From: Acidobacteriota bacterium
GTDB lineage: Bacteria > Actinomycetota > Acidimicrobiia > Acidimicrobiales > RAAP-2
NCBI GenBank assembly: GCA_018970215.1
Contig: JAGWWX010000009.1
Span: 1 to 39,763, forward strand
Direction of reading: 5' to 3'
Length of the DNA stretch: 39,763 nucleotides
How positions within the stretch are numbered: the stretch's first letter is position 1; each line of letters starts with the position of its first letter. The notes beneath the pieces were generated by a model. That model ran no database searches. It saw only the letters and a list, made by a program, of their open reading frames with translations, and was not told the DNA's origin. The position numbers and the translations under genes were made by a program. Of this stretch, positions 1-39,763 are shown one piece after another.

Positions 1-639
1 GACTTGCATCTCTACGTGGCGCGGCCACGTGAGGTACCGCTCGACGTAGCACTCTGATCTGCCGAAGTAGCTGAGCGCCTCCCGCTGCGCACTCTCGAGG
101 GCCTCACCAGCGTCTGCTGCGGAATGGACAACCTTCATTCCTCGACCACCACCGCCGTACGCCGCCTTGATGGCGACTGGCCAGCCAAACTCATCGCCGA
201 ACGCAATGACTTCATCCGCGGTCGTCAAGGTGTCGTTTCGTCCCGGCACACCGGAGACGCCGGCCGCTTGGGCCGCAATACGAGAGGAAATCTTGTCACC
301 CATGACCTCAATGGCCTCGGGCGGAGGCCCAATAAATGTCACACCCCGCGCGGTTATTGCTCGGGCAAAGTCAGTGTTCTCGGAGAAAAACCCGTAGCCC
401 GGGTGTACGGCATCGGCGCCGGACTTTTCGATGGCGTCAAGAATTGCTTCCGTATTGAGATAGCTTTCGGCCGCAGTACTTCCACCAAGCGCGTAGGCCT
501 CGTCGGCGAGGCGGACGTGCATGGCCTCTCGATCGAGTTCACTGTAGACAGCGACAGTCGAAATTCCGAGCTCGCGGCACGTCCGAATGACCCGAACGGC
601 GATTTCGCCTCTATTGGCAATGAGGACCTTCTTGAGCAC
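1..639 (-). CDS. Biotin carboxylase subunit of acyl-CoA carboxylase (N-terminal 213 residues, runs off the left edge)
   Basis: ATP-grasp biotin carboxylase, the alpha subunit of an acetyl-/propionyl-CoA carboxylase. It carboxylates the biotin on the carrier protein with bicarbonate and ATP. The start is a GTG at 639 with a Shine-Dalgarno AGAGGAG about 7 bases upstream. The protein opens with the family hallmark [17 protein letters not shown] and continues through [10 protein letters not shown], the lid-region [13 protein letters not shown] and the glycine-rich nucleotide loop [12 protein letters not shown]. The frame stays open to base 1, so the C-terminal half of the carboxylase and any fused BCCP domain lie outside the window. 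It is divergent from birA, whose product would biotinylate its partner. The family is clear; acetyl- versus propionyl-CoA specificity cannot be read from this subunit. Confidence 0.95.
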
Positions 640-661
640 TGCAACTCCTCTAGTTGTGCTG

Positions 662-667
662 ACCGTA
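662..667 (-). promoter_or_regulatory. Candidate -10 box of the biotin carboxylase gene
   Basis: TACGGT on the minus strand, about 22 bases before the GTG start. This leaves a short leader that contains the AGAGGAG ribosome site. No convincing -35 is seen. Confidence 0.35.
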
Positions 668-692
668 TTTTCTACCACCGCTACTGAAACTC

Positions 693-698
693 TAAGGT
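693..698 (+). promoter_or_regulatory. -10 box of birA; leaderless-type start
   Basis: TAAGGT lies 7 bases before the ATG at 706, so transcription should begin at or next to the start codon. There is no Shine-Dalgarno between box and ATG. It is one of about a dozen such arrangements in the window. Confidence 0.5.
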
Positions 699-705
699 TT
701 GGGGC

Positions 706-1455
706 ATGGCAACGGTGCTCTGGACCATCAACGAGTTTGAGGAGATCGACTCGACCAACACCTGGCTGGTGGCTCGGGCGAAGGAGGGCGCGCCGCACGG
801 CACCGTGGCGCGGGCCGATTTTCAGACCGCCGGGCGCGGACGATTGGACCGATCGTGGGAGGCGCCGCGCGGGGTGTCGTTACTGACCAGCATCCTCTTG
901 GCTCCCCGCGTATCACTCGAGCAACTCCCGGTGGTGACGGCGTCCGTCGCGCTCGCGGCGTCGCGCGGACTAACACGACTCTGTGGACTGGCGCCGACCG
1001 TGAAGTGGCCCAACGATCTCATTGTGAATGATCGAAAGCTCGGTGGCATTCTTTCTGAGCTCGTTGACGTCGTTGACGGGTTCCCACGGATTGTGGTGGG
1101 ACTCGGACTTAATCTCCAGTGGCCTGGTCCGGAAGGGGTGGGCGCCACCTGCGTACGAGACGAAGTGGGCGTGAGCATTGCTCCGCGAGCGATGTTGGAT
1201 ATTTTGCTCGCCGAATTAGAACTGATACTCCCGCTCTGTGAGACCAGTGACGGGCGCCAGGAGATTGCCCAGGCGTACCGCAACGTATTAGCAACCCGAG
1301 GTCGCACTGTGCGCGTGGAGATGGTCGACGGCTCCTCTATCGTGGGCGTGGTCGCTGACGTTAACGATGATGGTGCACTACTCGTTGATGTCGATGGGAC
1401 TGAAATTGCGGTGCGGAGTGGCGACGTCTTTCACTTACGAGAAACGCTCGCGTGA
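706..1455 (+). CDS. birA: Biotin--[acetyl-CoA-carboxylase] ligase (monofunctional BirA)
   Basis: Activates biotin to biotinyl-5'-AMP and transfers it to the carrier-protein lysine of biotin-dependent carboxylases. The 249-residue protein begins directly with the catalytic domain ([10 protein letters not shown]), so it lacks the N-terminal DNA-binding domain of E. coli BirA and should not act as a repressor. The biotin/adenylate loop GRGRLDRSW is intact (about residues 43-51), as is [19 protein letters not shown] with the conserved lysine and aspartate. The C-terminal SH3-like cap follows (about 200-249). It is divergent from the biotin carboxylase gene and overlaps rmlD by 4 bases (GTGA), so the three downstream genes probably share its transcript. 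Confidence 0.95.
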
Positions 1456-2354
1456 TTAAGGTTCTCGTTACCGGTGCCGCGGGTCAAGTGGGTCGCGACC
1501 TCGTCGACGTACTGCTTGGGTATACGCCCCCTGGCGGGTCCGAGACCTGGCATCCCGACGGTAGGGCGGTGCACTCTGACGAGTTTGCCGTTGTGGGCCT
1601 CACGCATCACGACCTTGACGTCACCGACGAAGCCGCCGTTCATAGAGCGATACGTGCCGTACAACCCGACGTGATAGTTCATCTCGCGGCCTATACCGCG
1701 GTCGATCAGGCCGAAAGTGATAGTGAGCGGTGTTTTGCTGTGAACGAACGAGGTACGGGCTATCTCTCTGATGCGGCCGACAGCACGGGCGCTCACCTCG
1801 TGACCGTATCCACCGACTACGTATTTGACGGAGCCGGTAATCGTCCCTACAGCGAAAGTGACACCACTAACCCCCTCGGTGTCTATGGTCGGTCGAAGTT
1901 AGCCGGTGAACTGAGATGTCGTCCTCGCGACACGATCGTACGAACGTCGTGGGTGATGGGTATCCGCGGCCGCAACGTTCTTCATGTGATCGCGCAGCGA
2001 GTGGCAGCGGGCGAGCCCGTTCGCTTTGTTAACGATCAGATTGGTACGCCCACCTTTTCGGCCGATCTCGCTCGGGGCCTCGCGACGTTCGTTCGAGAGC
2101 GTCCGAGTGGCGTGTGGCACTTCGCCAATCAGCCCGCGACATCGTGGTACGAAGTCGCCGTGGCCGCCGCCGAAGCCTGCGGTGCTACCCGTGACTTTGT
2201 TACGCCCATCACATCAGGTGAGCTGACGCCCGCCCCGGCGGCCCGCCGACCTTCCTACAGTGCTCTCTCAACCGAGAAGTGGGTGGCGGCAGGTTTCCGT
2301 GAGCCCTTGGAATGGCGAGATGGGCTCGCTCGATTCTTTCGTGATCGGTCCTGA
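1452..2354 (+). CDS. rmlD: dTDP-4-dehydrorhamnose reductase (RmlD)
   Basis: Last step of dTDP-L-rhamnose synthesis, reducing dTDP-4-keto-L-rhamnose with NAD(P)H. The 300-residue extended short-chain dehydrogenase has the N-terminal nucleotide loop TGAAGQVGRDL, the strand VSTDYVFDG and the catalytic YGRSK (Tyr-X3-Lys). The C-terminal part carries the RmlD-typical PTFSADLARGL and a Trp/Tyr-containing substrate region. Its GTG start overlaps the birA stop (GTGA), indicating translational coupling. The following glycosyltransferase starts 5 bases downstream and is a plausible user of the product. rmlA, rmlB and rmlC are not in the window. Confidence 0.93.
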   Translation: MIKVLVTGAAGQVGRDLVDVLLGYTPPGGSETWHPDGRAVHSDEFAVVGLTHHDLDVTDEAAVHRAIRAVQPDVIVHLAAYTAVDQAESDSERCFAVNERGTGYLSDAADSTGAHLVTVSTDYVFDGAGNRPYSESDTTNPLGVYGRSKLAGELRCRPRDTIVRTSWVMGIRGRNVLHVIAQRVAAGEPVRFVNDQIGTPTFSADLARGLATFVRERPSGVWHFANQPATSWYEVAVAAAEACGATRDFVTPITSGELTPAPAARRPSYSALSTEKWVAAGFREPLEWRDGLARFFRDRS

Positions 2355-2359
2355 ACGAT

Positions 2360-3199
2360 ATGTCGAGTGAGTCACGCAGCAGCGCCATCGTCGTTGATTA
2401 TTTCGCTGGGGACGTACTCGCCAACTGTGTCGCCAGCCTCCGCCGAGAACGTCCCGTGGGAATTGTGGTGGTCGACAACAGCACCGAGAGTGCATCGGCG
2501 ACCACGCTCGCTGATGATGAGGTCGAGGTGGTGGAGACCATGCACAACTTGGGTTACGGCCGCGCGATGAATCGTGGCGTTGCGATCGCACCGCCGAGCG
2601 AATTTCTCATACTTTCGAATCCCGACATTGAAGTTCATGCGGGAGCCGTCGCCACTCTCGAACACCACCTGGACGCACATCCCGACGTCGCCCTCGTTGG
2701 TCCCACAATCCTCGACAGCGAGGGGAATACCTATCCCTCCATTCGCGTATTTCCAAATGTTGTCCTGGCTGGACTCCACGCCCTCTGCGCCCCGTGGTGG
2801 CCGTCCAATCCCTTTACTCGGCGTTACCGTCAACCTCGTCGTGATGGACGCGTCGATTGGGTCAGCGGTGCCTTCATGCTCGTCCGGCGCGAGGCCTTCC
2901 AGCAGGTCGGTGGATTCGACGAACGGTATTTCATGTTTGCCGAAGACATGGACCTGTGCTGGCGTTTGCAACGTGCGGGGTACACGATTGGCCATGAGCC
3001 GCAGGCGGTCATTACTCATATTGAAGGTGTGTCACGCCGTCGAGCGCCTCGCATGATGGTGCGAGCTCACCACCTCAGTGCGATGCGATTTGAGTGGCGA
3101 ACGGCGACGGGTTGGCGTCGAGCTCTCTCGCCGCTGGCCATTGCCGTACTCGGCGTGCGCTATCTCCTCGTTTCGGGTCTGTCGCGTCGGCGGTCCTAG
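2360..3199 (+). CDS. GT2 family glycosyltransferase, WbbL-like rhamnosyltransferase
   Basis: A 279-residue GT-A glycosyltransferase. Visible elements are the N-terminal nucleotide-binding strand (VVVDNSTESA), NLGYGRAMNRG, the metal-binding SNPDIEV (DXD equivalent), and the acceptor/base region VSGAFMLVRREAF followed by GGFDERYFMFAEDMDLCWR with the ED pair. A C-terminal His-rich segment (RAHHLSAMRF) is typical of WbbL-type rhamnosyltransferases that add rhamnose to GlcNAc-diphospho-polyprenol in actinobacterial wall linker synthesis. The pairing with rmlD supports dTDP-rhamnose as donor; the acceptor is inferred only. The protein is cytoplasmic or membrane-peripheral; I see no clear membrane span. 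Its stop codon is part of the -10 box of the downstream RNA. Confidence 0.85.
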   Translation: MSSESRSSAIVVDYFAGDVLANCVASLRRERPVGIVVVDNSTESASATTLADDEVEVVETMHNLGYGRAMNRGVAIAPPSEFLILSNPDIEVHAGAVATLEHHLDAHPDVALVGPTILDSEGNTYPSIRVFPNVVLAGLHALCAPWWPSNPFTRRYRQPRRDGRVDWVSGAFMLVRREAFQQVGGFDERYFMFAEDMDLCWRLQRAGYTIGHEPQAVITHIEGVSRRRAPRMMVRAHHLSAMRFEWRTATGWRRALSPLAIAVLGVRYLLVSGLSRRRS

Positions 3200-3202
3200 A
3201 CT
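3197..3202 (+). promoter_or_regulatory. -10 box of the structured RNA upstream of secA
   Basis: TAGACT, overlapping the stop codon of the glycosyltransferase. The expected start of transcription, 7 bases after the box, is G3209, which is exactly the first base of the long closing stem of the RNA. The -35 region is weak. Confidence 0.5.
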
Positions 3203-3208
3203 GAAGGT

Positions 3209-3453
3209 GCTGCAAGCGGGCTGTGGTTGAAAGTCGATGCCAGCCGCGGGCAAAGCGACCCACGTAAGGCGTCTCATTGACGTTGAGCATGGCGCGGTTT
3301 AGAAGTAAGTCCTGCCTTGAACTGGTCACCGTGGCCAGATCGAGTGAAGGTGGAGTGTGCGAGCACGTTACGAGAGAGCGCGAGCTGCCGTAACCGCACG
3401 GGAAGCCTCCGCAGGCGAGTGTGGGGTCAAAGACCAGGTCAGCCGCTTGCAGC
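3209..3453 (+). ncRNA. Structured non-coding RNA, candidate raiA-type RNA, upstream of secA
   Basis: This 294-base gap has no credible gene but strong RNA structure. Bases 3209-3223 (GCTGCAAGCGGGCTG) pair with 3440-3453 (CAGCCGCTTGCAGC) in a 14-bp closing helix with a single bulged G. Inside are GATGCC/GGCGTC (about 3235-3240 with 3268-3273), the hairpin CTGGTCACCGTGGCCAG, the stem GTTACG/CGTAAC enclosing AGC-GCGA-GCT with a GNRA tetraloop, GCCT-CCGC-AGGC, and GGTC-AAA-GACC. A -10 box is placed so that transcription starts at the first paired base. In Mycobacterium, secA1 is preceded by the hibernation factor gene hpf/raiA, and the raiA RNA motif is known from Actinobacteria and Firmicutes near raiA and comFC. 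The family name is therefore inferred from position and size; the structure is seen directly. No terminator precedes secA, so it may be the processed 5' part of the secA transcript. Confidence 0.55.
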
Positions 3454-3493
3454 AACTTCGATATTTTGGCCACTCCGGTAGGGTGAAGGGGCT

Positions 3494-6160
3494 ATGAGTC
3501 TGCTCAGCAAGGTACTTCGCGCCGGTGAGGGCAAGCGAGTTCGCCAGCTTCAAGAACTCGTTATTCCGATCAACGATTTGAGCGAAGAGATGGCCGCGCT
3601 GTCGGACGACGCCCTTCGGGCGAAGACGACCGAGTTCCGTCAGCGCCTCCGGGAGGGCGAAACCCTTGACGATCTTCTGATTGAGGCCTTTGCCGTCGTG
3701 CGGGAAGCCTCATCACGAGTACTCGGACAACGACACTACGACGTACAACTCATGGGCGGCATGGCCCTGCACTTTGGCTGGATTGCGGAAATGAAGACGG
3801 GCGAAGGCAAGACGCTCGTGTCAACTCTGCCGGTGTATCTCAATGCGCTTGAGGGATCGGGCGTTCACGTCGTGACCGCGAACGACTATCTCGCCGCACG
3901 CGATACGGAGTGGATGGGTCGACTGCACCGCTGGCTGGGGTTGACGGTCGGACGAGTCGGACCCGACATCGAGGATTCCGACGCGAAACGAGATGCCTAT
4001 CTCTGCGACGTGACGTACGGAACCAACACTGAATTTGGTTTCGACTATCTCCGCGACAACATGGCCCGTTCTTTAGACCACATGGTGCAACGTGGTCATC
4101 ATTTTGCCATTGTGGATGAGGTCGACTCCATCTTGATTGACGAAGCGAGAACGCCACTCATCATTTCGGGTGCGGCCGCCGAGACCACGCGTTTGTACTA
4201 TCAGTTCTCCGCCATTGCCAAGTCGTTAGTCCGAGATCGGGACTACGACGTTGACGAAGAGAAGCGCACGGTGTTACTGACGGAGTCGGGTATCGCCGAA
4301 GTTGAAAAGGCGCTGGGCGTGAAGAATCTCTATGACGCGGTATCGACAAACTACGTTCATCACATCAACCAAGCGCTTCGGGCGAAAGAACTATTCCACC
4401 GCGATAAGGACTATTTGATCGACAGCGGCGAGGTCAAAATCATTGACGAGTTCACGGGGCGCACGCTCGATGGTCGACGCTGGAACGACGGTCTGCATCA
4501 AGCGGTTGAAGCCAAAGAGCGAGTCCGCATTCAAGACGAAAATCACACGTGGGCGACGGTCACGTTGCAGAACTACTTCAGGATGTACCAAAAGTTGGCT
4601 GGTATGACGGGAACTGCGGAAACCGAAGCGGGAGAGTTTTCGAGCACCTACGGCCTCTCGGTTGTTCCGATTCCCACGAATCGGCCTGCGCGCCGACTCG
4701 ACCTACCCGATCTGGTGTTCAAATCCGAAGACGCAAAGTTCCGAGCCATCGTGGAAGAAGTAAAGGAACGTTGTGCTGCTGGTCAACCAGTTCTTTTGGG
4801 CACGGCCTCAGTAGAAAAGTCGGAAAAGCTGTCGAGGGCATTTCAGCAAGCGGGCATTAACCACGAAGTTCTGAATGCAAAGCAGCACTTCCGCGAGGCC
4901 GACATCGTGGCTCAAGCGGGTCGTGTCAGTGCGGTGACGGTGGCCACCAATATGGCCGGTCGTGGTGTTGACATTCTGCTCGGGGGGAATCCCGAGGGGC
5001 TCGCTCTACGTGATGTCAAGTCTCAAGGCCTCAATCCCGGTGACGAAGGTTTCGACGTCGCTCTTTCAGCGGCGAGGGCTAAGTGGGAGCCACTCTGCGC
5101 GGAAGAAGGCGACAAGGTTCGGGCCGCCGGCGGGCTGTACGTTCTCGGTACGGAGCGCCACGATTCACGGCGCATCGATAATCAGTTGCGAGGCCGGTCA
5201 GGTCGCCAGGGCGATCCTGGTACGTCACGGTTCTATCTGTCGTTAGAAGACGAACTGATGCGTCTCTTCGCGACAGGTGCCATCAGCTGGGTGATGGATC
5301 GCACGATGCCCGACGATGAGCCCATCGAAGCCAAAATGGTCACGAAGGCCATCGAACGAGCGCAGAATACGGTCGAAGGTCGAAACGCTGAAATCCGCAA
5401 GGACGTGCTGAAGTACGACGAAGTCATGAACGAACAACGCAAGGTGATCTACGCCCGACGCCAGCAGATTCTGGAAGGTGAGGACCTCCATGAACTCGCC
5501 CTGTCGCTGCTCACCGAGAAGCTCGGCGAGGTTGTGTCGTCACACTGCCCGAGTGAGTTCGCCGAAGAGTGGGATCCTGCGGCGTTGCTCCTTGAAGCGA
5601 ACAACTACTGCACCCCGACATTGACGGAGTCGGAAATTCTTAGTTATGGCGATACCGAAGAGCTGCACGAAGCGCTCGCTTCTGACGCCATCGCCGCCTA
5701 CGAAGAAAAGTGCGCACGCTATCCCGGCGGTATTGAGACGGCTCGTGCGATCGAACGCGATGTCATGCTGCAGATTGTCGACCAACGGTGGCGAGACCAT
5801 CTGAGCGACATGGATCACCTCCGCGACGGTATTCATCTTCGGGCCATGGCCCAGCAAGATCCACTCGTGGCGTGGCAACGCGACGGCTACGCAATGTTCG
5901 AGTCTCTCCTGACGGCCATTAACGACGATTTCGTTCGTTACATCACTCATATTGACGCCGTCGTCGAACCCGGGAGCGTTGAGCCCGCTGAACGTGGCAT
6001 CACCAATATTCAGTCAGAGGCCGCGGAGTCGTCGACGGTCCCCAAACCTCCCGCGAACCGGGGCGCAGCGCCCGTCGCTTCGAGTTCCAAGGTGGGCCGT
6101 AACGATCCTTGTCCGTGTGGTTCGGGCCGTAAGTACAAGCAGTGCCATGGCCGACCCTAA
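3494..6160 (+). CDS. secA: Preprotein translocase ATPase SecA
   Basis: Motor ATPase that pushes preproteins through SecYEG. The 888-residue protein is of standard length. Visible are Walker A MKTGEGKTLVSTL (about residues 100-112), TANDYLAARD, the DEAD-like box VDEVDSILIDEARTPLI, the preprotein cross-linking domain, the second nucleotide-binding fold with GTASVEKSE, TNMAGRGVDI and QLRGRSGRQGD, the helical scaffold/wing, and a C-terminal zinc knuckle CPCGSGRKYKQCH that contacts SecB or phospholipid. The ATG at 3494 has a weak GAAGGGG ribosome site. The stop lies 14 bases inside prfB. This is the housekeeping SecA1 type; no second SecA is seen here. Confidence 0.98.
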   Translation: MSLLSKVLRAGEGKRVRQLQELVIPINDLSEEMAALSDDALRAKTTEFRQRLREGETLDDLLIEAFAVVREASSRVLGQRHYDVQLMGGMALHFGWIAEMKTGEGKTLVSTLPVYLNALEGSGVHVVTANDYLAARDTEWMGRLHRWLGLTVGRVGPDIEDSDAKRDAYLCDVTYGTNTEFGFDYLRDNMARSLDHMVQRGHHFAIVDEVDSILIDEARTPLIISGAAAETTRLYYQFSAIAKSLVRDRDYDVDEEKRTVLLTESGIAEVEKALGVKNLYDAVSTNYVHHINQALRAKELFHRDKDYLIDSGEVKIIDEFTGRTLDGRRWNDGLHQAVEAKERVRIQDENHTWATVTLQNYFRMYQKLAGMTGTAETEAGEFSSTYGLSVVPIPTNRPARRLDLPDLVFKSEDAKFRAIVEEVKERCAAGQPVLLGTASVEKSEKLSRAFQQAGINHEVLNAKQHFREADIVAQAGRVSAVTVATNMAGRGVDILLGGNPEGLALRDVKSQGLNPGDEGFDVALSAARAKWEPLCAEEGDKVRAAGGLYVLGTERHDSRRIDNQLRGRSGRQGDPGTSRFYLSLEDELMRLFATGAISWVMDRTMPDDEPIEAKMVTKAIERAQNTVEGRNAEIRKDVLKYDEVMNEQRKVIYARRQQILEGEDLHELALSLLTEKLGEVVSSHCPSEFAEEWDPAALLLEANNYCTPTLTESEILSYGDTEELHEALASDAIAAYEEKCARYPGGIETARAIERDVMLQIVDQRWRDHLSDMDHLRDGIHLRAMAQQDPLVAWQRDGYAMFESLLTAINDDFVRYITHIDAVVEPGSVEPAERGITNIQSEAAESSTVPKPPANRGAAPVASSSKVGRNDPCPCGSGRKYKQCHGRP

Positions 6161-7289
6161 GGCCGAGAGTGCACTGCGTGACGCCACCCAAGCTCTGGGT
6201 GGCTTGCGGGAACGCTGGAATGCGGCACGCGAGTATTTGAAAATCGACGCACTTCGTAGTCGACACGGCACCCTGTCGACAGCCGTCGCCGCACCCAACC
6301 TATGGGACGATCAAGATCACGCGCGTGAGGTGACAACGGAGCTTGGTCGAGTCAGTAGTGCGCTCGATGAGTTCGACGAGCTGGGTCGTCACTTGGACGA
6401 CGGCGGTGTCATGGTGGAAATGGCCAGGGAGTTGCTCGAAGCGGGTGACCGATCGATGTTGGATGAGCTGTTGCGAACGGTGGAGTCCGTGGCGTCGCAC
6501 ATCGAGACGTTGGAACTGCAAAGCCTGCTTTCGGGTCCCTACGACGAGTCGGACGCAATAGTCGACTTTCACGCCGGGGCCGGTGGAACGGACGCCCAGG
6601 ACTGGGCCGAGATGTTGCTACGCATGTACTCACGTTGGGCCGAGCGTCGTGGTTTCGACGTCGAAGTCGATGAAGTTTCCGAAGGGCAAGAAGCCGGAAT
6701 CTTGTCAGCGTCCATCATTGTGAAGGGTCGTTTCGCATACGGCTGGCTCTCGGCCGAACGTGGCGTGCACCGCTTAGTACGCATCAGTCCTTTTGATGCA
6801 CAAGCTCGTCGGCAGACCAGTTTTGCCAGTGTCGAGATCACGCCGTTTGTCGTTGATGTAAGTGGCGACGTGGGAATTGACGACAAGGATCTGCGTGTGG
6901 ACACGTATCGGTCGTCCGGCGCGGGCGGTCAGCACGTCAACAAAACGGACTCCGCTATTCGAATTACACACTTGCCAACCGGCATCGTCGTGAGCTGTCA
7001 GAACGAAAGAAGTCAACACCAAAATCGTGCTCGCGCCATGCAGATTCTCCAAGCCAAACTTTCCGAGCGAGCTCGGGCAGAACAAAAAGCCGAGCTGGAC
7101 GCACTCGCAGGTGATCGAGGAGAGAACGCCTGGGGATCACAGATCCGCAGTTACGTGCAAGCGCCCTACCAACTCGTGAAGGACCACCGAAGTGAGTACG
7201 AAACGGGGAACGTCGAAGCCGTCCTCGACGGCGACCTCGACGCCTTTATGGAAGCGGAGCTGCGTCGATTACGACGCGGTGCGGAATAA
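6147..7289 (+). CDS. prfB: Peptide chain release factor 2 (RF2)
   Basis: Recognises UGA and UAA in the ribosomal A site and triggers peptide release. The chosen ATG at 6147 gives 380 residues beginning MADPKAES; the frame is open further upstream, but that part lies inside secA. RF2 identity is set by the SPF tripeptide (residues 214-216, context VRISPFDAQ), and the catalytic GGQ is at 260-262 (SSGAGGQHVNKTDSA). The N-terminal helical domain contains the usual NLWDD. The gene is continuous: the programmed UGA frameshift found near codon 25 of E. coli prfB is absent. It overlaps secA by 14 bases, suggesting coupling. Confidence 0.97.
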   Translation: MADPKAESALRDATQALGGLRERWNAAREYLKIDALRSRHGTLSTAVAAPNLWDDQDHAREVTTELGRVSSALDEFDELGRHLDDGGVMVEMARELLEAGDRSMLDELLRTVESVASHIETLELQSLLSGPYDESDAIVDFHAGAGGTDAQDWAEMLLRMYSRWAERRGFDVEVDEVSEGQEAGILSASIIVKGRFAYGWLSAERGVHRLVRISPFDAQARRQTSFASVEITPFVVDVSGDVGIDDKDLRVDTYRSSGAGGQHVNKTDSAIRITHLPTGIVVSCQNERSQHQNRARAMQILQAKLSERARAEQKAELDALAGDRGENAWGSQIRSYVQAPYQLVKDHRSEYETGNVEAVLDGDLDAFMEAELRRLRRGAE

Positions 7290-7374
7290 TCACTGTCACG
7301 AATTGTGAACGCCTCGCCGGTAGGCTAAGAGTGCTATCGCCCGGACGAGGGCTGCTTCGCCGAGGAGGTGACGG
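7290..7374 (+). promoter_or_regulatory. prfB-ftsE intergenic region with a strong ribosome binding site
   Basis: GAGGAGGTGA at 7362-7371 is the strongest Shine-Dalgarno among the secA-ftsX genes and fixes the GTG at 7375 as the ftsE start. A possible promoter is TTGTGA (7303-7308), 17 bases, then TAAGAG (7326-7331); an alternative -10 is TAGGCT at 7321-7326. No terminator hairpin follows prfB. Confidence 0.4.
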
Positions 7375-8073
7375 GTGATCCGATTCCAAGATGTGAAAAA
7401 AACCTATCCCAATGGAACGGTGGCACTTCGAAATCTCTCCATCGAAATCGCCAAAGGCGATTTCGTCTTTCTCGTGGGATCGTCAGGGTCAGGTAAAACT
7501 TCATTCCTTCGCCTCGTTCTCAGAGAAGAGCTGCCCGACGCTGGACAGATTCACGTGTCGGGTAAAGACATTTTGAAGATGCCAAAGTGGCGAGTTCCAT
7601 ATCTTCGCCGCAATATTGGGTGCGTCTTCCAAGATTTTCGATTACTGCCGAATAAGACGGTCTTTGAGAATGTGGCGTTCGCCCTCGAAGTCATTGGACG
7701 GCCCGGAGAAACCATTCGCCATCAGGTGCCCCAGGTATTAGAGCTCGTCGGTTTGGCGGACAAGGCCGACAATAAGCCTGAAGAACTCTCCGGTGGCGAG
7801 CAGCAGCGGGTGGCGGTCGCTCGCGCATTCGTGAACCGACCCTTGCTATTGCTCGCGGATGAACCAACGGGAAACCTCGATCCGGCCAATACGGAGCAGA
7901 TCATGCAGCTGTTGGAACGAATTAATCGAGCGGGTACCACCGTGGTGATGGCGACACACGACAAAGGTCTTGTCGACAAAATGCGCAAGCGAGTGATTGA
8001 GCTCGTTGATGGTGAATTGGTACGTGACGAGAGCCGTGGGCTGTACGAGACCGACACGGAGGCGACGGCCTAA
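7375..8073 (+). CDS. ftsE: Cell division ATP-binding protein FtsE
   Basis: ATPase of the FtsEX complex, which couples ATP hydrolysis in the cytoplasm to activation of peptidoglycan hydrolases at the septum. The 232-residue single ABC domain has Walker A GSSGSGKT (35-42), the Q-loop [17 protein letters not shown] typical of FtsE, signature [14 protein letters not shown], Walker [14 protein letters not shown] and the H-switch MATHDK. The GTG start at 7375 is supported by a very good ribosome site. The stop overlaps the ftsX start by one base (TAATG), as expected for a stoichiometric pair. Confidence 0.97.
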
Positions 8074-8927
8074 TGCTGAGTTTTCTTCGCTACACGTTCC
8101 GAGAAACGACGGCCAATTTATGGCGAAATCGATTGATGACGTTCGCCGCCATGTTGACCGTTGCCGTGTCACTCTTCTTGGTGGGTGCGGCGCTGATGTT
8201 GAAGCAGAGCGCCGCCCAAGCCTCGGCACATTGGCAGCAGGGCACGCGCGTCACAATCTGGATGAAACCGACAGCGAGTGCCGCGGAGATTGCTTCTGTG
8301 CATGACCAACTCGCCTCACTACCGTTTGTCCGGTCGTGTGACTTCTACACCCAAGAACAGGACTACCAAGAAGCGAAGAGTCTCTTGCCCAAGTCTGAGT
8401 CCAGCGTGCTGGAAGTCAAGGACATGCCGTCTTCCTTCCGTTGCATTCCCACCACGCCATCAAATGTGTTCGTTGTAGAGACCAACTTCACGGGCCAGCC
8501 GGGAGTACTTACCGTCACCGCTCCAGAACAGCAAGTCCGAGAGATGGAAAAAGTGATCCGTGTCGCTCAGTATGTTTTTGCGGGTTTGGCCGGGATTTTG
8601 TTGATCTCGGCAACGGTGCTTATTTTGAACACCATTCGTATGGCAATCTTTGCGCGTCGCCGCGAAGTTGCGGTGATGAAATTGGTGGGCGCCACAAATT
8701 GGTTTATTCGCATCCCCTTTGTGAGCGAGGGATTCGTTCAGGGTCTCATTGGCTCCGGATTTGCGATCGGACTGCTCGTCGTTCTCCACACGTGGTACCC
8801 ACTGCACGACCAGTTTCGACTCTCGACGACAGCATTCGTCGGTACGGCCTCGGTAGTGGGACTACTCGGCGTCTCGATTGGCTCAATCGGTTCGTCGTTA
8901 GCGATCCGCCGATTCCTCGACGTTTAG
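8073..8927 (+). CDS. ftsX: Cell division membrane protein FtsX
   Basis: Membrane partner of FtsE. The 284-residue protein has the FtsX layout: a cytoplasmic N-terminus, one membrane span (about residues 22-44), a large extracellular domain (about 45-165) that contacts hydrolases, then three spans (AQYVFAGLAGILLISATVLI, EGFVQGLIGSGFAIGLLVVL, and a last one ending near 280). The motif RRREVAVMKLVGAT of the FtsX/MacB permease fold lies between spans 2 and 3. The start codon overlaps the ftsE stop. Its stop overlaps the msrB stop on the other strand in a 4-base TTAG. The smpB/ssrA genes that often follow ftsX in actinobacteria are not here. Confidence 0.96.
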   Translation: MLSFLRYTFRETTANLWRNRLMTFAAMLTVAVSLFLVGAALMLKQSAAQASAHWQQGTRVTIWMKPTASAAEIASVHDQLASLPFVRSCDFYTQEQDYQEAKSLLPKSESSVLEVKDMPSSFRCIPTTPSNVFVVETNFTGQPGVLTVTAPEQQVREMEKVIRVAQYVFAGLAGILLISATVLILNTIRMAIFARRREVAVMKLVGATNWFIRIPFVSEGFVQGLIGSGFAIGLLVVLHTWYPLHDQFRLSTTAFVGTASVVGLLGVSIGSIGSSLAIRRFLDV

Positions 8928-9319
8928 GCCTCGGCCTCGAAGTTCATTGCGAGGGAATTAACGCAGTAGCGCAAGCCCGTCGACGTCGGTCCGTCGGGGA
9001 AAACGTGACCGAGGTGACCCCCGCACTGAGCGCACAAGATCTCGATGCGCACCATATTGAAAGAGTGGTCCGGTCGCTCAATAATGGCACCGTCGACGCA
9101 ATCATCAAAGCTCGGCCACCCACAGCCAGAGTCAAACTTCTGCTCGGTGGTGAACAACAGCGCACCACACCCCGCACAGTCAAATCGCCCCTCCTCATTC
9201 ACGTGGAGGAGTGAGCCGGTAAATGGAGGTTCGGTAGCCGCCTCACGTAAGACGGCAAATTGATCGTCGGTGAGCTGCTCGCGCCACTGCGCCTCAGACT
9301 GGGTGACGGGGAACTCCAT
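8924..9319 (-). CDS. msrB: Peptide-methionine (R)-S-oxide reductase MsrB
   Basis: Repairs oxidised methionine (R-sulfoxide) in proteins using thioredoxin. The SelR fold is complete: two zinc-binding CxxC pairs (CAGC and CAQC), the substrate segment SGCGWPSF, GGHLGHVFPDGP, and the catalytic cysteine in RYCVNSLAMNF near the C-terminus. I place the start at the ATG at 9319 (131 residues), because a -10 box TACATT lies exactly 7 bases upstream. A TTG at 9328 would add three residues but would sit inside that box. The gene follows dxs by 24 bases and converges on ftsX. Confidence 0.95.
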   Translation of the reverse strand: MEFPVTQSEAQWREQLTDDQFAVLREAATEPPFTGSLLHVNEEGRFDCAGCGALLFTTEQKFDSGCGWPSFDDCVDGAIIERPDHSFNMVRIEILCAQCGGHLGHVFPDGPTSTGLRYCVNSLAMNFEAEA

Positions 9320-9326
9320 AGCCGAC

Positions 9327-9332
9327 AATGTA
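9327..9332 (-). promoter_or_regulatory. -10 box of msrB; leaderless-type start
   Basis: TACATT on the minus strand, 7 bases before the ATG at 9319, in the 24-base dxs-msrB gap. It decides the choice of start codon. Confidence 0.45.
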
Positions 9333-9343
9333 GCGGGGCGTCT

Positions 9344-11269
9344 CTAGAAGTAGAGCGGACGTGGTGCGATCGGCATCGTCCGCGCGACGGGGGGCTGATG
9401 GTTCAATGCGCGACGAAGATTTTCGGCAATGCCGCTGCGGTCGAGACCAATTTCGGCGAGTAACTGATCGGGTGCGTGGTGCTGGAGGTACTCCCGCGGG
9501 ACACCGAGTACATGGGATGTCGGCATGGGCGTGCCCGTCTCATCGGCTCGACGACGGATCTGGTCAAGCATGAACTCACCCGCGCCGCCGTGGCGGACAC
9601 CGTCTTCGATGGTCACGACGTGCGTATGGCGGAGTGCATCGTCAATCAGGTTGTCGCTACCGGGAATGACTCTCGCGTCCCACAACGTGAAATGAGTGGC
9701 GGTATCACCGAGGTCTTTCAGCGCTGCCAAGGCCACGGGCGACATTTTGCCGACCGCGATGATACATACCGTTCCGTCACCTTCAACAATGCGTCGTGCC
9801 ACGCGACCGGCCCCACACTCACCATCAAATGGCTGGGGGAGAGTCTTGGGGAATCGGATCACTGACGGTCCCGTGAGAGAAAGAGCCTCACGGAGCATCA
9901 CCGCAACTTCATCACTACTCGACGGCGCGAAGACCGTCACGCCAGGAATCGAAAGCGAGAGGGCGATGTCCAGCACGCCGTGGTGGCTTGGCCCATCGTC
10001 GCCCGTGATACCCGCACGGTCGAGGACCATGACGACCGGCAAACCATGGAGTCCAACGTCCAAGTTGGCCTGATCAAATGCCCGAGAAAAGAAGGTGGAG
10101 TACACGCAGACCACTGGTTTCAGGCCGCCCATTGCCATTCCCGCGGCAGCCGTTACTTCGTGTTGTTCCGCGATCCCGACATCGAAAAAACGTTCCGGAA
10201 AGCGATGTTGGAAAGGAAGAAGGCCCGTCGGTCCGGCCATGGCGGCGGTCAGCGCAACGACTCGATCATCAGCTTCTGCGACCTCTACCAGGGCCCGGGA
10301 GAATGCTTCGGTGAATGACATCGTTGGCACGTATTCGTCGTCGTACTTGGGCGGCACTTTGTAGTCGTGCAGCTTGAGAGTGTCGTCGACCGCAGGCTTG
10401 TACCCCTTCCCCTTTTCGGTGAGAAGGTGGACCACGATAGGCCCTTCCCAGTCCGCCGCTTTGGCGAGTGCCGATTCAATGGCTTCAATGTTGTGTCCAT
10501 CGATCGGGCCAACGTATCGCACGCCGAGATTCTCAAAGAAAGTGTGCGGCGTCACCATTTCACGGACCACGCTGGACACGCCGTGCATTCCGAGATAGGC
10601 GAGACGGCCGAGACCGGGCGCCGACTTCCATCGGTCCCGTAGACGACGGCGAGTGGATACGTACATCTTGTTGAGACGCAGCTGGGTGAGCGACTCTGAC
10701 AGCTTGGAAATAGTTGGTGCGTAACTTCTGCCATTGTCATTGAGCACAATGACCACGCGCTGATTGTGGTGACCCAGATTGTTGAGCGCCTCGTAGGCCA
10801 TGCCACCAGTGAGCGATCCGTCACCAACGACCGCCACCACGCGACGACGCCCGCCGGATCCGATCAGTTCGCCGCGTTGTTCAAGGGCCACCGACAGGCC
10901 GTGGGCGTAGGAGAGTGCCGTCGATGCGTGCGACGATTCAATCCAGTCGTGCTCACTTTCACTACGGCTCGGATAACCCGACAGACCGTCGCGCTTTCGA
11001 AGTCGGCCAAATCCGTATCGGCGCCCCGTGAGGAGTTTGTGGACATACGCCTGGTGTCCTGTATCCCACAAAATGATGTCCCGGGGCGACTCGAAGACCC
11101 GATGGAGAGCCAAGGTCAGCTCCACCGCGCCCAAATTGCTGCCGAGGTGGCCGCCCGTGCGAGTTACGGCCTCGATGATGAAGTCGCGTATTTCTCCCGC
11201 CAACTTCTCTAGCTGGCGATAGCTCAGGCCACGAATATCGTCCGGTGACTCAATCGACTCCAGCAGCAC
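9344..11269 (-). CDS. dxs: 1-deoxy-D-xylulose-5-phosphate synthase
   Basis: First enzyme of the MEP isoprenoid pathway, condensing pyruvate and glyceraldehyde-3-phosphate with thiamine diphosphate. The 641 residues match the family length. Visible are DTGHQAYVHKLLTGR, the ThDP/Mg motif GDGSLTGGMAYEALNN to VIVLNDNGRSYAP, the conserved catalytic glutamate in FDVGIAEQHEVTAAAG, DRAGITGDDGPSHHGVLD and the C-terminal transketolase-like domain. The start is GTG 11269, placed 6 bases after a TAGGCT box. It is divergent from tldD, with only 56 bases between the starts. Confidence 0.97.
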   Translation of the reverse strand: MLLESIESPDDIRGLSYRQLEKLAGEIRDFIIEAVTRTGGHLGSNLGAVELTLALHRVFESPRDIILWDTGHQAYVHKLLTGRRYGFGRLRKRDGLSGYPSRSESEHDWIESSHASTALSYAHGLSVALEQRGELIGSGGRRRVVAVVGDGSLTGGMAYEALNNLGHHNQRVVIVLNDNGRSYAPTISKLSESLTQLRLNKMYVSTRRRLRDRWKSAPGLGRLAYLGMHGVSSVVREMVTPHTFFENLGVRYVGPIDGHNIEAIESALAKAADWEGPIVVHLLTEKGKGYKPAVDDTLKLHDYKVPPKYDDEYVPTMSFTEAFSRALVEVAEADDRVVALTAAMAGPTGLLPFQHRFPERFFDVGIAEQHEVTAAAGMAMGGLKPVVCVYSTFFSRAFDQANLDVGLHGLPVVMVLDRAGITGDDGPSHHGVLDIALSLSIPGVTVFAPSSSDEVAVMLREALSLTGPSVIRFPKTLPQPFDGECGAGRVARRIVEGDGTVCIIAVGKMSPVALAALKDLGDTATHFTLWDARVIPGSDNLIDDALRHTHVVTIEDGVRHGGAGEFMLDQIRRRADETGTPMPTSHVLGVPREYLQHHAPDQLLAEIGLDRSGIAENLRRALNHQPPVARTMPIAPRPLYF

Positions 11270-11275
11270 ATCTGT

Positions 11276-11281
11276 AGCCTA
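11276..11281 (-). promoter_or_regulatory. -10 box of dxs; leaderless-type start
   Basis: TAGGCT on the minus strand, 6 bases before GTG 11269. It lies back to back with the tldD promoter in a 56-base divergent region, so their -35 regions must overlap. Confidence 0.5.
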
Positions 11282-11311
11282 ATTCCCACTCGCGACGGGC
11301 TCCACGGGCGA

Positions 11312-11317
11312 TAGCCT
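11312..11317 (+). promoter_or_regulatory. -10 box of tldD; near-leaderless start
   Basis: TAGCCT, 8 bases before the ATG at 11326. No ribosome site is present between the box and the start. Confidence 0.45.
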
Positions 11318-11325
11318 GCGAGGCG

Positions 11326-12726
11326 ATGACTACCGCCACTTTGATAGACCAAAACCTCGTTGAGAAGGTTCTCACCGCCGCCACGGCACGAGGTGGAGAT
11401 TTCGCCGAAATATTTGTCGAGGATCGGCAAGCGAACTCTGCCACGCTCGATCAGCGACGCATCGAAGAACTGACATCCGGTCGCGAGCGCGGCGCAGGGA
11501 TCCGAGTTGTCATCGGCGAGACAACGGGATTTGCCCACACCGCCGACCTCTCCGAGCGGGGACTGCTGAAGGCGGCGGAAGCGGCGGCGGCCGTGGCGCG
11601 GTCCGGCGGCGGCGGAACGAAGACGGTGGCGCTCGAGTCATACCGCGACAACACCACGCGAGCAACAGAACTGCCGCACGACGTTGACAAGGCCCGGAAA
11701 GTTGAGTTGATGTTGCTGGCTGACGATGTGGCTCGGAGCCAGGGATCGGCAATTAGCCAAGTACAAGTAGGTCTCGGGGACACGTCACGTCGCTTCTTGG
11801 TGGCGAACACTGATGGCGTGTTTGCCGGTGACCACCAAGTGCGCACTCGATTCAATGTTCAAACGGTGGCAGTGGGCGATACGGGCATGCAGACCGGCTA
11901 TCGACCCGTTGCGGCGACTCGGGGTTTCGAGTGGATGACGCCTGAAAGAATCTCCGAAGCCGCATCGAAGGCAGCGCAACAGGCACTCACGAAACTCGCT
12001 TCGCGCCCGGCGCCGTCGGGTGATCTTCCCGTGGTATTGGCGGGCGGTTCGGGTGGCATCCTTTTCCACGAAGCTTGTGGTCACGGACTCGAGAGTGACG
12101 CCATCTTGAAGCAAGCTTCGGTGTACGCCGGGATGGTCGGTGAAAAAGTTGCCAGCGATCTGGTGACGTTGATCGACGACGGCACCATGGTCGATGAATG
12201 GGGCTACCTAGCGATCGACGATGAAGGACGTCCTTCGGCCCGCAATGTTTTGATTGAGAACGGAGTCCTCACCGACTACATGTGGGACTACATGCGTGCA
12301 CGCAAGGAGGGTCGTGTCTCCTCGGGTAACGGACGCCGCCAAACCTACGCCCACTTACCGATGGTTCGCATGACGAATACGTATCTCATGGCGGGAACAC
12401 AAACCCCTGAAGAGATCATCGCTTCAACGTCCTACGGCGTGTACGTTGCGCAACTTGGTGGCGGTCAAGTGAACCCCACTACGGGAGACTTCGTCTTCGG
12501 AATGACGGAGGCGTACCTCATCGAGAATGGGGAGATTACGACCCCACTTCGCGAGTGCAATCTCATTGGCAACGGCCCAGCCGTCTTGAAGCGCGTCGAT
12601 GCGGTGGCGAACGACTTTTCAACGGCGCCGGGTACGTGTGGAAAAGATGGGCAGCAGGTTCCCGTCGGCACTGGACAAGCCACGATGCGCCTCACCGGTG
12701 TCACCATTGGAGGAACGGCGGCATGA
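11326..12726 (+). CDS. tldD: Metalloprotease TldD
   Basis: Catalytic subunit of the heterodimeric TldD/TldE zinc protease (family U62), which degrades unfolded peptides and matures some modified peptides. The 466-residue protein carries the metal site HEACGH (His248, Glu249, His253) in GGILFHEACGHGLESD, with the distal ligand expected in the C-terminal CNLIGNGP region. The N-terminal domain shows the conserved RRIEELTSGRERGAGIRV. Its stop overlaps the tldE ATG by 4 bases (ATGA). No peptide precursor gene is evident next to it, so general proteolysis or an unlinked substrate is likely. Confidence 0.95.
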   Translation: MTTATLIDQNLVEKVLTAATARGGDFAEIFVEDRQANSATLDQRRIEELTSGRERGAGIRVVIGETTGFAHTADLSERGLLKAAEAAAAVARSGGGGTKTVALESYRDNTTRATELPHDVDKARKVELMLLADDVARSQGSAISQVQVGLGDTSRRFLVANTDGVFAGDHQVRTRFNVQTVAVGDTGMQTGYRPVAATRGFEWMTPERISEAASKAAQQALTKLASRPAPSGDLPVVLAGGSGGILFHEACGHGLESDAILKQASVYAGMVGEKVASDLVTLIDDGTMVDEWGYLAIDDEGRPSARNVLIENGVLTDYMWDYMRARKEGRVSSGNGRRQTYAHLPMVRMTNTYLMAGTQTPEEIIASTSYGVYVAQLGGGQVNPTTGDFVFGMTEAYLIENGEITTPLRECNLIGNGPAVLKRVDAVANDFSTAPGTCGKDGQQVPVGTGQATMRLTGVTIGGTAA

Positions 12727-14078
12727 GCGAGCTCCTGCAGTTAGCACAGAAGATCTTGGAGCAACGCGTCGGTAGTGAGCACATCGAGGTGTTCGTCAGC
12801 CGTTCTACCGAAAATGACGTACGTGCCTACCAGGGTGACATTGAGGATCTGACCACCGCGTCGTCGGATGGAGTAGGAATTCGGGTTCTCACCGATTCTG
12901 CGTCGGGAGCTCGCGTTGGCTCGGCGTGGGCGGGCTCGCTGGATGAGACCGCTATCAGTGAGGCACTACGAGAGGCTCGTGACAATGTGCGCTTCGCCAC
13001 TGAAGACGAATTCGTGGCTTTTGCTCAGCCCGATGGAGTAACCGCTCCTCAGTTGAACTTAACGAGTCCCGATGTTGACAGTGTCTCACTTGACGAGAAA
13101 GTTGCACTGGCGATTGAGCTCGAGCGAGCAGTTCGCGACTCCGACCCCCGCATCCGTCAGGTCGATTCGGCTTCGTATTCTGACTACGCCGTTGCCGGCG
13201 CTATCGCCTCGACCACCGGAATTGCGGCGACCTACGCCCGCACCATGGCGTACCTTTCGGTTGAAGCGATCGCGACGAACGGTGAAGAAGACCAGAGCGG
13301 CTGGGGATTGAGCGCTGGTCGCGGTCCGCGCGATATCGACCTCGATCGAGCCCGTCGCGATGCCGTGCAGCGTTGTACGCGCATGCTGGGTGCGATAAAG
13401 CCGACAACTCGCAAGGGGATTGCGGTCTTTGATGCGCGGGCAACCGCCACCCTGTTATCGATTATTGGGGGAGCGCTCTCGGGTGAAGCGGTCGTTCGCG
13501 GGCGTTCATTCTTTGCGGGCCGTATCGGCGAAATGGTGGCTTCCCCGCGCTTCACCCTCATTGACGATCCCACCGATCCTCGACACTTCGCGGCGAGTCC
13601 GTTTGATGGTGAGGGGCTGGCCACGCGCCGCAATGCCCTGATTGAAAACGGCCTGCTGCGCGGCTTCGTGTACGACACCGTGTCGGGGCGGCGTGCGGGT
13701 GTGGCGTCGACGGGGAGCGCGCAACGTGGCGGGATCGCCGGTTCACCGTCGGCGGGCGTGCGCGCCCTGCAACTGCAGCCCGGAACGTTGACCCAAGAAG
13801 AGGTATTTCGTGAAATCGGCGACGGATTCTTTATTGAGTCACTCATTGGTGTTCACTCCGGGGTAAACCCAATTTCTGGCGATTTTTCGGTCGGCGCTAC
13901 CGGTCTGCTCATTCGAGACGGTCAACTGGCGGAACCGATTCGCGAGGTCACGGTGGCGTCGTCGCTACAGAGAATGTTGCTCGATGTCGTGGCAATCGGA
14001 AGCGATCAAGAGTGGCTCCCCGGAACTGCCGCGGGTCAAACTCTGGCGATCGACGGAATCTCGCTGTCGGGTTCTTAG
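12723..14078 (+). CDS. tldE: TldE/PmbA-type partner protease subunit
   Basis: Non-catalytic partner that forms the closed substrate chamber with TldD. From ATG 12723 it has 451 residues; the frame is open 56 codons further upstream, but that is tldD coding sequence. The N-terminal half parallels TldD (EVFVSRSTENDVRAYQGD, SSDGVGIRVLTD). In place of HExxxH the C-terminal half has TLLSIIGGALSGEAVVRG, with no metal-binding histidines, as in PmbA. The ending SSLQRMLLDVVAIGSDQEW is the PmbA signature. The stop forms a 4-base TTAG overlap with the stop of the convergent fmdB-like gene. Confidence 0.94.
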   Translation: MSELLQLAQKILEQRVGSEHIEVFVSRSTENDVRAYQGDIEDLTTASSDGVGIRVLTDSASGARVGSAWAGSLDETAISEALREARDNVRFATEDEFVAFAQPDGVTAPQLNLTSPDVDSVSLDEKVALAIELERAVRDSDPRIRQVDSASYSDYAVAGAIASTTGIAATYARTMAYLSVEAIATNGEEDQSGWGLSAGRGPRDIDLDRARRDAVQRCTRMLGAIKPTTRKGIAVFDARATATLLSIIGGALSGEAVVRGRSFFAGRIGEMVASPRFTLIDDPTDPRHFAASPFDGEGLATRRNALIENGLLRGFVYDTVSGRRAGVASTGSAQRGGIAGSPSAGVRALQLQPGTLTQEEVFREIGDGFFIESLIGVHSGVNPISGDFSVGATGLLIRDGQLAEPIREVTVASSLQRMLLDVVAIGSDQEWLPGTAAGQTLAIDGISLSGS

Positions 14079-14305
14079 TCGCCAGAACTAGGGGTTGAAC
14101 CGGAAGAGGTGTCGGTCGAACCACTCGCCGGGCGCGAGTCGGTCTTGTAAAAGCCGCCGCCCTTAAAGACGATGCCGGGGGCGGAGATGACTTTCTTGAG
14201 CTCACCGCCACACTCTTCGCACACCGTGAGGGGAGCGTCCGCAAAACGTTGAAAAACTTCCACTCGATGGCGGCATACCGTGCATTGGTACTCGTATGTT
14301 GGCAA
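14075..14305 (-). CDS. FmdB family zinc-ribbon protein
   Basis: A 76-residue protein starting MPTYEYQCTVCRHRVEVFQ, the FmdB signature, with two CxxC pairs (CTVC, CEEC) that form a zinc ribbon. It continues with ISAPGIVFKGGGFYKTD and a Ser/Gly/Thr-rich tail (about 59-76). FmdB proteins are named from a regulator linked to formamidase/amidase operons, but most are of unknown role and widely conserved in actinobacteria. The start is a TTG with AAAGGAG 7 bases upstream. It converges on tldE and is divergent from moaC. Confidence 0.88.
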   Translation of the reverse strand: MPTYEYQCTVCRHRVEVFQRFADAPLTVCEECGGELKKVISAPGIVFKGGGFYKTDSRPASGSTDTSSGSTPSSGD

Positions 14306-14324
14306 TTCGGGCTCCTTTCCGGCG

Positions 14325-14337
14325 CTTACAGTGTAAG
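14325..14337. promoter_or_regulatory. Palindrome over the fmdB-like -10 box (candidate operator)
   Basis: CTTACA-G-TGTAAG is a perfect 6+6 palindrome. On the minus strand it contains TACACT (14330-14335), a -10 box about 25 bases before the TTG start of the fmdB-like gene. It lies between two divergent genes and could bind a dimeric regulator; none is identified. Confidence 0.4.
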
Positions 14338-14359
14338 GGCAGGCTCACTCAGCGGGTTC

Positions 14360-14365
14360 TAACAT
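14360..14365 (+). promoter_or_regulatory. -10 box of moaC; leaderless-type start
   Basis: TAACAT ends 6 bases before GTG 14372, so the expected +1 is the G of the start codon. Confidence 0.5.
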
Positions 14366-14371
14366 TGCCGT

Positions 14372-14878
14372 GTGGACGAACTCCGCCAGATGCGCATCCC
14401 ACCGGTTGGGGGAACGTTGCCGCGCGATGTCGTGAGTGGCGAGACCAGTCAACGTCGCGCACTGGCTCGCTGCCGGGTGGTCATGGCACCCGAAACTGCC
14501 GCTCGCGTGGCCACCAACGCCGTGAACAAGGGTGACGTGCTCGCCACAGCACGCGTCGCCGGAATCAACGCCGCAAAGAAAGCCGCCGAACTGCTCCCTA
14601 TGAGCCATCTCGTTCTGGTGGGAAACACGTATATCAACTTCGCAATCGGCGACACATACATCGATGTTGAGGCGAGCGTCGACACCAACGACCGAACTGG
14701 CGTCGAAATGGAGGCACTCACCGCTGCCTCGATCGCTGCTCTGACCATCTACGACATGTGCAAGAACTCGGACCGCACAATCACGATCGAAAATCTCGCC
14801 CTCTGGGAGAAAACTGGTGGCCGAGGTGGCACCTGGCGGCGCGGCGAGGTTACGGAAGAGCCGGAAGGCCTAGTTTGA
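14372..14878 (+). CDS. moaC: Cyclic pyranopterin monophosphate synthase MoaC
   Basis: Converts the MoaA product 3',8-cyclo-7,8-dihydro-GTP to cyclic pyranopterin monophosphate in molybdenum cofactor synthesis. The 168-residue protein retains NKGDVLATARVAGINAAKK (catalytic-loop lysine), the histidine after the first helix, TGVEMEALTAASIAALTIYDMCK with the acidic and lysine active-site residues, and a C-terminal KTGGRGGTW. Odd: the usual PLCHPL around the active-site histidine reads PMSHLV, losing the conserved Cys and Pro. The GTG start follows a -10 box by 6 bases. No other moa genes are nearby. The 3' end overlaps the convergent unknown gene by 29 bases. Confidence 0.9.
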   Translation: MDELRQMRIPPVGGTLPRDVVSGETSQRRALARCRVVMAPETAARVATNAVNKGDVLATARVAGINAAKKAAELLPMSHLVLVGNTYINFAIGDTYIDVEASVDTNDRTGVEMEALTAASIAALTIYDMCKNSDRTITIENLALWEKTGGRGGTWRRGEVTEEPEGLV

Positions 14879-15197
14879 CAAGAATTTCCGCCACTCGAGC
14901 TGTGTGAGCGGGGGTAAAACCGAGCGCACGTCCGGACGTCAGCACTATTTCAATCGCCTCGTGGCGGCGCCACCGGTTCACATCTTTGGTAAACCATACG
15001 TTGTCGTCACTCAGACCTTGTCGGGGAATCTGACCGTGCGGATAGGTCGATTCGTGGCGCACCCGAAATCCCACCACTTTTTCCACCGCGATTCTTTCTC
15101 GCCGCCCAAGGATTCGCGAGACCCCCGAGAGAACGAGGGTTGTGTTCGTCACGGTCAAAATCCGATCGTGGTACAGCGTGACAACGATGGGTGACAT
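14850..15197 (-). CDS. Small conserved-looking protein of unknown function (possible PH-like fold)
   Basis: 115 residues, ATG start with AAGGAG 6 bases upstream and a TACCCT box further upstream, so expression is well supported. The pattern of short alternating strands (VVTLYHDRILTVTNTTLVLSG), a charged middle (RRERIAVEKVVGFRVRHE), then IEIVLTSGRALGF and a final amphipathic helix (TARVAEILVKLGL) resembles bacterial PH-like/DUF proteins, which is inference only. No signal peptide or membrane span. It converges on moaC with a 29-base overlap. I do not recognise the family. Confidence 0.7.
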   Translation of the reverse strand: MSPIVVTLYHDRILTVTNTTLVLSGVSRILGRRERIAVEKVVGFRVRHESTYPHGQIPRQGLSDDNVWFTKDVNRWRRHEAIEIVLTSGRALGFTPAHTARVAEILVKLGLPALP

Positions 15198-15215
15198 GTG
15201 GGCTCCTTACGGCTA

Positions 15216-15221
15216 AGGGTA
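15216..15221 (-). promoter_or_regulatory. Candidate -10 box of the small unknown gene
   Basis: TACCCT on the minus strand gives a leader of about 12 bases containing AAGGAG before ATG 15197. Confidence 0.35.
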
Positions 15222-15442
15222 GCCCTCAACTCTCCTCATTTGGCCAGCAAAAATAGGAAAAAAGTACATGTCACACTATGACACGAGCCAATTTCTGTTA
15301 ATTGAGTTTCAAGCCGTCGAGATGAGTCCGACGGCTATTGAGGTCTCCCCGAGATTTGTGAACACTTTGTCGAGCGAAATGCACGGCTTAGGCTCCCTTG
15401 GCGGGTAACTTGCTTCGTCCAATCTCGAACCGAAAGGGACTC
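15222..15442 (+). promoter_or_regulatory. Regulatory region of the PafBC-like gene
   Basis: Non-coding gap that is clearly more AT-rich than its surroundings (15250-15310). It holds two dyads: TGTCA-CACTA-TGACA (15269-15283) and AGCCGTCG-N9-CGACGGCT (15312-15336). A promoter TTGTCG (15367-15372), 16 bases, TAGGCT (15389-15394) follows, predicting a transcript start near 15401 and a leader of about 40 bases ending in the ribosome site AAAGGGA before ATG 15443. The -35 begins TTGTC like the RecA-independent damage motif of mycobacteria, but the rest and the spacing do not match it. Confidence 0.5.
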
Positions 15443-17416
15443 ATGGCCTCGAAGATCAACTCACACGAAGAAAAGCGGGCCCGTCAGGGGGCGCTCGTCA
15501 GTTTTGTGTGGATGGCGCCCAACGGTGTCACGTTGAACGAGATTGCCGAGAATGTTCGTTACCCAATCCAGACGGCCACGGGGTACGCGATGCAGTACGC
15601 GTACGACACGAACATCAGCGACCCGAAGGTTCTTTCGAAGGTGCGCATGGCCGTTCATCGTGATCGCGATGACCTCGAGAAAGCCGGCATCACTATCAGT
15701 TTCGATGATGCTCTCGGAAAGTACCGCGTGGTGCCACGTGACGTGTTTGTTCCTGGACTCAGTTTGAATAGCGAAGAAAGTGCCCTTCTATTAAGTCTGC
15801 GAGCGGCCAAGGATCGACCGTTCGGTCCCAATGGACTCTTGGGCGGTTCTTTCGTGAGTCGCAGCACTACCGACTCGCAGAGTGCCGTGACTGCGGTCTT
15901 CGTACGCGCGAAGATGAGTCGTCACATCGTCGTTTTCTCGCATCGGCGCTCGGGGTCGTTTCTTTCTCTGGTGACCAACCGAAACGAGGAGCGAAAGATC
16001 GTCCCGCTGCGTTTCGTCGTAGCGAATGGACGCCAGTATGTCGTTGGATACGACATCGAGCGCGATGATATCCGGGGGTTCTTGCTCTCGCGCATTGTTG
16101 ACGTACCGAAAATGAGCAGCGAAATCCGTCTCGTCGGTGATGATGTCGTCCAGCGCGCACGTGACTGGTCCCCTCGCGAATTTGAAGAGGGCTCCTCAAT
16201 TGACGTCACCGTGAGCACCGAATTTGCCCAACGTGAGGCCAAGCTCCACCCTCGGACCTCTGCAGTGGTGGCTTCTTCTGAGGACGGCTGTTCTGAACTT
16301 CGTCTGAGTTTCGATACAGAGAGTTCGGCCATGGCGTGGCTGGTGATGAACGAGCGAAATGTCATTCGCGCGAATGGAAAGTTCAAGTCGGCAGCGAAAA
16401 ACTGGCTGAAGGAAACCAATCAGGCGACGAAAACACCTGCGCGAGGACACTCGTTCAGTGACGCCTTCGATCCGTGGTCTTCCGACGAGGCGATCAATCT
16501 CGCACTTCGTATGGCTGCAGCGGTTATCGCTGCGGGTGAACTCTCGGCCAAGGATCTTGCTTCGATGTTCTCCGTCGATGTCGACCACGTGCGAAGGGTC
16601 TTTCACGAATTGGTTATGGCACGTTCGCCTCAGGACGACACTCGCTATTTCTTACCGATCACGTTGAGCGACGACTCGAACGACGATGGTGACTACGACT
16701 ACATTGCCGAAGGTAATGCCGTTGAGATGTTCGGCGGAACTGATCCCCTCGCGTGGACAGAGGTGTTCGCTGTGAGTCTCATGCTGGAGCAGATTCAGCG
16801 CTTGGCGCACGGCACTCCCGTTGCCAAGGTTGCCGAGTCTCTCGTGGCAAAGATTCACGCCGCAACCGATGTGTCTCTGTCTGTCCTCGTACCGGAGGTA
16901 CCGTTCGGTTCTGAGATTGCCCAGAACATTCGAACGTCTGCTCTGCGGATCAAGTACCAGTCCGCGGGACAAGAACAGCCCACGTGGCGAGTGATTGCAC
17001 CCGTGGAACAGCAGTTCGTGTGTGGCGAGGCCTACCTGCGGGCGTACGAGATGGGTGATGGTGGCGCGTATAAGACCTATGCGCTCAACCGCATTTGGGA
17101 CGTGGAAGTTGCCGGTGAGTTTCCTGCGTCGCTGCCAACGGACACGGCAAGTGACTGGCTTGCGGCGCTTCTCACGACGAGCAACGAAGTCTTGATTGAG
17201 ACGAACGAAGCGGGATTGCCACTGTTCGAGAACCTCCCCGAAGTTCAAGTGGCCAAGGAACCGTCGAACTTTGGATTCATTTTGAAGATCAAGGTTGCGA
17301 ACGCGGACTTCCTCGATCGCCGCCTCGCCGCGGCCGGCAAGAACGCCCGCGTCATCGGTGACCAGGCGAACCGCGCGGGAGTGGCCTTTGCGACTGAATT
17401 AGCCAACCGCCTGTAG
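15443..17416 (+). CDS. Fused PafB-PafC-like transcriptional regulator with two WYL halves
   Basis: A 657-residue protein made of two similar halves, each a winged-helix HTH followed by a WYL domain. Half one: HTH at about 15-95 (VTLNEIAENVRY, KVRMAVHRDRDDLEKAGI), WYL near 175-230 (RNEERKIVPLRFVVANGRQYVVGYD, FLLSRIVDV). Half two: HTH at about 350-430 (GELSAKDLASMFSVDVDHVRRV), WYL near 515-575 (PTWRVIAPVEQQFVCGEAYLRAYE, TYALNRIWDVEV). This is the layout of fused PafBC, the actinobacterial activator of the RecA-independent DNA damage response, whose WYL domains sense nucleic acid such as ssDNA. The start is ATG 15443 with AAAGGGA; an upstream in-frame TTG has no ribosome site. The Pup-proteasome genes that usually neighbour PafBC are absent. 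A relaxase gene follows after 22 bases, apparently in the same operon. Confidence 0.82.
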   Translation: MASKINSHEEKRARQGALVSFVWMAPNGVTLNEIAENVRYPIQTATGYAMQYAYDTNISDPKVLSKVRMAVHRDRDDLEKAGITISFDDALGKYRVVPRDVFVPGLSLNSEESALLLSLRAAKDRPFGPNGLLGGSFVSRSTTDSQSAVTAVFVRAKMSRHIVVFSHRRSGSFLSLVTNRNEERKIVPLRFVVANGRQYVVGYDIERDDIRGFLLSRIVDVPKMSSEIRLVGDDVVQRARDWSPREFEEGSSIDVTVSTEFAQREAKLHPRTSAVVASSEDGCSELRLSFDTESSAMAWLVMNERNVIRANGKFKSAAKNWLKETNQATKTPARGHSFSDAFDPWSSDEAINLALRMAAAVIAAGELSAKDLASMFSVDVDHVRRVFHELVMARSPQDDTRYFLPITLSDDSNDDGDYDYIAEGNAVEMFGGTDPLAWTEVFAVSLMLEQIQRLAHGTPVAKVAESLVAKIHAATDVSLSVLVPEVPFGSEIAQNIRTSALRIKYQSAGQEQPTWRVIAPVEQQFVCGEAYLRAYEMGDGGAYKTYALNRIWDVEVAGEFPASLPTDTASDWLAALLTTSNEVLIETNEAGLPLFENLPEVQVAKEPSNFGFILKIKVANADFLDRRLAAAGKNARVIGDQANRAGVAFATELANRL

Positions 17417-17438
17417 GTCGACCGTTGGGCTGCGGCCC

Positions 17439-18506
17439 ATGTTCAAGCTGATTCCACGACGAAGTACCGACGTTCGCTACTTCCTTGATGATCCCGCCCG
17501 CGAGTTAGAGGGAGTACGGTCCGGCGGCCCGGGTCGCTTTCTTATTGGGGAGGGCGACCCCACGCACCGCGATGACGTGTCAGGAGTTCTACGGGGTACG
17601 AGCAAAAGCGAAGTGGTCGGTTATGACCTTGTCATCGCCGCCCCACGTCCGATTTCGGTACTCCTCGCGACGGAGCCCGATGATGTGGCGATAACCCTCG
17701 TACGTGCACACCAAGACGCGGTTCAGCGAGCTCTGTCGTATCTCCAGGAACGGGCCATTGTTGTGCGCGAGCGACACCAGGGTCGCGACGTGGAAGTCTC
17801 GGCCCCGCTCGACGCCGCCGTCGGCTTCACTCACGGCGTGAATCGCGCTGGTGAACCACACCTACACGATCATGTCCTTATTGGATCGACGTCTCGCACG
17901 GTTGGTCGGGCGTTCGATCGCCGTGTCGTGACGGCGCACCTTCCCACGGCGGATGCGCTGTATGTTGCAGATATTCGACACGCGATGACATCACACGGCA
18001 CGCCGATGTGGCGAACATTTGACGGTCGCATCCGGGTAGCGGGGGTCGACGAGGGAGTTCTAGGACTCTGGCCCGGTGTGGGTGGTCTCCGCGGTGAGAA
18101 ACGGGACTGGACCCGCGCCGCCTTGCGAGAGAAGTGGTCGTCGCAGCTGGCCGACGTTATTCCCATTCGATCCTATGAACCGCCAGAGATGAAGCGGTGG
18201 GTGAATGAACACTCACTGGGGGCTGAAATCGAACTTCGTCATTCGATTTCCCGACGACACCTTCTTGCGGCGTGGGCGCACGGCGCAACTTTTGGTGTCC
18301 CTATCGATACTTTGAACTCTCTCATGGCAACGTACTACCCGACGCTGGAGCATGACTTCGGTTTGGGTGAGTATCAGGTCGCACGTTCCGATGCGATTCC
18401 CTGGCGTCTGATTCGTGAGTATGGTCCTCGACCACTTGGCCTCGCCGACGCACGACTCTGGGTTCATCGAGTCCGAGAACGTGACGAGAGGTCGCGTTCT
18501 CGGTGA
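17439..18506 (+). CDS. Stand-alone MobF/TrwC-family relaxase domain protein
   Basis: Relaxases of this family nick a DNA strand at an origin site and stay covalently bound to its 5' end through a tyrosine. The 355 residues correspond to the TrwC relaxase domain. Candidate nucleophile is Tyr14 (DVRYFLDD). GYDLVIAAPRPISVLLA (61-77) contains the conserved Asp63, and the metal-binding histidine triad is intact as FTHGVN (His132) and PHLHDHVLI (His143, His145). The C-terminal SF1 helicase half of TrwC/TraI is missing; a short Arg-rich tail replaces it. It lies 22 bases after the WYL regulator and converges on the coupling-ATPase gene with a 43-base overlap. The active site looks functional; the DNA target is unknown. 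Confidence 0.85.
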   Translation: MFKLIPRRSTDVRYFLDDPARELEGVRSGGPGRFLIGEGDPTHRDDVSGVLRGTSKSEVVGYDLVIAAPRPISVLLATEPDDVAITLVRAHQDAVQRALSYLQERAIVVRERHQGRDVEVSAPLDAAVGFTHGVNRAGEPHLHDHVLIGSTSRTVGRAFDRRVVTAHLPTADALYVADIRHAMTSHGTPMWRTFDGRIRVAGVDEGVLGLWPGVGGLRGEKRDWTRAALREKWSSQLADVIPIRSYEPPEMKRWVNEHSLGAEIELRHSISRRHLLAAWAHGATFGVPIDTLNSLMATYYPTLEHDFGLGEYQVARSDAIPWRLIREYGPRPLGLADARLWVHRVRERDERSRSR

Positions 18507-19753
18507 TCGAGAAATCGGGGGTCACGGTGCGCCGGCGTGAGTTCAATCCAGCGAAGTTGGTTCGTCTCATCGATGCCAAGTCCAAACCCTTGTCGTCCCT
18601 TGGCGACTTGTGCAACTGTCATTACTGACTCGTGTGGTCGAGACCAATTGATGGATTGCGTGCGACCCCGCGGCGTGGTACTCCATGCCGCAATCTGCTC
18701 TCGATGCCGGCCACTGAGATCAGCAATCAATTGGAGGGTGTGTCGATCGGCGATCCCGGGGAGAATTACGGTCGTTGGGAAGAGCGACAGAAAGGCGTCG
18801 CCGCTAATCGGCCAACGTAATCGCGCTTGACTCAGATCCTGAAGACACGCCAACGTCGTGACCCCTTGACCGCCCCCCTCCGACACGATGCCGGCGAGGC
18901 CCGGCAGAGGGGCGACGTTGGCGAGCTCATCAAGTGCGAGTAGCAGCCGATGTGACTGCCGGGGGTCGTCGTAGGTCCGTTGCACGGCAGACTCGATGAG
19001 CCCGACGACGAGTGGAGCGCTGAGAGATTGTTGGCGACTTGGCGAAACAATGTGAATGTGGGAACGCTCGCTCAGCGCGCTTTCCATGTCCACCCTCGGT
19101 CGGCCTTCGAGTTGTCGAGCGGCGTCGGTCCGAAGTCCCGCGATAAGACCCGATGCCGACGACCAGATTCCCGAGAGTTCGCGTTGATCGGTCGTTAATA
19201 GCCCGTGCATCATTGCGACCGCGTGGTGGGAGTCGCCATAGTGGTGGCGCAGACATTCAAAGTGATCATGACCGCGACGACTTTCCACTGCGAGGGCGAA
19301 TGTGTGAAGTGAGTCACCACGCAGTGCGCTGGCGTGGGTCATAGCGGCGATCAGCGCACCGGATCGTTCATCCCAATGATCTTCGGATCGTCCACCTCGC
19401 AGTTGTCGCTTGGTGTCGGCCAGGCTCCGTGCAATGTGGAGGGCCCCGTCCCACGTCCTCGCGGTGTCGAGGAGTGAAAATCCAATTTTTATGATTCCCG
19501 GGAAGTCGGGAAGGGTTCCCGAGGGGTCGTACAGGAGTTGGGGCACATCGCGGCGTGCCTGAGCTACCGCGGCGAGGACGTCACCCTTGGTTGATGTCGT
19601 GATCACTGCAGTGTCGCTCATCAGGAGATTTGGAACAATAAACGATGATGTTTTCCCGCTGCGCGACGGCCCCAGAATGAGAACCGAGCGGCCGGGAGAT
19701 GTCCGTGCATCGCCCGTCGCTCCCCGACCGAGGTAGATCGAAAATTCTCTCAT
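18464..19753 (-). CDS. VirD4/TraG-type coupling ATPase lacking membrane anchors
   Basis: Type IV coupling proteins are hexameric ATPases that hand relaxase-DNA complexes to a secretion channel. From ATG 19753 (MREFSIYLGRG) the protein has 429 residues with Walker A GPSRSGKTS (28-36), STKGDVL, the actinobacterial signature DTARTWDGALHIARSL, HWDERSGALIAAMTHAS, Walker B LLLALDELANVAPLPGL and LACLQDLSQARLRW. The two N-terminal membrane spans of VirD4/TrwB are absent, and longer in-frame starts (19789, 19885) add none. The start is uncertain: no clear ribosome site precedes any candidate. It converges on the relaxase gene. No mating-pair-formation genes are nearby, so it may act with the relaxase inside the cell or with a distant channel. 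Confidence 0.82.
   Translation of the reverse strand: MREFSIYLGRGATGDARTSPGRSVLILGPSRSGKTSSFIVPNLLMSDTAVITTSTKGDVLAAVAQARRDVPQLLYDPSGTLPDFPGIIKIGFSLLDTARTWDGALHIARSLADTKRQLRGGRSEDHWDERSGALIAAMTHASALRGDSLHTFALAVESRRGHDHFECLRHHYGDSHHAVAMMHGLLTTDQRELSGIWSSASGLIAGLRTDAARQLEGRPRVDMESALSERSHIHIVSPSRQQSLSAPLVVGLIESAVQRTYDDPRQSHRLLLALDELANVAPLPGLAGIVSEGGGQGVTTLACLQDLSQARLRWPISGDAFLSLFPTTVILPGIADRHTLQLIADLSGRHREQIAAWSTTPRGRTQSINWSRPHESVMTVAQVAKGRQGFGLGIDETNQLRWIELTPAHRDPRFLDHRERDLSSRSRTR
18473..18503. repeat. 9-bp inverted repeat inside both 3' ends of the relaxase and coupling-ATPase genes
   Basis: CCGAGAACG (18473-18481) and CGTTCTCGG (18495-18503) are perfect inverted copies separated by 13 bases. 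The dyad falls in the 43-base overlap of two convergent genes and encodes the Arg/Ser-rich C-termini of both. It could be a two-way transcription end signal, although there is no T-tract, or a recognition site for the neighbouring relaxase. Confidence 0.5.
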
Positions 19754-19843
19754 AAGTACACATCGGTCGTTGCTCGAAATGCTTGACATACGGTCAAAAA
19801 AAGAGTCAACTTTATGTGTCCTTCTGCGGAGGAGGTGAACGGA

Positions 19844-19858
19844 GTGACACGCTCCTAA
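19844..19858 (+). CDS. Possible 4-codon leader ORF upstream of the histone-like gene
   Basis: GTG ACA CGC TCC TAA is preceded at ideal distance by GGAGGAGGTGA (19828-19838), among the best ribosome sites in the window. The same frame is open from ATG 19814, which would give 14 residues. The stop codon sits in the loop of the hairpin CACGCTC-CTAAAA-GAGCGTG. This is what a regulatory leader peptide would look like, but expression is unproven. Confidence 0.3.
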   Translation: MTRS

Positions 19859-19867
19859 AAGAGCGTG
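19848..19867 (+). promoter_or_regulatory. Hairpin in the histone-like gene leader
   Basis: CACGCTC and GAGCGTG form a perfect 7-bp stem with loop CTAAAA. Its 3' arm borders the segment (19864-19874) that can instead pair with 19946-19957, so the two structures may compete. No T-run follows, so it is not a standard terminator. Confidence 0.4.
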
Positions 19868-20032
19868 GACTTCGCTGCGACGCACTAGGACCGTGTACTG
19901 CGATTGGTCGCTTTACAGCCGCGAGGTTGGATTGCACATGGTCGAGTCCACGAAGTCAATGCGGGTCCGTTTGACCAAGTCGGTCGAACCCAGGTTCCAC
20001 GTTGATTCAACGTTGAGTCCCAAGGAGGGAAC

Positions 20033-20287
20033 GTGGCTGCTGCTACGAAGAAGAAGGCTGCCCCTAAGAAGGCTGCCAAGAAGACGGCTAAGAAGGCCGT
20101 GAAGAAGGCTGCCCCTAAGAAGGCTGCGAAGAAGACGGCTAAGAAGGCCGCCAAGAAGGCTGCACCGAAGAAGGCTGCTAAGAAGGCTGCTAAGAAGACG
20201 GTGAAGAAGGCTGCGAAGAAGGCTGCTCCTAAGAAGGCCGCCAAGAAGACAGCCCGCAAGGCCACGAAGAAGGCTGCTAAGAAGTAG
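20033..20287 (+). CDS. Lys/Ala-repeat histone H1-like DNA-binding protein
   Basis: 84 residues, GTG start with AAGGAGG at good distance. After VAAATKKK the whole protein consists of repeats of the type APKKAAKKTAKKA, with over 40 percent lysine and no acidic residue. This matches the C-terminal tails of actinobacterial HupB/HU and eukaryotic or chlamydial H1-like proteins but lacks the HU body, so it should bind DNA or RNA non-specifically as a disordered polycation. Lysines are almost always AAG, and the DNA shows matching internal direct repeats prone to length change. A strong terminator follows. It borders the relaxase/coupling-ATPase genes and may compact or protect DNA; that link is inferred. 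Confidence 0.85.
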   Translation: MAAATKKKAAPKKAAKKTAKKAVKKAAPKKAAKKTAKKAAKKAAPKKAAKKAAKKTVKKAAKKAAPKKAAKKTARKATKKAAKK

Positions 20288-20316
20288 TTTCTTCGAATTT
20301 CCTTTCGGAAATCATC

Positions 20317-20344
20317 AACCCGGGGACTGCAAAGTCCCCGGGTT
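20317..20344 (+). terminator. Strong hairpin terminator after the histone-like gene
   Basis: AACCCGGGGACT and its exact complement form a perfect 12-bp stem with a GCAA tetraloop, followed by GTTTCGTT. It is the most stable simple hairpin noticed in the window. It lies between the convergent histone-like gene and cofC and probably ends both transcripts, since the AA/TT ends make it work in either direction. Confidence 0.85.
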
Positions 20345-20353
20345 GTTTCGTTG

Positions 20354-20905
20354 TCACCGGTCGAGATCGGAAACTTCGTCGATGTCGTACGCCCACGGAG
20401 AATCTTTCACAATGGTGCAGGGCAGGTGGAGTCGTGACGCTTCTTCCCGGTGGAGTTGGAGTGAATGTGGACCGTAACGAAACGTAAAGTCCAGGCCACT
20501 CGGGAGCACGAGGACATTTGTCCCGACACCGTGATGGTCGCTGTACAGGGTGATGCCGTCGTCCGCGACAAAGCTGCCGAGGCCGTGCGGCTGGGCTAAG
20601 TCGCCGTGCGTGATCACGGCTCGAACCTCTCGCTCTCTCAGCGATTCGTACGCTTCCTGGACCGCAACATTGAGCCCCGGCGCACTCGGTCGAAAGATCT
20701 CAACACCTAGCGCATTTGCCCAGTCAGCGACGGCGTCGTCGTCCGTGACCACCAGGGTGTGCCGGGGGCGTGCCGCGGACACGACTCCCGTCGCGAGGGT
20801 CTGGGCGAGCGCGGTCGCAGCTTCGGAGCCCAAATGTGTTCGGAGGCGTCCCTTAGCCACCGTGAATGACTTGAGAGGGACGATTACCATCCACTCTGGC
20901 GTCAT
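20354..20905 (-). CDS. cofC: 2-phospho-L-lactate/phosphoenolpyruvate guanylyltransferase (CofC/FbiD)
   Basis: Makes the GPPL or enolpyruvyl-diphospho-guanosine intermediate of coenzyme F420 synthesis from GTP and phospholactate or PEP (in actinobacteria usually PEP, as FbiD). The 183-residue nucleotidyltransferase shows IVPLKSFTVAKGRL (8-21), VTDDDAVADWANALG, THGDLAQPHGLG (the usual HGDLP motif), SDHHGVGTNVLVL, FTFRYGPHSLQLHREEA and the final DIDEVSDLD. No fbiA, fbiB or fbiC are in the window. Its ATG overlaps the alpha-mannosidase stop by 4 bases, so the two are co-translated although no functional link is known. Confidence 0.9.
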   Translation of the reverse strand: MTPEWMVIVPLKSFTVAKGRLRTHLGSEAATALAQTLATGVVSAARPRHTLVVTDDDAVADWANALGVEIFRPSAPGLNVAVQEAYESLREREVRAVITHGDLAQPHGLGSFVADDGITLYSDHHGVGTNVLVLPSGLDFTFRYGPHSLQLHREEASRLHLPCTIVKDSPWAYDIDEVSDLDR

Positions 20906-23553
20906 TGGGTGACGTCGGTGAGTACGAAGGTACAGATCTCAAACGGCTGCAGATTAAACGAACCCTCAAAATGCCTCACCGCCTGGCCCCGTAAGTCAAC
21001 GATCCAACCACGCTGGTCGGGCAGCTGTACCGACGTGGGCTCGGGCGTCGGGTTGAACACCCTGACCTCGAGTTGTCCGCCTACGCGCCGGACGGCTGAG
21101 ACCACGGCGCCCGCAATCTCGAGGGCGGTACCTTCGGCCTTTCGGTTGCCACCGCCGTTTGAGGCCACGCTATCGAACGGTGCCAGGACATGATCGGCCA
21201 ATGTGTATGGGTCGACTGGATCGACGGTGAGTGCGTAGTGAAGTTCGAGAGGACGCCCCAGCATCTGCAGTCCCTCGACGGGTGTGAGGGGACCGGCCGG
21301 AAGTGGTCGGAGCGCCATGCCGATCCTCGACAACATTCCCGTCGCTCGCAAGAGCGTCAGCGCCATGGCGTGAGCGTGGCCGTCGACCACGTTGACTAAC
21401 TCGTACTCATTGATACCTTCGTGCACCACCGTAAGACCACCGGCTGCGACAAATCGGCGAGAGGGAAAGGTGGGAAGTCCAAACTCCTCCGAGCGTCCTT
21501 CGGCGGTCAGTCCGCGTGTGACGGTCGTGAAAGCGCACTCGGCGGTCGAGGTCGCGGCAGGACGCGGTAACGGCAGTAGGACACGGAGTCGGTGGTCACG
21601 TGCCACATTTGTGAATGAGGTTGTCACAAATACTGTGGCATCGTTGGCACGAAGTTCGACAGTCGTGACAACCTGTTGCGTAATGGAACCGGTACGAACG
21701 TGGGAGTCCTCATCAATGTGCGATGGAATCTCATAAGTCGATTCGATGCGTAGTGAACTCGTGAGGGGGCCGTCAGATAGTGGGGTGACCGCGACAGAGA
21801 CCGGTGCGGCGACAACCGAGTCGCCCCTGGGTGGCGAATAGTTATAGGAATCGCCTAGGTCTCCCTCATCAACGAGTTGTCCGTATCCCGCGAGTCCGTT
21901 GACAGAGAACGTTCCCGTCGTGGAGTCGACTGCGATGGAGACCAGGCCATTTCGCAGGGTGTAGCCATCTCGAACCACGGGATGCGAGGGCGTGATTGGC
22001 GCGAACGGCTTCCACCCAAATCCTGGGACGTCCACCACATGACCCACGACGCGCCGGATCGCTGGTTGGACGAGGGAAAGTTCAATCTGAAGGTCCGGGT
22101 TTGCCCCCATTTTGCTGAGGAGTTCTTGACGAACTGTGGCGAGGTCAACACCTAGCTTCTCTCTCGGCCCCACATGGACGACGAGTTGCGCGACTGAATT
22201 GTCGCCACCCAAACTCACCTCGTGAACCCATGCCGTATCGTCGATGCGATTGTCTTGCACGACCGAAAGAATCGTGTTCATGCCGTCGACGTCCAGGGTC
22301 ATCGCGTCAGGCAGCGTGGTGCGTTCCGCAACAACCTGCATCCGTGCGGGATCAAACTCAGACTCGTCAACGATGGCTTCGACCAATCCCGATCGTGGTG
22401 CAGCGCTGGGATTGACGACGTAGACACCCCCTTCTGCGAAGGACCCCGCCAGCGATGAGAGCGCACGATCGGCGAGCCCGACCGAAATTGCGCGTGCCTC
22501 ATTAAAGCGGTGCAAGACGGCGTCGACCGTCTCATCGACGGAGCAGGCGCAAATCGAGTCGTGCGCGGCATTACGGATGACTTCACGCCACGCCACGCGA
22601 AGTAGTGCATCGGGATATTTCGCCGCCGGCACAAAGAGTGCCGAATACGGTTCGGCTCGACGTTCAAGATGGCGTTCGACGAGCGCCGTCGCTTTTTTGA
22701 CGTCAATGCGGTTTGAAAGAACACCCATCAAGATGTTGGATCGATACCCCGAACGGAGCTCACCCCGCCAGGTTTCAAGCCCTTCTCGGGGCGCTCGAGC
22801 AATGTGCTCCGCGAGCGACGTCACCACAAAGTGGAAGTCATCTTGAATCTCATTGGCTTCGGTGAGCACTCTGCCCAGATGCGCCTGGGGCATGAGGTGG
22901 TCAGATCCATTCATAAATAGAAGATCACCAAGGAGAAATTCGCCAATGTCATTGATGTGATCTGCTACTCGTCGAACGAGAGCCTTCGCGTCGTCGGGGA
23001 GCGAGGCGCCATTCCCGTATCCGGTGACCAAGTACTCGGCACGTACGCTCGAACCGTTGGGTGCGACCCAGTTGAATCCGGATTTCGTGACGGCGCTGGG
23101 TACGCCTCGCCACAGGACGGTGTCGGCAAACCCGGCCAATTGAAGAATCTGCGGCATCTGCGCAATGTGGCCGAACATGTCGGGTAGATACCCCACACTC
23201 GTGACACCACCGAATGCCGCGCCCTTTTCCATACCGAGTTGCAAGTCACGAATGATGGTCTCACCGGTAACGAGAAACTCGTCAACGAGGATGTACCACG
23301 GACCCATGGCAACTCGCCCCGACGCGGCGAGTCGGCGAAGTCGGTCCTCCATTTCGGGACGAACTTCTAAATAGTCATCGACCACGGCCATCTGTCCGTC
23401 GAGGAGATAGCGAGCGTACGACGGATCACTTTCCAAGAGAGGGATGAGATGGTCGAGCAGATCGACGAGTTTCAGGCGAAATGTCTGGAAGGGCTCGTAC
23501 CACTCACGGTCCCAGTGGGTGTGCGGAACAACATTGATTTGGCGGGCGCTCAT
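20902..23553 (-). CDS. GH38 family alpha-mannosidase
   Basis: Retaining alpha-mannosidase, 883 residues. The zinc-site opening NVVPHTHWDREWYEPFQTFR (7-26) gives His11/His13 and Asp15. The catalytic nucleophile is Asp125 in GYLPDMFGHIAQMPQIL. RGVPSAVTKSGFNW and SDHLMPQ continue the substrate cleft. The middle three-helix domain (CACSVDETVDAVLHRFNEA) and C-terminal beta domains follow. No signal peptide, so it is probably cytoplasmic and acts on imported or internal mannosides. The start ATG 23553 lies 6 bases after a TAGAGT box. It leads a two-gene unit with cofC; no transporter or other glycosidase is adjacent. Confidence 0.93.
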   Translation of the reverse strand: MSARQINVVPHTHWDREWYEPFQTFRLKLVDLLDHLIPLLESDPSYARYLLDGQMAVVDDYLEVRPEMEDRLRRLAASGRVAMGPWYILVDEFLVTGETIIRDLQLGMEKGAAFGGVTSVGYLPDMFGHIAQMPQILQLAGFADTVLWRGVPSAVTKSGFNWVAPNGSSVRAEYLVTGYGNGASLPDDAKALVRRVADHINDIGEFLLGDLLFMNGSDHLMPQAHLGRVLTEANEIQDDFHFVVTSLAEHIARAPREGLETWRGELRSGYRSNILMGVLSNRIDVKKATALVERHLERRAEPYSALFVPAAKYPDALLRVAWREVIRNAAHDSICACSVDETVDAVLHRFNEARAISVGLADRALSSLAGSFAEGGVYVVNPSAAPRSGLVEAIVDESEFDPARMQVVAERTTLPDAMTLDVDGMNTILSVVQDNRIDDTAWVHEVSLGGDNSVAQLVVHVGPREKLGVDLATVRQELLSKMGANPDLQIELSLVQPAIRRVVGHVVDVPGFGWKPFAPITPSHPVVRDGYTLRNGLVSIAVDSTTGTFSVNGLAGYGQLVDEGDLGDSYNYSPPRGDSVVAAPVSVAVTPLSDGPLTSSLRIESTYEIPSHIDEDSHVRTGSITQQVVTTVELRANDATVFVTTSFTNVARDHRLRVLLPLPRPAATSTAECAFTTVTRGLTAEGRSEEFGLPTFPSRRFVAAGGLTVVHEGINEYELVNVVDGHAHAMALTLLRATGMLSRIGMALRPLPAGPLTPVEGLQMLGRPLELHYALTVDPVDPYTLADHVLAPFDSVASNGGGNRKAEGTALEIAGAVVSAVRRVGGQLEVRVFNPTPEPTSVQLPDQRGWIVDLRGQAVRHFEGSFNLQPFEICTFVLTDVTQ

Positions 23554-23559
23554 GTGCCA

Positions 23560-23565
23560 ACTCTA
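23560..23565 (-). promoter_or_regulatory. -10 box of the alpha-mannosidase gene; leaderless-type start
   Basis: TAGAGT on the minus strand, 6 bases before ATG 23553. Shares a 43-base divergent region with the rnhB promoter. Confidence 0.5.
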
Positions 23566-23584
23566 TTGCTCGATATGCGGTATC

Positions 23585-23590
23585 TATCGT
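23585..23590 (+). promoter_or_regulatory. -10 box of rnhB; leaderless-type start
   Basis: TATCGT, 6 bases before GTG 23597. This box decides the start, because the open frame extends upstream into the divergent mannosidase gene. Confidence 0.5.
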
Positions 23591-23596
23591 GAGAGT

Positions 23597-24247
23597 GTGA
23601 CTCAAGGTCCAACACTCGCCCTCGAACAACCGTGGCTCCTCCGTGGGCCCGTCGCCGGCGTTGACGAAGTGGGGCGAGGAGCTCTCGCCGGTCCGGTGAT
23701 GGTCGGAGTGGCCGTGTTGTCGCGCGACAAAGATGTACCGAACGGCCTGCGCGATTCGAAACAGTTATCCGAAATTCGCCGCGAGGAACTTGAGCCGACA
23801 CTGCATCGCTGGGTCGACTCGTGGGCCGTGGGCGAGGCGTCGAATGAAGAGATTGATGCATGGGGGATTCGCCTGGCGCTGGCGGTGGCGATAGAGAGAG
23901 CCCTCGGGCAGCTCACGGTGGAGCCGCAGCATCTCTTCATTGACGGTCCCCTCAATCTGCTTGCTGTGGCTCGTGATACCCCGTTGGGTGTAACGCCGCC
24001 ACCTCCCGCCCGCCCACAGGACATTCCCGTCACCATGGTCACCAAGGGCGATCAGCGCTGTGCGACCATCGCCGCCGCGGCCGTCATTGCCAAAGTGGCT
24101 CGCGATCGTCTGATGGCGCAACTGTCTGAGGAGTACCCGGACTACGGGTGGGCGCTCAACAAGGGTTACGGGACACCCAGCCATCGAACGGCAATTCACA
24201 CGGTTGGAGTGTCGCCACTCCACCGTCAATCGTGGAAGTTGCTCTAG
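23597..24247 (+). CDS. rnhB: Ribonuclease HII
   Basis: Removes ribonucleotides and RNA primers from RNA-DNA hybrids. From GTG 23597 the protein has 216 residues. The catalytic DEDD set is visible: VAGVDEVGRGALAGP (Asp-Glu), HLFIDGPLNLL (Asp), and KGDQRCATIAAAAVIAKVARD with the second pair of acidic residues. The C-terminal GYGTPSHRTAIHTVGVSPLHRQSW is the typical RNase HII ending. Its stop shares a 4-base CTAG overlap with the stop of the convergent solute-binding protein gene. Confidence 0.96.
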   Translation: MTQGPTLALEQPWLLRGPVAGVDEVGRGALAGPVMVGVAVLSRDKDVPNGLRDSKQLSEIRREELEPTLHRWVDSWAVGEASNEEIDAWGIRLALAVAIERALGQLTVEPQHLFIDGPLNLLAVARDTPLGVTPPPPARPQDIPVTMVTKGDQRCATIAAAAVIAKVARDRLMAQLSEEYPDYGWALNKGYGTPSHRTAIHTVGVSPLHRQSWKLL

Positions 24248-26187
24248 CGACGCCATAGTTCCGGCGTGAACTCTTCAAGCCGACTAACCGGCACATGCGC
24301 CGCGCGACGAACTTCGTAGAGGTTGATTGGTTGCGGCAACCAGAGAACGGGGATATCTCGTCCAAGAAATTCGCTGTACTTTTCCATCGTTCCCGATTGG
24401 GTCGACTGGATGGTGTTGAGGATGAGTTGGTCGGCGATCGGACTGGAGTAACCACCTGAGTTCGACGATGAACCAGTGGCAAAGAGTGCTTCGCCGGTGG
24501 CGAGATAGTCGGGTGCGTAGAGCCAGCCACCCCAGTAGGCGAAGTCCCACGTAGTGGAGCGGTGGAAGGTGGCGGAGATGACGTCATTGAAACTCGCGGT
24601 GGAAATCACCGCCCGTACGCCAATTCGACGCCACCCTCGAACCAACTCGCGGACAATGGTTTGACCCCCTCCCGGACCCTCAACGCATAAGAAGTCGAAT
24701 TCGAGCGGTGTGTTGGTGGGAATGTTTGCTCCACACGCGTGGGGTCCAGTGCCGGGCGACTGACAGCGAACAACACCGTCGCGAAGTCGCCAGCCGTGAT
24801 CTTCCAGGAGTGCTCGGGCTTGTTGTCGTCGGACGTGAGGAGTGCGGACGGTGACGGAGTTGGCCGGTAGCGGACCGTGGGCACCTACCCCCAAGCCGTG
24901 AAACTGTCGGCGGATAATTCGGGGCTGGTCGATACTCAACTGCAGCGCTTGTCGAATGTATCGCTGTGCAAACACCGCGTGGGCGTGGCGGTCGGCACCG
25001 TTACGTGATCGGAAATTGATAGCAGCAAAGTTCACCGACAACGACAGACTGCTTCGCAGCTCGAATCCGGCCTGCGAGAAATCTCGACGCTGTAGTTGGC
25101 TGAGATTCGAGAGGCCGTTAGGTCGTCCCACCACATCGGTCCCGACGGGCAACATATCGAGCCGTCCCCGTAGAGCCTCTCGGACGCACCCGCCAGGGCA
25201 GTTGGTGTACTCAATGACACTCGGTCCGCCGTTCAGAGCGTGGTCATCGCGCCGTTGGAATGACGCCGTATGGAACGTGGGCGAGTAGGCCCGGAGACGC
25301 CAGGGACCAGACACCGTGGACCACAGGCGGCCCGTGTCGGTCGTTCTATCGGCGTAGTGGGAACGATCTTGGGCAAATGCCACGAGCGTGGCGTAGACGT
25401 CGGCACACCGCCGAGCTTGCGCCGCGAAAGCGTCAGTCACAACGGTCGGAGTTCCACTGGGGTCAACGGCGTAACGGATCTGTCCAACGTTTCGACCGGG
25501 TCCTCGATTTCCCTGTCCGACCCACTGTGACCCCCAACAACCGCCTGAGCGAGTCGCGAGTTGGCCCCCGACGACGCGTGTCGATGGCGCACCTATCGGT
25601 ACTGCGCTCATTCGATCCCACTCCCGCGGGAGAGGTGTGATCTGCGACAGCTCGTTCATGGTGAACCACCGTGGATTCACGGGTTGGTGGAGATGCAAGA
25701 TGACGGTACGGGCATTCGGGGTCGAAATCGATTTGGTGAGGTCGCTGAGGGCGAGTGGCGTGCCGTTCTCGAGCGGGGGTACGTACGCCGCCCAGGTACC
25801 GGGTAGGGCGGCCAGCAGATTGAGAAAAAAGATCACATCACTCGACGTCACTGGCCGACCGGTGCTCCAGGTAGCGGAGGGGAGAAGGGAAATTTCCACC
25901 GTCCGGTTACCGTCGCGAAACACAGGTGGTCGAGCGAGTGAGAGCGAAGGATTGAGGCGAACGGCGGGGTCGGCCGTTATCCAATAGAGCGGTCGATACA
26001 TCAACTGTTGGAAATACGTCGTATTGGCAACCGACGCGGTACTCCCGTCCTGAAAGGGAAGAATCCACGTGGGATCCACACTGGGAATACGAGCGGTCCA
26101 GCCGTCGGCCGCACGTACGTCCGAGGAGATGGTTGAGAGACCGAAAAGAAGCGCGGCGACGACGACGAATCGAGAGAACCAGCGCAC
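24244..26187 (-). CDS. Secreted family-5 (peptide/opine/nickel type) solute-binding protein
   Basis: From GTG 26187 the protein has 647 residues. It begins with a signal peptide: RWFSR, a hydrophobic core VVVAALLFGLSTI, and a likely cleavage after SSDVRA. The mature part has the SBP_bac_5 layout: FQQLMYRPLYWIT, SLARPPVFRDGNRTVEISL, TSSDVIFFLNLL, YIRQALQLSIDQPRIIR, and WDFAYWGGWLYAPDYLATGEALF. There is no lipobox cysteine, which is unusual for a Gram-positive binding protein. No permease or ATPase genes are nearby, so its ABC partner is elsewhere or absent. It starts 5 bases after the upstream epimerase-like gene and ends convergent with rnhB. Longer in-frame starts would overlap the upstream gene. 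Confidence 0.85.
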   Translation of the reverse strand: MRWFSRFVVVAALLFGLSTISSDVRAADGWTARIPSVDPTWILPFQDGSTASVANTTYFQQLMYRPLYWITADPAVRLNPSLSLARPPVFRDGNRTVEISLLPSATWSTGRPVTSSDVIFFLNLLAALPGTWAAYVPPLENGTPLALSDLTKSISTPNARTVILHLHQPVNPRWFTMNELSQITPLPREWDRMSAVPIGAPSTRVVGGQLATRSGGCWGSQWVGQGNRGPGRNVGQIRYAVDPSGTPTVVTDAFAAQARRCADVYATLVAFAQDRSHYADRTTDTGRLWSTVSGPWRLRAYSPTFHTASFQRRDDHALNGGPSVIEYTNCPGGCVREALRGRLDMLPVGTDVVGRPNGLSNLSQLQRRDFSQAGFELRSSLSLSVNFAAINFRSRNGADRHAHAVFAQRYIRQALQLSIDQPRIIRRQFHGLGVGAHGPLPANSVTVRTPHVRRQQARALLEDHGWRLRDGVVRCQSPGTGPHACGANIPTNTPLEFDFLCVEGPGGGQTIVRELVRGWRRIGVRAVISTASFNDVISATFHRSTTWDFAYWGGWLYAPDYLATGEALFATGSSSNSGGYSSPIADQLILNTIQSTQSGTMEKYSEFLGRDIPVLWLPQPINLYEVRRAAHVPVSRLEEFTPELWRR

Positions 26188-26192
26188 TCGAC

Positions 26193-27107
26193 CTACTGCG
26201 CGACGGAGCTCGTGGCCCACGCCATGATCTGACTCACGGTGGGGTCGGAGAACTGAAAGCCACAACGCAGAAGCTGCTGCGGCGTGATTCGCTGGCTCGT
26301 CATCAACATCTCCTCCGCGCACTCGGCTCCGAGAGCGGCCGCGAGTGCTGATCGAGGAACGGGGAAGATGGCAGGTCGTCGAACGGCTCGGGCGATTGCT
26401 TGCGTTACTTCGGTGTTACGGGCCGGCTCGGGCGACACGAGGTTGACCGGTCCCGTCACGTCGTTCTCCAGAATGTGGAGGATGGCGCCCACGGTGTCGC
26501 GGAGAGAGATCAAACTCATCCACTGACGACCAGTGCCGAGTCTCCCTCCGAGCCCCAGACGAAAGAGCGGCAACTGCTTCTTGAGAGCACCACCTTTCGG
26601 GCTCATCACGATGCCGGTGCGCAAGATGGCGAGGCGGACACGATCGCGATCGACCGAATGTGCGGACTCCTCCCATTGCTGGCAGACATCGGCGAGAAAG
26701 CCCTCGCCCCGCCCTGACTCCTCAGTTAGTACTTCTTCACCGCGATTGCCGTAAAACCCAATCGCGGATCCGCTGAGAAAAATTGTTGGGGAGTCCGTCG
26801 TCCGCGACATCCATTTCGCGAGCGTCCTCGTTCCGTTCACGCGAGACTCCAAGATCTCACGGCGCCGGGCGGGAGTCCAGCGACGATCGGCGATGCCGGC
26901 GCCGGCGAGATGGACAACGGCATCGAGCCCCCCGAGTTGCTCAATGTCGGCATCCTCGACCGTGCCTCGGGCCGGTGACCATCGAACGGCACCGGGTGTT
27001 GACGTCGTGGAACGAATAAAGGGAACCGGTACGTGACCCGCGAGGCGGAGGGCGTGCGAAAGTTCGCTGCCGATGAGTCCCGTTGATCCCGTGATGCCTA
27101 CCTTCAT
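26193..27107 (-). CDS. NAD(P)-binding epimerase-like protein (TIGR01777/YfcH family)
   Basis: A 304-residue atypical short-chain dehydrogenase. N-terminal nucleotide loop GITGSTGLIGSEL (4-16), then VHLAGAGIADRRWTPARRREILESRV, the family signature, SGSAIGFYGNRGEEVLTEES with the active-site Tyr region, MSLISLRDTVGAILHILEN and a C-terminal DUF1731 segment (FPVPRSALAAALG, SQRITPQQLLRCGFQFS). The substrate of this family is not established. ATGA overlaps join it to the upstream alpha/beta hydrolase, and the binding protein follows after 5 bases, so the three form one operon. Confidence 0.9.
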   Translation of the reverse strand: MKVGITGSTGLIGSELSHALRLAGHVPVPFIRSTTSTPGAVRWSPARGTVEDADIEQLGGLDAVVHLAGAGIADRRWTPARRREILESRVNGTRTLAKWMSRTTDSPTIFLSGSAIGFYGNRGEEVLTEESGRGEGFLADVCQQWEESAHSVDRDRVRLAILRTGIVMSPKGGALKKQLPLFRLGLGGRLGTGRQWMSLISLRDTVGAILHILENDVTGPVNLVSPEPARNTEVTQAIARAVRRPAIFPVPRSALAAALGAECAEEMLMTSQRITPQQLLRCGFQFSDPTVSQIMAWATSSVAQ

Positions 27108-27901
27108 TGCTCCTCCATGTGGCGTCGAATGATCTTCGCAAGCCCTTCGGGGTTGGCGAGGTGTGCGCCGTGACCGGCACCTTCGAGCGGCGCGATCGTG
27201 ACGCTCGGCACCAGAACGCCGAGTCGGCGAGCAACTTCGACGTAATAAGCGTGGCGTTCGTCGGCGTTTCCGAATGAGTATGTCCAGTGGGCGGTGATCG
27301 ATTCAATAGAGAAAGGGGGAGTGGGGTTCCGTAGTGTGGCGAGGTCGTCGTAGAGCGCCGGCCCATCGGCGCGCCGGCCGGCCTTTTCATCATCGGCGAG
27401 ACGGTCCCACGCGACATCGCTGATCATGCGGCGGAAAAAACGTTCGGCCTCGTCCTCCGGTGTGCCGGTGAGGGGAGACATGGTGCCTTCACGTCGATAC
27501 ACCCATGGCAGTGGCGGTTCGTAGGTGACGACGCTCGTGATGAGAGTGGGCTCTAGCAGTGATGCGGCGAGTGCGACCAGCCCCCCGTAGCTGTGACCCA
27601 CGACGACTGGTGGCGTCTCAGAAACAACCCCGTGAACGAGGTTGACGAGATCACGCGCGTGTTGGTGAAGGTTCGCAGTCCCTCCGGCCCGTGAGCCCTG
27701 GTAGCCACGGCGGTCGTACGTGATGAACTCGCAACCTTCGAGGCGACGGGCCATCCGAGCGAAGCTCCCACCCCGATCGAGCCCGCCGTGAATCGCGACA
27801 ATCAGAGGGCCATCGTGGCCACGGCGCCACACGGCCAAATCGGGCACGGTGCTCACGGTGAAGTGCTCTAGACCGGAGGCAATGTGGCGTGTGGCACTCA
27901 C
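27104..27901 (-). CDS. Alpha/beta hydrolase
   Basis: A 265-residue alpha/beta hydrolase fold protein. The oxyanion HGG appears as VAIHGGLDRGGSFARMARRL, the nucleophile elbow is VVVGHSYGGLVALA, and the late histidine is in EGAGHGAHLANPEGL. An acidic residue sits in the C-terminal third. The start GTG 27901 lies 8 bases after a TAAGTT box. It is the first gene of an operon with the epimerase-like protein and solute-binding protein, and divergent from kgd. Substrate cannot be assigned. Confidence 0.85.
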   Translation of the reverse strand: MSATRHIASGLEHFTVSTVPDLAVWRRGHDGPLIVAIHGGLDRGGSFARMARRLEGCEFITYDRRGYQGSRAGGTANLHQHARDLVNLVHGVVSETPPVVVGHSYGGLVALAASLLEPTLITSVVTYEPPLPWVYRREGTMSPLTGTPEDEAERFFRRMISDVAWDRLADDEKAGRRADGPALYDDLATLRNPTPPFSIESITAHWTYSFGNADERHAYYVEVARRLGVLVPSVTIAPLEGAGHGAHLANPEGLAKIIRRHMEEQ

Positions 27902-27909
27902 AGTGCCTG

Positions 27910-27915
27910 AACTTA
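27910..27915 (-). promoter_or_regulatory. -10 box of the alpha/beta hydrolase operon
   Basis: TAAGTT on the minus strand, 8 bases before GTG 27901. An imperfect dyad CCGG-CGA-AAAGG-N6-CCTTT-CCGG (27916-27942) fills the divergent region between this promoter and that of kgd and could be a shared operator. Confidence 0.4.
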
Positions 27916-27960
27916 CCGGCGAAAAGGGCCACGCCTTTCCGGCGTCACCGTCTTCACCTC

Positions 27961-27966
27961 TAACCT
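27961..27966 (+). promoter_or_regulatory. -10 box of kgd; leaderless-type start
   Basis: TAACCT, 7 bases before GTG 27974. No Shine-Dalgarno lies between the box and the start. Confidence 0.5.
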
Positions 27967-27973
27967 TTACTCC

Positions 27974-30900
27974 GTGACCCCACCCCCTGACTCGATTCCC
28001 AACGTTGCGAAATCGGGCTCATTTGGCCCCAACGCTTGGCTCGTTGATGACCTCTACGAGCAGTATCTCGCGGACCCCTCCTCGGTGTCAGCGACGTGGC
28101 GCGACTACTTCGCGGACTATCAGCGTTCGCCACTTCCCACCGTCACGGCCGTCAGTTCGGGCGTCGTGACCTCCGTAGGGCCCGTCCCTACAGTGGCCGT
28201 GGATCCCGACGCCACGCCCCTTCGCGGTGCCGCTGCTCGCATCGTGACCAATATGAACGCGTCGCTCAGTGTTCCCACCGCCACGAGTGTGCGAACTGTC
28301 CCCGCACGTTTGCTGGAAATCAATCGCATTGCTCTCAACGAAGCACTCAGTCGTTCGACCGGAGCAAAAGTCTCCTTTACCCACTTCATTGCCTATGCGA
28401 TGGTGAAGGCACTCCAGGTTGTTCCGTCGATGAATAGTTCGTTTGTTGAGGCCGTTGACGAGAAAGGAACACCGGGCGTCATTCGACATGAACATGTCGG
28501 ACTGGGGTTAGCCGTCGACGTGGAGAAGACCGACGGATCCCGCAATCTCTTGGTACCCGTCATTCGGGACGCTGACACCTTGGACTTTCGTACGTTTGTT
28601 CTTCACTACGAGGAGTTAGTTCGCCGTGTTCACAGCGGCAAAGCCGGCGCCGACGACTTCGCTGGTGCCACTGTTTCGTTAACGAACCCCGGCACCATCG
28701 GCACCGTGCAGTCCGTGCCACGCCTTATGCCGGGTCAGGGAGCAATTTTTGGCGTCGGCGCGCTCGGCTGGCCCGCCGGCTTCGAGTCGGCCGACCCGCG
28801 TGCTCTCGCGGAGATGGGCGTGGGCAAGGTACTCACGATTACGTCGACCTACGACCATCGCATTATTCAAGGCGCAGAGTCGGGAATGTTCTTGAAGTAC
28901 GTCGCGGAGTGTCTCACTGGTGGACACGATTTCTACGACGACGTGTTTCACTCGATGGGCGTCCCGTACGAGCCGGCTCGTTGGTCTCGCGATGAGAACC
29001 CACCATCCGACGACGATCGCATGGTGAAGCAGATGCGTGTGCAGCAGTTAATCAACATGTACCGAGTTCGAGGGCACCTTCAAGCTGATCTCGATCCACT
29101 ACGTGCAGAAGAGTTGACAGTTCATCCCGAGCTCGACCTTGCGACGTACGGACTATCAATCTGGGATCTGCCAAGAACTTTCTATGTCGATGGACTCGCA
29201 GGCAAAGAGAAAGCCACGCTAGAAGAGGTTCTCGCGATTCTGCGCAGCGCCTACAGCGGAACAATGGGCGTGGAGTACATGCACATCATGGACCCCGTCC
29301 AAAAGAAGTGGTTCCAAGATCACCTCGAAGGTCCAACGCCGCTCGCGTCGAACCTTGAACAACGCCGAATTTTGGACCGCCTCAATGCTGCGGAAGTGTT
29401 CGAGAAGTTCCTACACACTCGATACGTCGGTCAAAAACGGTTTGGTCTCGAGGGTGGGGAGTCGACAATCGTGACGCTCGACGCCATGATTTCTGACGCT
29501 GCCGATGCCGGCCTCACCGATGTCGTGATCGGCATGGCACACCGTGGCCGCCTCAACATTCTGGCGAACGTGGTGGGGAAGAGCTACTCGGACATCTTTA
29601 GTGAGTTTGAGGGCAATCTCGACCCCGAATCGGTTCAGGGATCGGGTGACGTGAAGTATCACAAGGGCGCCAAGGGCACCTACCAGGCGCCGTCCGGTGC
29701 GACCATCGAGGTGTCGATGGCCTCTAACCCCAGTCACTTAGAAGCAGTCAATCCCGTGGTTGAGGGAATCGTTCGCGCGAAACAAGATCGAGTGATTCGT
29801 CCCGGCGACGGTGCGACGCCCGCTCCGACGCCCGCGTTGTTTCCCGTCATGGCCGTGTTAATCCACGGTGATGCGGCCTTTGCGGGGCAGGGCGTCGTTG
29901 CGGAGACTCTGAATCTGTCGCAGCTCTCCGGTTACCTCATTGGAGGCACGGTGCACCTCGTCATTAACAACCAGGTGGGATTCACCACGGCCCCCTCGTC
30001 GTCTCGTTCGAGTTTCTATCCGACGGACGTCGCGAAGATGATTCAAGCTCCCGTCATCCACGTGAACGGCGACGATCCCGAGGCCTGTGCGCGCGCCGCA
30101 AAACTCGCCTTCGCGTATCGACAGACGTTTCATCGGGACATCGTGATCGACATCGTGTGTTACCGCCGTCACGGACACAACGAGGGAGATGACCCGTCCT
30201 ACACCCAGCCGGTGATGTATCGCATTATCGATCACACACGCTCGGTTCGAAAGATGTACACCGAAAACCTTGTGCGTCGCGGTGACATGACATTAGATGA
30301 GGCCGAAAGCGCCATCGAGAGTTTCAACCAACAACTACAGAGTGTTCTCGATGAAGTCCGCACGGTGCCGAAGCCCGTTCTTGACGGCGTACCCCATCTG
30401 CCGGTTGATGTCGACCCACCCGCACCGGCGACGGGCGTTGAACGATCGGTACTGCTGAAAATCGCTACGGCTACTGCTTCGGCTCCTGAAGGATTCCATA
30501 TTCACCCCAAACTGCAGCGCCAGTTTGCTCAACGAGATCAGATGGTAAAAGACGGCGAAGTTGACTGGGCTCTCGCTGAGGCACTGGCCTTTGGATCGCT
30601 GGTCTTGGAAGGAACCAACGTTCGTCTGATGGGGCAAGACTCCCGACGGGGCACTTTCTCCCACCGACACGCCGCATTCGTAGACAGTGAGAACGGCCAG
30701 CAGTGGGTACCGCTGTCTCATCTCGATGGCGCGACCGGCTTCTTTACAGTCCGCGACTCGTCTCTCAGTGAGTATGCGGCCCTCGGGTACGAGTACGGCT
30801 ACTCGGTGGAGTCGCCAGATGCGCTGGTGGCCTGGGAGGCTCAGTTCGGTGACTTCGTGAACGGTGCGGAGATCATCATTGACAACTTCCTCGTTGCCGC

Positions 30901-31591
30901 CGAAGACAAGTGGGGTCAAGTCGCCAATCTGGTCATGCTCTTACCCCACGGGTACGAAGGGCAAGGCCCCGAGCACTCCAGTGGTCGCATTGAGCGTTTC
31001 CTCTCACTCTGCGCTCGTAACAACATCCGTGTTGCGTATCCGTCGACGTCGGCGCAGTACTTTCACCTTCTGCGTAGTCAAGTCATGCGCGACCGCACAA
31101 CGCCGTTGATTGTCTTCACGCCAAAATCCATGCTGCGAGCAACGGCTACTCGATCGACGCTGCGCGAGCTCGAAGAGGGCGCGTTCGCAACGGTGCTGGA
31201 CGATGTCGCAGCGCGGCCGAGTGATGTCACCCGAGTGGTATTCGCAACGGGAAAGATTGCTCACGAGGCCATGGCACATCGCGACACCCTCGATACCGCA
31301 GTGGCATCGAGCACCGCCATTGTGCGCGTCGAGCAGCTCTACCCGTGGCCGGCTCTCGACGTCGCCGCAATTCTCGAGCGATATCCCCATGCCCACGATG
31401 TTGTGTGGCTCCAAGAGGAGCCCGAAAATATGGGTGCGTGGCCGTTCGTTCACCACCAGTTGCACCGTGACCTTCGTGCGACGCACTCTCTACGCCACGT
31501 CGCGAGAGCCGAGTCAGCCAGTCCCGCAACGGGTTCATCTCTCGTTCACGCCGCCGAGCAGGCCGACCTGTTTACGAGGGCCATCGGGTGA
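27974..31591 (+). CDS. kgd: Multifunctional 2-oxoglutarate metabolism enzyme (Kgd: E1 fused to an E2-like domain)
   Basis: Actinobacterial 2-oxoglutarate dehydrogenase E1/decarboxylase of the TCA cycle, with an N-terminal succinyltransferase-like domain. In 1205 residues: a short E1 N-terminal helix (SFGPNAWLVDDLYEQYL, 16-32), a Pro/Val-rich linker, the E2-like catalytic domain (about 95-330, with the DHR motif at 294-296 in TSTYDHRIIQGAESG), then the ThDP E1 domain (GMAHRGRLN, HGDAAFAGQGVVAETLN, INNQVGFTT, RRHGHNEGDDPS), the transketolase-like pyrimidine domain (FSHRHAAF, GFEYGYSVE-like YEYGYSVESPDALV) and the C-terminal domain (WLQEEPENMGAW). No lipoyl domain is present, as in mycobacterial KGD. 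It leads an operon with three more genes and overlaps the next by GTGA. Confidence 0.96.
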   Translation: MTPPPDSIPNVAKSGSFGPNAWLVDDLYEQYLADPSSVSATWRDYFADYQRSPLPTVTAVSSGVVTSVGPVPTVAVDPDATPLRGAAARIVTNMNASLSVPTATSVRTVPARLLEINRIALNEALSRSTGAKVSFTHFIAYAMVKALQVVPSMNSSFVEAVDEKGTPGVIRHEHVGLGLAVDVEKTDGSRNLLVPVIRDADTLDFRTFVLHYEELVRRVHSGKAGADDFAGATVSLTNPGTIGTVQSVPRLMPGQGAIFGVGALGWPAGFESADPRALAEMGVGKVLTITSTYDHRIIQGAESGMFLKYVAECLTGGHDFYDDVFHSMGVPYEPARWSRDENPPSDDDRMVKQMRVQQLINMYRVRGHLQADLDPLRAEELTVHPELDLATYGLSIWDLPRTFYVDGLAGKEKATLEEVLAILRSAYSGTMGVEYMHIMDPVQKKWFQDHLEGPTPLASNLEQRRILDRLNAAEVFEKFLHTRYVGQKRFGLEGGESTIVTLDAMISDAADAGLTDVVIGMAHRGRLNILANVVGKSYSDIFSEFEGNLDPESVQGSGDVKYHKGAKGTYQAPSGATIEVSMASNPSHLEAVNPVVEGIVRAKQDRVIRPGDGATPAPTPALFPVMAVLIHGDAAFAGQGVVAETLNLSQLSGYLIGGTVHLVINNQVGFTTAPSSSRSSFYPTDVAKMIQAPVIHVNGDDPEACARAAKLAFAYRQTFHRDIVIDIVCYRRHGHNEGDDPSYTQPVMYRIIDHTRSVRKMYTENLVRRGDMTLDEAESAIESFNQQLQSVLDEVRTVPKPVLDGVPHLPVDVDPPAPATGVERSVLLKIATATASAPEGFHIHPKLQRQFAQRDQMVKDGEVDWALAEALAFGSLVLEGTNVRLMGQDSRRGTFSHRHAAFVDSENGQQWVPLSHLDGATGFFTVRDSSLSEYAALGYEYGYSVESPDALVAWEAQFGDFVNGAEIIIDNFLVAAEDKWGQVANLVMLLPHGYEGQGPEHSSGRIERFLSLCARNNIRVAYPSTSAQYFHLLRSQVMRDRTTPLIVFTPKSMLRATATRSTLRELEEGAFATVLDDVAARPSDVTRVVFATGKIAHEAMAHRDTLDTAVASSTAIVRVEQLYPWPALDVAAILERYPHAHDVVWLQEEPENMGAWPFVHHQLHRDLRATHSLRHVARAESASPATGSSLVHAAEQADLFTRAIG

Positions 31592-32487
31592 GCCCCGCTC
31601 GCGCACGGACAAAGACACGCATCGTTGTCGATGGGTCCAACATTGCGACCGAAGGACGCAGCGAGCCGAGCCTCGCACAACTGCGTGCCGCCGTCGAGGC
31701 CTTGGCGGTGGAGTACCCACACGCCGACATCTTGGTCGTGGTGGACGCGTCGCTGGAGCACAAGCTGTCCTCCGCTGAGAGGACTCAGCTCAAAGATCTC
31801 GAGCTCAGCGGTGACATTGTGGCGCCACCGGCGGGTTCCGTCGGTCGAGGTGACGCATTCATCTTGAAAATTGCTGAGCGAATTGGCGGCGTGGTGTTGA
31901 GCAACGACTCGTTTCATGAGTTTCAAGCCGCGCACTCCTGGCTCTTCGATGAAGGGCGCCTACTCGGCGGGAAACCGGTTCCAAAAGTCGGCTGGATCTT
32001 TACCGAGCGAATTCCCGTCAAGGCCACGTCGCGAACGCCTCAGAGTTCCCCTCAACCGCCGGCGAAAAAGGCGAAGCCGGCCCCTGCCGCCAAGGCGACC
32101 AAGGCAACCAAGGTGTCGAGTAGTCGCGCCACGACGGCGAGTGCAAAGAAAGCCCCCGCGAAAGCGCCGGCGAAGAAGACCCCGGCGAAAGCGGTGACCC
32201 GAGACCGGGTTCCTGTGAACTCCGAGGAGCTCTTCGAACAGTTTCTCGCGTCCGTAAAAGTTCGGTCGCACGTCGAGGGTGTTGTCGTGACGTTTACGTC
32301 GCACGGCGCTGTCATCAAAGTCGCGATCGAGGCGGGGTCGGTTGAGTGTTACGCGCCGAACTCCGGATTGGGTACGCCGCCGCCCGTGCGCGCTCGCGAC
32401 GTGCTGAAGCGAGGCGAAACGAGACGCTTTCGCTTGCGATCAATCGATCGTGAACGTCGGATTCCCGAGCTGGTTCTGGTGCAGTAG
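31588..32487 (+). CDS. PIN/NYN (Zc3h12a-like) nuclease domain with Lys/Ala/Pro linker and S1-like C-terminus
   Basis: 299 residues in three parts. 1-145: a PIN-like nuclease fold, with RIVVDGSNIATEGR (first Asp), ILVVVDASLEHKL, and VGRGDAFILKIAERIGGVV-LSNDSFHEF, which carries the acidic pair of Zc3h12a/NYN ribonucleases. About 150-210: a low-complexity Lys/Ala/Pro/Thr linker (KKAPAKAPAKKTPAK type) resembling HU tails, probably RNA-binding. About 215-299: a small beta domain (EGVVVTFTSHGAVIKVAIE) suggestive of an S1/OB-type RNA-binding module. It would be a ribonuclease acting on structured or stalled RNA. The GTG start overlaps the kgd stop (GTGA), so both are translated together. The nuclease family is confident; the biological target is unknown. 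Confidence 0.75.
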   Translation: MSPARARTKTRIVVDGSNIATEGRSEPSLAQLRAAVEALAVEYPHADILVVVDASLEHKLSSAERTQLKDLELSGDIVAPPAGSVGRGDAFILKIAERIGGVVLSNDSFHEFQAAHSWLFDEGRLLGGKPVPKVGWIFTERIPVKATSRTPQSSPQPPAKKAKPAPAAKATKATKVSSSRATTASAKKAPAKAPAKKTPAKAVTRDRVPVNSEELFEQFLASVKVRSHVEGVVVTFTSHGAVIKVAIEAGSVECYAPNSGLGTPPPVRARDVLKRGETRRFRLRSIDRERRIPELVLVQ

Positions 32488-32915
32488 TGGGAGACATGGA
32501 TCCCACGCACTGGCTGCCACATCGAGAACCCTTTCTTCTCCTCGACGCCGTGTCGGACGTGGAGGCCGGGGTTCGTGCCCACGGACATTGGACTCCACCC
32601 AACGATGCGTGGTTCTTCGCCGGTCACTTTCCGGGGCGCCCCGTCGTTCCCGGGGTACTACTCGTTGAAGCAATGGCTCAGTGTGGTGCGGTGGCAGTCC
32701 TGGCCGATCGACGCTACGAGGGGCTATTGCCGCTTTTTGGCGGGATCGAATCGGCTCGCTTTCGTCGACAGGTAGCTCCGGGCGACCGCATTGAACTCTC
32801 CTGTGAGATGACCCATCTCTCAGCACGGGGTGGCAAGGGTCGGGGGAGCGCTGAGGTCGAGGGCATCGTGGTGGCTGAGGCCGAGCTGCTGTTCATTGTG
32901 GTGCCCGCGACATGA
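32487..32915 (+). CDS. FabZ-like (3R)-hydroxyacyl-ACP dehydratase, hot-dog fold
   Basis: A 142-residue hot-dog protein with the FabZ/FabA core WFFAGHFPGRPVVPGVLLVEAMAQCG, including the catalytic histidine in HFPG and glutamate in VEAMAQ, preceded by LPHREPFLLLDAV. It would dehydrate 3-hydroxyacyl-ACP in fatty acid elongation. The GTG at 32487 shares a base with the previous stop (TAGTG); ATG 32496 is an alternative three codons later. Typical FabZ neighbours (lpxA, fab genes) are absent, so it may be a specialised paralogue. It overlaps xthA by ATGA. Confidence 0.88.
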   Translation: MGDMDPTHWLPHREPFLLLDAVSDVEAGVRAHGHWTPPNDAWFFAGHFPGRPVVPGVLLVEAMAQCGAVAVLADRRYEGLLPLFGGIESARFRRQVAPGDRIELSCEMTHLSARGGKGRGSAEVEGIVVAEAELLFIVVPAT

Positions 32916-33676
32916 AGATCGCGACGTGGAACGTTAATTCACTGAATGCGCGGTGGCCTCGCGTTGAGGAGTTTCTTACAACCCGTGACGTTGACGTTGT
33001 TCTACTGCAAGAAACGAAGCAGCGGGACGACAAGTTTCCCTCTGATGCGTTGCAAGAACTTGGTTACTCGTCGGCTCATTTTGGATTCAATCAATGGAAC
33101 GGAGTCGCCATACTCTCTCGCGTTGGCCTCAGTGAGGTCGTCCGTGGTTTTGGTGATCGAGAGGATGAGGAGGCACGTTGTATCGCCGCGACCTGTGACG
33201 GAGTGCGCGTGATGTCGTGTTACGTACCCAACGGACGTGCCGTGGACAACCCCCATTACGCGTACAAGTTGGAGTGGTTAGAAACGCTTCGACTTCGCGT
33301 CGCGGCCCATCCGAAAGATGTTCCTCTCGTCGTTGGTGGCGACTTCAACGTCGCTCCCGAGGACATTGATTGCTACGACCCGTCGGCATTCGTGGGAGCG
33401 ACGCACGTCACGGAACCAGAGCGCACGGCACTGCGGGCGGTGACCGACGAAGGTCTCACGGACATCTTTCGACATCTCTATCCCGACGACGTGCAGTACA
33501 CCTGGTGGGACTATCGCAACGGTTCGTTTCGGCGTGGGTGGGGTTTGCGAATAGATCTATTGCTGTGTTCGCCCCACGTTACGAATCGAGCCACGGCGGC
33601 GTGGGTCGATCGCGACGCTCGCAAAGGCGAAAAGCCGTCCGATCACGCCCCGGTGATCGTCGAGTTTTCTCTCTAA
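32912..33676 (+). CDS. xthA: Exodeoxyribonuclease III
   Basis: AP endonuclease and 3'-5' exonuclease of base excision repair. The 254-residue EEP-fold protein starts MKIATWNVNSLNARWPRV and has LQETKQRDDKFP (metal-binding Glu), CYVPNGR, GGDFNVAPEDIDCYDP (Asp/Asn), YTWWDYRNGSFRRGWGLRIDLLL and the final KPSDHAPVIVEF with the catalytic Asp-His. ATGA overlap with the fabZ-like gene makes it the last cistron of the kgd operon. Its stop forms a 4-base CTAA overlap with the stop of the convergent ThDP enzyme gene. Confidence 0.95.
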   Translation: MKIATWNVNSLNARWPRVEEFLTTRDVDVVLLQETKQRDDKFPSDALQELGYSSAHFGFNQWNGVAILSRVGLSEVVRGFGDREDEEARCIAATCDGVRVMSCYVPNGRAVDNPHYAYKLEWLETLRLRVAAHPKDVPLVVGGDFNVAPEDIDCYDPSAFVGATHVTEPERTALRAVTDEGLTDIFRHLYPDDVQYTWWDYRNGSFRRGWGLRIDLLLCSPHVTNRATAAWVDRDARKGEKPSDHAPVIVEFSL

Positions 33677-35229
33677 CCGAGACCTTTCGGGAGCACCACC
33701 TCAATAAAGGTCGGGCCCGGCGTGGCGTAGCTGCGCTGAAGGGCGACCACAAGTTCGTCGGCCGACGTCACCCGCTGCGCGGGCACGCCCTGGCTGGCTG
33801 CGAGGCCGCAGAGGTCGAGTTGTGGATTGTCGAGATCCAGCATGCGTCGAGATGCCGCCCCTTCAGCTGTCGCTCCGACCCGGCCTAACTCGAGATTCAA
33901 GATGGCGTAACTGCGATTAGAAAGACCTAGAACCGTAATATCCAGCGATTCGCGGGCCATGGTCCACAGGGCCTGCAGGGTGTACATCATCGATCCGTCA
34001 CTCTCGATTGCGAGCACTCGTCGACCACCACCCCCGATAGCCGCTCCGACGGCGGCAGGCAGTCCGTAGCCAATCGCTCCACCGGTGAGTGTCATCAACT
34101 GGTGGGGCGCGGCGTGGGTGAGTTGGCCGTAGAGGTGCAGACCACCCGTGTTGGATTCGTCCACGAGGATGGTGTCGGCGGGAAGTGTCGCTGCGACCGC
34201 CTGAGCGAGAGACAGCGTCGTGAGATCCCCCGATGGTGCTTCGGGCGCACTGCCGTGAGGCAACACGACAGGGTCGCTTCCGAGTTCGTCACAGAGTGCT
34301 TCAAGTCCGGCCACGGCACTGTGACCAGGTTCGGTCAGTGTGACAACTTCGCACTCCGCGGGGAGGAGTTCACTTGGAATATCGGGATAACCAAAAAATC
34401 CCACCGGGATTTTGGCGCCCACCAAAACGACGGCCTCGCACTCCTTGAGCTGACCGACAGCGAATTCCGACAGATAGATGATGCGATCGGGCTGGAACGC
34501 ACCGGAGCCGCGGTCTTGAAGAGTTGGAAACGTCTCGCTCATGATGCGCACGCCGTGGTGCGCGCCAATTCTGTGTGCCAACGACAACGCGGGGAGTCGT
34601 AGTCCGTCGTAGCCAAGGATGATTGCCGTCTTCTTCGTACGAAGTACGCGGACCGCATCAGCGATGCGATCGGCGGTGGGAGCCGGTGACATCGGGCGTT
34701 GCACCAGAGCAGTGCGTTGGGCGGATGAAAGTTCGCCCCACGAGGCGTCGGCGGGTAGTACGAGTGTGGCGATTTGACCCGGGGGACCGTACGCCGCACG
34801 CACGGCGTCGGCGGCGTCCCCCGCGACATCGTCGGGGCGAGCGGTCCGACGATGCCATCCCGAAACTGCCGATGAAACGGCCGCGATGTCGCTGTCGAGC
34901 GGTGCATCGAAACGTGAGTGGTAGGTGGCGTGGTCGCCGACGACGTTAATCATCGGTACGTGGGCGCGTCGAGCGTTATGAAGATTGGCAAAACCATTTC
35001 CCAGTCCTGGCCCTAGGTGGAGCAGTGTGGCTGCTGGGCGCCCCGTGACACGGGCGTACCCGTCGGCGGCACCCGTCACCACACCTTCAAAGAGGCCAAG
35101 GACCCCGCGCATTGATGGAACGTGGTCCAGGGCGGCGACAAAATGCATCTCACTCGTCCCCGGATTACCGAAGCACACATCAACTCCGTTGGCCTGAAGG
35201 GTTGAAAGTAGTGACTGAGCACCGTTCAT
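33673..35229 (-). CDS. ThDP-dependent enzyme, benzoylformate decarboxylase / acetolactate synthase-like
   Basis: A 518-residue member of the pyruvate-decarboxylase-type ThDP family. N-terminal FGNPGTSEMHF, the ThDP-activating glutamate in GLFEGVVTGAADGYARVTG and the active-site histidine in TLLHLGPGLGNGFANLHNARRAHVP (split here) parallel benzoylformate decarboxylase rather than anabolic acetolactate synthase. The ThDP/Mg motif is modified: GDG reads SDG (ESDGSMMYTLQALW) and the distal NN reads NR (GLSNRSYAILNLELGRVG). It overlaps the upstream FAD-linked dehydrogenase by ATGA. That pairing suggests oxidation of a 2-hydroxy acid followed by decarboxylation or carboligation of the 2-oxo acid. 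The substrate is not assigned. Confidence 0.85.
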   Translation of the reverse strand: MNGAQSLLSTLQANGVDVCFGNPGTSEMHFVAALDHVPSMRGVLGLFEGVVTGAADGYARVTGRPAATLLHLGPGLGNGFANLHNARRAHVPMINVVGDHATYHSRFDAPLDSDIAAVSSAVSGWHRRTARPDDVAGDAADAVRAAYGPPGQIATLVLPADASWGELSSAQRTALVQRPMSPAPTADRIADAVRVLRTKKTAIILGYDGLRLPALSLAHRIGAHHGVRIMSETFPTLQDRGSGAFQPDRIIYLSEFAVGQLKECEAVVLVGAKIPVGFFGYPDIPSELLPAECEVVTLTEPGHSAVAGLEALCDELGSDPVVLPHGSAPEAPSGDLTTLSLAQAVAATLPADTILVDESNTGGLHLYGQLTHAAPHQLMTLTGGAIGYGLPAAVGAAIGGGGRRVLAIESDGSMMYTLQALWTMARESLDITVLGLSNRSYAILNLELGRVGATAEGAASRRMLDLDNPQLDLCGLAASQGVPAQRVTSADELVVALQRSYATPGPTFIEVVLPKGLG

Positions 35230-36614
35230 GGCAGGGGCCTTTCATCGAGAAGTCGGTATGGGTTAAGTAAGCCTCGAGGATCAAAGACATCCTTGATGGA
35301 GCGTTGAATTCGGAGGGACTCTGGAGCAGTGAGTGCGAGAAATGGAACTTGCTTGTCTCGCCCAATGCCGTGTTCGCCCGAAATTGCACCGCCCGCCGCC
35401 ACTCCGCGAGTAAAGAGTTCGTGGAGGAAGCGATCGCGCTTCTCATCGTCGGCCTGATACACGGAGAGGTGTACATTGCCGTCGCCTACGTGCCCGCAAC
35501 CCGCCACGAAGGTCTCATAGGCACTGGCGAGCGAGAAAATCTCGCTGAGGTAGCGGGGAACTGCACTTCGGGGAACAACGACGTCAATGATTTCGTGGGC
35601 GCCCGCCTCCTTGGCAACCCAGAACGCCTGTTCACGCGCTTCAATGAGGCGTTGGCCGGAGCCGTCGGGCAAAACATAGACATCCAGTGCGCCGGCCTGC
35701 ATTACGTGTTCGGCAAGATATTCCACGTCACTCTCGAGCTGCCGCGCAGTCCTCGTTTCTAAAACGATGACGAGATACGCCAACGTCTGTGACGCCACCT
35801 CAGGCTCAACGCCAAGCTCGAGTCCGGCACGACTCGTGACCGAGCTCATTGTGAGGACATCGAGGTACTCCAAGATGGAAGGTTGGAGTCCACTCGCGAC
35901 AATGCTCGGCACCACTTCAGTGACGTGGTCGAGCGTTGCAAAGGGAACGAGGATGGTCGCGCTGTGAGCAAATCGCGGTGATAGGCGAATGGTGATTTCT
36001 GTGACTAGGGCCAACGTGCCTTCGCTACCCACGATGAGTTGGGTGAGGTCATAGCCAGAAGACGACTTCATCACTGGTGCCCCCGTTCGTAGAACGGATC
36101 CGTCCATGAGAACTGCTTCGAGTCCAAGAACGTGTTGGCGTGTAACGCCGTGACGAACGGCCCTCATTCCACCAGCGTTCGTGTTGATGTTTCCTCCGAG
36201 CGAACCAGACATTTCGCCCGGGTATACGGGGTAGTGAAGTCCTGTAGCCGAGAGCGCGTCATCAAGTTCGTGCAATGTAATGCCCGGTTCAACGACCGCG
36301 ACATGGTCGTTCACATCAATCGATTTCACGGCCTTCATCGCATCAAACGACATCACGATGCCCCCCGTGATCGGCTTGGCACCGCCCGACAGGCCTGTGC
36401 CTGACCCGCGAGGCGTCAGCGGAATCTCGAAGTTCTTCGCAATCTCGACAATCGCAATTACGTCCGCAGTGCTATGAGGCCGGACAACGGCGAGAGGGAT
36501 CCTCGGTTCATGGTGGAGGGACTCGTCGTGGAGGTCATCGGGATTGAGGGAGTCTCCCGAACGAACTTTTTCGTCCCCGAGGGCCTGGAGGAGTGCGGCA
36601 AGAGCATCAGTCAC
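35226..36614 (-). CDS. FAD-linked 2-hydroxy-acid dehydrogenase (GlcD / D-lactate dehydrogenase family)
   Basis: From GTG 36614 the protein has 462 residues. The PCMH FAD-binding domain shows PRGSGTGLSGGAKP (about 68-81), VEPGITLHELDDAL, YPGEMSGSLGGNINTNAGGM and SSSGYDLTQLIVGSEGTLALVTE. The C-terminal oxidase domain has GCGHVGDGNVHLSV (metal/substrate histidines) and ISGEHGIGRDKQVPFL. Family members oxidise glycolate, D-lactate or 2-hydroxyglutarate to 2-oxo acids. Electron-transfer partners GlcE/GlcF are absent, so it is the single-subunit type. A TATCGT box lies 9 bases before the GTG. It overlaps the ThDP enzyme gene by ATGA. A longer frame exists but would enter the helicase gene. Confidence 0.9.
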   Translation of the reverse strand: MTDALAALLQALGDEKVRSGDSLNPDDLHDESLHHEPRIPLAVVRPHSTADVIAIVEIAKNFEIPLTPRGSGTGLSGGAKPITGGIVMSFDAMKAVKSIDVNDHVAVVEPGITLHELDDALSATGLHYPVYPGEMSGSLGGNINTNAGGMRAVRHGVTRQHVLGLEAVLMDGSVLRTGAPVMKSSSGYDLTQLIVGSEGTLALVTEITIRLSPRFAHSATILVPFATLDHVTEVVPSIVASGLQPSILEYLDVLTMSSVTSRAGLELGVEPEVASQTLAYLVIVLETRTARQLESDVEYLAEHVMQAGALDVYVLPDGSGQRLIEAREQAFWVAKEAGAHEIIDVVVPRSAVPRYLSEIFSLASAYETFVAGCGHVGDGNVHLSVYQADDEKRDRFLHELFTRGVAAGGAISGEHGIGRDKQVPFLALTAPESLRIQRSIKDVFDPRGLLNPYRLLDERPLP

Positions 36615-36623
36615 TAGAACGTG

Positions 36624-36629
36624 ACGATA
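36624..36629 (-). promoter_or_regulatory. Candidate -10 box of the GlcD-like/ThDP enzyme operon
   Basis: TATCGT on the minus strand, 9 bases before GTG 36614, in the 22-base gap after the helicase gene. It would give a 2-3 base leader at most. Confidence 0.35.
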
Positions 36630-36636
36630 GTTCCCT

Positions 36637-38211
36637 TTAGCGCTCCCCAAGTTGCTGGCGTAGTGCCGCGAGACGCGCACGCCGAGCGTCGCCAGTTAAC
36701 GGTGCGTGGGAGTTCTGGAGTTGGCTCACTGTGGCTTCAATTGGACCAAGAAATCGAGACGGTAGTTTTTCCGGGGTTCGCGCGTCCTGGCGTCCACGGT
36801 TCCACGTGAGTAGGACGGCATCTTCGGCACGCGTCAGGGCGACGTAGGCCAAACGCCGCTCCTCGGCAATTTCCGCTTCGGAAGTTGCATTGAAGTGAGG
36901 AAGAACGCCCTCCGCCATTCCGATGACTGCTACCACTTGCCATTCGAGCCCTTTGGCGCGGTGAATCGTCGACAGCGTGATGGCGTTGACTTCAGTCTTA
37001 TCGAACCAATGATTCGCACCAACATCACCCACGACGACGTCCGATCCCGGTGAATAATCGGCCCCCTTGCGTTCAAAAGGAACACTGAGGTCCCGAAGTG
37101 CGTCGGCGATGGCTATGAGCTGTTGATTCGTGCGAGCCAACACCGCCATAGCTCGCCAGGGCGTACCTGGTCGGTGGTGGCTCACTAACCACGCCACCAC
37201 GTGCCGTGCCTCTTCAATATCGGTGTCGAAGGAACGTACGAGAGGGATCTCACCGTCAGTTTTGGCCGGTGTGATGCCGGCGGCACCAGGGTCGAGCAAG
37301 GTATCAGCAACAGCAACGATATTTGCCGTCGAACGGTGGTTACGTGTCAGATCGAGTACTTGGGTACCGGGCCATGTCGCGATGAGTTCTTGCAGTAGTT
37401 CAGGGCTGGCACCGTTAAATCCATAGATCGACTGGTTGGGGTCACCGACACAAAAAAGAGTCGGATCATCACCGGCCATGAGTCGAAGGAGAGAAAACTG
37501 CAGGGGGTTCATATCTTGAGCTTCGTCGACGAACAGTGAACGGTGTCGATGGCGAAAACTTGCCAAGGCCGCGCGTTCGTCGCGCAGAATAGAAATCGCC
37601 TCGAGGAGTAAGAGGTCGAAGTCGACCACACCACGAGCGGCGCACAGTCCGACATAGCGATCAACGATGTCGGCCATCTGCGCCTGAGGAATCGGTGTGG
37701 TTCGGCGACTGCGCGTGGCGCGGCGACCATACGTAGTGCCATTGAATCCTTGGCTGAGGGCCCACGCCAGTTCTTGCTCGATTTTGGCTAACTGCCAATC
37801 TTGAAACGTTGGTTCACCGGCGGCCGACATTTGCGCCATTAAATCACGCAGTAGTTTGCGGCGACTTGGTTCGATGACGAGCTGCTTCAAATTATTGTCA
37901 CGGCGAAACTCGGCGACGATTTCGATGGCGGCGCGGTGGAAGGTTCCCGCTTTGATCCCGCGCATACCGTTTCCGTGCAGCCGCTGACGTAGTTCGTCGG
38001 CGGCCTTTCGAGTGAAGGTCATGGCCAGAATGTTGTCGGGTTCAAACTCGTCTGTGGCGAGTTGACGTTGAATTCGTAGGGTCAAGACGTGTGTTTTACC
38101 GGCCCCGGCAGTAGCGCGGATCAATAGCTGGCGATGCGGTGACATCACCGCTTCACGCTGCTCGGCCGTGAGACCGTGGAGTAGCGACTCGCTAAAAGTG
38201 ATGTCCGCCAT
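36637..38211 (-). CDS. UvrD/PcrA-like superfamily 1 DNA helicase
   Basis: ATP-dependent 3'-5' helicase, 524 residues from ATG 38211. Motif I ATAGAGKT (33-40) after the Q-motif LTAEQREAV, MTFTRKAADELRQR (Ia), LFVDEAQDMNPLQ (II), FCVGDPNQSIYGFNGAS (III), LTRNHRSTANIV (IV), STIHRAKGLEWQVV (V) and ERRLAYVALTRAEDAVLLTW (VI) are all present. It is shorter than PcrA/UvrD (about 700 or more), with reduced 1B/2B subdomains and no C-terminal tail, like the small actinobacterial UvrD2-type helicases, although no HRDC domain is seen. The start is chosen because a TAGCGT box lies 7 bases upstream; the frame itself is open 49 codons further into the divergent hydrolase promoter. Confidence 0.92.
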   Translation of the reverse strand: MADITFSESLLHGLTAEQREAVMSPHRQLLIRATAGAGKTHVLTLRIQRQLATDEFEPDNILAMTFTRKAADELRQRLHGNGMRGIKAGTFHRAAIEIVAEFRRDNNLKQLVIEPSRRKLLRDLMAQMSAAGEPTFQDWQLAKIEQELAWALSQGFNGTTYGRRATRSRRTTPIPQAQMADIVDRYVGLCAARGVVDFDLLLLEAISILRDERAALASFRHRHRSLFVDEAQDMNPLQFSLLRLMAGDDPTLFCVGDPNQSIYGFNGASPELLQELIATWPGTQVLDLTRNHRSTANIVAVADTLLDPGAAGITPAKTDGEIPLVRSFDTDIEEARHVVAWLVSHHRPGTPWRAMAVLARTNQQLIAIADALRDLSVPFERKGADYSPGSDVVVGDVGANHWFDKTEVNAITLSTIHRAKGLEWQVVAVIGMAEGVLPHFNATSEAEIAEERRLAYVALTRAEDAVLLTWNRGRQDARTPEKLPSRFLGPIEATVSQLQNSHAPLTGDARRARLAALRQQLGER

Positions 38212-38218
38212 CAATTGA

Positions 38219-38224
38219 ACGCTA
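38219..38224 (-). promoter_or_regulatory. -10 box of the helicase gene; leaderless-type start
   Basis: TAGCGT on the minus strand, 7 bases before ATG 38211. Confidence 0.5.
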
Positions 38225-38267
38225 CCGCCCGTATGTGTCGTGGTCGATGGGGCGCAACGGTCGTCTG

Positions 38268-38273
38268 TAACCT
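38268..38273 (+). promoter_or_regulatory. -10 box of the alpha/beta hydrolase - Mur ligase unit
   Basis: TAACCT, 7 bases before GTG 38281. The same hexamer at the same distance precedes kgd. Confidence 0.5.
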
Positions 38274-38280
38274 GAAGGCT

Positions 38281-39033
38281 GTGCTGACAGCGTTCGCGGG
38301 GGGCAGTGTCTTTGGGGAAATCTGGGGGGACGGCCCACCTCAAGTGATATGGCTGCACGGATGGGGGCGCTCCAGTAGCGATTTTCGGGCCGCCGCAATG
38401 TCCTTAGCTGAACGCGGAATCTCGTCGGTGGCTTTTGATCTGCCAGGTTTTGGTGCATCGCCTCTTCCCACGGAGCCAATGGGCGCCCGAGGGTATGCCC
38501 ACCTCGTAGCGCCGGTGATTAACGACATCACCGGCGGCCGACCGTACGTCGTGGTGGGACATTCGTTTGGGGGTCGAATTGCATCCGTCCTGGCATCGTC
38601 CTCCCCAGGAAATCTTCGTGGCGTAATTTTTTCTGGCGCACCTCTGGTGCGACGGATTGCTTCTCCTGCACGCACCCCTATTGCCTACCGCGTCATCCGT
38701 CATCTGGTTCGGTGGCGAATACTGTCGACCTCGCATCTTGAATCGGCACGAAGAAAGTACGGATCTGCTGACTACGTGGCCGCCACCGGGGTGATGAGAG
38801 ATGTGCTCGTCACCACCGTGAACGAAACGTATGAGAATGAGTTACACAACATTCGTGTTCCGGCGATATTTCTATGGGGTGGCCGCGATCGCGACGTTCC
38901 GGTAGCCATTGCGGAGCAGTCCGCGGGCTTAATGAATACGCCGACGGACATCAAGGTCGAGGAAAACTGTGGACACTTGCTGCCGCAAGAAAATCCGACT
39001 GCGCTTGTTGATGCAGTAGTGAGCCTGCTATGA
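38281..39033 (+). CDS. Alpha/beta hydrolase
   Basis: From GTG 38281 the protein has 250 residues. WLHGWGRSSSDF forms the oxyanion region, VVVGHSFGGRIASVLAS the nucleophile elbow, FLWGGRDRDVPVAIAEQ the acidic residue and VEENCGHLLPQENP the catalytic histidine, so the triad is complete. A longer frame begins at 38215 but would contain the promoter. It overlaps the membrane Mur ligase gene by ATGA, so a role in cell-wall or polyprenyl-linked precursor metabolism is possible, which is inference from context. Confidence 0.87.
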   Translation: MLTAFAGGSVFGEIWGDGPPQVIWLHGWGRSSSDFRAAAMSLAERGISSVAFDLPGFGASPLPTEPMGARGYAHLVAPVINDITGGRPYVVVGHSFGGRIASVLASSSPGNLRGVIFSGAPLVRRIASPARTPIAYRVIRHLVRWRILSTSHLESARRKYGSADYVAATGVMRDVLVTTVNETYENELHNIRVPAIFLWGGRDRDVPVAIAEQSAGLMNTPTDIKVEENCGHLLPQENPTALVDAVVSLL

Positions 39034-39763
39034 GGTCTTCCTTCGTTACTGGGATTCTCGTTGTGGGACTGGTGGTCGGAATAACCCTTCAGGGGCTTCG
39101 CTGGCTTCGAGTGGCGCAACGTGAACACTACATAGTGGGATCCGTTTCGCTGTTTGCGATTCGGTGGATGCGCCGACGGTCACAGATGTCATTGTCAGCG
39201 CTACTCGTCGTGCTCACAGGTGCACTCTGGTTCTACGACCCACAACTATCGGTCGTGGGGGCGGTTCTCTTCGGCGTGATCTGCCCCCGTGGTCTGACCG
39301 TGAAAGGCCGCACCTCGCCGTTGGCGTGGACGCGGCGTCTCCGCACTCTCGCCGGGGTGACACTGGCTCTACTGATACTCATCGAGAGCGTGATCGTGGT
39401 AGTGGGACGACACTTTCCATCTGCCGGTTGGCTCCTCGCAACCGTGTCGCTACTTTTTGTCCCGGTGACAATCGACGCTGCGGCGAAGGTGACGGCACCG
39501 TGGGAGCGTCGAGCGGCGCAGAAATACGTCGATGCGGCCGCACGACGCCTATCGAAAGTCCACCCTCGTGTCGTCGCCATTACGGGGAGTTACGGCAAGA
39601 CGTCGACAAAACACCACTTGGCTGAACTGCTCGGCGCAACGTCGGGCGTGGTACCCACCCCACGAAGTTTTAACAATCGGGCGGGACTGTCGCGGGCGAT
39701 TAACGAACACCTCGGTGACGACACGCGAGTTTTCATAGCCGAAATGGGTACGTATGGACCCGG
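39030..39763 (+). CDS. Membrane-anchored MurF-like Mur ligase (N-terminal part, runs off the right edge)
   Basis: Reads through to the window end (244 complete codons). Residues 1-150 hold several hydrophobic spans: FVTGILVVGLVVGITL, ALLVVLTGALWFY, VVGAVLFGVICP, GVTLALLILIESVIVVVG and WLLATVSLLFVPVTI. These are followed by a Mur ligase ATP-binding domain: VVAITGSYGKTSTK (P-loop), TPRSFNNRAGLSRAI and VFIAEMGTYGP. The latter match MurF (SFNN, EMG). Mur ligases join an amino acid or dipeptide to a carboxylate with ATP. Ordinary MurF is soluble, so the membrane region marks a variant subfamily. Start ATG 39030 overlaps the hydrolase stop (ATGA). Confidence 0.85.
   Translation, partial: MRSSFVTGILVVGLVVGITLQGLRWLRVAQREHYIVGSVSLFAIRWMRRRSQMSLSALLVVLTGALWFYDPQLSVVGAVLFGVICPRGLTVKGRTSPLAWTRRLRTLAGVTLALLILIESVIVVVGRHFPSAGWLLATVSLLFVPVTIDAAAKVTAPWERRAAQKYVDAAARRLSKVHPRVVAITGSYGKTSTKHHLAELLGATSGVVPTPRSFNNRAGLSRAINEHLGDDTRVFIAEMGTYGP

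Follow-up and report, generated by a model that had tools for sequence, protein, structure and literature searches.

The 39,763-nt stretch of DNA analysed here (the window) is contig C26 of a 1.54-Mb Acidimicrobiales genome (97.8% complete), and in it a relaxase gene starts 22 nt downstream of a gene for a PafBC-type WYL regulator. Bacterial conjugation machinery is normally attributed to plasmids or integrated elements, and the question raised by this locus is what a relaxase does in an operon-like pair with a chromosomal regulator. A first-pass annotation had placed the two genes in one operon and proposed that the regulator senses the single-stranded DNA made by the relaxase, or that the relaxase belongs to a damage response. 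Our analysis supports this wiring only partly, and brings in a component that had been missed: a T4SS, chromosomally fixed elsewhere in the same genome, goes with the relaxase.

The pafBC-relaxase-traG module

The regulator gene (pafBC, 15443..17416, + strand, with AAAGGGA directly 5′ of the ATG at 15443) encodes a natural PafB-PafC fusion of 657 aa with two WYL domains. Its identification as PafBC-like is borne out by the family profile, which gives a full-length, end-to-end match to Arthrobacter PafBC (6sj9, 2e-87) and also aligns with mycobacterial PafB and PafC. The two HTH-WYL-WCX units that characterize PafBC, whether fused or paired, are present, and most members of the family give just two WYL matches, one for each PafBC half. 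The window protein and its genome resemble the Arthrobacter and mycobacterial cases both in this twofold HTH-WYL-WCX arrangement and in having a PafBC-type recA promoter; unlike in those cases, the gene is linked to a relaxase and lies away from the pup-proteasome genes (pup is on contig C80, so that the usual linkage is not seen), and two conserved WYL arginines are missing. Mycobacterial PafBC is activated by ssDNA via defined WYL residues (PMC11804915). Six of the eight ssDNA-contact residues named in that study are retained in the window protein, but Leu stands at the equivalent of PafB R211 and Ala at that of PafC R201, one arginine being lost per WYL domain. Among 24 genus members this double loss is confined to the window and its sister species. 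With both equivalents lost, the case for ssDNA sensing is weaker for the window PafBC than for its genus relatives.

The second gene of the pair (17439..18506, + strand) encodes a 355-aa MOBF/TrwC relaxase domain protein, in agreement with the first-pass annotation: the TrwC domain is matched at 7.5e-25, and an AF2 (AlphaFold) model with a mean pLDDT of 92.9 matches TrwC-oriT complex structures over nearly 300 columns (6e-11). Sequence and predicted structure together give the trans-esterase fold of MOBF relaxases with the catalytic Tyr, Asp and three His; these residues (Tyr14, Asp63 and HxxxRxxxPHLHxH) show little or no variation between genera and families. The protein looks catalytically intact, and would be expected to nick DNA. 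MOBF relaxases of conjugation usually carry a helicase, and no match to a helicase domain was obtained in the 355 residues, so that the C-terminal helicase typical of the class is missing. The window relaxase has the fold, the catalytic Tyr and Asp and the three-His motif in common with R388 TrwC and F TraI; unlike these, it is devoid of the helicase half, chromosomal, present in a single copy and joined to pafBC in an operon-like pair. Relatives outside the order but within the same phylum are mostly relaxase-helicases of 800-1300 aa, often several per genome, and the closest plasmid relatives are distant MobF relaxases. A plasmid or viral origin of the module was considered and rejected, because only distant relatives are found there. 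A role in anti-phage defence was rejected: PADLOC gave no match for the relaxase, its matches being limited to WYL models and one weak mad8 match.

Convergent with the relaxase gene, and overlapping its 3′ end by 43 nt, lies traG (18464..19885, − strand; likely true start ATG 19753), encoding a soluble TraG/VirD4-like coupling ATPase. An N-terminal alignment of 24 species leaves about 25-30 residues between the start and Walker A, from which we conclude that TraG has no membrane anchor.

The relaxase is present in 165 of the 172 family genomes, mostly as a single copy, and in 100 of the 101 good ones. Whether other pafBC-like fusions are followed by relaxases had been posed as a check, and they are: each of the 30 genus loci checked has pafBC followed by the relaxase and a convergent traG, with pmbA/tldD/moaC and cofC/GH38 as flanks wherever these were read. 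In an independently fetched set, PafBC is encoded directly upstream of 44 of the 49 short relaxases versus none of the 31 long relaxase-helicases. Scored as short in this count are two frames (L178, L179) that GC-rich read-through has lengthened; of the five short relaxases lacking PafBC, three are truncated at a contig end. Because the species are not independent, any test of this association would be inexact; the pairing is far from chance. According to the first-pass annotation, a second, canonical pafBC beside pup together with a lack of conservation of the pair elsewhere would have spoken against its proposal; instead, the pair is conserved and pafBC is the sole WYL locus of the genome. 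In many genera and in several families the module sits at one and the same core position. The window contains no tRNA and its scanned ORFs include no integrase, so that neither the integrase nor the variable location expected of an integrative element is observed. Pairwise dN/dS values (0.08-0.18 for PafBC, 0.15-0.39 for the relaxase and 0.09-0.20 for TraG) show that all three genes alike are under purifying selection. Searches of the open-access literature turned up no paper that links a relaxase to PafBC; for relaxases in Acidimicrobiia and for T4SSs in Acidimicrobiales they gave nothing pertinent.

The 22-nt gap and regulation of the module

The gap spans exactly 17417..17438 (+ strand), and a pattern scan detected neither promoter nor terminator within it, as had been reported. 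The regulator-relaxase pair is confirmed, with two corrections: a helicase domain is missing from the relaxase, and the gap contains conserved elements, namely a 9-nt word (CGACCGTTG, 17419-17427) and a hairpin (GGGC-TGCG-GCCC, 17427-17438) reaching to the relaxase ATG. The word, CGACCG[AT]TG, is exact in 20 of 24 species, and the remaining four have one-letter variants. The hairpin follows directly after it and extends to the start codon of the relaxase or close to it, and its arms vary in sequence yet stay paired. Wobble pairs on the coding strand amount to 32 G-T versus 2 A-C, which suggests a hairpin of the mRNA; folding energies of single sequences are unexceptional (mean z −1.6), the support for the hairpin coming from covariation. 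The possibility that hairpin and 9-mer constitute an oriT was rejected, since the G-T excess favours an mRNA hairpin. The simplest reading of the gap is that translation of the relaxase may depend on ribosomes completing pafBC. Co-transcription with pafBC and the gap hairpin would then couple translation of the relaxase to that of pafBC, with the consequence that relaxase output would track the PafBC regulator.

Within the genus the gap word recurs upstream of the relaxase, traG, the T4SS operon and recA (loci including L282-L289, L140 and L142), and it is located 5′ of the VirB2 gene in many of the T4SS loci read; the copy upstream of traG (CGACCGATG, 19761..19769, − strand) is the same word, which alone occurs at about chance frequency. 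As the word by itself is about as frequent as chance predicts, it was not accepted as a regulon motif, and we treat its recurrence as a lead only.

Control at the promoter level was sought by comparison with recA. In 17 of 17 genus genomes this gene has a PafBC-type site (TGTSACA-N9-TANNNT), spaced like the motif of mycobacteria, and hence a RecA-NDp-type promoter; the copy in the window genome is weaker. Most genus recA loci (L140, L142, L145-L168) have a LexA box (CGAACA..TGTTCG) as well, as in mycobacteria. The module itself, read on both strands in 24 species, shows no PafBC-type site, and no LexA box was found there; nor was a PafBC-type site found at the T4SS loci. PafBC or LexA as controllers of the module were not retained for this reason, and the feedback loop proposed in the first-pass annotation finds no support at the promoter level.

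A T4SS at a second core locus and the proposed function of the relaxase

A minimal T4SS operon is located outside the window in the same genome (G000:C18 3442-8047, L320). It encodes VirB2-like (DUF6112/TrbC), VirB6-like (SCO6881) and SCO6880-like proteins, VirB4 and VirD4, and was also seen in the sister species (L321), in eight more genus members (L282-L289) and in other genera; contig permitting, its first gene lies next to serS (seryl-tRNA synthetase) and genes for a response regulator and sensor kinase, all identified by eye. Among 30 further genus loci, VirD4 is adjacent in 28 and the SCO6880-like gene in 29, and in genera other than that of the window the SCO6880 step was mostly unrecognized by the genus query. 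The general Pfam model of VirB4 gave no match in the window genome and partial matches in relatives, the latter being VirB4 C-terminal ATPases. A lineage profile found a VirB4-like gene in 157 of the 172 family genomes, including that of the window (G000:C18), and the initial negative was thus a problem of sensitivity. The VirB4 ATPase, VirD4, VirB6-like and pilin-like proteins expected of a T4SS are all present. Across the order, relaxase and VirB4-like gene occur together in 60 cases, one without the other in 18 and 7, and neither in 63, counts which take in ordinary mobile elements and ignore relatedness. The Streptomyces cmd and SCO6878-6881 clusters are likewise chromosomal actinobacterial sets of SCO6880/SCO6881-type genes, and a role in differentiation and antibiotic production has been reported for cmd (PMC2782261); unlike these clusters, the Acidimicrobiales operon includes VirB4-VirD4 and is found together with a relaxase.

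Taken together, we regard it as fairly probable (roughly 60%) that the relaxase, TraG and the T4SS form a conjugation-type system of DNA transfer which this Acidimicrobiales family has domesticated and inherits vertically. The relaxase and the convergent TraG would be its DNA-processing half, fixed in the chromosome, and the T4SS operon at the other core locus, including a second VirD4, its channel half. The relaxase would nick a chromosomal site and remain bound to the 5′ end, delivery or pumping of the strand would fall to the coupling ATPases, and the T4SS would move it between cells, a transfer whose occurrence and direction we infer. However, several points speak against this reading: no oriT or nic site was identified, the relaxase is without helicase, both coupling ATPases are without an obvious membrane anchor, no VirB8-like protein or cell-wall hydrolase was recognized at the loci read, the VirB4 match is missing in 9 of the 101 good genomes, and no damage-type promoter is common to the module and the T4SS loci. 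Throughout the family as sampled (172 genomes), the relaxase, both coupling ATPases and the T4SS belong to the core gene set, retained even in a 1.5-Mb genome that keeps little dispensable, a pattern more in keeping with an inbuilt system of gene exchange than with the residue of a plasmid. In this group, taking relaxases as markers of mobile elements would mislabel core genes.

One could go further and see in the system a bacterial counterpart of archaeal Ced, that is, a family-wide chromosomal machine which exchanges cellular DNA, with the relaxase translationally coupled to PafBC and the exchange tied to damage repair; we hold this extension to be tentative and rather doubtful. Ced has been described as domesticated conjugation machinery, encoded in the chromosome, that transfers cellular DNA (PMC9905601). 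The comparison concerns the way of working and is no claim of membership: unlike Ced, the Acidimicrobiales system has a bacterial T4SS with a relaxase and shows no damage induction at the promoter level, and its transfer is presumed. If the machine does move cellular DNA, it would be a native gene-exchange route parallel to Ced, and a link between damage sensing and gene exchange could be tested in a single operon.

Another possibility, which we consider unlikely, is that the relaxase and TraG have been kept for an intracellular job, such as nicking or moving single strands in repair, replication restart or chromosome processing, with the T4SS a separate protein- or DNA-handling system. The adjoining damage regulator and proposed common transcript, the soluble TraG, the loss of the relaxase helicase and the fact that the T4SS has its own VirD4 would all fit such a role. 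However, each of the two, relaxase and VirB4, is found in nearly every family genome, they occur together in the order, and the module is without a damage-type promoter. It could also be that relaxase and regulator form a feedback loop, in which ssDNA made by the relaxase activates PafBC, or PafBC induces the relaxase in a damage response. Whereas the operon-like spacing, the ssDNA activation described for mycobacterial PafBC (PMC11804915) and the PafBC-type recA promoter of the window genome agree with such a loop, the absence of PafBC-type sites and LexA boxes from the module in 24 species and the two arginines missing from the window PafBC make it improbable. Least credible, and largely refuted already, is the idea that the genes are the decaying remains of a mobilizable or conjugative element whose integrated copy happens to lie after pafBC: a relaxase with a coupling ATPase is typical of mobilizable elements and the long, often multicopy relaxase-helicases of the phylum would suit such an origin, but the core locus does not change between many genera and several families, integrase and tRNA were not found as described above, and purifying selection together with the conserved active site argues against decay.

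Surroundings of the module

Upstream of the module, between moaC and pafBC, a 115-aa protein without Pfam match is encoded (14850-15197, − strand), with conserved counterparts in some genus members (L035, L036). On the other side, a conserved structured RNA absent from Rfam (19809-19958, + strand) lies in the 5′ leader of a lysine-rich hup-like gene divergent from traG. The RNA is likewise present at L035, L073 and 21 more loci, in the genus and one other genus (G212); 18 of its 42 pairs have compensatory changes, there is a G-U bias, and a covariance model (R1) was built. The traG/hup-like intergenic region was also considered as an oriT and rejected, its conserved block being this + strand RNA, as judged from covariation and G-U bias. 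The hup-like gene (20033-20287, + strand) encodes an 84-aa lysine-rich protein that resembles only the tail of an H1/HupB-type protein. Since more distant relatives (L083, L084, L089, L101; read by eye) have a gene for an HU-like protein in the same place, the HU domain has possibly been lost in the genus. Elsewhere in the window, a raiA RNA (RF03072, 151 bits; 3211-3451, + strand) lies between a glycosyltransferase gene and secA.
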